Below are positions 1 through 64,000 of a DNA stretch of 64,000 nucleotides, in pieces (the stretch's first letter is position 1; every line of letters begins with the position of its first letter). Under the pieces are notes generated by a model. The model saw only the letters and a list, made by a program, of their open reading frames with translations. It did not search any database and was not told where the DNA came from. The stretch spans positions 1,349,501-1,413,500 of the forward strand of contig NZ_CP119968.1 in assembly GCF_032163395.1 (NCBI RefSeq), in the 5' to 3' direction. This DNA is from Gloeocapsopsis dulcis. GTDB taxonomy: Bacteria; Cyanobacteriota; Cyanobacteriia; Cyanobacteriales; Chroococcidiopsidaceae. A program made the translations under genes and the position numbers.

Positions 1-179
1 AGTGCGTCTTTTGCTTTGACACCACCACCAGCACCACCACTGCTAGGTGGAATAAAGAACTTCACTACCGGATACAATGCTCCTAAAGCTGTTCCGGTGA
101 TCGTACCAAAGGTGAGCAAGTTCATGAATTGACGACGCCCCATATCGGGTACGTCCATGGATTTAGACATTTGAGCCAT
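1..179 (-). CDS. petC: cytochrome b6f Rieske iron-sulfur protein, N-terminal part
   Basis: The gene begins at an ATG at 179 and runs off the left edge, so about 59 residues are visible. They match the N-terminus of the b6f Rieske protein: a short polar head, the motif [14 protein letters not shown], one hydrophobic segment ending [15 protein letters not shown], and the glycine-rich hinge GGAGGG. The [2Fe-2S] domain lies outside the window. The protein passes electrons from plastoquinol to cytochrome f in thylakoids. The twin arginine before the membrane segment fits the known Tat dependence of Rieske proteins; tatC lies 1.8 kb away on the same strand. A second in-frame ATG at 170 is possible, but the MAQ start is usual for the family. 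Confidence 0.93.
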
Positions 180-410
180 AATTTCTGCGCTTTGCTTGTA
201 TCTTTGTTAACAACGCTGAGATTTGCTCCCAGAACCTCACTTATCCTCTGTTGAAGTCGGTCTACCACGACTTACAACAACTTTCAAATCCCTCTTTTAA
301 GAGTGTTTCCAGCCTTTTTCAGAGGATCATTACATTTCTTTATATTGGTATCATACCTGAGTTACGCAGCTTTACTTTATAACGAAATGTAAAAGGTAAT
401 TGGCAACGAA

Positions 411-725
411 ATGACAGGAAAGGAGTTACGCCAGCTATTGTTAGATAAATGGGGGCGTTCGTATGATGTTCAACTACGACGCGTTCAGGGCAGAGTTTTT
501 TTGCAGGTGATGTGGAAATACTTAGAACAAGCGTCTTTTCCTCTCACTGAGGCAGAATACCAAGAGCATATGGATGCGATCGCCAATTATCTGCAAGCTT
601 TAGGTGGAACACAGCAAGTACAACAGTTCATTGCAAAGACTCGCGAACGTCCTCGACTAGGTAAAGCCGTGAGTATTCCTCTAGATTTAGATTTGGGCGA
701 ACGTGCTTCGGAATGGCTGATCTAG
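411..725 (+). CDS. DUF3067 family protein
   Basis: This 104-residue protein begins MTGKELRQLLLDKWGRSYDVQLRR and resembles the DUF3067 family, a small soluble protein conserved in cyanobacteria and plastids without an assigned biochemical role. No signal peptide or membrane segment is visible. The length is normal for the family. It is divergent from petC (231 bases between starts) and converges on csaA, whose stop lies 10 bases beyond its own. The petC neighbourhood makes a photosynthesis-related role possible, but this is inference. Confidence 0.85.
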   Translation: MTGKELRQLLLDKWGRSYDVQLRRVQGRVFLQVMWKYLEQASFPLTEAEYQEHMDAIANYLQALGGTQQVQQFIAKTRERPRLGKAVSIPLDLDLGERASEWLI

Positions 726-735
726 GAGGGGTGAG

Positions 736-1131
736 TTACAAAATTCTGTTGCCAAGAGGGACATCGCGATCGGTCTTAATTAATACAACTTGCCCATCGT
801 CTAAGACAGCACCTAGAACTAACACTTCTGACATGAAATTTGCAACTTGGCGCGGGGAAAAGTTGGTAACAGCTAGAACCTGTTTATCTATTAATTCTTC
901 GCGTTGATAGTTGGTAATTTGAGCACTAGATTTCTTAATTCCCAACGCGCCAAAATCAATCCACAGTTTATATGCTGGTTTTCTGGCTTCTGGAAAATCT
1001 GTAACTTTTATGATCTTGCCGACACGAATTTCTACTTTCTCAAACTCGCTGTACGTGATTTCTGTCGATCGTGCGTCAATTTTATGTGGGTTAGATAAAG
1101 TAGAAGAACAATTCTTCATCGCTAATCTCAT
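736..1131 (-). CDS. csaA: CsaA-like tRNA-binding-domain protein, start replaced by IS1
   Basis: From residue 25 on, the frame matches CsaA, a small dimeric protein with a tRNA-binding (EMAP/OB-fold) domain proposed to be an export chaperone: ITYSEFEKVEIRVGKI, KPAYKLWIDFG, KKSSAQITN and the C-terminal VPLGNRIL. The first 22 or so residues are encoded by the left end of an IS1-family element inserted at 1067. Removing the element and one copy of its 8-bp target duplication restores ATG-ACA-GAA-ATC-ACG, a start reading MTEITYSEF, in which ATG overlaps the tatC stop as ATGA. The gene has therefore lost its own start codon and its coupling to tatC. Any product now needs a start inside the element, so activity is doubtful. 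Confidence 0.8.
   Translation of the reverse strand: MRLAMKNCSSTLSNPHKIDARSTEITYSEFEKVEIRVGKIIKVTDFPEARKPAYKLWIDFGALGIKKSSAQITNYQREELIDKQVLAVTNFSPRQVANFMSEVLVLGAVLDDGQVVLIKTDRDVPLGNRIL
1059..1066. repeat. 8-bp target duplication of the IS1 element, left copy
   Basis: TTTCTGTC at 1059-1066 is repeated exactly at 1969-1976, directly outside the two ends of the IS1-family element. Eight bases is a normal duplication length for IS1. Confidence 0.9.
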
Positions 1132-1959
1132 GGAATGCCCCTTATGTGGACATGTGAAGGTTCATAAACACGGCAAGATGCCCAGTGGAGTTCAACGGTA
1201 CTTCTGTCCTGGCTGCGGTCAAACCTTCAACGAACGCTTCGATACCCTCTACTATCATCGGCACGTTAGTCCAGAGCAAATTCGCCAAGTGCTACAAGCT
1301 CACAGTGAAGGGAGCAGTCTGCGAGGCATTAGTCGCACGAGTGGACTGGCATACAACACCGTCGTCAGTATTATTCGTGCTGCTAGTGGACGAGCACAAC
1401 AGGTTCATAATGCTGAGCTAAAAGCGGTCAAAACTCAAGAGGTGTCTGCTGACGAGATGTGGTCGTTTGTGCAAAAAAACAAAAGCAATGCCTCGCGGAC
1501 GAACTAGAAGTGGGTGAGTGCTGGATTGCGTTGAGTCTAGCCAACTCTAGCGGATTGATTCTAGCAGCACGGGTGGGAAAACATACTGATGAATTGCTTG
1601 AGGAATTGATCGTGAGTACGGAAGGAAAGTCCGATTGCAAGCATTGGAACAGTGATGATTGGGGTGGTTACGAACGGGTGCTGCCGTTTGAAATCCTGCA
1701 CTACATTGGCAAAGACAGGACGCAGCGCCTAGAGCGCACCAATGGCATTGTCAGGCAGCAAACGGGCAGGTGGCATCGACGGCAGAATAAGTTTGGCAAG
1801 TTGTGGGAGCAAACAAAAGTGACGACACGATTAGTCGTGAGCTATTTCAATTGGATTTGGCAACATAGTCGCTTCAAAACCACAGCAGCTCAACGCGCAG
1901 GACTAGCCGATCGTTCTTGGTGTTGGCATGACATTGCGATTTATCCCACAATTATTTAA
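1130..1959 (+). CDS. IS1-family transposase (InsA-InsB' by -1 frameshift)
   Basis: The first frame (ATG at 1130, stop at 1507) encodes an InsA-like DNA-binding domain with a zinc finger (CPLCGHVKVHKHG, then CPGCGQTF) and a helix-turn-helix. The second frame carries the IS1 DDE catalytic domain: DEMWSFV at the junction, DDWGGYE, and LERTNGIVRQQTGRWHRRQN with the late acidic residue and basic patch. The frames join at the heptamer A-AAA-AAC (1474-1480) in the correct zero-frame phase for -1 slippage, after which the protein continues KQKQCLADELEVGE without interruption to the stop at 1959. This is the standard IS1 arrangement. All parts appear intact. Confidence 0.92.
1474..1480 (+). promoter_or_regulatory. 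-1 ribosomal frameshift site of the IS1 transposase
   Basis: A-AAA-AAC lies in phase with the first transposase frame (CAA AAA AAC), and slipping back one base joins it to the catalytic frame. The position, between the DNA-binding and DDE parts, is that used by IS1 to set the ratio of InsA repressor to active transposase. Confidence 0.85.
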
Positions 1960-1974
1960 CGCACAATCTTTCTG

Positions 1975-2793
1975 TCATTTACCAATTAACTTAACAGCAC
2001 CAATGCCACCAAAGTAAAGCCCTAATACTGCACCCGCCAATAAGCTTTGTGTCAGAGGATCAGTTGAGGGGGTTAAGACTGCGCCTAAGATGACTCCGCC
2101 TAAAATAACAAAGCGCCAACCTGACAGCATTTGCTGGGAAGAAATAATGCCTAATGCCCCCAGTAACAGTTGAATGACAGGAATTTGGAAAGCTAAACCA
2201 GTGCTAAACAATAGTAGCAGCACAAACTCAAAGTAGCGGTCAATCGACCACAGTTGTTCAACGACATCAGCACCATAGTTAATGAAAAAGTTCAATGCAG
2301 CAGGAATCAGGGCTAGATAAGCAAACACTAATCCAGCAGCAAACAACACTGTCGAACCCAAAACAATTGGTGCAACTAAGCGGCGTTCGCGGCGCGTTAG
2401 CCCTGGTAGAACAAACTGAATAATCTGATAAAGCACAAACGGGCTAGCTAGTACCAATCCGCTATATCCTGCCACTTTGAGCGAGACAAAAAAGTATTCT
2501 CCTGGCGCTAGCTGCAGAAACTTCACTCCTTGCGCCGGAACTTCAAGTAGCTGAACAATCGGCTTAACAGCGACAAAGCAGCCGATCACACCAAATATTA
2601 CTGCGATTAAAGAATAAAAAATCCGCTGTCGTAACTCCTCCAAGTGATCGAACAACGACATTTCTACTTCATCGGGCAACTCATTGTGGTACTCTTCCGA
2701 ATCCTGCTTGTCTGTCTCAGGCTTGGTTTCCTGTTCTAAGTCAGTCGTTGGATCGGGCATAGTTGCACTATCTAATTCTGAGGGCGGCGTCAT
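1975..2793 (-). CDS. tatC: twin-arginine translocase subunit TatC
   Basis: TatC is the polytopic receptor of the Tat pathway, which exports folded proteins carrying RR signal peptides. The 272 residues contain an acidic N-terminal tail of about 40 residues, then the family signature [14 protein letters not shown], six hydrophobic segments, and the loop [12 protein letters not shown]. The N-terminal tail is longer than in E. coli TatC but common in cyanobacteria; an inner ATG at 2760 is an alternative start. Its stop codon TGA originally overlapped the csaA ATG; an IS1 element now starts 7 bases past the stop. Likely substrates in this window are PetC and the Tat-signal caspase homologue. Confidence 0.95.
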
Positions 2794-2951
2794 GAGTCAG
2801 CTTCATCGCAAGATTTATTGACTATTTTATCTGTTAGACAGAAGTTCGTAGCCAAAACCTAGAATCTGAGTTTGTTTTGTGCAGGCAAACCCTTTGCATG
2901 AGTAATACTATTCTATTGTATTAATACAGCAATTTCAGGTAATGCTTGATT

Positions 2952-3824
2952 TTATTGGGGTTGACCGTTCTTATCTAAATAGCCTTGTTGGATCAAAAAT
3001 GCCTTTAAAGCCGTTGGAAAATTAGGATATTTCCCAATTTCTCGATCTTCTTGATAAATACTCAAGCCCCAATCAGATGTGCGATCGTAGTTAGCAAGCA
3101 TGAACTTCCAGCCTTGTTCGTATTCTCCTAAAAGTATCTTTTGTGCTACATATCCAGCTAAAATTCCATTGACTTCATACTGTTCTTTTTTACTTTGTAA
3201 AAATATTTGATACATTTCCCAAGCATGAGACTTGAGGTGCTGAGTATATCTACGAGTAACGTTCTCAAACTTGCCATTTGTAAATGTGTAAATTTGAGAT
3301 GGCGGGAAAGAGCCAGCATAAGAACTAAAGGCGTAAAGAAAAGAGTTGTCTACACTAACAAATTCAAGTTTCTCATCTCTATTTAAATCTTGAAAGCTCC
3401 CTCCACGAATATCAAGAAAACCCTTTTCTGCCTTAAGTAATTGATTATTTTGCTGTGTATAAACAGTATAATTATTACAACAGTGAGCGCCACCGCTAAA
3501 CGTCCTAACAACTACTTCAGGCATGCCATTTCCATCTAAATCTTTAAGGGAAACACCCCCACTAAATTGAGTAAAAGCACTAGAACTTAATTGAGAAACA
3601 CCATTATATGAAATTTGATAGTGTAAATTATCAAGTTCGTCGAATTCCTCTTTCTTGTTGTAGGTGACAGTGACTTCTGCTCCTTTAGAGGTTATTTTTT
3701 CATCTTTGAATGAAGCTGTATCATAATCAATTTCAATTTCAGTTGTATCAATTGCTGGACTGGTAATAGACAAAAAAGCTAAGAAGATAGAATAACAACT
3801 TATTTGCTTAACAAGAGTGTTCAT
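2952..3824 (-). CDS. secreted hypothetical protein with FG-GAP/VCBS-like motifs
   Basis: The 290-residue product starts with a hydrophobic stretch (ISCYSIFLAFLSITSPA) that looks like a Sec signal peptide. Two Asp-rich motifs, DLDGNGMPEVVV near residue 95 and DLNRDEKLEFVS near residue 145, resemble FG-GAP/VCBS repeat loops that bind calcium in extracellular proteins; a GGAHCCNNYTVY motif follows the first. The C-terminal 100 residues are helical and of no recognised family. It stands alone between tatC and a small gene, with gaps of 158 and 153 bases. Function unknown; an extracytoplasmic role is inferred from the signal peptide. Confidence 0.7.
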   Translation of the reverse strand: MNTLVKQISCYSIFLAFLSITSPAIDTTEIEIDYDTASFKDEKITSKGAEVTVTYNKKEEFDELDNLHYQISYNGVSQLSSSAFTQFSGGVSLKDLDGNGMPEVVVRTFSGGAHCCNNYTVYTQQNNQLLKAEKGFLDIRGGSFQDLNRDEKLEFVSVDNSFLYAFSSYAGSFPPSQIYTFTNGKFENVTRRYTQHLKSHAWEMYQIFLQSKKEQYEVNGILAGYVAQKILLGEYEQGWKFMLANYDRTSDWGLSIYQEDREIGKYPNFPTALKAFLIQQGYLDKNGQPQ

Positions 3825-3977
3825 AAGGGCGCGGGCATAAATTGTATAATTGATAGCTATTCAAAGATATTCCAACGTTTTACAATCGTCAGCTGCAAAA
3901 GTGAATACTTTAAATTAATCTCTAACTATATAGTAGTTATTTATATCTTTTATATAACTTGCGATCGCCCTCTATTT

Positions 3978-4265
3978 CTACTTCCGACTCCGCTTTGACT
4001 TACTTTGTGGTGGAGTTCTGTGTGCGCCGAAGTACTTTTCACTACGGTAACGCAGCCAAACTCTCAATACTTGAGGAATTTGCTCCTTTTGCTCTGGGGT
4101 TAAAGTATTGTAGAGTTGCAAAGCGCGATCGCGTTCGTGACGACAAGCTGCATTGTTGTGTGCATCCCAATAACTCCTCGCTACACGAATCCGACGACAA
4201 ACTTCTTTGACAAGAGCTTCCTGGCTAAGTGGAGTATCTTTATCTTTTTTAGGCATCGATGTCAA
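3978..4265 (-). CDS. conserved small basic hypothetical protein
   Basis: A 95-residue soluble protein, rich in Arg and Lys, with a central helical core (ALVKEVCRRIRVARSYWDAHN, then LTPEQKEQIPQVLRVWLRYR) and a basic tail ending SKSKRSRK. No domain is recognised. The alternative start MPKKDKD at 4256 is about as likely. Codon use, including a GCGATCGC site in frame, fits a native cyanobacterial gene. It lies 62 bases downstream of the TetR gene on the same strand, so co-transcription is possible. Confidence 0.6.
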   Translation of the reverse strand: MTSMPKKDKDTPLSQEALVKEVCRRIRVARSYWDAHNNAACRHERDRALQLYNTLTPEQKEQIPQVLRVWLRYRSEKYFGAHRTPPQSKSKRSRK

Positions 4266-4327
4266 CGCTTAAGCATACATATTTATCTTATGAGCTTGGT
4301 GTTTAACATTGCAGCTATGCATTCAAT

Positions 4328-5044
4328 TTATGGCGTTTTTCTTACCGCTGCCAAAATAAATTCAATTGCTGCTTGAGTATGCTTTTCTACCATTTCTGAA
4401 CTAAGGCGATCAACCTCTGGAGTCAAGTGCTTCCAGTTTTCTTGCACTGTGAAGTAGAAAATACAAACACTTAAGATGTGAGTCAGTGCTAAAAAGGGAT
4501 CAAGCATCCGAAAACACCCTTCTGCCATGCCACGTTCGAGGATACTCAGTAGATACTTATGCAAAATCGACACGTTAGCCTGCTTGAAATACAAACCCTG
4601 ATTTTGACTTGCTTCTTGAAACCACAGCATTTGGCGGTGAGGATTATTAGCTTCGTAGGCGATCGCAGTACGAATGACTTGCTTAAGGGCGTCTTCTGGT
4701 GATAAGTCGTCAAGCTCAAGTTGATTAACCATCGAGTGAACTTCATCAATCGGACGCTGCAAAACTGCTTTATATAATCCCTCTTTGTTATCAAAGTAGT
4801 AGTGAATCATTGCAGTTGTAATCTTGGCACGATCTGCGATCGCACTCAACCGCGCACCGTGTAAACCATGCTTAGCAAACTCGGTTTCTGCTGCATCAAG
4901 AATTTGTTGCTGTGTTATCTCAGCATCCCGTATCTGGCGAACAGATTTAGCAACGCGCTTAGTTCTAGGTGACTGCGTCACAGCATCATAATCCATTATT
5001 TGCTTGTTCATGATAGCAAGAGAGTAGAGTACTGTTGATCGCAT
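4328..5044 (-). CDS. TetR/AcrR-family transcriptional regulator
   Basis: The product has a TetR-type helix-turn-helix: ITQQQILDAAETEFAKHG, then ARLSAIADRAKITTAMIHYYFDNKEGLY, where the last stretch is the recognition helix and its TetR signature. A helical ligand-binding domain of about 140 residues follows. The frame opens at 5044, but MNKQIMDYD at 5011 is a likely alternative start. The gene is divergent from a Rieske oxygenase (66 bases between starts), with an inverted repeat in the gap, so it probably represses that gene and itself. Effector unknown; a substrate of the oxygenase is the natural guess. Confidence 0.88.
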   Translation of the reverse strand: MRSTVLYSLAIMNKQIMDYDAVTQSPRTKRVAKSVRQIRDAEITQQQILDAAETEFAKHGLHGARLSAIADRAKITTAMIHYYFDNKEGLYKAVLQRPIDEVHSMVNQLELDDLSPEDALKQVIRTAIAYEANNPHRQMLWFQEASQNQGLYFKQANVSILHKYLLSILERGMAEGCFRMLDPFLALTHILSVCIFYFTVQENWKHLTPEVDRLSSEMVEKHTQAAIEFILAAVRKTP

Positions 5045-5076
5045 CTCAATTGACCAAGTTAGACTTTTGCTATAAA

Positions 5077-5096
5077 CTAATTAAAAAATTAATTAG
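5077..5096. promoter_or_regulatory. inverted repeat, candidate TetR operator
   Basis: Arms CTAATTAA and TTAATTAG (perfect 8-base match) flank AAAA, between the divergent TetR gene and the Rieske oxygenase gene. Size, symmetry and position suit a TetR-family dimer site covering both promoters. Confidence 0.55.
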
Positions 5097-5110
5097 TAAT
5101 TAAGCTATTT

Positions 5111-6103
5111 ATGACTATGCTACAAGGCGCACCTTGGCTGTTGGCACATCGCTCCATGCTTAAGCTAAGTCAGCCGATGAAAATTTCGCTCTATGGTAAC
5201 GATTATGTTCTCTGGCAGGATAGTACAGGCACAATAAGTTGCTTACCAAATGCCTGCCCGCATATGGGAGCAATGCTGTCTGAAGGATGGTGTGTCGCCA
5301 AATCTGATGGTAGTAGTACGATAGCTTGTCCATTTCATGCGTTAGAGTTTCATAGCACAGGCTGCACAGTTTTACCAGGTGCTAACAAGCCTACAAGATC
5401 TTTAATACAGCCACTAGAGCTAATTATTCAAGAAGACTTTATCTGGACATACGGTGGACAAGAACCTAAAATTCCTATTCCAACCATCCTAAATCAAATA
5501 GCAGGCGAATATGAATTTATTGGCTACACAGGAGAGTTGAGTGTTAAAACAAACCTCCTCAGTATGCTGCTTAATATGCACGATTATAACCATCAAAACG
5601 GCACACATCGTCCGTTATTTGAGATTGAAGAAGTACAGTTTAAGCAGTTTCTTGACAACGGGCATCACTCTCACGCTTATTTGGATATGCCTCGAACTCA
5701 ACCCAAACTACGCGATCTTCTCAAAAATCCTACACTTCTTGTGCTACCAAAGGTACTTCAGGTTCATTTAGAAAACTGTTTCCCTTGTTTAGTCATTGTC
5801 CACGCAGAGAGTCTTATTGCAAGTATTAGAGAGTGTCACGTATTTGTTCCTGAAGCCTCAAACGTGACTCGCACTTACGTTCTCATGTTTGCAAACATTC
5901 ACAATCCTTTGGCACATCTCATCAAGAAGAACTTCTTGCCATTGGCTGAAATCGTTGTCAAGCAGGATGCTGATATTTTAAGTAAGCTTTATACAAATAC
6001 ACCGCAGTATATTAAGCTTAACAATGAAGTAGGAATGGATTGGGTACGCAGAAATTTTGAGAGCTTCCCTACAGTAGTAGAACCAAATCTGTCGCGATGC
6101 TGA
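5111..6103 (+). CDS. Rieske [2Fe-2S] non-heme iron oxygenase
   Basis: A 330-residue aromatic-ring-hydroxylating-type oxygenase. The Rieske domain has C49-P-H51 and C73-P-F-H76 as cluster ligands. The catalytic domain carries LLNMHDYNHQNGTHR, where D158, H161 and H166 would bind mononuclear iron, with N155 as bridging-type residue. This is a one-component terminal oxygenase; no ferredoxin or reductase gene is adjacent, so electrons must come from elsewhere. The start MTMLQGAPW follows the divergent promoter region; an ATG 6 bases later is possible. Cyanobacterial relatives include pheophorbide- and chlorophyllide-type oxygenases, but this protein lacks the C-terminal membrane anchor of those and its substrate cannot be assigned. 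Probably controlled by the divergent TetR protein. Confidence 0.88.
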   Translation: MTMLQGAPWLLAHRSMLKLSQPMKISLYGNDYVLWQDSTGTISCLPNACPHMGAMLSEGWCVAKSDGSSTIACPFHALEFHSTGCTVLPGANKPTRSLIQPLELIIQEDFIWTYGGQEPKIPIPTILNQIAGEYEFIGYTGELSVKTNLLSMLLNMHDYNHQNGTHRPLFEIEEVQFKQFLDNGHHSHAYLDMPRTQPKLRDLLKNPTLLVLPKVLQVHLENCFPCLVIVHAESLIASIRECHVFVPEASNVTRTYVLMFANIHNPLAHLIKKNFLPLAEIVVKQDADILSKLYTNTPQYIKLNNEVGMDWVRRNFESFPTVVEPNLSRC

Positions 6104-6171
6104 CTTGATAACAAGCAAATGTATAAGAAAGTATTAAATATTTTAGAAGGAAATACCGTTTAGAGTGTAAA

Positions 6172-7647
6172 TTAATCAATGCTCTTGAGAAAGTTTAAAT
6201 TTTTCTTTTTAAAGTAGTTGTAATATAAACGACAACGTAGGGTTGCACAATCACCCTCCAATTTTATAATTCCTAAGCTTTCTAGCTTGTACGCAATGCT
6301 AGAGTCAACAACAATTGCCTCTTGAGAGTTTATCAATTGCTCGATAGTTAATAGTAATGAAGTGTCTGCTTGAAGAGCTAGCCAAATATGTCGTAAATGA
6401 TTCTGGTAATTTCCTGCTAACGTTGTTGCTTCTCGGAGCAATTGCTGTACTTGGTAAGTAAAAATTTTATCGGTTAATGCTGAAGGAGTAGAAGTCGTGA
6501 GGTGGTAGAAAGCAAGTTGGATCAGGAAGGGATGTCCTCCCACCCAATCCATAAGTTGCTCGATGAGAGAGGAATTTTCCCAAGGCAATTGATAGGCTAA
6601 AGCTAGCCGTTGCACTTCCTCAATACTAAACTCGGAAAGACGAAGTGTAAGCCCCATATTAAATGGTAGCTGCTCGCAATTGAGGGAAATAGATGTATCT
6701 ATTGAGGACACCAAAACCAGTCGCAACTTTTGTAGGACTTGATCGTACCTAGCTTCTTCATTCAACGATCGCAGCAAAGGTAAGAACTCGCGATAAACAT
6801 CAGGATATTCAAATAAACGATTCATTTCGTTCAAAGATAAAACCAACGGCTGATTGATTTGCTCTAAGAGATGATGCAAGTAAATAATGAAACTAACTTT
6901 ACAACCGAGTTCGTAGTCCCAGTAACGCTCCAAGCAGCATTCCATTTGCAGTTGCAAACTGATGGTTTTGCACATCCAACGCAACAACCTGTCTAAATTT
7001 GACAGAATGTTTTGATCAGCTTGTTGAAAATCAAGGTGAACTGTATGGTAATCGATCTGCTTAGCTTGATGTAGAATCCGCAATAACAGAGAACTTTTAC
7101 CCATCTTTTGGGGGGCTTTGATCCATATCAGGCTTCCAGGCTGGCGCAGTTCCCTATAAGCTTGAGTTTGGATCGCCAAACGCTCAACATAGAATTTAGA
7201 GTCTAAGGGCAAAGGACTACCTGGATACTGAGGTATGTCAATTTTGAATTTTGCTCGTTGTGCGTCTCTATAGCGATCGCGATTAACGGAATGAGATAAA
7301 AATACTGCAGTACGATCCAAAACTTGTTGGTGGTTGATTGCCACAGGCATAGCCTGATGATTGCGAATATGATGAAAAAAGCTAAAGTCTAAACTCTCTA
7401 GTGTTAAATTCAGGGCTTGAAAAACCAAGCGAATAGACTCTTGATCGACACCAGTTTGCGCTTGCAAGATTTTGCGCACAGTAGCAGCATTTAATCCTTG
7501 AGGTTCAATGAGTTGTGTTTTTTCTGCAATTCGGCGCGGCGTTATCTTTTCGCCATCTTCAGTCGCAAGCCGCTCGATTTGAGCATACAGCTTTTGTAAT
7601 CCTGTGTGCGTGAGCACTGTCCCTCGATATCGTTTAGGTTTATACAA
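6172..7647 (-). CDS. AAA-like (AAA_35) ATPase with N-terminal HTH-like domain
   Basis: Residues 1-90 form a helical module typical of cyanobacterial STAND-type proteins (LTHTGLQKLYAQIERLA, GLNAATVRKILQAQTGVD). From about residue 140 there is an AAA_35 domain: the YVERLAIQTQAYRELRQPGSLI lead-in, a Walker A of the form APQKMGKSS, and a beta strand LVLSLNEMNRLFEYP at the Walker B place. In relatives this reads LDEVDRLF; here both aspartates are asparagine, so metal coordination may be weakened. The C-terminal part (WVGGHPFLIQLA onwards) is the usual winged-helix lid. No effector domain is attached. Role unknown; such proteins often act in signalling or defence. The gene stands alone. Confidence 0.8.
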   Translation of the reverse strand: MYKPKRYRGTVLTHTGLQKLYAQIERLATEDGEKITPRRIAEKTQLIEPQGLNAATVRKILQAQTGVDQESIRLVFQALNLTLESLDFSFFHHIRNHQAMPVAINHQQVLDRTAVFLSHSVNRDRYRDAQRAKFKIDIPQYPGSPLPLDSKFYVERLAIQTQAYRELRQPGSLIWIKAPQKMGKSSLLLRILHQAKQIDYHTVHLDFQQADQNILSNLDRLLRWMCKTISLQLQMECCLERYWDYELGCKVSFIIYLHHLLEQINQPLVLSLNEMNRLFEYPDVYREFLPLLRSLNEEARYDQVLQKLRLVLVSSIDTSISLNCEQLPFNMGLTLRLSEFSIEEVQRLALAYQLPWENSSLIEQLMDWVGGHPFLIQLAFYHLTTSTPSALTDKIFTYQVQQLLREATTLAGNYQNHLRHIWLALQADTSLLLTIEQLINSQEAIVVDSSIAYKLESLGIIKLEGDCATLRCRLYYNYFKKKNLNFLKSID

Positions 7648-7902
7648 TTTTTGATTCCAGATAAAGATAAAGGTTTGAGTAAGAAGATAAGGCTAGTGAA
7701 ATGCTTGTGGTTAGTTATAATTTATTTTTTAGCTTTATCATTGGGTTGTAAGTTGAATTAAGTAGATTGACTCAAAGGAACTTGCTACTCTTGGTTATTA
7801 AACTAGAAGAACAAAATAAAAACTTTATAAGAAAAAAATCTGAAAAGTATAAATGGAATGGCTAGATGGCAGCATATGCCCTCCTCTAGTTACTCAGTAG
7901 TT

Positions 7903-8199
7903 ATGACAGAATTAAAAAACAAAGACCAACAGCATCCGCTCTATAATCAAGACCGCGCCCTAATTAATTCTTTAATGACTGCAGCGCCGACTGATTTGAA
8001 TCTAGCCGAACTAGCACGAATGCGTATTCGTTACAATGGCTTTCCTGGTGCGCGAGATCTCCAAGCTGACTTGGATCGAGTTATGCAAACATGGAATTTA
8101 ACCGAAGCAGAACTTTTTGAAAAGACTCGTCAGCTTCACGCCAGTAAGTCAGCCTACGTCAGTCATGGCAACAAAAGCGAGACAGAAGACTGGAGTTAA
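7903..8199 (+). CDS. DUF3288 family protein
   Basis: Counted from ATG at 7903 this is a 98-residue soluble protein, starting MTELKNKDQQHPLYNQDR, which matches the N-terminus of the cyanobacterial DUF3288 family; the motif LAELARMRIRYNGFPGARD is also typical. The frame is open from an ATG at 7858, but the extra 15 residues look unlike family members. Function unknown. It converges with the MCE protein gene, with 21 bases between stops. Confidence 0.8.
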   Translation: MTELKNKDQQHPLYNQDRALINSLMTAAPTDLNLAELARMRIRYNGFPGARDLQADLDRVMQTWNLTEAELFEKTRQLHASKSAYVSHGNKSETEDWS

Positions 8200-8220
8200 T
8201 TTTAATAACGCAGCATTAAA

Positions 8221-9624
8221 CTACTCTACTGACAACTCAAGTGAACTTTCGAGTGAATCAAAATCCTGGGAATTAGGTAAAGCTTGTGTCCCTGCTGTTT
8301 TTGCAGCATCAGGCGATCGCTCTAATAAATCCTCAAGTCTTTGTAAAGCTGCCACAGTTGAATTATCAACCTGAACTTCATTTTTTGTAAGATCGGGATT
8401 TGTGAGTTTTGCACTCTTCATGGTGTTGGAGACAGAATCTAAAGTTTGGGCAACTTCGATTTGCTGTTGTAGCTGATCAGCAGAAGACACCAAACCACTC
8501 AACCCATTAATCAGTCGCCGCACATTCTCACGAAAGGCTGGATCTCCTGTCAGTTCGTCTAAATCAGAAGTAATTTTCTGTGTATTCTCAAACGTTACTC
8601 TGGCAGAATCTAAAGTTTGTTGAAGTACAAGAACATTAGTAGGAGTATTCAAAGCAGCAGAGATGTCACGCAAATTTGCGGATGCTTGTGCAGCATTAGC
8701 TGATAATGTTTCCAAATTTTGAATGAGTTCTCCTTGTGTGAAGCGATCAACAGTAGGTGAAAGCGCACCAACTGTAAGACGTAGTTGTTCGCTACTTTGG
8801 TCAATATTTTCTAAAACTCTCACAAGTGTTGTGCGGTTAGTTGTGACTAAATTATCAAGATTGGTGACAAGACGATTCACTTGAGTTGTCGTTAACCGAA
8901 TTTGATCGGCGGTTGCACCAAACTGTGCAGCAGTTCTTGTTGTGGAAGCTGTGATTTCATCTGCTGCGCGTTGTACCGAGTTAGCTGTGGCTGATAAGCT
9001 ACCAATTTGTTGTTGTGTTGCGCGTGTCAAGCCAGAAAGTTCGCGTGTGAGTTGTGCTACCCCAGCTGCTGCTTGTGAGGCATTTTTTGTTGCTTCATTA
9101 ACAGTGTTGACAAAATTAGGGTCACTGTAAGCAGTTGTAAAACGGGTGGTAGAAGAGATGAGTTGATCTAGACTAATGCCAATTTCACCTTGTAAGCGAG
9201 CATCATGACAAACGATTAGCGTGCGATCGCAATTAGGATCGAGAGGTAGTGCAGTCACTGCGTCAGTTGGCAGTGTTCTTTGAGGTGTAATATCAATACT
9301 GACTTCACTAATCAAACCTGACTGGTTAGCGGCAATTTGGACATCTCGTGGAATAATCAAGTTAGCTGGAGCAATTTCTACACTGACTTCTACACCATTA
9401 GATCCAGGACGAATTGCCGAAATATTACCGACATTGACGCCACGATAGCGTACAACTCCGCCTTCTTGCATCCCACCAACATTGGCAAACTCAATAACCG
9501 CGCTGTAGCTGCGTCTACCAAGCGTGACTCCCCGTAGCCACAAAACTAAACCAATAAATAAACCTACTCCTAGGAGTAATAACAACCCTACAGAACCTTC
9601 TCGAACTGAACGCGATCGCTGCAT
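8221..9624 (-). CDS. MlaD/MCE-family lipid transport protein
   Basis: A 467-residue membrane-anchored substrate-binding subunit of an MCE-type lipid ABC transporter. It has one N-terminal membrane segment (VGLLLLLGVGLFIGLVLWL), an MCE/MlaD domain at about residues 38-120 (GGVVRYRGVNVGNISAI, LIIPRDVQIAANQSGLI), and a long helical region of Thr/Gln/Asn-rich coiled coil that would line a hydrophobic tube. Cyanobacterial homologues are related to TGD2 of chloroplasts and act between inner membrane and envelope. The matching ATPase is the next gene upstream, 436 bases away on the same strand, with a palindromic repeat in between. No MlaE permease is in the window. Confidence 0.93.
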   Translation of the reverse strand: MQRSRSVREGSVGLLLLLGVGLFIGLVLWLRGVTLGRRSYSAVIEFANVGGMQEGGVVRYRGVNVGNISAIRPGSNGVEVSVEIAPANLIIPRDVQIAANQSGLISEVSIDITPQRTLPTDAVTALPLDPNCDRTLIVCHDARLQGEIGISLDQLISSTTRFTTAYSDPNFVNTVNEATKNASQAAAGVAQLTRELSGLTRATQQQIGSLSATANSVQRAADEITASTTRTAAQFGATADQIRLTTTQVNRLVTNLDNLVTTNRTTLVRVLENIDQSSEQLRLTVGALSPTVDRFTQGELIQNLETLSANAAQASANLRDISAALNTPTNVLVLQQTLDSARVTFENTQKITSDLDELTGDPAFRENVRRLINGLSGLVSSADQLQQQIEVAQTLDSVSNTMKSAKLTNPDLTKNEVQVDNSTVAALQRLEDLLERSPDAAKTAGTQALPNSQDFDSLESSLELSVE

Positions 9625-9923
9625 CTTTTTATCCCCCTACCCTTACTGTAAACTGTGTTACACGATTTTGAATTTTAGGTTCTAATTTTGAAACACTGTC
9701 TGAGATCGAGTCCGGTTCATGAGTTTCCATTTTTGAATCTATACACCAAGCCTAAGAACTCCTCTACTCCTCAGCATGAGGGTTCTCTGCAAAACAGGAA
9801 GCTCTTGATAGAGAAAAGCTTTATTTGACAAGGATTATAGGTCATTAATCTGTGGCAAGTGTGAATCTAATGCTAATTTTCTAATATGAGGCAACAAACG
9901 AATTTAATAGCATGAATACGAGT

Positions 9924-10045
9924 GCGAATGAATTCGCTGCTACATAAACAAAATCCACCTCTGTGGACTTGCTGGTAAAAATTTCATTTTAGTGTACGAA
10001 GGTACACTTTGCTTGGGTAGCCCCGACTTCAGTCGGAGGGCATCT
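9924..10045. repeat. dispersed palindromic repeat (copy 1) between mlaF and mlaD
   Basis: The segment holds four hairpins in a row: GCGAAT-GA-ATTCGC, TCCAC-CTCT-GTGGA, GTGTAC-GAAG-GTACAC, and GCCCCGACT-TC-AGTCGGAGGGC. Its two end blocks recur at 52171-52333. It has no coding content and looks like a REP or MITE-type element. It lies downstream of the mlaF-like gene and upstream of mlaD, where it could act as a partial terminator or mRNA-stability element. The remaining bases of the gap (9625-9923) show no recognisable gene. Confidence 0.75.
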
Positions 10046-10060
10046 GCTTGAGGCTGAAGT

Positions 10061-10843
10061 TTAGCCAACAACATGAATAGGTCCTTCTACACTGCCGCTA
10101 AAAAATTGCTGAATCAGGGGATTGTCAGAAGCATCAATATCGCTTACAGAACCTTCCCACTGAACTTTTCCTTGGTACAGAAATACAACTCGATCAGCAG
10201 TGCGGCGGATTGTACTATCTTGGTGAGTCACAATGGCGTAAGTATTACAAACTCCTGTACTACATTGTAGGTGTCGAATGAGATCTTCAATAACTGTAGA
10301 TGCGATTGGGTCAAGACCAGCAGTAGGTTCATCGTACAGTAAAACTGTTGGGGAGTCTTTGACATTATCTGGATTAGACATAATTGCGCGAGCAAAACTT
10401 ACGCGCTTGCGCATTCCACCAGAAAGTTCACTCGGATAACGATCGCCAACTCCAGTTAAGCCTACCATCTCTAACTTTTGATTCACTAATTCATGAATCC
10501 GCGATCGCGATAGATGAGAGTGTTGATAGAGTAAAAAACCAACATTTTCCTCCACAGTTAATGAATCAAACAATGCTGCTTGCTGAAACACCATACCGAT
10601 GCTGAGCGGATCTGTCGCGTCTTCAATCAGACCTTGGCGCATCTGTCCTTGGATATAAACTTCTCCTGCATCTGGTGCTAGTAGTCCAGCAACAATGCGT
10701 AATATTGTCGATTTCCCTGTACCCGAAGGACCAATAATTGCCAGGGCTTCTCCTTGATAAAGTGTTAGATCTACTTCATCTAAAACGATATTTTTACCAA
10801 ATGCTTTACTCACGCCTTTGAGTTCAATTATCGGCTCAGCCAT
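10061..10843 (-). CDS. MlaF-type ABC transporter ATP-binding protein
   Basis: The 260-residue ATPase subunit of an MCE-type lipid transporter. Visible motifs: Walker A GPSGTGKST (residues 38-46), Q-loop MVFQQAALFDSLT, ABC signature LSGGMRKRV, Walker B VLLYDEPTAGLDP, and the switch histidine in IVTHQDS. The signature SGGMRKRV rather than SGGQ is characteristic of the MlaF/Ttg2A group. It precedes the MlaD protein on the same strand, separated by a 436-base gap containing a palindromic repeat, so the two may be separately regulated. Function: ATP-driven phospholipid or glycolipid movement at the cytoplasmic membrane. Confidence 0.92.
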   Translation of the reverse strand: MAEPIIELKGVSKAFGKNIVLDEVDLTLYQGEALAIIGPSGTGKSTILRIVAGLLAPDAGEVYIQGQMRQGLIEDATDPLSIGMVFQQAALFDSLTVEENVGFLLYQHSHLSRSRIHELVNQKLEMVGLTGVGDRYPSELSGGMRKRVSFARAIMSNPDNVKDSPTVLLYDEPTAGLDPIASTVIEDLIRHLQCSTGVCNTYAIVTHQDSTIRRTADRVVFLYQGKVQWEGSVSDIDASDNPLIQQFFSGSVEGPIHVVG

Positions 10844-10845
10844 TA

Positions 10846-10905
10846 TTAAGGAGTCGGGGGTCAGGGATCAGGGGTCAGTGAAGTCAGTGAAGCAGAGGAG
10901 AATAG
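10846..10905. repeat. low-complexity GTCAGGGATCAGG-type dispersed repeat
   Basis: A run of short direct repeats (GTCGGGGGTCAGGGATCAGG, then GTCAGTGAAGTCAGTGAAG) sits just upstream of the mlaF-like gene. Similar strings occur on the opposite strand at 13390-13430 and 55645-55680, so this is one family of dispersed intergenic filler. Confidence 0.5.
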
Positions 10906-10959
10906 TTAATGATGAATTGGTATAACCACTAATCACTCGCCTCTCATCATGTTCTATTC

Positions 10960-13221
10960 TTAAACTACCTGATAAATGAAGTTGAAGCTTGCCCAAGTAT
11001 TGACATCTAGAGCGTAAGTATCGGTAGCTGCACCGATCGTTTCTGGCGCGATCGCGCTGGCGGTTTGTAAGTCACGCAACAGCGCTTGAGCAATTTCTAG
11101 AGGATTTGACAAGACACTAATATACTCTTCACTGCGCAGATCTTCTCGCGAAGCATCCAAAGCGGCAAGAGTGTGAGTGAATTTATTGCTACTAAAGATT
11201 ATTTGAGTTTCGCATACAGCAGGAGGTCCGTGAAGTATCCATTCAAAATCAATTTCGGTTTGGGGTATAGCTAAAGTTGCTCCTGGTGCAATTATGATGT
11301 TTTGCGATCCAGGTGCCGTCTCGATACTATCACTAGCTGCTATAACCTTTCCTGGAAAAAGGACGATCGCATTTTTGCTGCTATCTAAGCCGACGAGCAA
11401 TAAGTAGACGGGGCGATCGCCGTAATTAGAAATTTTATACTTGATCCGGCTACCAATTGGTAATGATGGAATGCCTGATGCTGTAGTAATACTTGGTGTA
11501 GCACCAGTTGCTGTTTTGCCCTCTTTAGCTTGAGAGTGGTGCGTTTCGCGCTGAATGATAACTTGTTTTTGCGCACTCACAACTTCTAGAGTTGCCTTGA
11601 CATTTAACTCAGAGCTTTCATTACTTGTGAGTCGCCACAACTTTGCTGCTAACAGTGTTTGTAACTTAGGAATCAACCGCTGTACTGCTACTTTAACTGC
11701 TTCTCCTGCTTCTCCAGCAGTATTAGGAATTAACTCCTGGGCTAGTGTAAACAACCCATAACGGCTAGTAGTTGTTGATTGGGTTTCTGATGTTTTTTCT
11801 TGTACTCGACCAAACAAATAATCTGCTGGTTGCTCTCCTGCGGTAACTAATGTCACAATTGAGACAGTGGAAAACGCGCTAGTAGCATCTACACGCTCAA
11901 TTCTTTCAAGTCCAGGATCTAAAGCTATATTTAAATTAATGTTACGCGGCACAACTCGAATTGCTTCTTGGACTAATTGGCCAGGTTGCAATGTATTACT
12001 TTCAGTTTCAGCAATCAGTAAGGCTTTTGCTGTTAAACCTGTACGCGATCGCATTTGTAACTGCGCTTGCTTTTGAGTTGCTGAGTCTGCGCTACCTATC
12101 AGTGAATTAACAACTTTAAAACGAGAGTTCACCCCGTAGTATTGCAAAAGCATTGGTTGTAATCCTGCCAACCATAGCTCTGATGTTTTGCCATCGTCTT
12201 CTACAGCAATGACTACGCCATCTGCACTAACATTAATATCAGGCACAAAGTGAGGCGCGGTAGCCTGTGCTTGGCTTTTTTGACCACACAGTTGTGGCTG
12301 TTGTTGACCTACGATTTGCTCGACGACTCCGCTGGCTTTGCTTAAGCTAACGTGAATTGTTGTTGCTGGAGTTGCTTCCCACAGTGATTGAGTTAAAGCA
12401 TAAGTAAATACCCCTGCACTAAAACCACTCCATTGTGCCTCGGTAGCCGGTTGATCCGGACGCGATGCGGTCATAAACAGTCCTGGTAAATTAAGAGCAG
12501 CATGAGGAGGTACTAGTAGCTTATGAGGGGCAATCTGATTTATCAGTTGCTGCTGAAGTTCTAACTCAAGTGGATTAATTTGCCCTTGTCTGATTTTTGA
12601 GTATGAACGAAATTTTAAGTTACCTGGAACCCCTGCTGTTGTCATGCGGTTGTAGAAACTAGTATCGAGAATTGTTGTGACATTTTCTGTTTGTAGCGAT
12701 CGCAACATCAACCACAGCGTTTCTTCTAGTAAGTCATTAACAATTGGTACTTCTGAAGAGCCGATCCCACTATCTATAGAAACCAAGCTATTAATTGCAA
12801 GAGGTGAGATTGCTACTGATTGCTGCTTAGCTTGCTGTTCACTCAACTCGATGCATCTTCCATAACCACTATAGTGAAAGACGACAACATCTCCTGGTTG
12901 TGCTTGTTCGATTAAGTGTTGCAAAAATGCTGCTTCAATTTGCTGTCGAGTAGCTTGTTGATTGCTTAAGGTAACAATGTCTGCTGCTTGAAAACCAAAG
13001 CGGTGAATGAGTAGTTCTTTTTGGAGTTCAACATCAGTAAGACAACCATTAAGCGGCATAGATGAGTATTCGTTAATACCTATCAATAATGCCAATTTTC
13101 GTGGGGTAGATTGAGCGATCGCTGAGCCGTAGCGATCGCTCAACCTGAATAAATCAAGCTCACTTATCCCCAGGGCTGCAACAATCCCGCCAGCCGCTTT
13201 CAAAAAATCCCGCCGCTTCAT
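10960..13221 (-). CDS. Tat-exported caspase-family (C14) homologue without catalytic dyad
   Basis: The 753-residue product opens with a Tat signal (MKRRDFLKAAGGIVAALGIS) and then a peptidase C14 fold: LALLIGINEYSSMPLNGC, DVVVFHYSGYGR and TTILDTSFY. At the positions of the catalytic His (usual SGHG) and Cys (usual DxCHSG) there are Tyr120 and Ser188, so it belongs to the inactive-looking YS class of cyanobacterial orthocaspases. The remaining 550 residues are beta-rich and of no named family, with IKYKISNYGDRPVYLLLVGLD resembling the DUF4384-type module often joined to such caspases. It is probably a periplasmic binding or regulatory protein rather than a protease. It lies 116 bases upstream of the mlaF-like gene on the same strand. 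Confidence 0.85.
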   Translation of the reverse strand: MKRRDFLKAAGGIVAALGISELDLFRLSDRYGSAIAQSTPRKLALLIGINEYSSMPLNGCLTDVELQKELLIHRFGFQAADIVTLSNQQATRQQIEAAFLQHLIEQAQPGDVVVFHYSGYGRCIELSEQQAKQQSVAISPLAINSLVSIDSGIGSSEVPIVNDLLEETLWLMLRSLQTENVTTILDTSFYNRMTTAGVPGNLKFRSYSKIRQGQINPLELELQQQLINQIAPHKLLVPPHAALNLPGLFMTASRPDQPATEAQWSGFSAGVFTYALTQSLWEATPATTIHVSLSKASGVVEQIVGQQQPQLCGQKSQAQATAPHFVPDINVSADGVVIAVEDDGKTSELWLAGLQPMLLQYYGVNSRFKVVNSLIGSADSATQKQAQLQMRSRTGLTAKALLIAETESNTLQPGQLVQEAIRVVPRNINLNIALDPGLERIERVDATSAFSTVSIVTLVTAGEQPADYLFGRVQEKTSETQSTTTSRYGLFTLAQELIPNTAGEAGEAVKVAVQRLIPKLQTLLAAKLWRLTSNESSELNVKATLEVVSAQKQVIIQRETHHSQAKEGKTATGATPSITTASGIPSLPIGSRIKYKISNYGDRPVYLLLVGLDSSKNAIVLFPGKVIAASDSIETAPGSQNIIIAPGATLAIPQTEIDFEWILHGPPAVCETQIIFSSNKFTHTLAALDASREDLRSEEYISVLSNPLEIAQALLRDLQTASAIAPETIGAATDTYALDVNTWASFNFIYQVV

Positions 13222-13258
13222 ATTTTAGCTACTAGCCATCAGCTTTTAGCCTAACAGA

Positions 13259-13430
13259 GAGTAGGAGTCAGGAGCGAGGAGCAGGGGCTAGTTATTAGTT
13301 TTGAGTTTTGAATTAAAAGAATTTTCTTAACTCAACACTCATAACTCTCTTAAGCTCAACACTCAACACTTCACGGCTCTCTTAAGCTCATAACTCCCCT
13401 GAACCCTGATCCCCGATTCCTGATCTCTAC
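13259..13430. repeat. dispersed AACTCAACACTC/GATCAGG-type repeat cluster
   Basis: The gap between the caspase homologue and sat contains TTTTGAGTTTTGAATT, several copies of CTCTTAAGCTCAACACTC, and CCCTGATCCCCGATTCCTG. The same words, in the same order, occur at 52216-52296 inside another repeat. No reading frame is present. It is a non-coding dispersed family common in cyanobacterial intergenic DNA. Confidence 0.65.
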
Positions 13431-14605
13431 TTTGCTTCTACAGGTATGCGCATTGCTTTAGCTAGCTCTGCAGCTACCTCTGGACGTGAGAATTCTGGTG
13501 GTGGTAACTCTCCACGACGGAGCATTTCTCTAACTTTGGTTCCCGAAAGGTGAACGCGTTCTTCGGGTTTGCTCGGACTCGTTTTTGTTGTTGCCATTTG
13601 TTGAGTACGCTTGCAATAGAAAGCGTGTTCAAACATCATTGGTGTAATGCCCAACTCTGCTGACTCAAACTCATTAAAGATGTACTGTGCGTCGTACGTA
13701 CCATAGTAATCGCCTACGCCTGCGTGATCGCGCCCAACAATAAAGTGAGTACAACCGTAGTTCTTGCGAACGATCGCATGGAAAATTGCTTCGCGGGGTC
13801 CAGCATACCGCATTGCTGCGGGATTAATTGCTAAGATAACGCGGTCTTCAGGGTAGTAATGCTCTAGCAAAATTTCATAGCAGTTCATGCGTACATCTGC
13901 TGGAATATCATCTTCTTTGGTTGCACCTACTAAAGGATGCAAAAACAATCCATCAACAGTTTCTAACGCGCACTTTTGAATGTACTCGTGAGCGCGGTGG
14001 ATAGGGTTACGAGTTTGAAAACCCACTACTGTTTTCCAGCCTTTCTCTTTAAACATTTGTCGCGATTCGGCTGGATCAATTTGGTATTTAGGAAATAAAG
14101 AATGAGGATTGCGCTGTAGTAACCAAACAGGACCGGCAAGATTGACGGAGCCTTGATTATAGACGACCTTTACACCAGGGTGCTTAATATCATCTGTACG
14201 ATAAACATTAACAGCTTCTTTAGCTTTGTCGTAATGATATTTTTGTGTGAGTTGTAAGACACCGATAAATCGGCCACTGGTATCGTCTAAACGAATCAAG
14301 CTGCCTTCTTTAAGCGGTTCGGCGATCGCTTCATCTACTGATAACGTAATTGGAATTGACCAGGGCAAACCGTTTGCTAACCGCATTTGGGCAACTACTC
14401 GTTCGTAGTCTTCATGTTCCATAAATCCACTCAGTGGGCTAAAGCCACCAATCGCGATCATTTCTAAGTCAGAAACAGCTCGCTGATCAAGTTGGACTCG
14501 CGGTAAAGAATCAGCTTTATCTAAAAATTCTTGCTTTTGCTCAGGTGTGGCGACACAATTGATCAACTGCATTCCGTGGGGAGCGATGCCGTCTCGATAA
14601 CTCAT
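13427..14605 (-). CDS. sat: ATP sulfurylase (sulfate adenylyltransferase)
   Basis: Catalyses ATP plus sulfate to adenosine 5'-phosphosulfate and pyrophosphate, the first step of assimilatory sulfate reduction. The 392-residue length is normal for the monofunctional bacterial/cyanobacterial Sat type. Diagnostic motifs are [15 protein letters not shown] (the QxRNPxHRAH nucleotide-binding motif), [11 protein letters not shown] (GRDHAG), and [18 protein letters not shown] near the C-terminus. No kinase domain is attached. The gene is followed on the same strand by the caspase homologue, but a 205-base repeat-rich gap suggests separate transcription. Confidence 0.96.
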
Positions 14606-14702
14606 CTTTTTTAGATTTTATTTAGATTTGCGCTGCAAGCATATACTAGCAAGATGTCGTTCAATAGAGAAGTAGTAGTCATCAAGTCCTACCGCAAGGC
14701 TT

Positions 14703-15164
14703 TCAAGATAAATAGTCATCTAGTCTAGGTAGTCGTCGTTTGACTGGGGATGCCTGAATCATAGATGTGTTTGTTTGAGCGTAAGGTATCAGCCGATCAA
14801 TGATAGGTTCTAAGTCATCAGCAGACTTGACATACACTTTGGCAACGAAGCAATCATCACCTGTGATGCGATCGCATTCAACGATTTCTTCTATTTCGGT
14901 GATGAGGGAAACGACTTTTAAAAGTTGTCCAGGTAAAGGTCGAATCCGAATATAAAACGCCAAAGAATAACCAAGAATTTTTGGTTCTATCTCAATTGTG
15001 AAACCTTGAATAACTCCAGACTCCTCTAAGCGATGTAGGCGATCAGAAACACTCGGAGCAGACATATTAAGCGCTCTCGCCAGATCTGCAATCGACGTTC
15101 TTGCATCTACTTTTAGTAAATGGAGCAGTTGCACGTCTATACTATCTAATTTTACTTTTTTCAT
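14703..15164 (-). CDS. Lrp/AsnC-family transcriptional regulator
   Basis: A 153-residue feast/famine regulator. The N-terminal helix-turn-helix (LDSIDVQLLHLLKVDART, IADLARALNMSAPSVSDRLHRLE) is followed by the RAM ligand-binding domain (VECDRITGDDCFVAKVYVKS). Homologues sense amino acids and often control a divergent exporter. Here an EamA exporter is divergent (104 bases between starts), and a 9-base inverted repeat lies in the gap. Control of that exporter, with an amino acid as effector, is a reasoned inference. Confidence 0.92.
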   Translation of the reverse strand: MKKVKLDSIDVQLLHLLKVDARTSIADLARALNMSAPSVSDRLHRLEESGVIQGFTIEIEPKILGYSLAFYIRIRPLPGQLLKVVSLITEIEEIVECDRITGDDCFVAKVYVKSADDLEPIIDRLIPYAQTNTSMIQASPVKRRLPRLDDYLS

Positions 15165-15230
15165 TCGAAGGTATTTTGCCTTTATTTTCTTTTTTTATTA
15201 GGAAATAAGCCAATATCACCTTGACGTAGA

Positions 15231-15262
15231 TATGTTAACGCCAAAAAAGTCCTGTTAACATA
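15231..15262. promoter_or_regulatory. inverted repeat, candidate Lrp operator
   Basis: Arms TATGTTAAC and GTTAACATA match perfectly over 9 bases with a 14-base spacer; each arm contains the palindrome GTTAAC. The right arm ends 6 bases before the exporter ATG at 15269, so binding would block exporter translation start or promoter clearance. Confidence 0.6.
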
Positions 15263-15268
15263 AGCTGC

Positions 15269-16144
15269 ATGAAAACATTAAGAGTTGTTTTATCGTATAC
15301 TGCGGCTGCACCACCTCACATTTGGTTTGTTATAAGTGCAATTTTTCACTATCTTGGTCCGTCCTTTGCGGTGCTTCTATTTCAATACGTAGGTGTGCTT
15401 GGCGTTGCTTGGTTTCGGATTGCTAGCGCAGCAATGATCTTTGCAATATGGACTAGACCTTGGAAAAGTTTTCGTTCAGCAAATCGAGAAGTCCTGATTC
15501 TGCTCTGGCTACTTGGTGCTTGTCTTGCTTTGATGAATAGCACATTCTATCTTGCCATAGATCGCCTACCACTCAGTTTAGTCGCGGCTATCGAGTTTGT
15601 CGGCACAATTGCGATCGCTTTATTCGGATTAAGGTCGGTGCACAACTATATAGCGCTGTCGCTGGCAGCAATTGGAGCTTTTATTCTAACTGGTATTCAT
15701 TGGTCTAGCGACCCGTTGGGACTAACCTATGCCATAATTAACGGCTTACTATTCATGTCCTACATCGTTCTTGGACATCGAATAGCACGTCAGGGTGCAG
15801 GAGAAGGCGTTGGTCGCCTTGGTGCTGCGATGGCTGCTGCATTCATTGTTGTGATGCCAATTGGGTTTAGTCAAGCAGTAGCCGCGCTACCTTATCCTAC
15901 ACTCATTCTTGCAGGAATTGGGGTTGGCGTTTGTTCCTCTGTAATTCCTTACGTTTGCGACCAGCTTGCGATGTCTCGCATTCCACGAAATACCTTCGCA
16001 CTGATGCTAGCATTACTCCCTGCAACTGCAACGATCGTTGGTGCAATTGTACTTGGTCAGATTCCCACTTTAAAAGACGCTATAGGCATTTTGCTTGTCA
16101 TGGTTGGTGTCGCAATTCACAAACCAGCCCGTGTAGATGGATAA
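15269..16144 (+). CDS. EamA/DMT-family exporter (RhtA-like)
   Basis: A 291-residue inner-membrane protein with about ten hydrophobic segments arranged as two EamA-like halves (for example IWFVISAIFHYLGPSFAVLL, then LTYAIINGLLFMSYIVLG). Overall resemblance is to RhtA/YddG-type exporters of amino acids or metabolites in the drug/metabolite superfamily. Its divergent Lrp-type regulator and the operator-like repeat ahead of its ATG support an amino-acid efflux role. Exact substrate not determinable. Confidence 0.88.
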   Translation: MKTLRVVLSYTAAAPPHIWFVISAIFHYLGPSFAVLLFQYVGVLGVAWFRIASAAMIFAIWTRPWKSFRSANREVLILLWLLGACLALMNSTFYLAIDRLPLSLVAAIEFVGTIAIALFGLRSVHNYIALSLAAIGAFILTGIHWSSDPLGLTYAIINGLLFMSYIVLGHRIARQGAGEGVGRLGAAMAAAFIVVMPIGFSQAVAALPYPTLILAGIGVGVCSSVIPYVCDQLAMSRIPRNTFALMLALLPATATIVGAIVLGQIPTLKDAIGILLVMVGVAIHKPARVDG

Positions 16145-16170
16145 AGAAAGCTATTTCTGATGAACTGTAA

Positions 16171-16317
16171 ACCTATAGTCTGTCGCACAAGATAGGGTTG
16201 ATCGATGCTTTGATTGCTGCCTGTGCCATAGGACATGGTTTTATACTCTGCACGTTTAATACTAAGCATTATCGAGTAATACCAGGACTTAACATGGCGC
16301 AACCCTATAGTCGTTAA
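16171..16317 (+). pseudogene. VapC-type PIN-domain toxin remnant
   Basis: This stop-to-stop frame of 48 codons, without a start codon, reads SHKIGLIDALIAACAIG, FILCTFNTKHYRVIPGL and a PYSR end. That is the C-terminal third of a PIN ribonuclease: the D-ALIAA helix, the T-x-N-x-KH strand, and the closing loop. The N-terminal acidic residues and a cognate antitoxin are missing. It is a fragment of a toxin-antitoxin module left downstream of the EamA gene. Identification rests on motif recognition only. Confidence 0.55.
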
Positions 16318-16404
16318 ATGCAGGCTAACATTACGCTGCAAAGGTTACTTGCTGCTATTGAGCTTCACCGTTAGGCTGAGGCGAACAGAACAAATAGAAT
16401 GGTT

Positions 16405-17064
16405 TTACCGTGTAGCGATCGCTGTAGTGTGATAAGTACAGTTGTCTGCTATTTTGTGGTACCAGCCTTCTAATATGCCAGTTGTCTTATTTTGGTTTTT
16501 AGATGCTAGGTACGCAGTCACTGTAGTGAAGCCTAGCGGTAAAAGTGCAAGCGTGGCAATGATGCGATGCGGACACGAATCATACAAATTTTGGCACAAA
16601 CAAGTATCGCGATTATTGTGGGAAGTAATTGTATAATCTCTGCCACTACGATCTGATGTAATGGCGTGTTCTGGCTGAAAGCTGAGTGTAACTTGCTCAA
16701 ATACTGCTTGATGATAATTGTAGAAAAATTTATTTACCTGCGCCCTGGCAAGTATCCATGCTTCAGTGGTACTTTTAATTTTCAGTCCTCCCCATTCTGT
16801 AGTTTCTACATTTTTGACTGCGCTAATTGTACTGTGCGCGATCGCTACTAACACTTTGAGCAACTTAAAAAACAGCCGTCGCTTAAAAAACGTACAACAA
16901 CGGCGTTCTCCAACCCAATACACGACATAGGGAGTGCGCGAGGCATTTCTCGTCATTCCAACTCGTTCTACTTTTGTTATTCCCTGCGGTAGGAATGTTG
17001 GCAATTCTGAATCGCAATGCAGTGCGGTTGTTGCGATCGCACTTGTGTCTTCGATAGAATGCAT
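16405..17064 (-). CDS. hypothetical protein
   Basis: A 219-residue frame with no recognised domain. It has a weak hydrophobic stretch (FFKLLKVLVAIAHSTISAV, about residues 64-82) and a second near the C-terminus (IIATLALLPLGFTTVTAYLA), and nine or more cysteines and many histidines. HIP1 octamers occur inside it in frame, as in real genes here. There is no clear partner: the flanking gaps hold a VapC remnant on one side and a palindrome on the other. It may be a small membrane protein; it could also be a degraded gene. Confidence 0.5.
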   Translation of the reverse strand: MHSIEDTSAIATTALHCDSELPTFLPQGITKVERVGMTRNASRTPYVVYWVGERRCCTFFKRRLFFKLLKVLVAIAHSTISAVKNVETTEWGGLKIKSTTEAWILARAQVNKFFYNYHQAVFEQVTLSFQPEHAITSDRSGRDYTITSHNNRDTCLCQNLYDSCPHRIIATLALLPLGFTTVTAYLASKNQNKTTGILEGWYHKIADNCTYHTTAIATR

Positions 17065-17160
17065 CTAAACCTCAAGATTCGCGTTTATTAGGATATTTGG
17101 GGTTGAGTCAAAGGCATCAAGCCTAAAAACACCTTTGACTTTACTTTTATTGTTATTTTA

Positions 17161-17174
17161 TCCGGTTAACCGGA
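17161..17174. promoter_or_regulatory. perfect 14-bp palindrome upstream of a small gene
   Basis: TCCGGTTAACCGGA is fully self-complementary and lies 15 bases before the ATG at 17190. Its position over the leader of a small putative DNA-binding protein suggests an autoregulatory operator. Confidence 0.5.
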
Positions 17175-17189
17175 ATATTGCAAGCATTT

Positions 17190-17390
17190 ATGGCAAGAAA
17201 AGGTGGTAATCCAGAAACGTACTTCAAATCAAACTACGGTGGCAAAGTAGCGAAGAAAGCAGTTGGTGTAAAATTACCTCTCGAACTCGATGCTTACGTG
17301 CGATCGCTAGAATCTCCTTCAGATTGGTTACGCGAAGCTGCGATCGAAAAATATCAACGCGAACAGTTACATAGAGAACAAGCTAGTTGA
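17190..17390 (+). CDS. small protein, possibly ribbon-helix-helix-like
   Basis: From ATG at 17190 the product is 66 residues, beginning MARKGGNPETYFKSNYGGK; a TTG at 17178 in the same frame is a less likely start. The stretch AVGVKLPLELDAYVRSLES-SDWLREAAIEKYQRE has the pattern of a short strand followed by two helices, as in ribbon-helix-helix DNA-binding antitoxins and regulators. No toxin gene follows. The perfect palindrome just upstream fits self-regulation. Family assignment is tentative. Confidence 0.6.
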   Translation: MARKGGNPETYFKSNYGGKVAKKAVGVKLPLELDAYVRSLESPSDWLREAAIEKYQREQLHREQAS

Positions 17391-17472
17391 TTGTAAAAGT
17401 ACTTTGGCACGCGTAGCACACTCGATGTTGCATCGACACGCTAGACATATGAAATTCAGGGCAAATGCTAAT

Positions 17473-17496
17473 AAAAAAGAGGCTTAATTGCCTCTT
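17473..17496 (-). terminator. Rho-independent terminator of mnmA
   Basis: On the minus strand a 7-bp stem (AAGAGGC, loop AATTAA, GCCTCTT) is followed directly by a T run, 16 bases past the mnmA stop codon. Confidence 0.8.
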
Positions 17497-17511
17497 GGAA
17501 TTGCTTGCTCT

Positions 17512-18567
17512 TTAGTTATCTCGTTCAATTACACCGCCGCCTAGCACTGTGTCGCTATCGTACCAAACCGCAGCTTGACCAGGGGTGATACTAAATTGTG
17601 GTTCATCAAACACTAGCTTGACACGGGAGTTGTCTAGGGGAATAACTGTAACAGCAACTGGATGCGAACGATAACGTACTTGTACTTCCGCACGAATTGG
17701 TGCAGCAGGTTCTGCAATCGAAACCCAGTTAACTCTTTGTACCATACATTCTGATTGCGTAGCGCTAGTGCGATCGCCAACAATGACTCGATTCATTACA
17801 GCATCTAAGCCAATAACATACAATGGTTCAGCCGCAGCAATTCCCAAGCCTTTACGCTGTCCAATCGTGTAATGATGTACGCCTTTGTGTTGTCCTAACA
17901 CTTTTCCCGCAGCATCAACAATCTCACCTTGTTTCGGCGTAATGTACTTATCCAGAAACTGTCGCATCGAGCCGTTAGCTTCAACTAAGCATAAATCTTG
18001 ACTTTCTGGCTTGTTAGCAGTTTTTAGGTCAAATTGAGCGGCAATTTGCCGTGTTTCTGCCTTTGTTGTTTCCCCTAATGGAAACACTGTTCCTGCAAGT
18101 AGATCTTGTGATAAATCGTATAAAAAGTAAGTTTGATCTTTGTTACGATCTACCGCACGACGCAATTGATAGCGGTTTGCCGCAGTATTGTACGTGATTC
18201 TGGCATAGTGACCTGTAGCAATTTTATCAACGCCTAAGTGTTCGCGAGCGTAATCTAGCATGGAACCAAACTTAACCGTTTTATTGCACTGCGAACACGG
18301 TAATGGTGTTATTCCTGCACTGTAACCCGCAACCAAATAATCGACGATGTTAGTTTGAAAGACTTCGCGAATATCGACAACGTGATGCTCAATTCCCAAC
18401 TGTTCGCAAATAGAAGCCGCATCAATCATACCTTCAGAACAGCACTGACCTTTACCCTTCATTAGCCAAAGGGTAAGACCTATAACTTCATAACCTTGCT
18501 GTTGTAAAACGGCAGCAGCTGTGGAACTATCAACGCCACCAGATAGACCAACTACGACTTTTTTCAT
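17512..18567 (-). CDS. mnmA: tRNA-specific 2-thiouridylase MnmA
   Basis: Transfers sulfur to U34 of tRNAs for Lys, Glu and Gln, using ATP and a persulfide relay. The 351 residues begin with the PP-loop [12 protein letters not shown]. The two catalytic cysteines are in [14 protein letters not shown] and in [11 protein letters not shown]; the product ends with the usual beta-barrel ([22 protein letters not shown]). Length and motif order are normal. It is transcribed alone, with a good terminator just downstream. Confidence 0.96.
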
Positions 18568-18653
18568 GAACGTGGCTTCAAAACAATTGCCTAGATATCA
18601 ATTCTAAACCAATGCAATCTTACTTGACCATTGCTATACATACAGGATGAGAA

Positions 18654-19091
18654 CTACTTGGCACTTACAATCATCTCTCTGGGCTGATTATCAGTAATGG
18701 TATTGTTTGTGATTGATTGCTTCGCAATTGCTTGTAGGAGGAGATAATTGAGAACTGTCCGAATCAAGATAGTTGCACCTAGTTTGCCAATATCGTCCCA
18801 ACTAGGCGCAACAATTGTCTTTAAGATGCTAGCACCAACAAGAAAGCTTAGTCCTAAAGAAAAAGCATATCCCATTTCTAAGCGGCTTTTTTGAAAAGCA
18901 GTACTAGAATGAGATTGAAATAAAGCTTGTTGAACAAAAATCAGTAAAGCTTTAATAATTCCTATAGAGATGACAAAAAGTGCAAGTAATTGAATAACAC
19001 TTACAACTTGTTGATCTAAAATCCGAACGACTGTTTCTACATCTATAACTAATTTAAAATTTTCTATTGTACTTGGTACTGACATCATCAA
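18654..19091 (-). CDS. DUF1622 family membrane protein
   Basis: A 145-residue protein with three hydrophobic segments: VVSVIQLLALFVISIGIIKALLIF (about 30-53), an amphipathic turn, GYAFSLGLSFLVGASILKTIV (about 74-94), and LGATILIRTVLNYLLLQAIA (about 104-123). The arrangement and the motif LEMGYAFSLGLSFLVGA match DUF1622, a family of unknown function in many bacteria. The start is one of three consecutive Met-type codons. A terminator-like stem-loop lies upstream, so it probably has its own promoter. Confidence 0.85.
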   Translation of the reverse strand: MMMSVPSTIENFKLVIDVETVVRILDQQVVSVIQLLALFVISIGIIKALLIFVQQALFQSHSSTAFQKSRLEMGYAFSLGLSFLVGASILKTIVAPSWDDIGKLGATILIRTVLNYLLLQAIAKQSITNNTITDNQPREMIVSAK

Positions 19092-19123
19092 TCACAATCC
19101 AAATATATATTCAAAGTAGAGAT

Positions 19124-19165
19124 AAAAAATGAAGCTTATGTAACTATAACTAACAAAAGCTTCAT
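19124..19165 (-). terminator. stem-loop with T run, terminator of the M61 peptidase gene
   Basis: On the minus strand ATGAAGCTT and AAGCTTCAT (9-bp perfect stem, 19-base loop) precede TTTTTT, about 165 bases past the peptidase stop and just ahead of the DUF1622 gene. The stem is A/T-rich and the loop long, so efficiency may be modest. Confidence 0.5.
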
Positions 19166-19329
19166 CGGTTGAGTTATATTTTAAGCCTGAGTCTACTTTT
19201 TGGAATCCTTACCAGGTATGATCCCTGATAGGAAAGGAATCAAAATTTCTGCTTTTATCTAGATTGCTCTAATGACATGATAAGTATGCTTGCAAGTTAT
19301 GTTACATGGTAAAAGCGAGCAATTAGTAA

Positions 19330-21117
19330 CTAATCAATAGCTGTCTCTAACGACACTCCTAACCATTTTTGAAAATTCTGCTGTTGAGTAGCAGAAGGAT
19401 TATCTACAGACACAATTTGGTATTTGCTAGGACGAGGTTCTGCAAGCGTAACATCATAGGTGCGTAATTCGTCTTGGTGGAAAACTGTTATTTGAATCTT
19501 GTCATGTAGCTGATAATCTTTGAGGCGATCGCTTAAATGAGTTGCTTGTACTCTTACGCCATCAATCGCCAGTAACTCGTCCCCCGCATCGATCCCAGCA
19601 ACAGCTGCTGGTGTACCTGCTTCAACAAATTTAATTATTTCCTTGCCATTTTCTGCTTGCGCCTTGATTCCTAAATAAGGTGCTGCATTATCTTCTACAT
19701 CTGCTGATATTTCTAAGCCAAAGGGTTCAAGATACTGGTTAAAGGGTAACTCTTCAACACCGTCAATATATTTATCAAAGAAATCAGTCAACTTAGTTTC
19801 TGCTACTGACTCGATAACTTGTTGCAACTGTTCTGGGGTAAAACCAACTTCTGATTTACCAAATTGTTGCCACATTTGCCGCATGACATCATCAAGCGAT
19901 CGCGTGTTACTATGTCGTTCTCGAATTAGTAAATCTAGCAGGAACGACACTAATTCGCCTTTGAGGTAGTAAGAAATTTGTGAGTTTCCACTGTTGGCAT
20001 CGGGGCGATATAATTTAATCCAGGCGTCCCAACTTGAGTCAGATAGGGGTTGCACTAAGCGCCCTGGTGTTGTTTGCAAGCGCGTAATATCTTTAGCCAA
20101 ATTATTTAAGAACGATTTTGCATCATAAATTCCCGCCCGTAAAGGAATTGCAATATCGTAATAACTTGTCGTTCCTTCACAAAACCATAGCGATGGCATG
20201 TAATTTTCGCGATCGTAGTCAAATACTTCTAACGCTTTAGGACGAATTCGTTTAACGTTCCACAAGTGAAAAAACTCGTGTGCTACCAATTGCATAAAGC
20301 GATCGTACTTCTCTTTTGCCCGAAATCCCAGCCGTGGATAATTCAAGGAACAACTATACTTATGCTCTAATCCACCATTGCCTTGAGACGATAGGTGCAA
20401 TAAAAAGACATATTTTTCGTAAGGTAAACCACCAAACATCTCGGCTTCTACCTGAACAATCTTTTGAATATCAGGAATCATCTTGACTGCATCAACGTTT
20501 CCCTTACTCCAAATTGCAAGTTCGTGGGATTTCCCTAAAACTTCAAAATGATGTAACTCATGACACCCAATTTCAAAGGGACTATCAACCAACGTATCGT
20601 AGTCATCAGCAATGAAAGTGTTGGGTTCTAACACTGGTAAAGGAGTTGTCACCTGCCAGTCGGGTTTGGGCGGGACTATCGTTACGCTAATTGCTTGTGT
20701 TTCCCACTCAGGCACTCTAAAAAATAGCGCAGCACCATTAAAGTAACCATGAGTTGTATCTAGATGATTCGTACGTACTGATAACTCGTTGGCAAACACC
20801 CAATACTTTATTGTAATTGTCTCTTTTAAATCAGTAGTTGTGACTTGCCAGTGATTTTTATTCAGCTTGCGCCACAACAAAGGTTTTTCTCCTGCTGTTG
20901 CTGTAAAATTCTGGACGTGCTTAGCATATTCTCGGACTAAATAAGATCCTGGTGTCCAAACAGGTAGCTTAAGATCGAGTACTGGTAATTTCCAGCCTGT
21001 CAAGTTTAAGCTAACTTCAAATAAATGTGATTCAGGTTGCGACATTGCTACCCGATACAGGATTTGCGGCGTTGTACTAATTTTGCTATTGGAGCGAACA
21101 GCAGTTGCTTCCGTCAT
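19330..21117 (-). CDS. M61-family metallopeptidase with PDZ domain
   Basis: A 595-residue zinc peptidase of the glycyl-aminopeptidase (M61) family. Residues about 18-180 form the N-terminal beta domain (LKLPVWTPGSYLVREYAKHV). The catalytic part carries AHEFFHLWNVKRIRP (HExxH) and LWFCEGTTSYYDI, whose Glu is the third ligand. A PDZ domain occupies about residues 480-565 (GTPAAVAGIDAGDELLAIDGVRV). No signal peptide is evident, so it may be cytoplasmic. Likely role: removal of N-terminal residues from peptides. The gene is monocistronic. Confidence 0.93.
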   Translation of the reverse strand: MTEATAVRSNSKISTTPQILYRVAMSQPESHLFEVSLNLTGWKLPVLDLKLPVWTPGSYLVREYAKHVQNFTATAGEKPLLWRKLNKNHWQVTTTDLKETITIKYWVFANELSVRTNHLDTTHGYFNGAALFFRVPEWETQAISVTIVPPKPDWQVTTPLPVLEPNTFIADDYDTLVDSPFEIGCHELHHFEVLGKSHELAIWSKGNVDAVKMIPDIQKIVQVEAEMFGGLPYEKYVFLLHLSSQGNGGLEHKYSCSLNYPRLGFRAKEKYDRFMQLVAHEFFHLWNVKRIRPKALEVFDYDRENYMPSLWFCEGTTSYYDIAIPLRAGIYDAKSFLNNLAKDITRLQTTPGRLVQPLSDSSWDAWIKLYRPDANSGNSQISYYLKGELVSFLLDLLIRERHSNTRSLDDVMRQMWQQFGKSEVGFTPEQLQQVIESVAETKLTDFFDKYIDGVEELPFNQYLEPFGLEISADVEDNAAPYLGIKAQAENGKEIIKFVEAGTPAAVAGIDAGDELLAIDGVRVQATHLSDRLKDYQLHDKIQITVFHQDELRTYDVTLAEPRPSKYQIVSVDNPSATQQQNFQKWLGVSLETAID

Positions 21118-21352
21118 TGTTATCTTGGCTGTTGAATAGTGTTGTAGATAAGTTAAATCTACTTCAAATTTCTACCGGAGGATTTAGGCAACTGGCTGAG
21201 ATCAAGCGTCAGAAATCGACTGTGGCGTAAGTCACTGGCGGTAGTTCATTTCGTTCTTCTACAATCTTGCGCAGTTCGTCAATACTACTTGATTTGTCCG
21301 GAAGTTAGCCGTACAATTGGCAATGTGAATCAGGCAACACGTGAAAGTTATT

Positions 21353-21664
21353 ATGTCTCCCACAACTAAAGAAAATTCTAAAGCTAAACTAGACCGTTCT
21401 AAGGACGAACGGCTGGAAGTTCGTATTACTAAAGAGCAAAAAGAATTATTTCAGCAGGCTGCTGATATCCAGGGTCGGACATTAACAGACTTCGTAGTCA
21501 GCAGTGTATTTGAGGCTGCGAAGCAGGCTATTCAGGAACACGAAATAATGGTTTTAACTTTACGAGATCGGAAAGTTTTTGTTGAAGCACTACTCAACCC
21601 CCCAGAGCCAAGTGCTAAACTGCGGGATGCTGCTTCGCGCTACAAGCAGAAAATGGGTGTATAG
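21353..21664 (+). CDS. DUF1778 antitoxin (TacA-like)
   Basis: A 103-residue antitoxin of the DUF1778/TacA family, with an N-terminal ribbon-helix-helix (DERLEVRITKEQKELFQQAA, then RTLTDFVVSSVFEAA) for DNA binding and a C-terminal tail (LNPPEPSAKLRDAASRYK) of the kind that wraps its toxin. The ATG at 21353 was chosen over an upstream GTG because family members begin close to the basic helix. The gene lies 5 bases ahead of a GNAT toxin, which is the standard antitoxin-first order. It should neutralise the toxin and repress the operon. Confidence 0.92.
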   Translation: MSPTTKENSKAKLDRSKDERLEVRITKEQKELFQQAADIQGRTLTDFVVSSVFEAAKQAIQEHEIMVLTLRDRKVFVEALLNPPEPSAKLRDAASRYKQKMGV

Positions 21665-21669
21665 GTGTA

Positions 21670-22179
21670 ATGGATTCTGATTATTTGATAGAGCCGCTTA
21701 GTTCGCATCACGATCGAGCGGCTTTTTGTTGCGGCGTTGAAGCATTAGATCGTTATTTGCAAAAGCAAGCCAGTCAAGACGCTCGCAAATACATTGCTGC
21801 TCCGTATGTTTTGTTTGACAAAAACTCTAATGTCGTTATTGGGTATTACACATTGTGTGGAACCAATATTATTGCAGAAGAGCTACCGACCGAAATAGCT
21901 AAGAAACTCCCACGATATCCGATGGTGCCAGCAACCTTACTTGGCAGATTAGCAGTTGATAAAAATTATCGAGGAAAGAGATTAGGCGAAGATCTGTTAA
22001 TGGATGCTTTGTATCGCAGCTTTTTGCACGCAAAAAACGTTGCTTCAATGGCTGTAGTAGTAGACGCCAAGGATAATAAAGCCCGCTCCTTTTACGAGCA
22101 TTATGACTTTATTCGGTTTCCGGATCAGCCAAATCGGCTATTTCTGCCAATGTTTACGATAGTGAAGATGTTTGAATAG
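21670..22179 (+). CDS. GNAT-family toxin (TacT-like)
   Basis: A 169-residue acetyltransferase toxin. Members acetylate the amino group of aminoacyl-tRNA and stop translation. The acetyl-CoA site is LLGRLAVDKNYRGKRLGEDLL, and the C-terminal stretch SFYEHYDFIRF-DQPNRLFLPM carries the Tyr that acts in catalysis. The N-terminus (EPLSSHHDRAAFCCGVEALDRYL) is typical. It pairs with the DUF1778 antitoxin 5 bases upstream. Both frames are intact, so the module is probably functional. Confidence 0.93.
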   Translation: MDSDYLIEPLSSHHDRAAFCCGVEALDRYLQKQASQDARKYIAAPYVLFDKNSNVVIGYYTLCGTNIIAEELPTEIAKKLPRYPMVPATLLGRLAVDKNYRGKRLGEDLLMDALYRSFLHAKNVASMAVVVDAKDNKARSFYEHYDFIRFPDQPNRLFLPMFTIVKMFE

Positions 22180-22513
22180 CTATTTTAGCCTCAGAGCCTC
22201 TACATTTAAGCGATGGCTAACTCTTCACTCATTTTCAGTATTTTTGACGCTGTTATCTTTGTATTTTTGCTGCCAGCATAAAGGAGTTGTACGTCAATTA
22301 TTATGCTGAAATCTTTATCCTGCGTTTCTATTGCTGTAACGTTAGCCTTAACGATATTCAAAATGGTTACATGATGGGTAAAGTCAAAGAGCAACTTGAC
22401 CGCTGCGATCGCGCTTGGGAATTATCGGAATTAGCTGGCGATCAGGGAAGTAGGTTTCAATGCGCCTTCACTTAGCTTGTTACAATAAGGCAGTATACCG
22501 TATAACGGGATAA
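22180..22513. other. intergenic region between TacAT and the higB remnant
   Basis: Short frames exist on both strands (for example a plus-strand frame from 22371 reading MMGKVKEQLDRCDRAWELSE) but none is recognised and none has a convincing upstream site. A GTATACCGTATAAC string at 22496-22510 just before the higB start could be part of the higBA promoter or operator. Confidence 0.4.
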
Positions 22514-22617
22514 ATGATAATTAGCTTTGCATCTAAAGACACAGAGGATGTGTTCAATGGTGTTGAGACAAAAAGGACAAGAAAGTTAATTCCTGACTAT
22601 TTGTTAGAAGATGCTCA

Positions 22618-23573
22618 GAGCGCATTTCTAAATAAAAGATGAAGTAGCTTCATACTGTTCCCCCAAACGTTGCAGCATCAATCGGATCATGGCTCCCTGA
22701 ATCATTGCCTCACTCACTTCAGGTAACAGTTCATAATCCTTGCTCAAACGGCGATTCTGATTGAGCCAACCAAAAGTTCGCTCTACAACCCACCGCTTCG
22801 GTAGGACAACGAATCCTGCTTCAGAGCGCCTGACTACCTCGACTTTCGCACCACACAATTGTTCAATCACACGCGCAAAGTTCTCCCCTTGATAGCCCTG
22901 ATCCACCCAGACCAATTGCAGTGTCTGTGCGTCTGCTTGAGCCATTTCATGCACGACAAACGCCCCCCTTTTTGTTCTGAGCAATTGGCATTGATTACCA
23001 GTACTGAGATCAGCAGTCCCAACGTGTCCACTAGGATAAAGCGCTTGCGTCCTTTCACTAATTTGCCACCGTCGAAGCCGTAGACCTCCCCTTTTTTCCG
23101 TCGTTTTGACGGTTTGACTGTCGATACAACCTGCACTAGCATGAGGATTTCTTCCAGCAGCACCCCGGACTGATTGCCGTAGTTGGTCATGGATCTGCTG
23201 CCATACCCCCTTGCGTTGCCAACGCCGAAAATACTTGTACACCGTCTGCCAAGCAGGCAGGTCTTTGGGCAAATCACTCCAGATACAACCATTGCGAAGT
23301 TGGTAGAAGATACCATTAAGGATCTCTCGTTCATCGACCTGTTGTTTGCGACCTCGACCTTGAGAACGAGAGGGCAGCAGGGGGCGAATCACTTCCCATT
23401 CTTGATCTGTTAAATCACTGCTATAGCGCTTGGCAGCACGTTCTTTAGCTCGATAAAACTGGCGAGTTTGCGGGGAGAGAACCATCGTCCAACTTTGAAT
23501 TCACAACTAACCTATCCTGGTCTAACTAGCGTACTCCTGCCCTTCAGTTAATCTTTTTTTTAGAAATACACTC
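22618..23573 (-). mobile_element. IS5-family insertion sequence (956 bp)
   Basis: Terminal inverted repeats start GAGYGYATTTCTAAA and extend about 24 bases (22618-22641 and 23550-23573, four or so mismatches). The target duplication is TCA (22615-22617 and 23574-23576), proven by the restored higB frame on removal. A 3-bp duplication and the transposase type fit the IS427/IS1031 part of the IS5 family. The element carries one transposase on the minus strand with a garbled middle, so it may be immobile on its own. Confidence 0.9.
22628..23485 (-). CDS. IS5-family transposase with two compensating frameshifts
   Basis: A 285-codon frame opening with YSSDLTDQEWEVIRPLLP and carrying DDE landmarks CIDSQTVKTTEK (first D), LVWVDQGYQGENFA (second D) and VVERTFGWLNQNRR (E). 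Between the first two, the frame reads an unrelated Arg/Leu-rich stretch. The expected family sequence, GFDGGKLVKGRKRFILVDTL, is present in another frame over the same DNA. The switch points coincide with homopolymer runs at 23088-23097 (A6G4 on the coding strand) and 22963-22973 (A5G6). So a +1 and a -1 slip bracket about 45 codons. Unless recoding or sequencing error explains it, the enzyme is inactive. Confidence 0.85.
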   Translation of the reverse strand: MVLSPQTRQFYRAKERAAKRYSSDLTDQEWEVIRPLLPSRSQGRGRKQQVDEREILNGIFYQLRNGCIWSDLPKDLPAWQTVYKYFRRWQRKGVWQQIHDQLRQSVRGAAGRNPHASAGCIDSQTVKTTEKRGGLRLRRWQISERTQALYPSGHVGTADLSTGNQCQLLRTKRGAFVVHEMAQADAQTLQLVWVDQGYQGENFARVIEQLCGAKVEVVRRSEAGFVVLPKRWVVERTFGWLNQNRRLSKDYELLPEVSEAMIQGAMIRLMLQRLGEQYEATSSFI

Positions 23574-23790
23574 TCAAGATATGCTTTCAATTTTAGATGC
23601 TGTGGAAACATTAGATTCTTTAAAAATACCAACAAGTAATCGTCTGGAAAACTACAAGGAGATAGAAAGGGACAATATAGTATCCGAATCAATAATCAAT
23701 ATCGAATTTGTTTTGTTTGGAAAGATGGAAATGTGCATGATGTAGAAATAGTCGATTATCACTAAACAATCAAGCAGGGGGTGTCGTCGC

Positions 23791-24147
23791 ATGAGAGTAC
23801 CAAAAAATAGAAAACCACCACATCCAGGAAGGATTTTGCGCAAATACTTTTTGGATAATTTAGGTATAGATCAACAACAGTTAGCTAATGCAATAGGTGT
23901 AGAGTACAAAAGAATTAAGTCCATAGTTAACGAACGCAGGGACATTAGTGAAGATACAGCTTTAAGGCTTGCAAAATACTTTGGCAATACTCCAGGGTTT
24001 TGGTTAAATTTGCAAAGTGTTTACAACTTATATAAAGTAGAGCAAAAAATCAACGAAGATTTGAATAAAATCACTGCTTTAGAGATCGAAAACGATTGTG
24101 TATCTATATCAGAAATGAACCTCACAGTTGATGCTAATCAAACATAG
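23791..24147 (+). CDS. higA: HigA-type antitoxin (XRE/HTH)
   Basis: A 118-residue antitoxin with the HigA signature MRVPKNRKPPHPGRILRKYF and a Cro-type helix-turn-helix (QQLANAIGVEYKRIKSIVNERRDISEDTALRLAKYFG), closing with TPGFWLNLQSVYNL. It normally binds HigB and represses the higBA promoter. Here the toxin upstream is destroyed, so the antitoxin is an orphan that may persist as a plain regulator or be decaying. The C-terminal 30 residues are longer than in compact HigA proteins. It ends 140 bases from the CRISPR array. Confidence 0.92.
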   Translation: MRVPKNRKPPHPGRILRKYFLDNLGIDQQQLANAIGVEYKRIKSIVNERRDISEDTALRLAKYFGNTPGFWLNLQSVYNLYKVEQKINEDLNKITALEIENDCVSISEMNLTVDANQT

Positions 24148-24287
24148 ATAACAAAACCCCAAAAGTTTTCTACTTCTTTAATGTAGTAATTAGTAACATC
24201 AATTGAATGATTTTCTTGATGATTGAATTGTTGTACAGCTATCATTTCAGCTAAACACTGTCCTAAGGTCACCTTTAATATTTTCAT
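24138..24287 (-). CDS. small ORF abutting the CRISPR array, unknown
   Basis: A 49-codon frame starts with an ATG at 24287, the base next to the last-transcribed repeat, and ends inside the 3' end of higA on the other strand. It reads MKILKVTLGQCLAEMIAVQQ at the start and EVENFWGFVIYV at the end. No family is recognised. The array transcript runs straight into it. It may be the tail of a gene truncated by array growth, or chance. Confidence 0.25.
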   Translation of the reverse strand: MKILKVTLGQCLAEMIAVQQFNHQENHSIDVTNYYIKEVENFWGFVIYV

Positions 24288-27200
24288 GTTTCCATTCAAT
24301 TAATTTCCCCTATTAATGGGAAGTTCCTCCAATTTCTCCCAGCTTTCCTCCTCCCCAATGTAGCAGCGGGTTTCCATTCAATTAATTTCCCCTATTAATG
24401 GGAAGAGTACCGCTGTTTAGCTGATGTTGTGCCAGCTTCCAGGCGGTTTCCATTCAATTAATTTCCCCTATTAATGGGAAGCTGAAGACGGATAAACCTA
24501 GCATAAGCGAGATGATGGAAGAGTTTCCATTCACTTAATTTCCCCTATTAATGGGAAGCCGCCAAAACGTTTTCCAGCATGCACACTGGGCTTCTGGGTT
24601 TCCATTCAATTAATTTCCCCTATTAATGGGAAGGTTAAAGAGTACTTATACTTACAATCCAAGTGATGTACCAGATGGGTTTCCATTCAATTAATTTCCC
24701 CTATTAATGGGAAGAAACTGGAGGTTGTTGCCAACTATGTTCACTTTTGGCTGTTTCCATTCAATTAATTTCCCCTATTAATGGGAAGTCACATTACCGG
24801 AAGGCGAAACTATTATCAGTTTCAGTTTCCATTCAATTAATTTCCCCTATTAATGGGAAGCTTTAAGTTCTGGTAGTAGTCCTCCACCAGTCCCTAAGTT
24901 TCCATTCAATTAATTTCCCCTATTAATGGGAAGTAGTTCCTACATCTTTTTCTTGAATAATTTGATGTAAAGGTTTCCATTCAATTAATTTCCCCTATTA
25001 ATGGGAAGAAGTCACGTTCCTGTCGTTCACAAGATTGATCAGATGTAGAGTTTCCATTCAATTAATTTCCCCTATTAATGGGAAGCGTGCTAGGCTACGC
25101 TATCAAGGCACTCATTAGTTTTCAACAGACGTTTCCATTCAATTAATTTCCCCTATTAATGGGAAGTTCTCATAGCTGAACAGGAGATAGAAGGAAATGC
25201 CAAAGCACGTTTCCATTCAATTATTTTCCCCTATTAATGGGAAGGTATATACTCGAAGAGGTACCGTTCTGTGACATGGAGTTTCCATTCAATTAATTTC
25301 CCCTATTAATGGGAAGTTACGGGCTGCTGAATGGTCACAACAAACAGAGGAAAACAGATGAAGTTTCCATTCAATTAATTTCCCCTATTAATGGGAAGTA
25401 ACCTAGCTTCGTATGCTCTGCTTAGTTCGTTGAAGGTTTCCATTCAATTAATTTCCCCTATTAATGGGAAGAACCGTCATTGCTCATCTTTCCTAATAGA
25501 AAAGATTGTTTCCATTCAATTAATTTCCCCTATTAATGGGAAGATACTAGAAATGAGACGCTACATCAAACGTACAAGGTTTCCATTCAATTAATTTCCC
25601 CTATTAATGGGAAGTCTTAAAGATGACGTGTTTAACTTGCTAGCTGGTGATGACAAGTTTCCATTCAATTAATTTCCCCTATTAATGGGAAGCAAACTGC
25701 TGGTTTAAGACCGTCTCAGATTGACGCCATGTTTCCATTCAATTAATTTCCCCTATTAATGGGAAGATTTCCAGTTGTGCTGGAACACCACCAAGAAAGC
25801 ATAGTTCTACACCTGTCAAGTTTCCATTCAATTAATTTCCCCTATTAATGGGAAGTCAAGTACGTGTTTAGATTTGGCAACAAACCAGGTGCAACAAAGG
25901 TTTCCATTCAATTAATTTCCCCTATTAATGGGAAGTCCGCTACCTCTCCCCACATCCTGTTTGCGTCTTTTGTTTCCATTCAATTAATTTCCCCTATTAA
26001 TGGGAAGTTCCTGGCACATACCAGTAGAATTCGCTGAAGAATTGTTTCCATTCAATTAATTTCCCCTATTAATGGGAAGTTGACAATCGTTGCGGTACTC
26101 CAATGTGTCTTTCATTTCTGTTTCCATTCAATTAATTTCCCCTATTAATGGGAAGTGCTAGAGAAACTCAACGAGTCGTTACAAAACATGGTCGTCGTTT
26201 CCATTCAATTAATTTCCCCTATTAATGGGAAGTGATGAATTTTCCGCCGCGCCCGACGCTGAAATTTTGAGTTTCCATTCAATTAATTTCCCCTATAATG
26301 GGAAGTTAAGGTCGTTGTGCTTTGTGCTTGAAAAAGAAAGGAAGAAGGAAGGAGTCAGTTTCCATTCAATTAATTTCCCCTATTAATGGGAAGCTAATAA
26401 AGAAAAGCGTAACAACGAAGTTCGCAAAATAGCCCTAGAGTTTCCATTCAATTAATTTCCCCTATTAATGGGAAGCTAAGCCGAAAAGGACATACCATGG
26501 TTGACACAGTACGTTTCCATTCAATTAATTTCCCCTATTAATGGGAAGTAGAGGAATTGCAGTATCTACCGAAGACAAAGCAGAAGAAAGGAGTTTCCAT
26601 TCAATTAATTTCCCCTATTAATGGGAAGTCCTGTCTAGCGGCTGTGTCTAGCTCTAGCTGAAGTTTCCATTCAATTAATTTCCCCTATTAATGGGAAGGC
26701 AGAAGCAATCTCAAGGCTGGATAAAATCATGTCTCTGTTTCCATTCAATTAATTTCCCCTATTAATGGGAAGACACCGCTGCGGGTACGATCTGCAAGCT
26801 TTGATTCAAGTTTCCATTCAATTAATTTCCCCTATTAATGGGAAGAAGAAACCTATGAATCAGGGAAAGTGAAGAAGGGTAAGTGTTTCCATTCAATTAA
26901 TTTCCCCTATTAATGGGAAGCCCACTACCACCGTAGAACCGATGGCATTAACAATGTCTAAGGTTTCCATTCAATTAATTTCCCCTATTAATGGGAAGAG
27001 GACAACACATGAAAGGTGCAGCTTACATCTTCAAGTTTCCATTCAATTAATTTCCCCTATTAATGGGAAGTTACGTACTGCATACACCGCGTTGCGTTGC
27101 TTCTTTGTTGTTTCCATTCAATTAATTTCCCCTATTAATGGGAAGCCCGCAGTTGGTCGCGTACCTCAAGCGTGTTATGAACAGTTTCCATTCAATTAAT

Positions 27201-27742
27201 TTCCCCTATTAATGGGAAGTTGTTGTAGTAGTGTACAAACTTGTAGTTAGTTGTGTTTCCATTCAATTAATTTCCCCTATTAATGGGAAGATCTCTGCAA
27301 TGTACGAAGATGGTGAAATAACTGAAGTTTCCATTCAATTAATTTCCCCTATTAATGGGAAGAGCAAACTGTAAACAAGTTGCTAGATATTGGAGTTATT
27401 CCGTTTCCATTCAATTAATTTCCCCTATTAATGGGAAGACACATACACACAAGGAACGAGTAATGAAACGCTACATCAAGTTTCCATTCAATTAATTTCC
27501 CCTATTAATGGGAAGTATAAAGATATCGACAGGATAGCAGAACACTACCGGAAGTTTTGTTTCCATTCAATTAATTTCCCCTATTAATGGGAAGACGAAA
27601 ATGAGACGCTACGTAAAGAGAAACAGCAGACAAGAGTTTCCATTCAATTAATTTCCCCTATTAATGGGAAGTGAAGAAGCGTTATGGATGGCTGTTCGCT
27701 TTATGAGTTTCCATTCAATTAATTTCCCCTATTAATGGGAAG
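24288..27742 (-). CRISPR. CRISPR array, 46 repeats of 36 bp and 45 spacers
   Basis: On the plus strand each repeat starts GTTTCCATTCAATTAA and ends CTATTAATGGGAAG; on the minus strand it ends GAATGGAAAC, the form that gives a 5' crRNA handle. Transcription is therefore probably leftward from a leader beside cas2. Spacers run mostly 34-46 bases, with two of 53 (25767-25819) and 52 (26306-26357). Three repeats vary: 24523 (A to C), 25209 (A to T), and 26271 (one T lost, 35 bp); all lie away from the leader, as expected for older units. The repeat can fold TTCCC against GGGAA around AUUAAUA, followed by an AU-rich single strand. Confidence 0.98.
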
Positions 27743-27926
27743 CCCTTATATTAAAGCCTTTATTTTGCAAGGTGTCCAATAGCCAAATACGAGGGATGTT
27801 GATGTGAGCTACACAGAAGCATAAGCTAAAAGAAATAAAATTCCCTTAACCCTTATCATACAGATAATCGAGGGTTATATCGCAACAATAATTATTCTGG
27901 GTATTTGCACTATTGTTCGCGGTGCT
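27743..27926 (-). promoter_or_regulatory. CRISPR leader between cas2 and the array
   Basis: This 184-base A/T-rich stretch lies between the cas2 stop and the first-transcribed repeat (27707-27742). Repeat orientation, invariant repeats near it and adaptation genes on its other side identify it as the leader carrying the array promoter and the site of spacer entry. No reading frame stands out. Confidence 0.7.
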
Positions 27927-28205
27927 CTACACAATAACTGAGCCAGGTATTTGCACAACTGGTAATCCTCCCCAGACTTCTACTTTCGGTAATGTATGAC
28001 CAGACAAAGGGTAGAAACGAACACTATCTTCATCCTTCTTAACCTTCTTGCGTAAGCGCTGGCGTAATTCCCAATACTTATTAGTAGTAAGAACACACTC
28101 AAATACACTGTACTGTACTCGTTGTCCGTATCCTTCTAATAAATCAGAAACTTTTTTTCGACGTCGATCGCAAGGAATATCGTAGGTTACTACGTAAAGC
28201 AACAT
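27927..28205 (-). CDS. cas2: CRISPR-associated endonuclease Cas2
   Basis: A 92-residue Cas2 with the ferredoxin-like fold signature LLYVVTYDIPCDRRRKKVSD, whose first Asp follows strand 1, and QRVQYSVFECVL. It dimerises and bridges two Cas1 dimers in the spacer-integration complex. The start lies 15 bases after the cas1 stop. It is the last protein gene of the cmr operon before the leader. Confidence 0.96.
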   Translation of the reverse strand: MLLYVVTYDIPCDRRRKKVSDLLEGYGQRVQYSVFECVLTTNKYWELRQRLRKKVKKDEDSVRFYPLSGHTLPKVEVWGGLPVVQIPGSVIV

Positions 28206-28220
28206 TTGACGGTGTTAAAT

Positions 28221-29213
28221 TTAGCGGATAAGGTAAGGTTTGTAACCGAGAGCAGGAGAATACACAAATTGTTTAAAAGCTTTAATTTGCTGAGTTAGTA
28301 AATCCCAACGTGGTTGGTCATCACCATGCTCTGTCTTGTGCTTTTCCTCCATACGCTGTAGGAATGCGCGGAGCAGTTTTTTTCTTCCTATATCGTTCAG
28401 GTAGCAACCTCCATTGTGATAGTCAAAGTCTTCATTTGGATTCATAACCATTTTATTAACTAAATACAAGACCAGAGAGTCTATTATCGGTGCGCGAAAT
28501 TCTTCAACTAAATCTGAAGCAAGTGCTGCGTGGCGTTCAGAACCTTGGTGAAGACAAGCATGATAAGGATCTAGTCCTTGTAACTCAATTAAACTAAGTA
28601 TGTGATTCCACAATACTTGATACCCAAAACTCAGCATAGCGTTAACAGGATTTCCAGGCGGTCGGCGCGATCGCCCCATAAACGTAAACCCTGCTCCTGT
28701 AAGACATTCTCCAAATGCAGAGAAGTAACTCGCGGCTCCCGCACCTTCAAGTCCCATTAGTTTTTCAACTGTATTTGCTTGCGCTGCTTGTGAAACCAAA
28801 TATTCTAAGCTTTGAATTGCAAGGGCAGTAATTTCTGAACTACGACGTCGCTGTTGACGCAGCAAAATTACACGACTATTTCTTAGTTTTGCCTGAACAA
28901 TTTCTCTAGCAACAATTAGTCTTTCTGTTGCTGAAAGTTGTTGTTGGTAGCGCGATAAATAGCGGTAGCCTCGCTCGATCGGTAAAATTCTGCCGTAACA
29001 ATAGCCCATGCGCGATAAGTATGCAATCGGAATATCTCTTTGCAGACAGGTTCTAATTACTTGGGTAGTAATTTGTGACTTCCCAAAAATCAGGATTTGT
29101 TCGAGCAAGGGTAACTGCACTTCATCGAGAATCGTTTCTCCTCGTTTGATAACAACCATCTCGTGTCGTAGATGTAGATAACACCCTTGCTGTGAAACGT
29201 AAAGCGATCGCAC
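28221..29213 (-). CDS. cas1: CRISPR-associated integrase Cas1
   Basis: A 330-residue Cas1, the metal-dependent integrase of spacer acquisition. Active-site residues are in LMGLEGAGAASYF (Glu), CLHQGSERHAALASDLVEEF (His, then Asp/Glu), and the C-terminal helices are complete. The start codon is GTG (GTG CGA TCG CTT, reading MRSLYVSQ). No reverse transcriptase is fused, unlike some cyanobacterial type III Cas1 proteins. Five bases separate it from the membrane protein gene upstream. Confidence 0.97.
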   Translation of the reverse strand: MRSLYVSQQGCYLHLRHEMVVIKRGETILDEVQLPLLEQILIFGKSQITTQVIRTCLQRDIPIAYLSRMGYCYGRILPIERGYRYLSRYQQQLSATERLIVAREIVQAKLRNSRVILLRQQRRRSSEITALAIQSLEYLVSQAAQANTVEKLMGLEGAGAASYFSAFGECLTGAGFTFMGRSRRPPGNPVNAMLSFGYQVLWNHILSLIELQGLDPYHACLHQGSERHAALASDLVEEFRAPIIDSLVLYLVNKMVMNPNEDFDYHNGGCYLNDIGRKKLLRAFLQRMEEKHKTEHGDDQPRWDLLTQQIKAFKQFVYSPALGYKPYLIR

Positions 29214-29218
29214 TTCAG

Positions 29219-29485
29219 TTAAATTCGATCGATATCGTGGGAGTCAACGCGACGTAGCCGTGTTCCTTTAGAAATCAATTCAGCCTGTGATTCGCCACCA
29301 AGATAACGAATTACGCGATCCGCAGCGGTAGCGGTAATGTATGTAGCAGCCGTGATCAGGAAGGTATTTATAATGACAGCCATTAAACCTAAAGGTGCAA
29401 TAAGTAGAATAATCAGAGTAATCGCACCGTTGAGTGTAGCCAAGGATAAGTTACGGACTGTAGCAGCACGAGAAGATATATACAT
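29219..29485 (-). CDS. small two-helix membrane protein of the CRISPR operon, probably Csx18
   Basis: An 88-residue protein with a short basic head (MYISSRAATVRN), two adjacent hydrophobic segments (about residues 13-33, NGAITLIILLIAPLG, and 35-55, VIINTFLITAATYITATA) and a polar C-terminal tail rich in Arg and Asp. Size, topology and position next to cas1 in a cyanobacterial Cmr operon agree with Csx18, a small family of unknown function; this is from memory, not a search. It lies 12 bases downstream of the CARF-HEPN gene. It could anchor an effector at the membrane or act as one. Confidence 0.7.
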   Translation of the reverse strand: MYISSRAATVRNLSLATLNGAITLIILLIAPLGLMAVIINTFLITAATYITATAADRVIRYLGGESQAELISKGTRLRRVDSHDIDRI

Positions 29486-29497
29486 AATATTGATTAA

Positions 29498-30994
29498 CTA
29501 TGGTTGGTAGTGAGTAATTGTGTCAAATATGGTTTCGTGTATTCTTGACATGAAACTTGCTTCTGACAAAAATCTAAAAGTTTGTTGAGAGATAAAGTTG
29601 AGACAATTAAGAACTCTTGTCAGCCAACTTTTTTTATCTTGTGTACCCCAAGCTGCAAAGACTTCGTTCTTCTGTAGTCCTAAAAGGCGATGAAATAATT
29701 GATTGCGCCGCTTTTTAGTAACATCAAAATAAATCTGCATATCAGGATGATTGTGCACCTCTGGTCGAGCTACTTGGAGTAAACGATCGAGTGTTGAACC
29801 ATATAAGTACAACGCTTTCCCTGGTTCTAGCTTGTTAAATTCACTTTGATATTTTGGTAGCACCTTAATAATTGACCTTTTAATTTCTGGTGTTTTATCG
29901 GTAGATTGTTTAATCTGCTCTGAATAAGTTGCGATCGCCCATTCAGACATCAATCCTTCAACCGCACGAAAGCTATGAAATAGGGCTTCTACAGTGTTAC
30001 CTTGCTCAAGACGAATTTCACCTAAGTAAGCTGCTTCATACGCAGTCCACCACCATTGATTGATATGGGAAATATTACCGGAAATGTAGCCTCTGGCTGT
30101 AGCTGCATTGAGCCGACGCTTAAATTTATCAAAGTCAGCAATGTTCCACAAAGTTGCTAATTCCAATAAGTTTTTTAACTTTGATCCAGTTGAATTTTGT
30201 TGATTCAAATACGGCTCTAACAACCGCTGTACGCCAGCATAGTCGTAGCGTTCTAAAAGTGCGATCGCTTCACGTCGATCAAGATCCCAAAGATAGTGCG
30301 TTCCTCTATAAGGTCCTTTGTAAGGCGAAGACTGACCTTGAGAATTTGCTGCTTCGTCTTCCTCAAAATCGTAAAAGGTTACTTGATCTTTATAAAGACT
30401 TAAAGCCGTGACCCGCAAAGCATCAGAAGACTGGCCAACTCCTCCTTTTGGCGAGACAGCAATTTCTTTAAATTTAGGAAACTCACGCCCGACAAGCTCC
30501 CAAACGTTCTGCTTACACCAACGAATCATTTCATCAAAATCAGCAGGGTTTTCGCCATCTTTTCCTAAAGGAATAACTTGAGATGCCACATTATATTTAG
30601 CAGCAATCCACTGTTTAATAATTTGCGCACAGTAGAAGGTATCTTTAGTACGAAATTGCACAGTTTCTGGCTGATCAGTGCCAATTAGGTATACTTTGTG
30701 AAGTCGTGGTGCAAGTTGATGTAAAAGTTGACCTAAGATAATTGGTTGGAGCCGCTGTTGATATTGAGAAAAATTTTCTGATAGATATTGAGTACGCGAA
30801 CGGAAGTCTTTACCAGGTTCTCCTTTTACATTAGGATCGGTGGACAAGTCTTCAAAAACTTGAGCCTCCTGAGTCAAACTGTCCCCATATCTAGCACGGT
30901 CGTTACCTACGTTCCACCAGTGACCTGATGAAACTTGATAAGCTAAGTCGCGCGTGCCGATAGTAGCAATCAAAATGCAAGTTTTTTCAGGCAT
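29498..30994 (-). CDS. CARF-HEPN CRISPR ribonuclease (Csm6/Csx1-like)
   Basis: A 498-residue ancillary type III effector. Residues 1 to about 215 look like a CARF sensor: ILIATIGTRDLAYQV (first nucleotide-binding loop), VYLIGTDQPETVQF, and IAVSPKGGVGQSSDALRV (second loop). The C-terminal half is helical, with ALFHSFRAVEGLMSEWAI as a HEPN helix and KKRRNQLFHRLLG containing the RX4H catalytic motif (R430-H435). Such proteins cut RNA when bound by cyclic oligoadenylate. The Cas10 of this operon has an intact GGDD, so activator and effector are both present. Eight bases separate it from the Cmr6-Cmr1 gene. Confidence 0.88.
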   Translation of the reverse strand: MPEKTCILIATIGTRDLAYQVSSGHWWNVGNDRARYGDSLTQEAQVFEDLSTDPNVKGEPGKDFRSRTQYLSENFSQYQQRLQPIILGQLLHQLAPRLHKVYLIGTDQPETVQFRTKDTFYCAQIIKQWIAAKYNVASQVIPLGKDGENPADFDEMIRWCKQNVWELVGREFPKFKEIAVSPKGGVGQSSDALRVTALSLYKDQVTFYDFEEDEAANSQGQSSPYKGPYRGTHYLWDLDRREAIALLERYDYAGVQRLLEPYLNQQNSTGSKLKNLLELATLWNIADFDKFKRRLNAATARGYISGNISHINQWWWTAYEAAYLGEIRLEQGNTVEALFHSFRAVEGLMSEWAIATYSEQIKQSTDKTPEIKRSIIKVLPKYQSEFNKLEPGKALYLYGSTLDRLLQVARPEVHNHPDMQIYFDVTKKRRNQLFHRLLGLQKNEVFAAWGTQDKKSWLTRVLNCLNFISQQTFRFLSEASFMSRIHETIFDTITHYQP

Positions 30995-31002
30995 GAGTTA
31001 AA

Positions 31003-32877
31003 TTAAAAAGGGAAAATTTGGGCATAGTTTTCAGAATCTGTGCGATCGCGCAATTCTTTTAGATACTTCTTGCGTGGCTCTTGCGTTGCACCAAAAACTG
31101 TGACAACTTGATAATTATCTAAGTCAGCAATCCACACAGGAGATGGCTTAACGCCTCTACTAACCTTGCCGCAGAGATTACCATCGTAGTTGGAACCTTG
31201 TTTAAAACTAGGATCGTGTAAAACTGCAAGCGCGTAGGGTTTTTCGATGTGTGGCTCTCCAGTACAAACAACAATGCGACAATTGGCATCAATTGCTTCG
31301 ATCCATTGATCTCCTTTAACTTGTCCTACAGCTAGAAGCGATCGCACATTAATGTTGTTTCCTGTAAATTGCTGCAACGCGGAGTAGAAACTCTGCAATT
31401 GTTGGCGAAATAGTTGCTGAAATTGAGTAACAGTTTCAGGTAGATTCCAAAATGGTTCGTTACTATCTGGAATTAGCGTGGAACCGCGCCACCAAGGAGC
31501 GCGATCGCGGGTTTTGCGGGAATAACACGGACGTCTTGCACCTTGACCAACACCACCCAAATGAAACATCATCCAAGTTAAGTTTTTGAGAATTGTGTTA
31601 AGTGCTGCTTTTTTGACTTCCTCTAAACTTGCTGTTTGCGAAGAGTTACGAAGTATGAGTGTTCCTGTTGCTAAACCACAAGGGTCGTTTTTCCCTTGCT
31701 GATTCGGTCGAGCATTATCGCGGCTTACTTTACCAGTGGCTTCAATCCGAAATAATCCAGTGCATTTTGGCTCGATCCCTCCGAAAATCTCCATTTCGAG
31801 ATCGCGAACTACCTGCGGAGCAAGCACGCCTAATGCAAAAGCCCGAAACCAATAACGTAACATCGAACGAAACGCAATTGGACGGACTTCAGATTCAGCT
31901 TTAGTTAATGCTTTCCATCTATCCTTAAATTGCCACTCCTGAAATTCTTGCCGCCCGTGAGTTAGTTGTCCCTGTAATTCAAAAGCTACTTTGATGATGA
32001 CTTTCTTTTTAACAGAACGTAATTCCCTAGATTCCAGCCCGCCATAGCCGCTATTGATTTGCGAACCGATTCCTTGTGCTAAACCATTAACTAGCCATTG
32101 TTTGACTTGTTGTAAAGTTGGCTCGTCGCATCCAGCGATTGGACGAATACCGATGACAAATGTAGGTTTTTCAAGCGAGAGAAATACATTAGGATTAGTG
32201 TTGTACTCTGGTATGTGTTCTGCATTTCTTTTCCAGATTGCATTTGCCATATCTGGCTTTAAGCCACCTTGTCTTTTCTCTCCTGGTAGTGGGTAAGCGT
32301 CGAGAAAAATGACTTTCCCCATCGTTTGGGGGTTAACATCACCAAAGATTTCCTTGATTTGCGCTTCGCTAAAATTGGTATCTCGACTGGCGATCGCCCG
32401 TGCAACGCCTCTTAAGGTACTACTCGGAATGTACGGCATTCCCAAGGCATCAAATGCTGGAAGTAAAGTAGATTCAGGACCTTTGTGTCCGCCTACTCGA
32501 ATTCGCCAAGGACATTGAACTTGGAACGAGTTACCTTCGCCAGCAATTAATTGGGTACGTTGTGTCAGTTGAGTTAAGCGATCGCGGTAATTAGTTTGTT
32601 GCGCTGCCATTTGCAGCATTTGGACTTTAGTCGAATCTTTGTGTTCGCTATCAAGCGATCGCATCCAACGCAGATATTCAACAAAGCTTGCAGATTGGTC
32701 GGGATGCGGCTTGGGGTCTAAAGGATGCTCAATCCAAGGAGAGGGTGGATTTTGGCTGTCTTCGTTTCTAGACTGGTTGTTCGGATTGTTAGTACCACCG
32801 TTCCCCCTATTGGAGCCATTGCTTTGATGATTTGAACGCTGAGGTGGATTCGGTTTTCTGGGTCGCTCAGGTACCAT
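31003..32877 (-). CDS. Cmr6-Cmr1 fusion protein (RAMP subunits)
   Basis: A 624-residue protein. Residues 1-50 are a low-complexity Pro/Asn/Ser tail. Residues about 90-300 match Cmr6: TLLPAFDALGMPYIPSSTLR (136-155), GKVIFLDAYP, and the Gly-rich loop AQGIGSQINSGYGGLESREL (267-286). Residues about 300-624 match Cmr1: IAFRSMLRYWFRAFALGVL (334-352), EMEIFGGIEPKCTGLFRIEA, and HLGGVGQGARRPCYSR. Two subunits that sit at the head of the Cmr backbone are thus one chain. No separate cmr1 or cmr6 is in the window. It starts 3 bases after cmr5. Confidence 0.85.
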   Translation of the reverse strand: MVPERPRKPNPPQRSNHQSNGSNRGNGGTNNPNNQSRNEDSQNPPSPWIEHPLDPKPHPDQSASFVEYLRWMRSLDSEHKDSTKVQMLQMAAQQTNYRDRLTQLTQRTQLIAGEGNSFQVQCPWRIRVGGHKGPESTLLPAFDALGMPYIPSSTLRGVARAIASRDTNFSEAQIKEIFGDVNPQTMGKVIFLDAYPLPGEKRQGGLKPDMANAIWKRNAEHIPEYNTNPNVFLSLEKPTFVIGIRPIAGCDEPTLQQVKQWLVNGLAQGIGSQINSGYGGLESRELRSVKKKVIIKVAFELQGQLTHGRQEFQEWQFKDRWKALTKAESEVRPIAFRSMLRYWFRAFALGVLAPQVVRDLEMEIFGGIEPKCTGLFRIEATGKVSRDNARPNQQGKNDPCGLATGTLILRNSSQTASLEEVKKAALNTILKNLTWMMFHLGGVGQGARRPCYSRKTRDRAPWWRGSTLIPDSNEPFWNLPETVTQFQQLFRQQLQSFYSALQQFTGNNINVRSLLAVGQVKGDQWIEAIDANCRIVVCTGEPHIEKPYALAVLHDPSFKQGSNYDGNLCGKVSRGVKPSPVWIADLDNYQVVTVFGATQEPRKKYLKELRDRTDSENYAQIFPF

Positions 32878-32880
32878 GTG

Positions 32881-33270
32881 TTACTCTCCTCCTGTGACAT
32901 CGTAATAAACTGCGGTTGCCCAAAAGCTAAATTCTTGCGCGAGAGCAAGTCCCAACCCTGTTAATCCAAGGTATTCATCTGTACTGAGGTTTTTTAGTAC
33001 GTTTAAACCATCGTTTGCAAGATTATTGATACCAGAAAGTTGTTGCAAACACTCGAAGTATTTACGGACGATTTGCTTTTTACCTTCTTGACTCAGTGCC
33101 TTTTCTTCTGCTTTGAGGCGTAACATCCCCCAAGTAGACAAGTACGTATAAAGTTCTACAGCTTGATTTTTCTGCTCTTTGAGACGAGTTTCATCTTGAT
33201 GCGATAGCGATCGCAGATTGCTCAAAGCTTCGTAGACAGGTTTACCAATTGTGCGCGGATCAAAAGTCAT
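32881..33270 (-). CDS. cmr5: type III-B CRISPR small subunit Cmr5
   Basis: A 129-residue all-helical protein beginning MTFDPRTIGKPVYEALSNLR. It has the Cmr5 features YLSTWGMLRLKAEEKAL and a C-terminal LGLALAQEFSFWATAVYY. Several copies line the inner filament of the Cmr complex and contact the target RNA. It lies 11 bases downstream of cmr4. Length is normal. Confidence 0.93.
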   Translation of the reverse strand: MTFDPRTIGKPVYEALSNLRSLSHQDETRLKEQKNQAVELYTYLSTWGMLRLKAEEKALSQEGKKQIVRKYFECLQQLSGINNLANDGLNVLKNLSTDEYLGLTGLGLALAQEFSFWATAVYYDVTGGE

Positions 33271-33281
33271 TGTTAACGCTC

Positions 33282-34130
33282 CTAAACTATGAATTGCTGC
33301 ACGAAACCACGACCTAAACTTTCTTGTCCGCCGATTTGCAAAATTGAATGCTGCGTCATGAGTGTTTGGAAATCAGCATGGGATTGATTTGCACTACCGT
33401 TGACTTGTGAAGTGATTCCCCAAGGAAAATACATTAACGTATCAGGTGGAATTGCTTCTTCGTAACGGAAACCACCATCTACAGACTTATACTCGTCCAA
33501 CTTAATTTTGACTTGCCGCCATAAACTCATTTGAATCAACGTACAACAGTGTTGATCGGGCAATACCAATAACCGCCTGATATTTGCATGCCCTATCTGC
33601 GGTACAAAGGTTTCCCAATTGTCCCCAGGGTGCAAATCTTGTGCTTTTAAAATTGCATCTTTGAGATAAACTGGCTGATTAGTGTTGAGATTAGTGCTGT
33701 ATTCTTGCGGAATATCTACTGTGATTCGATTGAGCCTTGCCCATCGTTGAAGCAACATTGGGCTAGAGATCCACACCACGCCATGACTCAAGGAAGGAAC
33801 GGGCAACCAGAGAACAGAACCATCTCCAATCCAAACGTCACCTTGTTCTAGTTGAGTGAGTTTTTTGCCAGTTGCAATTTCATACTCAGCAACGAAGTCT
33901 CGGTCTTGAATATCAGTTTTTAAGTCGGGTCCAAACAATTTGACTTGTTTGATCCGATTAGACATTTCGTTACCGACGCTTGCCCGCAGTTTACCGCGAA
34001 TTGTACTTGATGGAATATAAGGCAGATTGGTATGAGATTCGCGGGCAATTCCTAATAAGTTGCCTTCTTGCGTTATACCGCCGGTATGCAAAGGCGAAAG
34101 GAGGTAGAGGTATACGAGATTACTATTCAT
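33282..34130 (-). CDS. cmr4: type III-B CRISPR backbone subunit Cmr4
   Basis: Counted from ATG at 34130 the product is 282 residues, starting MNSNLVYLYLLSPLHTGGI. RAMP motifs: LPYIPSSTIRGKLRASVGNE near the N-terminus and QIGGQESLGRGFVQ at the C-terminus. Cmr4 is the Cas7-type backbone that cuts target RNA at 6-base intervals; the acidic loop typical of the catalytic Asp is probably DLKTDIQDRDF but this was not modelled. A TTG at 34157 extends the frame into cmr3 and is less likely. The ATG falls 5 bases after the cmr3 stop. Confidence 0.95.
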   Translation of the reverse strand: MNSNLVYLYLLSPLHTGGITQEGNLLGIARESHTNLPYIPSSTIRGKLRASVGNEMSNRIKQVKLFGPDLKTDIQDRDFVAEYEIATGKKLTQLEQGDVWIGDGSVLWLPVPSLSHGVVWISSPMLLQRWARLNRITVDIPQEYSTNLNTNQPVYLKDAILKAQDLHPGDNWETFVPQIGHANIRRLLVLPDQHCCTLIQMSLWRQVKIKLDEYKSVDGGFRYEEAIPPDTLMYFPWGITSQVNGSANQSHADFQTLMTQHSILQIGGQESLGRGFVQQFIV

Positions 34131-34135
34131 AATGA

Positions 34136-38322
<4,187 letters not shown>

Positions 38323-38582
38323 GCATCAACCCTCATGAATAGGTATTTACAGCACACTGTAAGTAATTTGCCCAATTTAGCAGCAAAAGTATCGCGAGTC
38401 TTAATTTAGGTGAAACGACAACAGCGAACATGAGTATTGCATTGGTAGTAACAGCAACAAGTGTGCAAGTATGGCAGCAGTTCTGTTGATACTCATTACT
38501 AATTGCCATCTGAACAAAAGCTAAGCGCTAATTGCCACTAAGTACTAGTCTTTAAGCTGCGTTTATTTCATCTCAGTACCAA

Positions 38583-39506
38583 CTAAATTTCTTTTAGCTT
38601 TTCTAATTGATTGTTGACATTCACAAGTAGTTGATTTAGTACTGGTAGCGCTTCTAACTGTTCGCGGCTCAAGTTAGGGTGTGTTTTAGCTCGTTTGTGC
38701 ATTTCCCGCAACTTGTGCTGTAGTTGTTGGGCAATGGATAATGCATCTTGACCAAGGTGCGTTGATTGCTGCTGTTGATAAAACTCTAACGCCGCGCCAT
38801 GTAAGATTTGGAGGGTTGCTTCTTCACCAAAAGCACCAGGGGTAATCTGTAAACGTAACAATATGCGGTTGTTTTGGTATAGACGTTCAATTTCTACCTG
38901 TGTTTGTTCTTCCACAGGATCGATCGCTAAATGCATTAAACGCTTGAGTTCGTTGATCGCTTCTTGAAATCGTTGCGCCGGAAGTTTTTCTAGGATTGAT
39001 TGCACAACACCGTTAAGACTCCAAAGAATCCGCCCAAATTGAGGGTATTGCCGCTCAAAATAGAGTCTACCAATTCCTTCAATGAGTATCCGTCCGAGTA
39101 ACTCTTGCAGTAACTCTTTTGCAGATAAGGTTGACAACAGTTCTATAGAACTAGAAAGATAAAGTGGATTAACTTCTAGCGTTGGCAAGACTAGTGAATT
39201 TTTAACAGTTAAAGGAGGAATTGGCGGTTGTTTAGCTTGTTGAGAAGTTTCGTTGTGTTTCAAGTATGCTGATAGCATTGTCCGATGTGTATTTAAGTCA
39301 ATTGATTGTGGTACCAATGAGTAGTTCATGTGGGAAACAATACAACTGACATAATCTTTAGCTGCGGTGTCTTCTGGATTTACCATGCCCAGCCGCAAAA
39401 TATTTCCTGCTAAAGTCAAAGGCAGTACTTGATGATACAAACAGGCTTCAAGAGATATGATGTTGTCGATAAGCCAGAACATTTGCTGAATATCCACCTG
39501 TATCAT
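38583..39506 (-). CDS. MshEN (PilB/GspE N-terminal-like) domain protein
   Basis: A 307-residue soluble protein. Residues about 10-95 resemble the MshEN domain of type II/IV secretion ATPases (CLYHQVLPLTLAGNILRLGMVNPEDTAAKDYV), a module that binds cyclic di-GMP in MshE/PilB-type proteins. The rest is helical with no Walker motifs, so it is not itself an ATPase. The C-terminal section (LPVLNQLLVNVNNQLEKLKEI) suggests coiled coil. It follows the HetZ-related gene on the same strand after 250 bases. It may link second-messenger level to pili or development, but this is inference. Confidence 0.7.
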   Translation of the reverse strand: MIQVDIQQMFWLIDNIISLEACLYHQVLPLTLAGNILRLGMVNPEDTAAKDYVSCIVSHMNYSLVPQSIDLNTHRTMLSAYLKHNETSQQAKQPPIPPLTVKNSLVLPTLEVNPLYLSSSIELLSTLSAKELLQELLGRILIEGIGRLYFERQYPQFGRILWSLNGVVQSILEKLPAQRFQEAINELKRLMHLAIDPVEEQTQVEIERLYQNNRILLRLQITPGAFGEEATLQILHGAALEFYQQQQSTHLGQDALSIAQQLQHKLREMHKRAKTHPNLSREQLEALPVLNQLLVNVNNQLEKLKEI

Positions 39507-39563
39507 CCTCTACGAACGTGCGATCGCTATCACCAATTAATTATTGAGTCAAATAACCGTAAG

Positions 39564-39583
39564 AACACTTAGCTTTAAGTGTT
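39564..39583. promoter_or_regulatory. inverted repeat upstream of the MshEN gene
   Basis: AACACTTA-GCTT-TAAGTGTT is a perfect 8-bp inverted repeat 58 bases upstream of the MshEN gene start. No T run follows on either strand, so an operator is more likely than a terminator. Confidence 0.35.
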
Positions 39584-39756
39584 AATTAATTCTCTCCTTA
39601 ATTCTAGTATAGTGGAATATTATGGCGATCATTGCGGTAAATTTCTCTAAATTAGTTAAGAAAAAAGATACACGAAGCAACCTAAATTCTGCGGATAATG
39701 GCTATGTTAAAAGTATTTGAGAAAGCATAAGAAGTCGAACAGTAAAGCAGATCGTC

Positions 39757-40929
39757 TTAATCTTGACTTCTTATCGTTTGAGCTACTAAGTATAGTTTAG
39801 TCCATTCACCCAATACTTGATGTGGTTGCAAACACATTGTTTGGGCAATTGCTGCTGTATCTTTACCCTCTTTTAGTAACTCAACAAGCTGACACTGTTT
39901 GGGAGTTAATTTTGCCCAATAGTGTTGCCATTGCTGCGGTGTTAAACCGAAGCTATGTTCCTGTAAAGAATTCTCTAGCCAGTGCCCGACAAGTTCAGTT
40001 TGCTCTTTCGCGGCAAATACGCGCACTGCATGGTAGCTAATTTTCTCGCGTAGCCGATACACTTCTTTAACTTGCAAGTTTAAATGATGGGCGATCGCTT
40101 CTTGTGATTTTCCTTGCAGATATAGCTGTAACCATTTAACTGCGGTTGCTCCTAATTTTTGGGATAAATAAGCTTCAAATTCCTTTTGAACTTTGATTCT
40201 TAAACTTTGTTGTTCTATAAAAGCTTGTCGATCTTGATATTCGGCGATCGCTGGTGTATCAAATAAACTAACTGGATTGTCATTGTCCTCCGTGAGGATA
40301 TCTTCTGAGACAAGTTTAACAAGATCTTGAGTGGGAACTTGTGTTAATCCCCCACGCGAAGTACGGCGCAAGTAGTTAACAAATCTATAGGCAATCAACG
40401 GCTGATTGCGAATCCGGCGTAAGCTATATTCCTCTAAACTAGCAAACAGTAGCGCATTTCGTAGTTTGACATCGTTAGTACATTGGGCAATCCAGTTTAT
40501 CTGTTGCTGCATGTAGCGATCGCTTTGCAACAACTCTTGAATAACCTCCTGTAAAACATCCAATACTGTTGTTGTGCGATCGCGGCTAAGAGATACCCAA
40601 GTCCAAATTTTATTACGGAGAATCACTAAACCACTCAAACGAGTTGTCAAGTTGCGGTAAGCTTGTTCTGGCATTTGCCCTAAATAGCGCTGCAGTAAAA
40701 TGCAATAGCGGTATTCCATTCCTTGCTGTACGAGATCTAGCTCATGGGGAAGCATTGTCTCGATTCTTTCCATGTCATTGCCTATCAGCCAACGCAAAAT
40801 ACTTTCTTGGGTGGCTTCAGCATATTGTTGTAGTTCGCAACAAAGCCGCGATCGCCAACTTTGTGTCAGATTTTCTGTCCATTTAATCATGAGATTGTCT
40901 TCCTCAAATATCTGCTCTAAAGTTTGCAT
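39757..40929 (-). CDS. HetZ-related protein
   Basis: From ATG at 40929 the product is 390 residues, starting MQTLEQIFEEDN, with AGGAG upstream; a GTG at 40956 extends the frame. Conserved-looking blocks are TQESILRWLIGNDMER, YLRRTSRGGLTQVP, and the helix-turn-helix-like repeats WLQLYLQGKSQEAIAHHLNLQVKEVYRLREKISYHAVRVF and QLVELLKEGKDTAAIAQTM. These match proteins annotated as HetZ-related in cyanobacteria, including species without heterocysts. A DNA-binding or developmental role is assumed from HetZ. Assignment is from memory of the family. Confidence 0.72.
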   Translation of the reverse strand: MQTLEQIFEEDNLMIKWTENLTQSWRSRLCCELQQYAEATQESILRWLIGNDMERIETMLPHELDLVQQGMEYRYCILLQRYLGQMPEQAYRNLTTRLSGLVILRNKIWTWVSLSRDRTTTVLDVLQEVIQELLQSDRYMQQQINWIAQCTNDVKLRNALLFASLEEYSLRRIRNQPLIAYRFVNYLRRTSRGGLTQVPTQDLVKLVSEDILTEDNDNPVSLFDTPAIAEYQDRQAFIEQQSLRIKVQKEFEAYLSQKLGATAVKWLQLYLQGKSQEAIAHHLNLQVKEVYRLREKISYHAVRVFAAKEQTELVGHWLENSLQEHSFGLTPQQWQHYWAKLTPKQCQLVELLKEGKDTAAIAQTMCLQPHQVLGEWTKLYLVAQTIRSQD

Positions 40930-40956
40930 GGCAACTTTTACTCCTATATGTCGCAC

Positions 40957-41860
40957 TCAATTGATTTATGTAGCAGATGCTCCTGACAGTGTTAACTTGT
41001 GCAAATTATTTAAGCTGCATTTTTGTTATGTGTTGCAATATTTATTAGAATTTTTTTATTACTTCAAAACTAGATTCGTTTTTTAAAAGTTTTAATTGTT
41101 ATGTTGCTCGTCCTACATTGAAAATCTATTAATTAATAAATTTTGTTTAACCTCTATTGATTTCTCAGCACTAAAGCCAAAAATAATGTATTATTTACCA
41201 AAATTTACAAATTAGTTTTCCTAATTTTGAGTTAATACGTCAGTATCACTTTGATACATTGAGTTTGACTTAACACCAAGAAGATTTTGAGTAGCTTGTC
41301 TTTTAGAGCCTAAAATTTCTGAATTTTTTACTGTTGAAACCATTAAAGAAACATATACAAATTGCCTAAAATTACCTTCTATATACATTCAACTACCTCT
41401 GTGCTTTGGCAGTATGGTTTAGAAAGAAAAATTTAAGAATATAGAATTTGCTTTGGTTGGTTTACTTTGATTAATTTGGATTTTTATTTTATATTAAGGT
41501 TTCTCCTCAAAGCCAAGCACATTTTTGGAATAGTTCAAGTAACTTGCTTGAAACATACTTTATCCTTATTGTCTTTTCCTTGTCAGTCGGGAAAAGACAC
41601 CACAAGGTCAGCTAAAAGTAATAAAAATGTATTAAAGTCAAACGCGACTTATCAGGGGGAATAGTAGAATAATGCTGCTAAAGAAGCAAAATAGATGGCT
41701 GTCATGTTTTTCAATTAACAGTTGTACATTAGGTAATGAGTAATTTTAATTACAGCTTTAATTCTTATTGTACGGTTATGCAGCTCCTGCAAAGAGGTGG
41801 AAATTGATTATCTATCCTTTGACACAGCACGACAACAAAAATCACTAGAGGTGCTAGTAG
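40957..41860. other. long A/T-rich intergenic region
   Basis: About 900 bases without a credible gene separate the divergent HetZ-related and WD40 genes. The only structure seen is a 9-bp stem, GTCTTTTCC (41571-41579) and GGAAAAGAC (41590-41598), with a 10-base loop and no T run. The stretch presumably holds both promoters. Confidence 0.6.
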
Positions 41861-44800
41861 ATGAACGTTGAAGAAGCAATAGATGTTATAGAAAAACTCC
41901 TCGAACAAGGACGCTTAAATAAAGCTCAAGAAATTATATTTCGGCAAGCTTGGGAGGGGAAATCTTACATGGAGATTGCTAGAGCCTCTGGTTATGATAC
42001 TGGTTATATTAAAGATACTGGCTCTCATCTGTGGCAGTTACTAACTAGAGTTTTTGGCAAGAAAGTTACTAAAAACAATTTTCAATCTGTTGTATTACGG
42101 CATGCACAGGCTACACACAAAGACTTTAATAGTCTTGCTACACTCAGGTGGCGGAAAGCAAGTTTTACTAAAGAGATACTTGAACAAACTCCACAGTCTT
42201 ATGAATTAAACGTACACCTAACTCCAAGTGTAGGCGAGGTTAACACTCAGCACGATTGGGGAGGGGCACCTGATATATCAATCTTTTATGGTAGAACAAA
42301 AGAATTAGCAACACTACAACAATGGGTTGTGCAAGATCGCTGCCGCTTAGTGACATTACTTGGCATGGGAGGTATTGGAAAAACCAGTTTATCGGTAAAG
42401 TTAGCGCAAGAAATCTATACAGATTTTGAGTATGTCATTTGGCGATCGCTGCGGAATGCTCCAGCTATTCAAGATGTACTAACTAACTTAATTTGGTTTC
42501 TCTCAGATCAACAAGTAACCGTCAACGATCTACCCGAAAGTGTCGAAGATAAGTTATTACATCTTGTTGATTACTTACGTTCATCTCGATGTTTACTTGT
42601 ACTTGACAATGTAGAAACAATTTTACGTCAAGGGGAACGTGCAGGATACTACCTGGAAGGATACGAAGAATACGAACAACTCTTGCGTTATATCGCCCAA
42701 ACACATCATCAAAGTTGCTTAATTATTACAAGCCGTGAGAAACCACGGGGCTTAGCGTCCTCTGAAGGAATCACTTTACCTGTGAGATCGCTTCATTTAG
42801 ATGGCTTAACTCAATCTGAAGGTAAGGAAATCTTTGAAGCTAAAGGGCTTTTTTGCTCAGGTGAACAACAACAACTGTTATTTGAACACTATCGTGGTAA
42901 TCCCCTAGCATTAAAGATAGTTGCGACAAACATTCAAGAGTTGTTTGATGGTGATGTGGCACAATTTCTTGAGCAAGGTACCGCAGTCTTCGGAGATATT
43001 TGGGATCTTTTAGCTCAACAATTTACTCGTCTATCGATGGCTGAACAGCAAGTGATGTATTGGTTAGCAATCAATCGCGAACCTGTCACATTATCAGAGC
43101 TAAAGCAAGATATTCTCCCAATCGTATCACCACGCGAAATACTAGAAGCCCTAGAATCTTTACAACAGCGCTCTTTGATTGAAAAAGCTGCACCAATTGC
43201 CAGTTTTACACAACAGCCTGCGGTAATGGAGTATGTCACTGCTGAGTTTATTTCCCAAATTTGTCATGAAATTATTACAAAAGAGATTAACCTCTTCAAT
43301 AGCCATGCTTTAATTAAGGCACAAACCAAAGACTACATTCGAGATGCGCAGCGGTTGATCGTGCAACCATTAGTCAATAAACTATTAGCTAGCTTTGGTA
43401 ATAAACAAAGAATTAAAGAACACCTTAATTGCCTTCTGCTCGAACTGCGATCGCGAAGCGTGCGCTTTGCGCAATCGCCTACGTCAATTACACCAGGCTA
43501 CGCAGGAGGTAATGTTCTTAACTTACTCATTCAGTTGCAAGCTGATTTAAGTTACTACGACTTTTCGGAGATTACTGTCTGGCAAGCCTATCTCAAAGAC
43601 GTTAACTTACAATACGTCAATTTGCAACACGCAGATTTAACAAACTCGGCATTTACTGAAAACTTCGGCTGCATTTTGGCATTAGCCTATAGCCCAGACA
43701 GTCAAATCATCGTGACTGCGGGTGAAGCAGGTCAAATTCGGTTATGGCGCGTTGCAGACATGAAACCCATTTTAACGTGGAAAGGTCATATTCGTTGGAT
43801 TTTAGCAGTCTCATTTAGTCCTGACGGTAAAACTTTAGCAACAGGTAGCGACGATCGCACTGTGAAACTTTGGGACGCGCACACAGGTGAACTACTGCAA
43901 ACATTGCAAGGACATCTGAGTTGGGTATGGTCACTTGCTTTTAGTCCTGATGGTAAAACTTTAGCAACAGGTAGTGACGATCGCACTGTGAAACTTTGGG
44001 ATTTGACCTGTTGTCAAATCCTGCAATCTTTGGAAGGACACACAAATCGCGTTGAATCGGTCAGCTTTAACTCTCAAGGGACTATTTTGGCGAGCGGTAG
44101 TAACGATGGTAGCATCATGTTGTGGGATGTCAGTAGCGGTCAGACTATCAAAGTAACTGAATCTGCGCAGCCAATACGAGCGATCGCTTTTAGTACAGAT
44201 GGTTCGCTGCTTGCCAGTGGTAGCGATGATGGCAACATTACAGTATGTGAGATCAATAGTGGGAATTGTTTGCGATTACAAGGACATGCATATTTAGTTC
44301 AAAGCCTTGCGTTTAGCCCTGATGACCAAACACTAGCAAGTGGCAGTCACGACAAAACAATCAAGTTGTGGAATCTCACCACAGGACAATGTACAAAAAC
44401 ACTTCAAGGACACGCGAGTCGAGTTTGGGCGGTTGCTTTTAGTTCTGATGGTCAAACTTTAGTCAGCGGGAGTGACGATCGCTTATTAAAACTGTGGGAT
44501 GTTGGCACAGGTAAAGCATTAAAGACTCTTTGGGGTTATACAAACCTGGTGCGAGTCGTTGTTTTTAGTCCAGATGGAACAATGTTGGCGACTGGAAGTA
44601 GCGATCGCACTGTGCGATTATGGGATGTTTCTACAAGTAAAGTCGTCAAGTCCTTTCAAGGACATACCCGTGGTATTCTTTCAACCACTTTTAGTCACAA
44701 TGGACAAATTCTCGCAAGTGCTAGTGAAAAAATTAATTTGTGGAACGTCAAGACAGGTAAGCTCATTCAAACACTACAAGGACATACAAACTGGGTCTGG

Positions 44801-45547
44801 TCAGTTGCTTTTAATCCTCAAGACGATACTTTGGCGAGTGCCAGTGGCGATCATTCTGTGAAGTTGTGGAATTTGCATACAGGACATTGTCTACAAACCC
44901 TCGTCGGACACACAAACTGGGTGTGGTCAGTCGCTTTTAGTCCTCAAGGCAAGATCTTAGCAAGCAGTGGTGACGTGACAGTACGTTTATGGGATGTCCA
45001 GACCGGAGAATGTCTTAAGGTTCTGCAAGGACATACTAATGGTGTTTGGTCAGTCGCATTTCATCCGCAAGGTAAAATCTTAGCAAGTGCCAGCGATGAC
45101 TACACAGTAAAATTATGGGATGTTGACACAGGCGAATGTTTGCAAACTTTGCAAGGGCATACTAATGGTGTTTGGTCTATTGCATTTAGTCCAGATGGAA
45201 AACTCTTAGCAAGTGCCAGCGATGACAAAACATTGAAACTTTGGGATGTTTATACTGGCAATTGTTTACAAACATTAGAAGGGCATAGCGATCGCGTCAC
45301 ATCAGTGAGCTTTCATCCCCAAGGTAACATCCTCGCTAGTGGCGAACAAGAAGAAAAGATTAAACTTTGGGATCTACATACAGGCAAGTGCATTGCAACA
45401 ATCCGCAGCGATCGCCCCTATGAAGGAATGAATATTACAGGTGTGACAGGCTTAACTGATGCTCAAATCGCAATGCTTAAAGCACTTGGTGCGACAGAAG
45501 AAGCAGAGGGCTACAAAGGGGTCAGGAATGCAGAGGGGATGGTATGA
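41861..45547 (+). CDS. NB-ARC STAND ATPase with 14 WD40 repeats
   Basis: A 1228-residue signalling protein. Residues 1-80 are the helical N-terminal domain common in cyanobacterial STAND proteins ([20 protein letters not shown]). An NB-ARC ATPase follows: [15 protein letters not shown], Walker [14 protein letters not shown], Walker [13 protein letters not shown]. Near residues 575-595 lies a short pentapeptide-like stretch ([18 protein letters not shown]). The C-terminal 600 residues contain 14 WD40 repeats by eye, enough for two seven-bladed propellers, closing with [22 protein letters not shown]1-type palindrome (43447-43482) adds about a dozen residues in the linker. No effector domain is attached. 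Probably a ligand-triggered oligomerising switch; target unknown. Confidence 0.92.
43447..43482. repeat. HIP1-associated palindromic repeat inside a coding region
   Basis: GCGATCGC is followed by GCGAAGC-GTGC-GCTTTGC and a closing AATCGC. In the reading frame it yields [10 protein letters not shown] between the conserved blocks LLLELR and [13 protein letters not shown], so it looks like an in-frame insertion that the protein tolerates. Confidence 0.55.
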
Positions 45548-45794
45548 CATGCCTAAGACTTAAGCTTAATTAACCTCAAGATTTTTAAGTAATTTCACGG
45601 CGGTAGTCATGATTTTTTATCAATTAAAATATAGGCTACACATTTTGTTACGTTGAAGCCCTTGATGGACCAGCGTTAGTTTGGAGAAATGCGTCAAAAC
45701 TGATCTGTAGTAGTCAATTGCTAAGTTGAATATTTTGGACTTATTATTTGATTTTTTACTTTATTAAAAGATTAGTTTAATCAATAAATAGAAC

Positions 45795-47525
45795 ATGAGC
45801 ATAATTGCAAAATTGCGTCGTCCTAGCCTTCAGTTATACTCATTTTTGTCGCGTTTTTCACTGTTGAAAAGCTACAAGATGAAAATTATGGTTGTTGCCT
45901 TTGTTGGCACTCATATACCTCTTTTAACTTTACTTGTATATTTTATTAGCACTGCATCCTTGCCTTATCAATTAAAGCTGCACATTATTATTATTGCTCT
46001 ATTAGCTACTTTAATAGGTACAGCACTAACGCTCTATGCACTGCACAATTTACTCGCACCAATATCGCTCACCTTTTTAGGATTAAGAAAATACTTACTC
46101 CACAAACAATTGCCAAACTTGCCTACAGAATTTACCGATGAAGCAGGAGTTCTTATGGCAGATGCAGTGCATACAATTAAGAAACTCGATCAAGTGATTA
46201 ATTACATGGCAAGCTATGACAACTTGACAGGCTTGCCAAACCGAGATTTATTTCGCGATCGCCTGCAACAGGCTGTATTACAAGCCCAAAATAACCACCA
46301 GACGTTAGCAGTAATGTTCCTCAGCTTGAATCGTCTCAAAAGAATTAATGATACTTTGGGATATCAGGCTGGTGATGTGCTTTTGAGAAGTGCAGCTCAA
46401 AGATTCGCTAGTTGCATGAGTGACAACAACATTTTGGCACGTATTGGTAGTAACACATTTGCAATTGTGCAAACTCATTTTCGCACTGTTGACGATATTG
46501 TTAGCTTGGCTGAAAAAATTTGCAGCACAGTTGCTAAGCCGTTCGCAATTGATAGTCATGAAATTACTACTGATGCTAGTGTAGGGATCGCGATTTACCC
46601 TAATGACACGACAAATATCGATTACCTTGTCGCGTATGCAGATACGGCAATGCATCAAGCGCAAAAACAAGGGTTAAATAACTATCATTTTTATTCAGCC
46701 AATCTCAACAGTAGTTTGCAAGAACGGCTAGCTTTAGAAAATGAACTTTATCATGCGCTGGATCGCGACGAATTCTTGCTACATTACCAACCCCAAGTTT
46801 CTTTGCACAGTGGACGCATAATTGGTGTAGAAACTCTCCTGCGCTGGCAAAATCCGGCAAGAGGATTAGTCTCTCCTGCAAAATTTATTCCCATTGCTGA
46901 AGAAACAGGTTTAATTGTTCCGATTGGTGAATGGGTTCTCCGTACAGCCTGCACTCAAAGCCTTGCATGGCAAGCACAAGGATTTTCCGCTTTGAAAATT
47001 GCAGTTAATTTATCAGCGCGTCAATTTAAGCAACAAAACCTTGTCGAAACAGTGACTCAAGTCTTAAATGCAACAGGTCTAGATCCACATTATCTTGAAC
47101 TTGAATTAACCGAAAGCTTGATGATAGATAACATCCAACAATCTATAAACATCATGCGACAATTACACAATATGGGAATTGTACTTTCGGTCGATGACTT
47201 TGGAACAGGTTACTCTTCTTTAAACTACCTCAAACGATTTCCGATTCATACTCTTAAAATTGACCAGTCTTTTGTGCATGACTTGGTAGTAGACTCGGAC
47301 GATGCAGCGATCGTTGATGCAATTATTTCTCTAGCTCATAGTCTTAACTTAAATGTCATTGCTGAAGGTGTCGAAAGTCAAGAACAGTTAAACTACTTAC
47401 AAAATAAGGGTTGCGATGAAATACAGGGTTACTATTTTAGCCGTCCACTCCCTGCTAATACACTTACCCAACTATTAGAAGAAGGCAAAACCTTAAGTAA
47501 CATCAACCCATTGTGCATCACTTGA
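45795..47525 (+). CDS. GGDEF-EAL protein with degenerate GGDEF, likely c-di-GMP phosphodiesterase
   Basis: A 576-residue membrane protein: two hydrophobic segments (VVAFVGTHIPLLTLLVYFIS, IIIIALLATLIGTALTLYAL), a HAMP-like linker, a GGDEF domain from about residue 140 (YDNLTGLPNRDLFRDRL), and an EAL domain from about 310. The GGDEF signature reads GSNTF, so cyclase activity is unlikely. The EAL domain keeps its metal and substrate residues: GVETLLRW, NLSARQF, ELTESLM, DDFGTGYSS, KIDQSFV, EGVES and QGYYFSRPL. It should hydrolyse c-di-GMP, with the dead GGDEF perhaps sensing GTP. It is monocistronic and converges on crtH. Confidence 0.92.
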   Translation: MSIIAKLRRPSLQLYSFLSRFSLLKSYKMKIMVVAFVGTHIPLLTLLVYFISTASLPYQLKLHIIIIALLATLIGTALTLYALHNLLAPISLTFLGLRKYLLHKQLPNLPTEFTDEAGVLMADAVHTIKKLDQVINYMASYDNLTGLPNRDLFRDRLQQAVLQAQNNHQTLAVMFLSLNRLKRINDTLGYQAGDVLLRSAAQRFASCMSDNNILARIGSNTFAIVQTHFRTVDDIVSLAEKICSTVAKPFAIDSHEITTDASVGIAIYPNDTTNIDYLVAYADTAMHQAQKQGLNNYHFYSANLNSSLQERLALENELYHALDRDEFLLHYQPQVSLHSGRIIGVETLLRWQNPARGLVSPAKFIPIAEETGLIVPIGEWVLRTACTQSLAWQAQGFSALKIAVNLSARQFKQQNLVETVTQVLNATGLDPHYLELELTESLMIDNIQQSINIMRQLHNMGIVLSVDDFGTGYSSLNYLKRFPIHTLKIDQSFVHDLVVDSDDAAIVDAIISLAHSLNLNVIAEGVESQEQLNYLQNKGCDEIQGYYFSRPLPANTLTQLLEEGKTLSNINPLCIT

Positions 47526-47536
47526 ACTTGAGGCTC

Positions 47537-49066
47537 TTATAAGCCTAAATCAACTGCTACACGGTGCGCACAGGCAAATCCTGAAAATGCTACTGCGTTT
47601 AAACCTTGTCCAGGAAAGGTACTATCCCCAACACAGTAAAGTCCAGGAATCGCAGTACGATTGAAGGGCATTCCTAACAATCCCCGTAACCTACGTTGAG
47701 GTATAGGTCCATATGTACCGTCATCGCGATTGAGAAAACGTCGATGGGTGCGTGGTGTTCCTACTTCCATGTAATCTAATCCCGCATCCAACCCAGGAAA
47801 AATTTTTTCTAGTCGTTCAATAACACGTCCTGCTGCAGCTTCTTTCCTTTGTTCGTACTCACGTGACGAAAGTGTTTGCCAATCATCTACCCAACTTGGT
47901 GTAAAGGCGTGGACAATGTTATAACCAGCAGGTGCTAAATCAGGATCGAGTAAAGTCGGAATGGAAACAAAAAGTGTGCCTTCAGAATCTGTCATATTTT
48001 GCCAATCTTCTAGCACAATATGGTGACATTCAGTACCAATAGGTAATACATCAGCTTGCACGCCCAAATGTAAACTTAAGAAACTAGGAGATTTTTGATA
48101 CCTTTGCTGCCATTTACGTTCTGCCCTTGGCATTTTGCTTACAGGAAGTAACTTTTCAAACGTATCCCAGCGGGTCGCATTAGAGATAACTCGCTTAGCG
48201 TAGTAAGTCTTGCCCGAAGCTAACTCAACACCAACAGCGCGATCGCCATCAAGTAAAATCTGACTAACCCGTGCTTTGTATTGAATTTCTCCACCTGCTT
48301 TTTCTAATCCTGCCACCAATTTTTGGGCGATTTGACCTACACCACCCTTGGGGTAATTGATTCCGCCGTAATGCCGATCGGAAAACACCATTCCTGCGTT
48401 GATCATGGGAGTTAAATCTGCAGGAACCACTGACCAGCAGTAGCACTCTATGTCTATAAATTGGAGTAATTCTGGATCTTTAATATAGCGCCGCGCTATG
48501 TCTCCAACATTTTGTGGTAAATACTTGACGAGTCCCAAGCAAGCAAGGGGATGCTGAAAAAATACTCGCGCTAAATACTGAGGTTCTTCCAGCGATAATA
48601 ACTCCATAGAGTTGAGACAGTTGAAAACTTTCCAGCACTCGTCATAGAATTGACGAATTCCTTGTCTCTCATGCGGAAAGATATCCCCTAGCTTTTGCAA
48701 AAATTTCTCATAATTTTTGTGGACCTTCAGATCAATGCCCTTAGGCAAATGATAGTGAATTTGCACAGGGTCAGAAATTGTTTCTAGTTTGACATTAACG
48801 GCTTCTAGAGCTTTTGTGAGGAGGTTAGTTGTGCCTTGAGTTCCAAAGCCAAAAATCATCGAAGCCCCAACATCAAAGCGATAGCCTTCTCTCTCAAAGT
48901 ATCCTGAACTACCACCAGGAATCGTATAGCTTTCAAGAACGAGAACCTTTGCACCCTTTGCTGCTAGCTGAGTTGCTGTCACTAGCCCCCCAATACCAGA
49001 ACCGATAATAATGGCGTCGAAGCACAGGTAAGTATTTGAATGCGATCGCAAGGAGTTAGCAAGCAT
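47537..49066 (-). CDS. crtH: prolycopene (carotenoid) isomerase CrtH
   Basis: A 509-residue FAD-dependent enzyme that converts the poly-cis product of the CrtP/CrtQ desaturases into all-trans lycopene. Dinucleotide-binding motif: [21 protein letters not shown] and the acidic strand end VLVLES. Other CrtISO-type blocks: [30 protein letters not shown], and [23 protein letters not shown]. Length and motif order are those of cyanobacterial CrtH rather than CrtO or CrtI. The start at 49066 adds a short leader before [10 protein letters not shown]. Confidence 0.92.
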
Positions 49067-49409
49067 GAAAATAGTAGGTTACAAGAATTCTCGAAGTATA
49101 GTGTAGCGCTTCTTGCGATCGCTAAGCACTAACTGCCAAGGGTTTATCCTCAAAAAAAATAGGGATCAGTCTGCTACTGCTGACCAACCCCGTCTGCCGA
49201 TCTTTAAAGAGAGGAGAACACTGAAGTCAATATAAACTTGATTGATAAATCTTGTCAATAGCTAATGAAAATAATTTTCAACAGACTGTAAAAACTATCC
49301 GATTGAATTGGTAATCAACGTAACTCAAAGACTAGGAATGCCAGATAACAGCCTGCCAAGCCGCATTGGAAGAGAGTATGATGATGCAGACCAGTAATCA
49401 GATGAGACT
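49067..49409. other. intergenic region between crtH and upp
   Basis: About 340 bases between divergent genes. No gene, RNA structure or repeat was recognised apart from a HIP1 octamer near 49116. The region should contain both promoters. Confidence 0.5.
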
Positions 49410-50060
49410 ATGACGCTGCAGTTGCGTGTTTATGTTCCACCCCACCCCTTAATTCAGCATTGGCTAGGCGTTGCTCGTGATGCTGCTACGCCTTCAGTCC
49501 TTTTCAAAAGTGCTATGACAGAACTAGGGCGCTGGTTAACTTATGAAGCAGTGAGAGACTGGCTACCAACGCAAGACGTAACTATAGATAGTCCCTTAGC
49601 GACTGCGCCGGCAACTTTAATTAATCCTGAAGTACCAATCGCTGTTGTCCCTATCTTACGCGCAGGCTTAGCTTTACTAGAAGGGGCACAAACCCTGCTA
49701 CCTTTAGCATCAGTCTATCACTTGGGCTTAGTCCGCGACGAGAAAACACTAGAAGCAAGTTGCTACCTAAATAAACTCCCCGAACGGTTTGCCCCAGAGA
49801 CACGAGTTTTAATCACTGAGCCAATGTTAGCAACAGGTGGCTCGATTATGATGACGTTAGCAGAATTAGAAAAAAGAGGAGTCGATCCAAGTTTGACGCG
49901 GATTATCTCAGTTGTTGTTGCTCCTCCGGCACTGCAAAAAATAGGTGGGGCTTATCCAGGATTAGTGATTTATACAGCCACGATTGATGAACTGGTTAAC
50001 GAAGACGGGTTTATTGTTCCTGGTTTAGGAGATGCGGGCGATCGCACTTTTGGTACTTAA
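49410..50060 (+). CDS. upp: uracil phosphoribosyltransferase
   Basis: A 216-residue type I phosphoribosyltransferase that makes UMP from uracil and PRPP. Motifs: VPILRAGLALLEGAQTLLP (PRPP/uracil region), VLITEPMLATGGSIMMTLAEL (PRPP loop), and the C-terminal GFIVPGLGDAGDRTFGT (uracil-binding PGLGDAGDR). Length is normal. The gene appears to be monocistronic. Confidence 0.95.
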   Translation: MTLQLRVYVPPHPLIQHWLGVARDAATPSVLFKSAMTELGRWLTYEAVRDWLPTQDVTIDSPLATAPATLINPEVPIAVVPILRAGLALLEGAQTLLPLASVYHLGLVRDEKTLEASCYLNKLPERFAPETRVLITEPMLATGGSIMMTLAELEKRGVDPSLTRIISVVVAPPALQKIGGAYPGLVIYTATIDELVNEDGFIVPGLGDAGDRTFGT

Positions 50061-50222
50061 GGTTAACCTCAACCCTAGGCAATAAGCTTGAACGCCTACC
50101 ATTTAAATAAGATGAATCAAGCAGCTGAAGTGCAACGATAGTTATTTGATCAAGTCTACAATCATGTTAATTGGGAGAAAATCAATAACAAGCAAGCGTA
50201 TTCCCAGAAGGCGGTAACTAAT

Positions 50223-50564
50223 ATGAATCAGCGTGATGGCTTTGCCAGTGGGTTTCTGACTGGCACAATTGTTGGAGGTATTGTAGGTGGTGTTATCGGA
50301 GCTTTGCTAGCTTCTCAAAATGCTAATTATGAGGCAACAGGAGATCTTCCCGAAAAGCGCAACTCAAAATTATCTGACAATAATAGACTGAAGAGACGCC
50401 AACTCAAAACCGCATACTCCGATCAAAGTATTGAAACTGCACGACGCAGTCTAGAAGACAAAATTGCTCAACTCAACGAAACGATTGATGAAGTTCGGTT
50501 GACACTCGGACAAGTTAACGGCAATCAACCCGATAGCGAGCGATCGCTGTCTCAGGATTCCTAG
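50223..50564 (+). CDS. YtxH-like small membrane protein
   Basis: A 113-residue protein with a glycine-rich membrane segment near the N-terminus (GFLTGTIVGGIVGGVIGALLAS) followed by a basic linker and a helical tail (SLEDKIAQLNETIDEVRLTL). This is the pattern of YtxH/gas-vesicle-like stress proteins. Function unknown. A GATCTTT/AAAGATC stem follows in the gap to yggT but has no T run. Confidence 0.75.
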   Translation: MNQRDGFASGFLTGTIVGGIVGGVIGALLASQNANYEATGDLPEKRNSKLSDNNRLKRRQLKTAYSDQSIETARRSLEDKIAQLNETIDEVRLTLGQVNGNQPDSERSLSQDS

Positions 50565-50691
50565 CACATGACCTGCAATTAATGTCAATGACTTCTCAGA
50601 TCTTTCTTGTTAAAGATCCCAAAAGTGCTAATATCGGCTAAATTAAAATCATTCTTGGTTTAAATGCAATTTAGTAATTAACTTCCTATCT

Positions 50692-50973
50692 ATGAGTTCC
50701 ATTTACTTACTGACAAGTACACTAGTTACATTCATCACCATTTACACATATATCTTGATCATTCGGGTGCTGCTAACTTGGTTCCCTAACATTGATTGGT
50801 ATTCTCAACCTTTTGCGGCAATTAGCCAAATTACCGACCCATATTTAAATCTATTTCGCTCGTTCATTCCTCCTTTAGGAGGAATTGATATCTCACCGAT
50901 TTTGGCTATTTTACTTTTGCAAGTAGCAGGTGGTCTGATCGGTGGATTACCAGGAGCCTTTGCTTACTACTAA
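50692..50973 (+). CDS. YggT family membrane protein
   Basis: A 93-residue protein with two hydrophobic segments and the YggT signatures IRVLLTWFPNIDWYSQP and ITDPYLNLFRSFIPPLGGIDISPI. Cyanobacterial and chloroplast members (CCB3/YlmG type) influence membrane or nucleoid organisation and cytochrome maturation; which applies here is not clear. Its 3' end converges on a secreted-protein gene with 13 bases between stops. Confidence 0.92.
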   Translation: MSSIYLLTSTLVTFITIYTYILIIRVLLTWFPNIDWYSQPFAAISQITDPYLNLFRSFIPPLGGIDISPILAILLLQVAGGLIGGLPGAFAYY

Positions 50974-50986
50974 AAAGTAATCTGGC

Positions 50987-51427
50987 TTACCGTCGGACTT
51001 GACCACTAAAACCGGCTGCTTTAAACTGCTTTAACCTTAAAGGAGTAGGCTGATTAGCCGGTACAGAAATCCTTAGCTCAAAATCGCTGATACCTGGCGG
51101 AACTTCGGCAATAGAACCCAATCGAGTACGATTTTGCATGACGGGTTCGTTATTGGCGTCGTAGATTCTGCCAAAAATATCAGCATCATAGACTGGTTTG
51201 TTAGAAGCATTCTCGGCTTTACCAGTTACAATAAAGCAGTTTGCTGCCATTGTACTCCCACTTGTTACTGCTCCTTCGGCGAGTGCTTCAGAACAATCAT
51301 GATAAGTGACATTAGACAGTTTAATCTGGGTGAGTGCTAACGCTGGGGGACTCCATAAACAAGTTATCAGCACAATGAAGCAAGTGACGAGAATAACAGT
51401 AAAACCGCGATACATAGACAAAGACAC
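50987..51427 (-). CDS. secreted hypothetical protein (FxLYD-like)
   Basis: A 146-residue protein with a Sec signal peptide (FTVILVTCFIVLITCLWSPPALA) and a beta-rich mature part. The motif DADIFGRIYDANNEPV followed by LGSIAEVPPGISDFELRISV resembles FxLYD domains of exported proteins. Two cysteines (HDCSEA and ANCFIV) could form a disulfide. The role is unknown. A plus-strand terminator sits just beyond its start codon, so an antisense transcript may end there. Confidence 0.7.
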   Translation of the reverse strand: MSLSMYRGFTVILVTCFIVLITCLWSPPALALTQIKLSNVTYHDCSEALAEGAVTSGSTMAANCFIVTGKAENASNKPVYDADIFGRIYDANNEPVMQNRTRLGSIAEVPPGISDFELRISVPANQPTPLRLKQFKAAGFSGQVRR

Positions 51428-51448
51428 AAAAAAGTAGTTGTTACCAAC

Positions 51449-51470
51449 CTCAGCTTAAGCTGAGTTTTTT
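51449..51470 (+). terminator. Rho-independent terminator, plus strand
   Basis: CTCAGC-TTAA-GCTGAG followed by TTTTTT. It lies between two divergent genes, so it does not directly end a plus-strand gene: the nearest is yggT, 476 bases upstream, with an opposite-strand gene between. It could end a long yggT transcript or attenuate the gene at 51545. Confidence 0.6.
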
Positions 51471-51544
51471 ACAGGGACAAGCATTTTTAGAAGTTTTGTA
51501 TTCAACTTTATATCGTAAAATAGGGAATCGAGACTTAACTTGCT

Positions 51545-52165
51545 ATGAACCCTGCGGAGATTGAAGCAACCCTGCAAGCAGCATTTGACAACTGTGAAGC
51601 AGCTGGCTGCGCTCTCACACAGCAACAAAAGGAAATTCTAATTCAAGCGATCGCCCAAAATCAGCAAATTTCACTCGAAAATATAGATAGTGCTTCTCCG
51701 AACCCGCTTTTAGAACTCACAACAGAGGAACGTCGTAGCTTTTGGGAATTTATTAAAGAACAGCAACAGCAAGAGCGTGATTGGAAAATTCAACTGTTAA
51801 ATGATTGGTTACTCAGTCGCGACTCTGGAAAAGTGCAGTTTATTCGCGATCGCTATGGTTTGCAATGGTTAAATCGCATCAAACCTATTCACATTGCAGA
51901 ATACGCGGAAAATGAGGTAGAGGAAGCTTTAAGTCTTAAAGTCGGCGATCGCATTGAAGTCTCAAATGGCTTATGGGAATGGGTACAAGAAACTGGTCCT
52001 TGTCAACGAGAATGGTATAGCTGTACCGTACTTCAAATTAAAGAAGCATATGATGAAAACAACACCACAACAAGCTGTATTGTTCGCTTGAGTAATGGTG
52101 CAGAATACGAAATTCAAGGTGTATATAGCTGGAACCGTTATAATTGGCGTTGGGCAGAAGATTGA
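51545..52165 (+). CDS. conserved cyanobacterial hypothetical protein
   Basis: A 206-residue soluble protein. The N-terminal half is helical and Gln/Glu-rich (LTQQQKEILIQAIAQNQQ, LTTEERRSFWEFIKEQQQQE). The C-terminal half is beta-rich (LKVGDRIEVSNGLWEWVQE, REWYSCTVLQIKEA, NGAEYEIQGVYSWNRYNWRW), reminiscent of a small SH3-like barrel. No signal peptide. Function unknown. The start ATG follows the plus-strand terminator by about 75 bases. Confidence 0.75.
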   Translation: MNPAEIEATLQAAFDNCEAAGCALTQQQKEILIQAIAQNQQISLENIDSASPNPLLELTTEERRSFWEFIKEQQQQERDWKIQLLNDWLLSRDSGKVQFIRDRYGLQWLNRIKPIHIAEYAENEVEEALSLKVGDRIEVSNGLWEWVQETGPCQREWYSCTVLQIKEAYDENNTTTSCIVRLSNGAEYEIQGVYSWNRYNWRWAED

Positions 52166-52170
52166 GCTTG

Positions 52171-52333
52171 GCGAATAAATTCGCTGCTAAATAAACAAAG
52201 TCCACCTCTATGAAGTTTTGAATTTTGAATTTTGAGTTTTGAATTGAATAAAATAACTCATAACTCAACACTCTCTTAAGCTCAACACTTAAAACTTGGT
52301 TTGGGTAGCCCCGACTTTAGTCGCAGGGCATCT
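52171..52333. repeat. dispersed palindromic repeat (copy 2), interrupted by another repeat
   Basis: The ends match copy 1 (9924-10045): GCGAATAAATTCGCTGCTA and AAACAAAGTCCACCTCTA on the left, TTGGGTAGCCCCGACTTTAG with GGGCATCT on the right. The middle differs entirely: it is TTTTGAATTTTGAGTTTTGA plus CTCATAACTCAACACTC and CTCTTAAGCTCAACACTT words, the family also found at 13259-13430. One dispersed repeat appears to have replaced or entered the centre of another. Confidence 0.7.
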
Positions 52334-52352
52334 CCGATGCACGCACATAGAT

Positions 52353-53213
52353 CTATTTCCTAAGTTGCTCTTGTAAAGCCTGGCGCATAACTTCTATTGG
52401 TACTGGCTGCTGCAACCAGATTTTGAGCGCAGCTGCACCTTGTTGAACGAGCATTTCCAGTCCATCTATTGTCATCGCACCTTGTTTTTTTGCTTGCAGG
52501 AGAAACTTGGTAGGACGCGGAGTGTAGATTAAGTCATAAACAATTGCTGCTGAAGGCAAGAGCATCATTTCTGTAACACTTAATGGCGATGCTTCAGTGT
52601 ACGGATGCATTCCGATAGGAGTCGTGTTTACTAATAAGGTTGCTTGAGGAATTAACTGTGGTAGTTTATCCCAGGAATGGACTTGCAGTTTGCTGCTAAT
52701 ATCCGCATCATTCCAACTAGCATAAAATTGTTGTAGCTTCTGCGAATTGCGACCGATCGCATGAATTGTTGCACAACCTAATTTAGTGCAAGCTGCTACT
52801 ACTGCTCTAGCGGCTCCGCCATTACCTAAAATAACCACTACAGCACTGCTCCAATCGCGCTCTAAGTTTTGTAAAGGAGCTAGAAAACCTTCAACATCAG
52901 TGTTAGTACCTACCCACTTATTATGCTGACGCCATACGGTATTGACAGCGCCCACGGCTTGAGCCACAGCAGAAACTTCTGACAGCAAAGGTAATATTGC
53001 TTGCTTGTAAGGAATCGTTACGTTAAAGCCTTTGAGATCAATCGCTGCAAACCCAGCAACTGCTATTGTTAAAGCTTCTGGTTTAACTGGTAAAGGTAGA
53101 TAAACATAATCTAGTCCTAAATGCGCGATCGCAGCGTTATGCATTACCGGAGACAGCGAGTGTTCCACTGGATGCCCAACAACGCCAAGTAGTTGTGTTT
53201 TACCTGTAATCAC
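52353..53213 (-). CDS. aroE: shikimate dehydrogenase
   Basis: A 286-residue NADPH-dependent enzyme that reduces 3-dehydroshikimate in the aromatic amino acid pathway. Motifs: GVVGHPVEHSLSPVMHNAA (substrate site), GFNVTIPYKQAILP with the catalytic Lys, GAVNTVWRQ, VVILGNGGAARAVVAAC (NADP loop) and LVNTTPIGMHP. Length is normal. It stands between a dispersed repeat and a divergent hydrolase gene. Confidence 0.96.
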   Translation of the reverse strand: MITGKTQLLGVVGHPVEHSLSPVMHNAAIAHLGLDYVYLPLPVKPEALTIAVAGFAAIDLKGFNVTIPYKQAILPLLSEVSAVAQAVGAVNTVWRQHNKWVGTNTDVEGFLAPLQNLERDWSSAVVVILGNGGAARAVVAACTKLGCATIHAIGRNSQKLQQFYASWNDADISSKLQVHSWDKLPQLIPQATLLVNTTPIGMHPYTEASPLSVTEMMLLPSAAIVYDLIYTPRPTKFLLQAKKQGAMTIDGLEMLVQQGAAALKIWLQQPVPIEVMRQALQEQLRK

Positions 53214-53312
53214 TTGTATCTAGAAAAGCAAATATAACCTGTCTACTTACATAGATTACATGGTTATCCTCCACGTTAAAATTATTAAAGTAACTTAACA
53301 TTTATTGAAATT

Positions 53313-54254
53313 ATGCAGGTGACATCAGCTGCTACTACCTCAATTCCTGGCAAATATTGGCAGTGGAGAGGGCAGTCGATTTATTATGTACGCGCCGGAC
53401 AAACTTCACAGCATCCACCAATACTATTAATACATGGATTTGGTGCTTCAACCGACCACTGGCGAAAAAACGTTGCTGGGCTGTCGCGTGATTTTGAAGT
53501 ATGGGCAGTTGATTTATTAGGTTTTGGGCGTTCTGCTAAGCCAAAGTGGCAATACAGCGGAGATTTATGGCGCGATCAGTTGTACGACTTTATTCAGGAA
53601 GTCATTGGTCAGCCAGTTGTGTTAGCTGGTAACTCTTTGGGTGGGTATACGAGTTTGTGTGTTGCTGCCCAGCGAAAAGATGCAGCTGCAGGATTAGTTT
53701 TATTAAATAGTGCAGGTCCTTTTAACGAAGATCAACCTACAGCAGAATCAGAAGCAGTCCAATCAGAAATTCAACCACCAAAACAGTCTGATTTTACGCA
53801 GAGGTTTTTGCAAGAGTCGGCAAAATGGTTTTTTCAGCAACCATTAGGACGTTTCTTGCTGTTTCAGTACATCCGTCAACCTTGGGTTATTCGGCAAACT
53901 TTGGAAAAGGTGTACCTTGATAAAAGTGCGATTACAGACCAATTAGTAGAAGACATTTATCGTCCTGCTTGCGATCCTGGCGCTATTGATGTCTTTGCCT
54001 CTATATTTAGTACTCCTCAAGGGGAAAAAGTTGATACACTGCTACGACAGTTGGATTGTCCCTTACTGCTATTATGGGGAGAAGCTGATCCTTGGATGAA
54101 TGCTAGAGAAAGATCGCCTAAGTTTCGCAAGTATTATCCAGAATTAAAGGAATATTTTTTACGAGCAGGACACTGCCCTCATGATGAAGTCCCAGAACAA
54201 GTTAACTCTCTGTTAAGCGAGTGGGTACTCACATTGAAAAGCTCTCACAGTTAG
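53313..54254 (+). CDS. alpha/beta hydrolase
   Basis: A 313-residue alpha/beta-hydrolase. Oxyanion-hole motif ILLIHGFGASTDHWRKN, nucleophile elbow VVLAGNSLGGYTSL (Ser), acid in LLLWGEADPWM, and His in AGHCPHDEVPEQ. The N-terminal YWQWRGQSIYYVRAG and DLLGFGRSAKP blocks are shared with cyanobacterial and plant pheophytinase- or chlorophyll-dephytylase-like proteins, so a role in chlorophyll side-chain turnover is possible; generic esterase or epoxide hydrolase activity cannot be excluded. It is divergent from aroE and converges on a methyltransferase gene. Confidence 0.88.
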   Translation: MQVTSAATTSIPGKYWQWRGQSIYYVRAGQTSQHPPILLIHGFGASTDHWRKNVAGLSRDFEVWAVDLLGFGRSAKPKWQYSGDLWRDQLYDFIQEVIGQPVVLAGNSLGGYTSLCVAAQRKDAAAGLVLLNSAGPFNEDQPTAESEAVQSEIQPPKQSDFTQRFLQESAKWFFQQPLGRFLLFQYIRQPWVIRQTLEKVYLDKSAITDQLVEDIYRPACDPGAIDVFASIFSTPQGEKVDTLLRQLDCPLLLLWGEADPWMNARERSPKFRKYYPELKEYFLRAGHCPHDEVPEQVNSLLSEWVLTLKSSHS

Positions 54255-54404
54255 AAGTTGAAAGCCACAAATAGAGTGCTTAGCTAATCACTTTCGCTCA
54301 GCTTTTTTCTAGATAACGTTTCCAATCATCGGACGCAGATACTATTTGTAACTCAACAATAGCTTAACTTCAGTTCCGGTGCATTGGGGTTATTATGCGG
54401 TGTC

Positions 54405-55169
54405 CTAGGCAAGAGTTGCTGAAAAACATAATTGGTCATGATGGGAAGTTGGTTCTAATCCATCTGTGTAATTAGCACACAGAGTGATATCAACATATCC
54501 ATGCTCTCGCAAACACATCATAAATTCTTCCCGCCCAAACCAGTGTAAGGGAAGATGTTGTAGTTCTGTATCAATTAACTTCCCATCTTTCCATTTCTCG
54601 TATCGAATTAGCATATGTTCAATTTGCTTTATCCAATCGATCCAAGATGAAGTTTGCATCACAATTACTGAATCGTCCAAGCATTGGATAGGCTCTCGTT
54701 GTTTGACAATGTTTTCGGTGTTGAAGGAGCCAACAGGCAATCCTAAATCAATGAAAATTCGTCCATTGGGTTCTAAGTGTCTAGCAAATGCTTGTAATGC
54801 GGCGATCGCTGCTGTTCGGTTTCCTAGCAACATGAAAGAACCCAAAGTCACGACAACTGCACTGAATTTACCTGGGATATCCAGATTTTCGATTGAACCT
54901 TGATAAAGTACAGGATTTAAATCTCTTGTTGCACAATTGCGTTTACAGGCAGCCAGCATATTTGGTGATGTGTCAATTCCCTCAACATTCAATCCTGCTT
55001 CTAGTAGAGGAATGAGTAAGCGTCCTGTACCAACCATGCCCTCCAAAATTCTTCCACCGATTTGGGAAAGATGTTGAACGAAATAGGGAACATCAGGGTA
55101 TTCTCCACCTATCGGTTTGGTAATTTCGTACACTTCTGTACACAAATTTCCATATGTGGTTAGCGTCAT
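54405..55169 (-). CDS. class I SAM-dependent methyltransferase
   Basis: A 254-residue methyltransferase of the Methyltransf_25 type. The SAM site is ILEGMVGTGRLLIPLLEAG, with VEGIDTSPNMLAACKRN (acidic residue for ribose) and FSAVVVTLGSFMLLGNRTAA. The usual EGxGTGR motif reads EGMVGTGR. The C-terminal part (LQHLPLHWFGREEFMMCLRE) forms the substrate lid. Substrate unknown, and no pathway neighbours help. It may lie downstream of the long structured gap on its right. Confidence 0.88.
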   Translation of the reverse strand: MTLTTYGNLCTEVYEITKPIGGEYPDVPYFVQHLSQIGGRILEGMVGTGRLLIPLLEAGLNVEGIDTSPNMLAACKRNCATRDLNPVLYQGSIENLDIPGKFSAVVVTLGSFMLLGNRTAAIAALQAFARHLEPNGRIFIDLGLPVGSFNTENIVKQREPIQCLDDSVIVMQTSSWIDWIKQIEHMLIRYEKWKDGKLIDTELQHLPLHWFGREEFMMCLREHGYVDITLCANYTDGLEPTSHHDQLCFSATLA

Positions 55170-55402
55170 TTCTATCGTCTACTGCTAATATGAATTGCCC
55201 TTACCAGCCGATATATTGAACCACATAAATTTAAGGTCCTTACTTCTAATTAAACAACATGGGTCTAGCCAGAATAGATTGACTAGACCCTTTAGGAAAT
55301 AAGACTCAACTTCTTCAAATTGAATTTGGAATAGAGAGGTAAGTAGAATAACAACTAAGGTTGACTAGTATTGCAACTCCAGCATAGAAGCGTCTTTCTT
55401 GA
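55170..55402. other. intergenic region with a long stem-loop
   Basis: No gene is visible. GGGTCTAG (55261-55268) pairs perfectly with CTAGACCC (55283-55290) around a 14-base loop; no T run follows on either strand. Confidence 0.45.
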
Positions 55403-55510
55403 CCAAGGTTAGGCTTTACCCGTTTTAGGTGTGTTGCCTCTGAAGCTATGCTTGGTGTTCGCTGTTGCTAGTTCTACGACGGGAGACACCGAGCCGAGAA
55501 CTTTTTGTTT
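55403..55510 (+). ncRNA. candidate structured small RNA with terminator
   Basis: On the plus strand CCAAG (55403) pairs with CTTGG (55451) and encloses AGGC/GCCT and ACCC/GGTG helices, forming one nested hairpin. A second hairpin, GTTCT (55471) with AGAAC (55497) and an inner CGG/CCG, is followed by TTTTTGTTTT as in a Rho-independent terminator. A competing pairing GGTGT/ACACC (55454 and 55486) could give an alternative fold. There is no reading frame. No Rfam family was recognised; 6S RNA was considered but not supported. The 5' end is a guess. Confidence 0.4.
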
Positions 55511-55682
55511 TGGTTTTATTCATCTGGTGTCTTAAATACTTAAGTTATCACGCAGTTATCAAACTGCAAGCAGGCATTTACTCAAGTTTAAAAGTCTTTA
55601 AACTTCGCAAAAACAGCCGACATATTCGTTAATATATTCATCTTTCTATCCCCTGAACTCTGACCTCTGATCCCTGCTAATT

Positions 55683-56645
55683 TTACCAATTCCACATCAC
55701 TGGATTTTCGTCTAAATGATCAGTAACCATGCGACTAATAGCGTCAATTTCTGCTAACTCTTCAGTACTTAGTTGTACTGTGACAGCTTTAGCGTTCCCC
55801 ATAGCTTGTTCTGCGGTTCTTGCACCAACAATGGCTTGGGTTTGGGGTTGGGCAATTAGCCACGCGATCGCCAAAGAAGCCAGGGAAGCTTGATGGCGTT
55901 CAGCAATCGGACGAAGCTTCTCTAAAGCTTGCTGTGCCCGTTCGTAGTTTTCGCCTTGAAACAGCTTATTTTTAGCACGGTTATCTTGGGGGGCAAATTT
56001 ATGTCCTCGACCAAATTTTCCTGTTAATAACCCTTGAGCGAGAGGAGAATAGGCAAGAATCGAAATATTATTTTCAACACAGTAAGGCATCACATCTTTC
56101 TCAACCCAGCGCCAAAACAGGGAGTAAGGCGGTTGAATGCTATCAATGCGTCCATATTGTGCTGCTTCCTCTAACTGAGTGCGCGAGAAGTTAGAAACCC
56201 CGACCGCCCGAATTTTACCTTGTTGCTTTAATTGATTTAAAGCACTCATCGTTTCTTCAATAGGGACAATTTCTGTATTAAAAGCACCAGAAGGCCAATG
56301 AATTTGGTAGAGGTCAATATAGTCGATTTTCAAGTTTTTAAGCGAGCGATCGCAAGCTTCGAGCACTTGATCGTGTTTCAAGTGATTAGCAAAAACTTTT
56401 GTGGCGTAAACAATGTGATCGCGTGGTACATCATTTAAGGCTTGTGCAATAACTTGCTCTGAGTGACCGTTGCCGTATACTTCTGCCGTGTCAATTGTTG
56501 TAATTCCAGCATCTACTGCGGCGCGAATGGCTTTGATACTTTCTTCATCCTCAATACCAACCCACTGTTTTTGACCAGCTTGCCATGTTCCCATCTTGAT
56601 GGGAGTAATGTGGATATCAGTTGTGCCTAAGCGTCGCTTTTCCAT
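55683..56645 (-). CDS. aldo/keto reductase
   Basis: A 320-residue NADPH-dependent oxidoreductase with the catalytic tetrad visible: Asp and Tyr in TTIDTAEVYGNGHSE, Lys in IVYATKVFANH, and His in LYQIHWPSG. The TIM-barrel also has VGVSNFSRTQLEEA and LAYSPLAQGLLTGKF, and ends with IVGARTAEQA, the NADP-phosphate loop. Substrate not predictable; carbonyl detoxification or a specific biosynthetic step are both possible. Monocistronic by spacing. Confidence 0.93.
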   Translation of the reverse strand: MEKRRLGTTDIHITPIKMGTWQAGQKQWVGIEDEESIKAIRAAVDAGITTIDTAEVYGNGHSEQVIAQALNDVPRDHIVYATKVFANHLKHDQVLEACDRSLKNLKIDYIDLYQIHWPSGAFNTEIVPIEETMSALNQLKQQGKIRAVGVSNFSRTQLEEAAQYGRIDSIQPPYSLFWRWVEKDVMPYCVENNISILAYSPLAQGLLTGKFGRGHKFAPQDNRAKNKLFQGENYERAQQALEKLRPIAERHQASLASLAIAWLIAQPQTQAIVGARTAEQAMGNAKAVTVQLSTEELAEIDAISRMVTDHLDENPVMWNW

Positions 56646-56786
56646 GTTTACCTCTTCACGTTCTTTGTTTATTGTGCGCTCAGATTTACTAACTGGAGTT
56701 CAAACTTACGATAGTAGACACGTTTCTTGTGGTTAACTAGATAATTATCGTTTGTTTACCAATAACCAATTACCATTTCACTTAAG

Positions 56787-57479
56787 CTACAGCAACTGAC
56801 TTAAAGCAAAACCAACTGCTGCACTACCTAGAGGAACTGTTAAATTATCAATACCAAATTTGGAGAAAGCTTCTAGACTGGTAGCAACTAAGGCAATAAC
56901 TAGCGAGATCAGCCAAGTTTGCCAAATATTACCTTGTACGCTTAGCAAAATCAGACTACTGACGATGTAACTAACGACAGCCATTGTTAAAGAACCTTCC
57001 CAGCTTTTTTGGATTCCCCATATTTTGTAGCGATGCTTGCCAAATCTTTGACCAATTAAGGCAGCTAAACCATCACCCCACGTCATCACCAAAATGCCTA
57101 AAGCTGCATACTGAGGTTGTTCTACAGACCAAAACCAGGCAACTAAGACACCAATACTCACCGCGTAAAAAAATGTTCCGAGGCTTTGGCGTCCAACACT
57201 GTTAATTCCAGGTAATAGCGGAAATCTATATGAGAGCAGGGTAACGATGCTCGCTACAATTGAAGCACCAATACCCACACTAGCAGGGATATCTAACCAC
57301 CAAGCAAACAAAATGATGTTACCTGTGCCAATGTGAACAATCTTACGCGTGATTTCTGAACTGGCATTAGTGTAGCGATTTGCAATTAATGCTATTAATA
57401 AGATCGCACCTATCCACGTTCCTACAACAATAATTTGCTGCCACAATGGCACTGATTCTAACCAGGTTAAAGTAAGCAA
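56787..57479 (-). CDS. phytol kinase-like CTP-dependent polyprenol kinase
   Basis: A 230-residue membrane protein with about seven hydrophobic segments, of the phytol/polyprenol/dolichol kinase family. Motifs: EITRKIVHIGTGNIILFAWW near the N-terminus, VMTWGDGLAALIGQRFG (the GDGLA nucleotide site), and KIWGIQKSWEGSLTMAVV. Cyanobacterial members (VTE5-type) phosphorylate phytol freed from chlorophyll for tocopherol or chlorophyll salvage. The dephytylase-like hydrolase 2.5 kb upstream would supply phytol if that guess is right. It is divergent from yidD with 61 bases between starts. Confidence 0.88.
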   Translation of the reverse strand: MLTLTWLESVPLWQQIIVVGTWIGAILLIALIANRYTNASSEITRKIVHIGTGNIILFAWWLDIPASVGIGASIVASIVTLLSYRFPLLPGINSVGRQSLGTFFYAVSIGVLVAWFWSVEQPQYAALGILVMTWGDGLAALIGQRFGKHRYKIWGIQKSWEGSLTMAVVSYIVSSLILLSVQGNIWQTWLISLVIALVATSLEAFSKFGIDNLTVPLGSAAVGFALSQLL

Positions 57480-57540
57480 GGTCTTGACTTAAGCTGAATA
57501 TAAGTATTCTTGTAACACTGTATCGAGATTTGGCTTTCTG

Positions 57541-57753
57541 ATGAAACGTCTGATTCTTTTCTTAATTCGCGGCTATCGGATTTTGATTTCACCGCTGTTT
57601 CCTCCTACTTGCCGCTTTCATCCTACCTGCTCGCAGTATGCAATGGAAGCCGTTGAGCGCTTTGGGGTATGGCGTGGTGGAATTTTAGCCGTACGACGGG
57701 TGTTGCGCTGTCATCCTTGGCATCCAGGCGGTTACGATCCAGTACCGAAATAA
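57541..57753 (+). CDS. yidD: membrane protein insertion efficiency factor YidD
   Basis: A 70-residue protein with an amphipathic N-terminal helix and the full YidD signature [19 protein letters not shown] followed by [17 protein letters not shown], including the conserved cysteines. It assists YidC-dependent membrane insertion. It converges on the devA-like gene with 16 bases between stops. Confidence 0.95.
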
Positions 57754-57769
57754 CTGCATTAATCTAACA

Positions 57770-58465
57770 CTAACTTACTGCTGAAGCCGTATTGCGCTTT
57801 AGTATTCCATCTTCCATGTGAACAATGCGATCGGCAACGTCTAAAATCCGATTGTCGTGGGTCACTAGCAAAATTGTGCAGCCTTGCTCTTTTGCAAGAG
57901 TTTGCATCAGGTTGACCACATCTCGACCAGATTTGCTATCCAATGCCGCAGTAGGTTCATCTGCAAGTACTAGTTTAGGATGGCTAACCAGCGCACGGGC
58001 AATTGCAACCCTTTGTTTCTGTCCACCAGATAAATTATCAGGATAATAATTGATGCGCTCTCCTAATCCAACTTGTCCTAACATCGCAATAGATCGCGCT
58101 TTCATTTCTGCGGGAGATATCTCTCGATGCAATTCCAAACCCATTTTGACGTTTTGTAGTGCCGTCAAGCTGCCATGCAAGTTGTGTGCCTGAAAAATAT
58201 ATCCGTGGTGTTTTCGAGCTTGCGTGAGTTGTTGAGCTGTTGCGCCGCACAACTCTTGTCCTAAAACTTGTAAGCTGCCAGATTGAGCAGATCGCAATCC
58301 GCCGACTAACGTTAGTAATGTTGTTTTTCCGGAACCTGAAGGACCCGTCATAATCACAATCTCACCTGTGTTGATTTCGAGATTAATATCAAATAGGACT
58401 TGCTTACGAAGTTGACCTTGACCAAAGTAGTGGTTGAGATTTTGAACCGAAATAGCGATCGCCAT
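57770..58465 (-). CDS. devA: DevA-type ABC exporter ATP-binding protein
   Basis: A 231-residue ATPase of the DevA/MacB/LolD group. Motifs: Walker A MTGPSGSGKTTLL, Q-loop GYIFQAHNLHG, signature LSGGQKQRV, Walker B LVLADEPTAALDS, H-loop LVTHDNRI. It powers the DevBCA exporter together with the DevC permease and DevB adaptor upstream on the same strand. DevBCA works with a TolC-like outer-membrane channel, which is not in the window. Nine bases separate it from devC. Confidence 0.92.
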   Translation of the reverse strand: MAIAISVQNLNHYFGQGQLRKQVLFDINLEINTGEIVIMTGPSGSGKTTLLTLVGGLRSAQSGSLQVLGQELCGATAQQLTQARKHHGYIFQAHNLHGSLTALQNVKMGLELHREISPAEMKARSIAMLGQVGLGERINYYPDNLSGGQKQRVAIARALVSHPKLVLADEPTAALDSKSGRDVVNLMQTLAKEQGCTILLVTHDNRILDVADRIVHMEDGILKRNTASAVS

Positions 58466-58474
58466 TGTTCATTC

Positions 58475-59650
58475 CTAAAACATATCTGCTGGATCAGCGG
58501 ACTGGAGTTTGCGAGTTGAGAGCGCCCCTGAAAGTGCACACATCACAACCGTTAGCACTAAGACAAACACCGCCCTTGAAGCCGTCATATAAATTGGTAA
58601 AGCTGTCGCGTTAGCAGCTAGGGCATAAAGTCCCAACGGTAAAATGGCACCAGGGATAAATCCGAGAAATGCTAGGATAATTGCTTCTTCAAACACGATG
58701 CTTAATAAATAGGAATTACCATAGCCCATTGCTTTGAAGGTGGCGTACTCCTTGAGGTGCGCGTTCACGTCAGTTGATAGCACTTGATACACAATCACAA
58801 CGCCGACGACAAACGCCATCACAGTTCCTAACCCAAATACAAACCCGATCGGGCTTGCAGTTCTCCAATAGTTTTCCTCGAATTGCACATACTCTTGAAC
58901 TGTCAGCACGCGCACATCTTCAGGTAAATAAGATTCTAAAGCAGCAGCAACTTGCTGCGGATCGTATCCTGATTTCACTTGAATCAACCCCAGACTAACG
59001 CTGGCAGCATCTCGCCGTGGAAAGAGACGGAGAAAGGTTTGATCGCTCACCATCAAGTTGGCATCTGCGCCAAAGGAAGCCCCCAAGCTAAATACTCCTG
59101 CGATTGTTAATGTCCGGCGATCAACTTCGGTAGTGACTGTTTTTCCTCGATCCACTTGGGCGATCGCTTCTGCATACTGCCCTCTAGCACCGCGATCAAA
59201 GAGAACTGTATCCGGCAACTTCAGCTTGTCAAGTTGTTGATTGACTTCTGGTAGGTTAAAGGCTGGCTCATCGGGTGCAAATCCTAACACCTGTACAGTA
59301 GCATTGAGACGAGTTTGCGGATTTTTCCAGGTAATGCTGTTGATGTACAGCGCGGTTGCCGTTTGGACACCTGGAATATCCCTTGCCTGAAACAGCCGCC
59401 GCCGTGAAAAGGTAGATAGATTTTGTAGATTGAGGGCTTTGGGACTGAGTAAAACAATGTCGGCTGACATGGCGCGATTAACACGGGTATTACTGTCATA
59501 TAGCGCATTCTGAAAGCCAAGCTGCATAAACATCAGCACATCTGCAAACGCAATGCCTGCTAGTGCAACTAGTAAGCGACCTTTCTCATGACTCAGTTGC
59601 AGCCATCCGAGGGGAGTGCGGCGCTGTAATTGTTGAATGAATCCAATCAT
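58475..59650 (-). CDS. devC: DevC-type ABC exporter permease
   Basis: A 391-residue FtsX/MacB-like permease with four membrane helices: one near the N-terminus (LLVALAGIAFADVLMFMQLGF) and three at the C-terminus (IGFVFGLGTVMAFVVGVVIVYQ, then IILAFLGFIPGAILPLGLYAL, then FVLVLTVVMCALSGAL). The large periplasmic domain lies between. HEKGRLLVALAGI and YATFKAMGYGN are family motifs. Its start overlaps the devB stop by 4 bases (ATGA), implying coupled translation. Confidence 0.93.
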   Translation of the reverse strand: MIGFIQQLQRRTPLGWLQLSHEKGRLLVALAGIAFADVLMFMQLGFQNALYDSNTRVNRAMSADIVLLSPKALNLQNLSTFSRRRLFQARDIPGVQTATALYINSITWKNPQTRLNATVQVLGFAPDEPAFNLPEVNQQLDKLKLPDTVLFDRGARGQYAEAIAQVDRGKTVTTEVDRRTLTIAGVFSLGASFGADANLMVSDQTFLRLFPRRDAASVSLGLIQVKSGYDPQQVAAALESYLPEDVRVLTVQEYVQFEENYWRTASPIGFVFGLGTVMAFVVGVVIVYQVLSTDVNAHLKEYATFKAMGYGNSYLLSIVFEEAIILAFLGFIPGAILPLGLYALAANATALPIYMTASRAVFVLVLTVVMCALSGALSTRKLQSADPADMF

Positions 59651-60837
59651 TGTTCAATCACCACCTGAACTTGCAGATTCGTAAATTTGGCAGCTTTTTG
59701 ACTAGAGGCATCATCTAAATTAATTTGCACCTCAATCACTCTGGCATCGATATTGGCACTAGGATCGGTGTTGACGATCTCTTGTCGGCGTACTTGAGAA
59801 CCCACTCGCTCAACCATTCCTGTTAATTCACTCGGAATTGAATCGCTTGTTACCCGAACTTGTTGCCCGACCTGAACTTTACTGATATCGCTTTGATAGA
59901 CTTCTGCGATCGCTTGCATCTGCCGTGTTTGCCCAATCTCTGCAATGCCATCTGTCGAAACAACTTCTCCTGCTCGTGTATAAATATCTAGCACTTCACC
60001 ATTGATCGGAGAACGCACGACTGATTGATCGAAACTTGCCTTTGCTTGATTGCGGGCGGCGATCGCTCGATTCACTTCTGCTTGTGCTGAACGTACATCG
60101 ACAGGACGCACCTCAGCAATTTGTTCCAGCGTTGCTCTGGCTCTGTTTAACTCTGCAGGAGTTGTCAAACGCAGGCGATCGAGATTGACTTGCGCTTCTT
60201 GAACAGATTTTTGAGCCGTGTCTAATGCTAAACGTCTGCTGTCACGTTCAGATGCTGAAATTGCTCCTTCCTGATACAGCGATTGATAACGATTGAACTC
60301 GGCTTGGGCATTTTGCAACTCTGATTGCAACCGAGCTACAGTTGCTACTTGTGCTTTAATATTCCCCTGACGTTCTGCACTCAATCGAGCAATTTCTGCT
60401 TGTTGTGCATTAATTTCACCTTGCTTCGCGCCGGCTTGAATGACGTCCAGTTGAGCGCGTGCCACATTCACTTGTTCCTCTGCTTCTTCAAGAGCAGCTT
60501 TACGTTGATCGTGCGAATCCAAAATGGCAATAACTTGACCTGCTTGAACGCGATCGCCCTCTTGCACCAGTAATCGCTCAACTCGATTGCCTTGACTTGA
60601 TGTTGGAGCCGAAAGCTTAATCACTGTGCCCAGTGGCTCTAATCGTCCCAATGCTGTCACTGTCTGAATCACAGGAGTTGTTACTGGTGCAGCAGTCTCC
60701 TGTCTAACCAATGTCATGCGCATCCATCTGTACGTCATCGCACCACCAACGCCCAATAGGACGACTCCAGCGATTACAACTCCTCGCTGAGATACTGCCT
60801 TGATGAATTGATTCCGGTTCTGAACCATACCATGCAT
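59647..60837 (-). CDS. devB: DevB-type HlyD/membrane-fusion protein
   Basis: A 396-residue periplasmic adaptor. A single N-terminal helix (GVVIAGVVLLGVGGAMTYRW) is followed by a split lipoyl domain (GDRVQAGQVIAILDSHDQR, then SPINGEVLDIYTRAGEVV), a long coiled-coil hairpin rich in Ala/Gln/Arg (about residues 115-245), and a beta-barrel (AIAEVYQSDISKVQVGQQVRV). It joins the DevC-DevA motor to an outer-membrane channel. It starts 30 bases after the monooxygenase stop, so both are in one operon. Confidence 0.93.
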   Translation of the reverse strand: MHGMVQNRNQFIKAVSQRGVVIAGVVLLGVGGAMTYRWMRMTLVRQETAAPVTTPVIQTVTALGRLEPLGTVIKLSAPTSSQGNRVERLLVQEGDRVQAGQVIAILDSHDQRKAALEEAEEQVNVARAQLDVIQAGAKQGEINAQQAEIARLSAERQGNIKAQVATVARLQSELQNAQAEFNRYQSLYQEGAISASERDSRRLALDTAQKSVQEAQVNLDRLRLTTPAELNRARATLEQIAEVRPVDVRSAQAEVNRAIAARNQAKASFDQSVVRSPINGEVLDIYTRAGEVVSTDGIAEIGQTRQMQAIAEVYQSDISKVQVGQQVRVTSDSIPSELTGMVERVGSQVRRQEIVNTDPSANIDARVIEVQINLDDASSQKAAKFTNLQVQVVIEQ

Positions 60838-60867
60838 AAGTGATGGACTCCTGAAAGCAGAGAAATT

Positions 60868-62433
60868 TTAAGAAACCAGCCCAAGAACCTCACGGAAGTA
60901 AGCTTTGAGGTCGTCTAGAGAACAGTTTGGAGAGAGCAATGCAATATAGTTATCCGGTCGCAGCAGTACCTTGAACGGTTGATGAGTACCGAAGATCTCA
61001 ACAACTCTTGGGTAAAGTGGAATAATATGAAAATCGATGCAGTCACCGTATTGGTCGAGTTCCGGTTTCAAATACTCATAATTTTGTTGCTCATCAGAGA
61101 ACACGAGCAAGTGAAACTTTGGATTGCAAAGCTGATCGTAAACATTCTCGCCATTTACCAGAAAATACGGCATCCGATCTCCAGCTTTGACGTCAAATAT
61201 GCGATCTTGCTGATGTTGACTTAAAGAACTATCAGAGTAGTCCAGCCCAATTTGAGAAACCATTGGAAACAGGAACTCTTTTGCCGCACTAAACTGGGTC
61301 ACAAAACTCGCAAGGCTCGGCAAAATATTGTCACGGAAGAAGCGGAAATACCAGCGATCGCTCGCTGCCACATCAAAAAACTGGTCAGTCGTCTGCAACA
61401 GCCGTTTTGCATTTGCTACTCGTTCCTCGTTGTAAGTTGCCAGCAATGAATCCTGAACATTGCCCCGCAAAACGAAAGCAAGCTTCCAAGCAAGGTTGTA
61501 AGCATCCTGAATGCCCGTGTTCATGCCTTGTCCTCCCGCAGGGGTATGAATATGTGCCGCATCACCCGCCAGAAAACATCTGCCAACCGAGAACATCTCC
61601 GCCCGCCGAGTATGGACTCTGTATGTCGAAAACCAGTGTAAAGTCGTAATTTCCAGCGGCAGTTGCACTAATTGCTTCACTTTAGGTTCGACTGCATCGA
61701 AAAGAACTTCTCGATCAATTTGGTCTTCATACTCAGGCAAGTTACCAATTAGCCGCCAGCGTTTTTCATCTTGCATCGGCACAATCAGCACAAAGGAGTC
61801 ATGCCCCAATACTGGATACGCCGTGCCCTCTTCCCCTGAAAATTCCATCTGCACATCAGCGACGTAAAATAAGCGTGGATGAGTTGAACCTTCAAAGGGC
61901 AGACCGAGGATCTGCCGAGTGGGACTGCTGGCACCGTCACACCCCACTAGATAGCTTGCTGCGATCGCCTGCCTTTCACCGCTGGTGGTTTTGACTACCG
62001 CCCTCACACCGTCTGCATCTTGTGTTAAAGTTTCCAATTCGGTCTGCCACTGAACTGCTTGACCGTTGCGCTGGAGATGTTCATCAAGCAGATGCTCGTT
62101 TTTGCTTTGTTCAAACACAAGCATGAACGGAAATGGGCTGAGTCCTGCGCCAAAGTCTGAAAAATCGAGACGGGCACTAATTTTACCGTCGTGCATGAGA
62201 GCGACTTTTTGCACCTGTTCCCCCCCTGCAACTGCTTTTCTCGCTAGATCCACTTGGTCGTAAATTTCTAGCGTGCGTGCGTGAACCACCAGCGCCTTGG
62301 ATAGCTCAGTAACTCCTTCTTTCTGGTCAAAGATGACAAAATCGATGTTGTAGCGCATTAATTGCACAGCTAGCGAAAGCCCTGTGGGTCCTGCTCCAAC
62401 GATAATTACATCCGTTTGAATGATATTTTGCAT
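60868..62433 (-). CDS. FAD-dependent aromatic monooxygenase (PheA/TfdB-like)
   Basis: A 521-residue class A flavin hydroxylase. FAD motifs: VIIVGAGPTGLSLAVQL (GxGxxG), YLVGCDGASSPTRQIL (DG motif), and CFLAGDAAHIHTPAGGQGMN (GD motif). The C-terminal thioredoxin-like domain common to phenol and pentachlorophenol hydroxylases is present (residues about 400-521), though without its cysteines. It hydroxylates an aromatic or polyketide-type substrate. It is the first gene of an operon with devBCA and is divergent from a TetR gene across two matching operators, so oxidation and export of a common toxic compound is a reasonable model. Confidence 0.9.
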   Translation of the reverse strand: MQNIIQTDVIIVGAGPTGLSLAVQLMRYNIDFVIFDQKEGVTELSKALVVHARTLEIYDQVDLARKAVAGGEQVQKVALMHDGKISARLDFSDFGAGLSPFPFMLVFEQSKNEHLLDEHLQRNGQAVQWQTELETLTQDADGVRAVVKTTSGERQAIAASYLVGCDGASSPTRQILGLPFEGSTHPRLFYVADVQMEFSGEEGTAYPVLGHDSFVLIVPMQDEKRWRLIGNLPEYEDQIDREVLFDAVEPKVKQLVQLPLEITTLHWFSTYRVHTRRAEMFSVGRCFLAGDAAHIHTPAGGQGMNTGIQDAYNLAWKLAFVLRGNVQDSLLATYNEERVANAKRLLQTTDQFFDVAASDRWYFRFFRDNILPSLASFVTQFSAAKEFLFPMVSQIGLDYSDSSLSQHQQDRIFDVKAGDRMPYFLVNGENVYDQLCNPKFHLLVFSDEQQNYEYLKPELDQYGDCIDFHIIPLYPRVVEIFGTHQPFKVLLRPDNYIALLSPNCSLDDLKAYFREVLGLVS

Positions 62434-62465
62434 CCTTTAGTGCCTCCTCGTTCAGAAGCCATATG

Positions 62466-62514
62466 CTAAACCGATTAGTTTAGCTCTATACTCAGACTAA
62501 ACTGATTAGTTTAG
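62466..62514. promoter_or_regulatory. two tandem TetR operators
   Basis: CTAAACCGATTAGTTTAG (62466-62483) and CTAAACTGATTAGTTTAG (62497-62514) differ at one base. Each has CTAAAC/GTTTAG arms around six bases. Their starts are 31 bases apart, three helical turns, so two dimers could bind the same face. They lie between the TetR gene and the monooxygenase-devBCA operon, probably over both promoters. Confidence 0.75.
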
Positions 62515-62559
62515 AATGTCAAGGTAAGATCGATTATTCAGCCTCAAGGACGACTCGGC

Positions 62560-63228
62560 ATGAGACAGGCAAAACCTGGACGTACAGATAGACAACTCTC
62601 TCCAGAAAAGACCGCAGCCATTTTAGAAGGTGGAATGCAAGAGTTTTTAACCCACGGTTATGCAGCAACTAGTATGGATCGAGTTGCGATCGCTGCCAAA
62701 GTTTCAAAAGCCACGGTGTACAGTCACTTTCAAGACAAAGAAAGCTTATTCATTGCGCTCATCCAACAACTAGTCGAACAAAGATTCCAATCTATTTTTG
62801 GTGCAGCGGACGATCAGATTTTACAAATGGCACCCCAGGTTGTTCTGAGAAATTTTGCCAACCGAGCGTTAGATATTGGGACAACTGAACCCCAATTTCT
62901 CAATTTTATGCGGCTGATTCTGGGAGAGTCGGGACGTTTTCCGCAATTAGCTCGCGCCTTTGTTCGCAACATCGAACAGACTGCATTTAGAAGGCTGTGT
63001 CACTATTTCACGCATTGTCCGCAACTTAAGCTATCTGATCCTGAAGCAACAGCAAGAATCTTTGTTGGTGCCGTGGTGCATTTCATGATTGTGCAAGAGA
63101 TGTTGCATGGTAAGGATATTTTACCAATGGAGCGCGATCGCATTGTCGATGGCTTAATTGACTTGATTGTAAAACCACCGCTCACAGATAAATTTGATAC
63201 TGGTTGCAACACAGCATCAAGCGGCTAG
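62560..63228 (+). CDS. TetR/AcrR-family transcriptional regulator
   Basis: A 222-residue repressor with a clear TetR helix-turn-helix: TAAILEGGMQEFLTHGYAATSMDRVAIAAKVSKATVYSHFQDKESLF, where the last part is the recognition helix. The ligand domain has the TetR_C form common in AcrR relatives (FLNFMRLILGESGRFPQLARAF). It is divergent from the FAD monooxygenase-devBCA operon, and two palindromes lie between them. It should repress that operon and itself until it binds the substrate. Its 3' end overlaps the next gene's 3' end by 4 bases. Confidence 0.93.
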   Translation: MRQAKPGRTDRQLSPEKTAAILEGGMQEFLTHGYAATSMDRVAIAAKVSKATVYSHFQDKESLFIALIQQLVEQRFQSIFGAADDQILQMAPQVVLRNFANRALDIGTTEPQFLNFMRLILGESGRFPQLARAFVRNIEQTAFRRLCHYFTHCPQLKLSDPEATARIFVGAVVHFMIVQEMLHGKDILPMERDRIVDGLIDLIVKPPLTDKFDTGCNTASSG

Positions 63229-63788
63229 TTGCACCGATAGCTATTGAAACTCAATAACCATTTCTTTGTCATTTGTGGGGATTGCAAATGCACTACAGAT
63301 AGATGCACGTACTCTACTTGCTGAAACAGTGCAGGATACTTTTCGCGATTACGTTGATAAGTTTGTACCATCCATAGCAAGATAGAATCTTGACTGAAGA
63401 ACGATTTCCAAATATCTTCACGATTGCCATTCCAAAGTTCCTCTTGTTTGAGCGATCGCCGCAATGTTCGCTGCAAAAGTTGCCTCATAACTAGCCAGAA
63501 CGAGTAGTCTAGAAAGACAACTGTGTCAGCTTGACTCAAAACAATCTCACGAACTTTACTGTAGTTTCCATCTATAATCCAGCGATCGCCTTTAAGAGCC
63601 TCTGACACACGTTCTCGAAACACTTGTTCCGAAGCAGCTGTCCAATTCGGCTCCCAGTATAGTGCATCTAACTCAATATGAGGGATCTCTAAGTGTTGAG
63701 CAATTTTTCGTGCTAAAGTTGTTTTCCCTGACCCTGTAGTTCCAACAATTGAAATCCGCTGACCACAACTCTGAAAACCTTCTTTCAT
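63225..63788 (-). CDS. P-loop kinase-like ATPase (FlaR/adenylate-kinase-like)
   Basis: A 187-residue P-loop protein: Walker A ISIVGTTGSGKTTLARKIA, then LEIPHIELDALYWEPNW, GDRWIIDGNYSKVR and TVVFLDYSFWLVMRQLLQRTLRR. The order matches small proteins annotated as DNA topology modulation FlaR or adenylate-kinase-like ATPases, which probably phosphorylate a small molecule. Function unproven. It converges on the TetR gene, sharing 4 bases. Confidence 0.82.
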   Translation of the reverse strand: MKEGFQSCGQRISIVGTTGSGKTTLARKIAQHLEIPHIELDALYWEPNWTAASEQVFRERVSEALKGDRWIIDGNYSKVREIVLSQADTVVFLDYSFWLVMRQLLQRTLRRSLKQEELWNGNREDIWKSFFSQDSILLWMVQTYQRNREKYPALFQQVEYVHLSVVHLQSPQMTKKWLLSFNSYRCN

Positions 63789-63896
63789 AAGCTCGATTTC
63801 TATAAATAATGAATCCGTGATATCACGTGCATTTGTTCAAATGACTGGAATACATTTCAGCCGAGGCTATTGATTAATAATCGCTCGCTCTCAAAG

Positions 63897-64000
63897 CTAG
63901 GAAGCAAGGTAACATTTCACTCGGTCAATAGTGCGATAGCCAATGCGCTGATAAATTGCTTCTCCCATTGGACTAGCTTGAAGAGCGGCTATTTTCGCTC
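63897..64000 (-). CDS. GNAT-family acetyltransferase, C-terminal fragment at window edge
   Basis: The stop codon is at 63897-63899 and the frame runs off the right edge. The visible 34 codons include ALQASPMGEAIYQRIGYRTI, the closing helix and strand of many GNAT acetyltransferases (xxxAxxxYxrlGF pattern). The rest of the protein is outside the window. Confidence 0.6.
   Translation of the reverse strand, partial: AKIAALQASPMGEAIYQRIGYRTIDRVKCYLAS

What the first reader, a model, noticed from the sequence alone, without database searches (positions are those of the whole stretch)
25544..27635. Three spacers hit the same gene start in related invaders
Spacers at 25544-25578, 27439-27479 and 27595-27635 all contain ATG-ARA-CGC-TAC-RTM-AA. 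In frame they read MRRYIKRT, MKRYIK and MRRYVKRN. Third-position and conservative differences, with different upstream bases, suggest homologous genes in three relatives of one phage or plasmid. The three were acquired at different times, two near the leader and one mid-array.
Basis: seen in the sequence. Interest (0 to 1): 0.7.

Follow-up and report, generated by a model that had tools for sequence, protein, structure and literature searches.

The report
Three CRISPR spacers share one gene start
An otherwise ordinary bacterial RNA-targeting (type III-B) CRISPR immune memory holds three separately acquired entries that cover the start of related genes from an unidentified invader, all in the orientation that would let the immune complex pair with the invader's messenger RNA.

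Summary
Spacers at 25544-25578, 27439-27479 and 27595-27635 (positions 29, 4 and 2 of 45 from the leader side) share ATGARACGCTACRTMAA. The motif occurs nowhere else in the host genome. The three pairs are the best of all spacer pairs; two exceed every pair in 12 simulated arrays. Differences are coding-like in the ATG frame (M[KR]RY[IV]..., p about 0.001) and not in the other five. The locus is type III-B (Cmr) with plain Cas1-Cas2. All three crRNAs would be antisense to the mRNA, the orientation type III needs.

No protospacer was found for these spacers in phage, plasmid, IMG/VR, GTDB, own-genome or 391 same-order genome searches, so "three relatives of one element" is not shown. A rival cannot be excluded: several different genes of one virus sharing a short N-terminal leader. 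Large uncultured phages exist with up to 17 genes per contig starting MKRYI[KR], and codon variation among those genes matches that among the spacers. Three random hits on one gene start are unlikely (below 0.001), implying a hot spot or selection for protective spacers. Mostly ordinary CRISPR biology with an unidentified target.

The parts
24288..27742 (-). CRISPR array, 46 repeats of 36 nt and 45 spacers; crRNA strand inferred to be minus, leader side at 27743
   Evidence: only copy in the genome
25544..25578 (+). Spacer 29: ATACTAGAA-ATG AGA CGC TAC ATC AAA CGT ACA AG (MRRYIKRT)
27439..27479 (+). Spacer 4: AAGGA site, then ATG AAA CGC TAC ATC AA (MKRYI + K or N)
27595..27635 (+). Spacer 2: ACGAAA-ATG AGA CGC TAC GTA AAG AGA AAC AGC AGA CAA (MRRYVKRNSRQ)
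27743..27926 (-). Inferred leader between cas2 and the first repeat; no sigma-70-like promoter recognised
   Evidence: position and repeat orientation; promoter scan empty
27927..28205 (-). cas2
   Evidence: PF09827 2.6e-24
28221..29213 (-). cas1, no reverse transcriptase domain
   Evidence: PF01867 1.2e-89
29498..30994 (-). Csx1/Csm6-type CARF-HEPN protein
   Evidence: PADLOC CARF1--CARF_HEPN 2.8e-124
31003..32877 (-). Cmr6-type RAMP protein with a Cmr1-like stretch
32881..33270 (-). cmr5
   Evidence: PADLOC Cmr5 9.7e-66
33282..34157 (-). cmr4
   Evidence: TIGR02580 6.2e-30
34136..35269 (-). cmr3
   Evidence: PF09700 3.6e-69
35269..38322 (-). cas10/cmr2
   Evidence: TIGR02577 2.9e-42; PADLOC Cas10b over residues 4-1012

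Best explanation
The array serves a type III-B (Cmr) system with conventional adaptation (Cas1-Cas2, no reverse transcriptase). Three spacers acquired at different times come from the 5' end of one family of genes whose products begin M[KR]RY[IV]K, carried by diverged members of an unsampled virus or plasmid family that attacks this host. Each crRNA is the reverse complement of the gene start, so it would pair with the start of the invader's mRNA and activate Cas10 and the Csx1-type RNase. Repeated capture of the same gene start most likely reflects selection for protective spacers against a strongly or early transcribed gene. Shown: shared sequence, coding-like divergence, type III-B locus, array position. 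Inferred: crRNA strand, antisense targeting, identity of the element, early expression.
For: Motif three times in the array and nowhere else in the genome. The spacer pairs are the best in the array, two of three above every simulated pair. Coding-like substitution in one frame only. Ribosome-site-like AAGGA upstream of the ATG in spacer 4. Cmr operon with Cas1-Cas2 and Csx1. Reverse transcriptases of the genome lie far from the locus. By chance, three of 45 spacers on any one gene start is below 0.001 even for a 5-kb element. In Thermus thermophilus, type III spacers cluster in early phage genes and pair with phage transcripts through selection for function (PMC7515739).
Against: No protospacer or homologous gene found anywhere searched. 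Sequence beyond codon 7 is too short to show homology of whole genes, and codons 8-9 already differ. The 9 bases upstream agree at only 5 of 9 between spacers 29 and 4, within the range of unrelated tagged phage genes. The array as a whole shows no clear sense-strand or gene-start enrichment, and spacer 36 appears to lie in the non-working orientation relative to a resolvase gene.
Confidence: 0.58

Rival explanations
1. The three spacers come from different genes of one virus (or of close relatives) that share a short N-terminal leader M[KR]RY[IV]K, a multi-gene tag, not from one orthologous gene.
For: Phage contigs exist with 17, 5, 5, 5 and 5 genes beginning M-K-R-Y-[IV]-[KR], most of the proteins unrelated after residue 10. 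Codons 2-6 agree at 11.4 of 14 bases on average among those genes, against 13, 12 and 11 among the spacers. Many copies of the start would make three hits easier.
Against: Those contigs were found because the motif was searched for, and nothing ties them to this host. In them the residue after the leader is mostly S/A/T/C, in two spacers it is R. Even with a tag on 5-17 genes the chance of three random hits stays at or below about 2e-4.
Confidence: 0.2
2. Paralogous copies of one small gene within a single element supplied the three spacers.
For: Fits the same sequence data and coding-like divergence.
Against: No direct evidence; no element found.
Confidence: 0.12
3. Chance similarity of gene starts: unrelated invader genes that happen to begin with basic residues.
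For: M[KR]RY[IV] starts are found in unrelated genes of many viruses.
Against: Rank 1-3 of all spacer pairs, two above every simulated pair; 0.15 matches expected in the whole window; shared codons CGC TAC in all three.
Confidence: 0.06
4. The motif is not coding but a conserved DNA or RNA element, or an acquisition signal.
For: Only the short core is conserved.
Against: Differences follow codon structure in one frame; the motif sits at different offsets in the spacers.
Confidence: 0.04

Closest known systems
Type III-B (Cmr) CRISPR-Cas locus
   Same: Cas10/Cmr2, Cmr3, Cmr4, Cmr5, Cmr6/Cmr1-like, CARF-HEPN RNase, Cas1, Cas2 and a 36-nt repeat ending in GAAAC on the inferred crRNA strand
   Different: nothing clearly outside the usual range; [quoted passage not shown]
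Biased type III spacer sets against Thermus phages phiFa and phiKo (PMC7515739)
   Same: spacers concentrated on particular phage genes and complementary to the mRNA through selection
   Different: there protospacers are mapped and the bias was measured during infection; here the target is unknown and only 3 of 45 spacers are concerned
Shared short N-terminal peptide on different phage proteins (T4 capsid targeting sequence, from general knowledge)
   Same: precedent for one short N-terminal peptide on several proteins of one phage
   Different: no sequence relation tested; relevant only to the rival reading

Membership tests
CRISPR array | regular direct repeats with unique spacers | tested here: met
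   46 repeats, 45 spacers
Type III-B CRISPR-Cas | Cas10/Cmr2 with Cmr3, Cmr4, Cmr5, Cmr6 and Cmr1 | tested here: met
   Cmr1 only as a weak match inside the Cmr6-type protein
Type III-B CRISPR-Cas | Cas6 or other crRNA processing enzyme | not tested
   none recognised in the operon; the rest of the genome was not searched for it
RT-associated type III-B (RNA-derived spacers) | reverse transcriptase fused or adjacent to Cas1 | tested here: not met
   Cas1 is 330 aa with no RT; RVT_1 matches lie more than 200 kb away or on another contig
Spacers against homologous genes of related elements | spacers share a coding-like sequence | tested here: met
Spacers against homologous genes of related elements | protospacers located in homologous genes of related genomes | tested here: inconclusive
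   no protospacer found
Functional type III spacer | crRNA antisense to target mRNA | tested here: inconclusive
   holds for all three if the minus strand is the crRNA strand, which is inferred from the repeat and operon order, not measured

The most novel reading that the evidence does not exclude
The three spacers tap a repeated N-terminal leader present on many genes of one virus of this host, so a few crRNAs could engage many viral mRNAs at once: immunity aimed at a viral multi-gene tag.
Probability: 0.15. Interest if true: 0.7.

Novelty: new member of a known kind. Interest (0 to 1): 0.33.

Why it matters
If the same gene start was captured three separate times, it points to a transcript that is a good type III target and gives a short DNA and peptide signature for finding the unsampled virus or plasmid. 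The motif search also exposed large phages that put one N-terminal leader (MKRYI[KR]) on many unrelated proteins; I found no description of it in the held literature, and it may matter more than the spacers.

Tried and rejected
Spacer duplication inside the array: rejected, because the offsets differ and the flanks are unrelated. Self or prophage origin: no second copy in the own genome. IMG/VR exact core: 35 hits, none with matching flanks, in unrelated genes. GTDB contigs: 15 hits in unrelated bacteria, near a rough chance expectation of 7-8. Two extra hits of the exact core in the order search (L010, L011) lie in very short frames without matching flanks; one hit of the degenerate pattern (L080) lies in a 30-aa frame overlapping a larger ORF. 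Wobble patterns for spacers 3, 6, 10 and 25 in IMG/VR: nothing. Array-wide gene-start or sense-strand bias: not significant. RT-based acquisition: no RT in the locus. Literature search for the repeat or the peptide MKRYI: no paper. Laying the whole genome in the Python box was not available.

Full report
What is there. The window holds a CRISPR array at 24288-27742 with 46 repeats (GTTTCCATTCAATTAATTTCCCCTATTAATGGGAAG; three imperfect copies at 24523, 25209 and 26271) and 45 spacers of mean 40 nt. The repeat occurs only here in the 5.6-Mb genome. Next to it, all on the minus strand, lie cas2, cas1, a CARF-HEPN Csx1-type gene, a Cmr6-type protein with a Cmr1-like stretch, cmr5, cmr4, cmr3 and cas10/cmr2: a type III-B locus. 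A HetZ-related protein beyond the operon fits a cyanobacterium; no tool named the organism. Cas1 has no reverse transcriptase, and the RVT_1 genes of the genome lie far away.

Orientation. The reverse complement of the repeat ends in ATGGAAAC, the form expected of a type III 5' handle (general knowledge). The cas operon runs into the array from the 27.7-kb end, and the imperfect repeats lie towards the other end. I infer that crRNAs are made from the minus strand and that the leader lies at 27743-27926. No promoter was recognised there, so this stays an inference.

The observation. Allowing 2 mismatches, 0.15 matches are expected in the window, and none of 100 shuffles reached 3. In an all-against-all comparison of the 45 spacers the three pairs rank 1 to 3 (scores 18, 15, 12; best of 12 simulated arrays 14). 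The ATG stands at base 10, 25 and 7 of the spacers, so this is not spacer duplication. In spacer 4 the sixth codon is cut, so it encodes MKRYI and then K or N.

Is it a gene start? Between spacers 29 and 2, seven bases differ over 24. In the ATG frame these give two silent codon changes (AAA/AAG, CGT/AGA) and two mild ones (I/V, T/N). The BLOSUM62 score is 35 of a possible 41; the other five frames reach at most 17 of 46. Random placement of seven changes reaches this score in 0.1% of trials, random bases at the same sites in 1.9%. Spacer 4 also carries AAGGA at a ribosome-site distance. So the stretch is most likely the 5' end of a protein-coding sequence under constraint, and the crRNAs would be antisense to its mRNA, the working orientation for type III. 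In Thermus thermophilus, selection for working spacers produces such strand and position bias (PMC7515739).

What it belongs to. I could not find it. The 45 spacers, joined by N runs, gave no credible hit for these three in 50,697 phage records, 72,556 plasmid records, the own genome, 18 family relatives or the order sample of 391 genomes. The core and its wobble forms gave only unrelated genes in IMG/VR, unrelated bacteria in GTDB and chance hits in the order. [quoted passage not shown]

One gene family or one shared leader? Three random hits on any one gene start are improbable (9e-4 for a 5-kb element and less for larger ones, even if all 45 spacers came from it), so a hot spot or selection is needed. 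The data fit that, but also fit several genes of one virus with a common N-terminal leader. Such viruses exist: while searching with the motif I found contigs with 17 (253 kb), 5, 5, 5 and 5 genes beginning M-K-R-Y-[IV]-[KR], all on one strand within each contig, with a single match of the reversed control pattern among these five. Most of these proteins are unrelated after residue 10, and the KVP40 relative of one of them lacks the leader. Bases of codons 2-6 agree at 11.4 of 14 on average among those genes, against 13, 12 and 11 among the spacers; the upstream agreement of spacers 29 and 4 (5 of 9) is reached by 19% of pairs of those genes. The two readings cannot be separated without a protospacer. 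I prefer plain homology because the motif search itself selected the tagged phages, and their next residue (mostly S/A/T/C) differs from the R of two spacers.

No general rule for the array. A bias to gene starts across all 45 spacers is weak (4 against 1.7 expected, p 0.09), and open frames do not favour one strand. Spacer 36, read on the minus strand, gives STSDQSCERQERD, nearly identical to the N-terminus of plasmid serine resolvases (STADQSCERQEFD in pET46). Its crRNA would be in the sense orientation, which should not work against the resolvase mRNA. It suggests that mobile elements with resolvases are among the sources, though the nucleotide hits alone have E about 3.

Verdict. It is an ordinary type III-B memory with an interesting repeated target.

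Noticed in passing
IMG/VR contigs IMGVR_UViG_3300028591_000074 (loci L124-L130), IMGVR_UViG_3300021254_000234 (L131), IMGVR_UViG_3300028887_000097 (L132), IMGVR_UViG_3300031867_000027 (L133), IMGVR_UViG_3300033463_000011 (L134-L138): Many genes of one phage start with the same N-terminal leader MKRYI[KR], mostly followed by S/A/T/C (17 in 253 kb; 5 in each of four others), usually preceded by ribosome sites, while most of the proteins are otherwise unrelated; a KVP40 homologue of one lacks the leader. No paper in the held library mentions MKRYI. Possibly a targeting or processing signal.
   Followed up: partly
window 25009-25049: Spacer 36 on the minus strand encodes STSDQSCERQERD, nearly the N-terminus of plasmid serine resolvases (STADQSCERQEFD in Erwinia plasmid pET46); its crRNA would be sense to that gene.
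   Followed up: partly
window 31003-32877: 624-aa protein with a Cmr6-type domain and a Cmr1-like stretch (residues 325-453) in one reading frame; no separate cmr1 was recognised in the operon.
   Followed up: no
G000:C1:1144748, C1:3942987, C1:650079, C3:235375, C3:164569, C3:27934-28583: Seven RVT_1 matches in the host genome, two with identical scores and others interrupted by a stop or split, none near the cas operon; likely group II intron reverse transcriptases.
   Followed up: no
window 22628-23485: By eye, an IS-type transposase gene on the minus strand (285 aa) about 800 bases before the leader-distal end of the array; not searched against families.
   Followed up: no
window 21341-22179 and 23791-24147: By eye, a ribbon-helix-helix plus GNAT-like gene pair and a HigA-like small gene near the distal end of the array, resembling toxin-antitoxin modules. 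The 169-aa and 118-aa products gave no PADLOC match.
   Followed up: no
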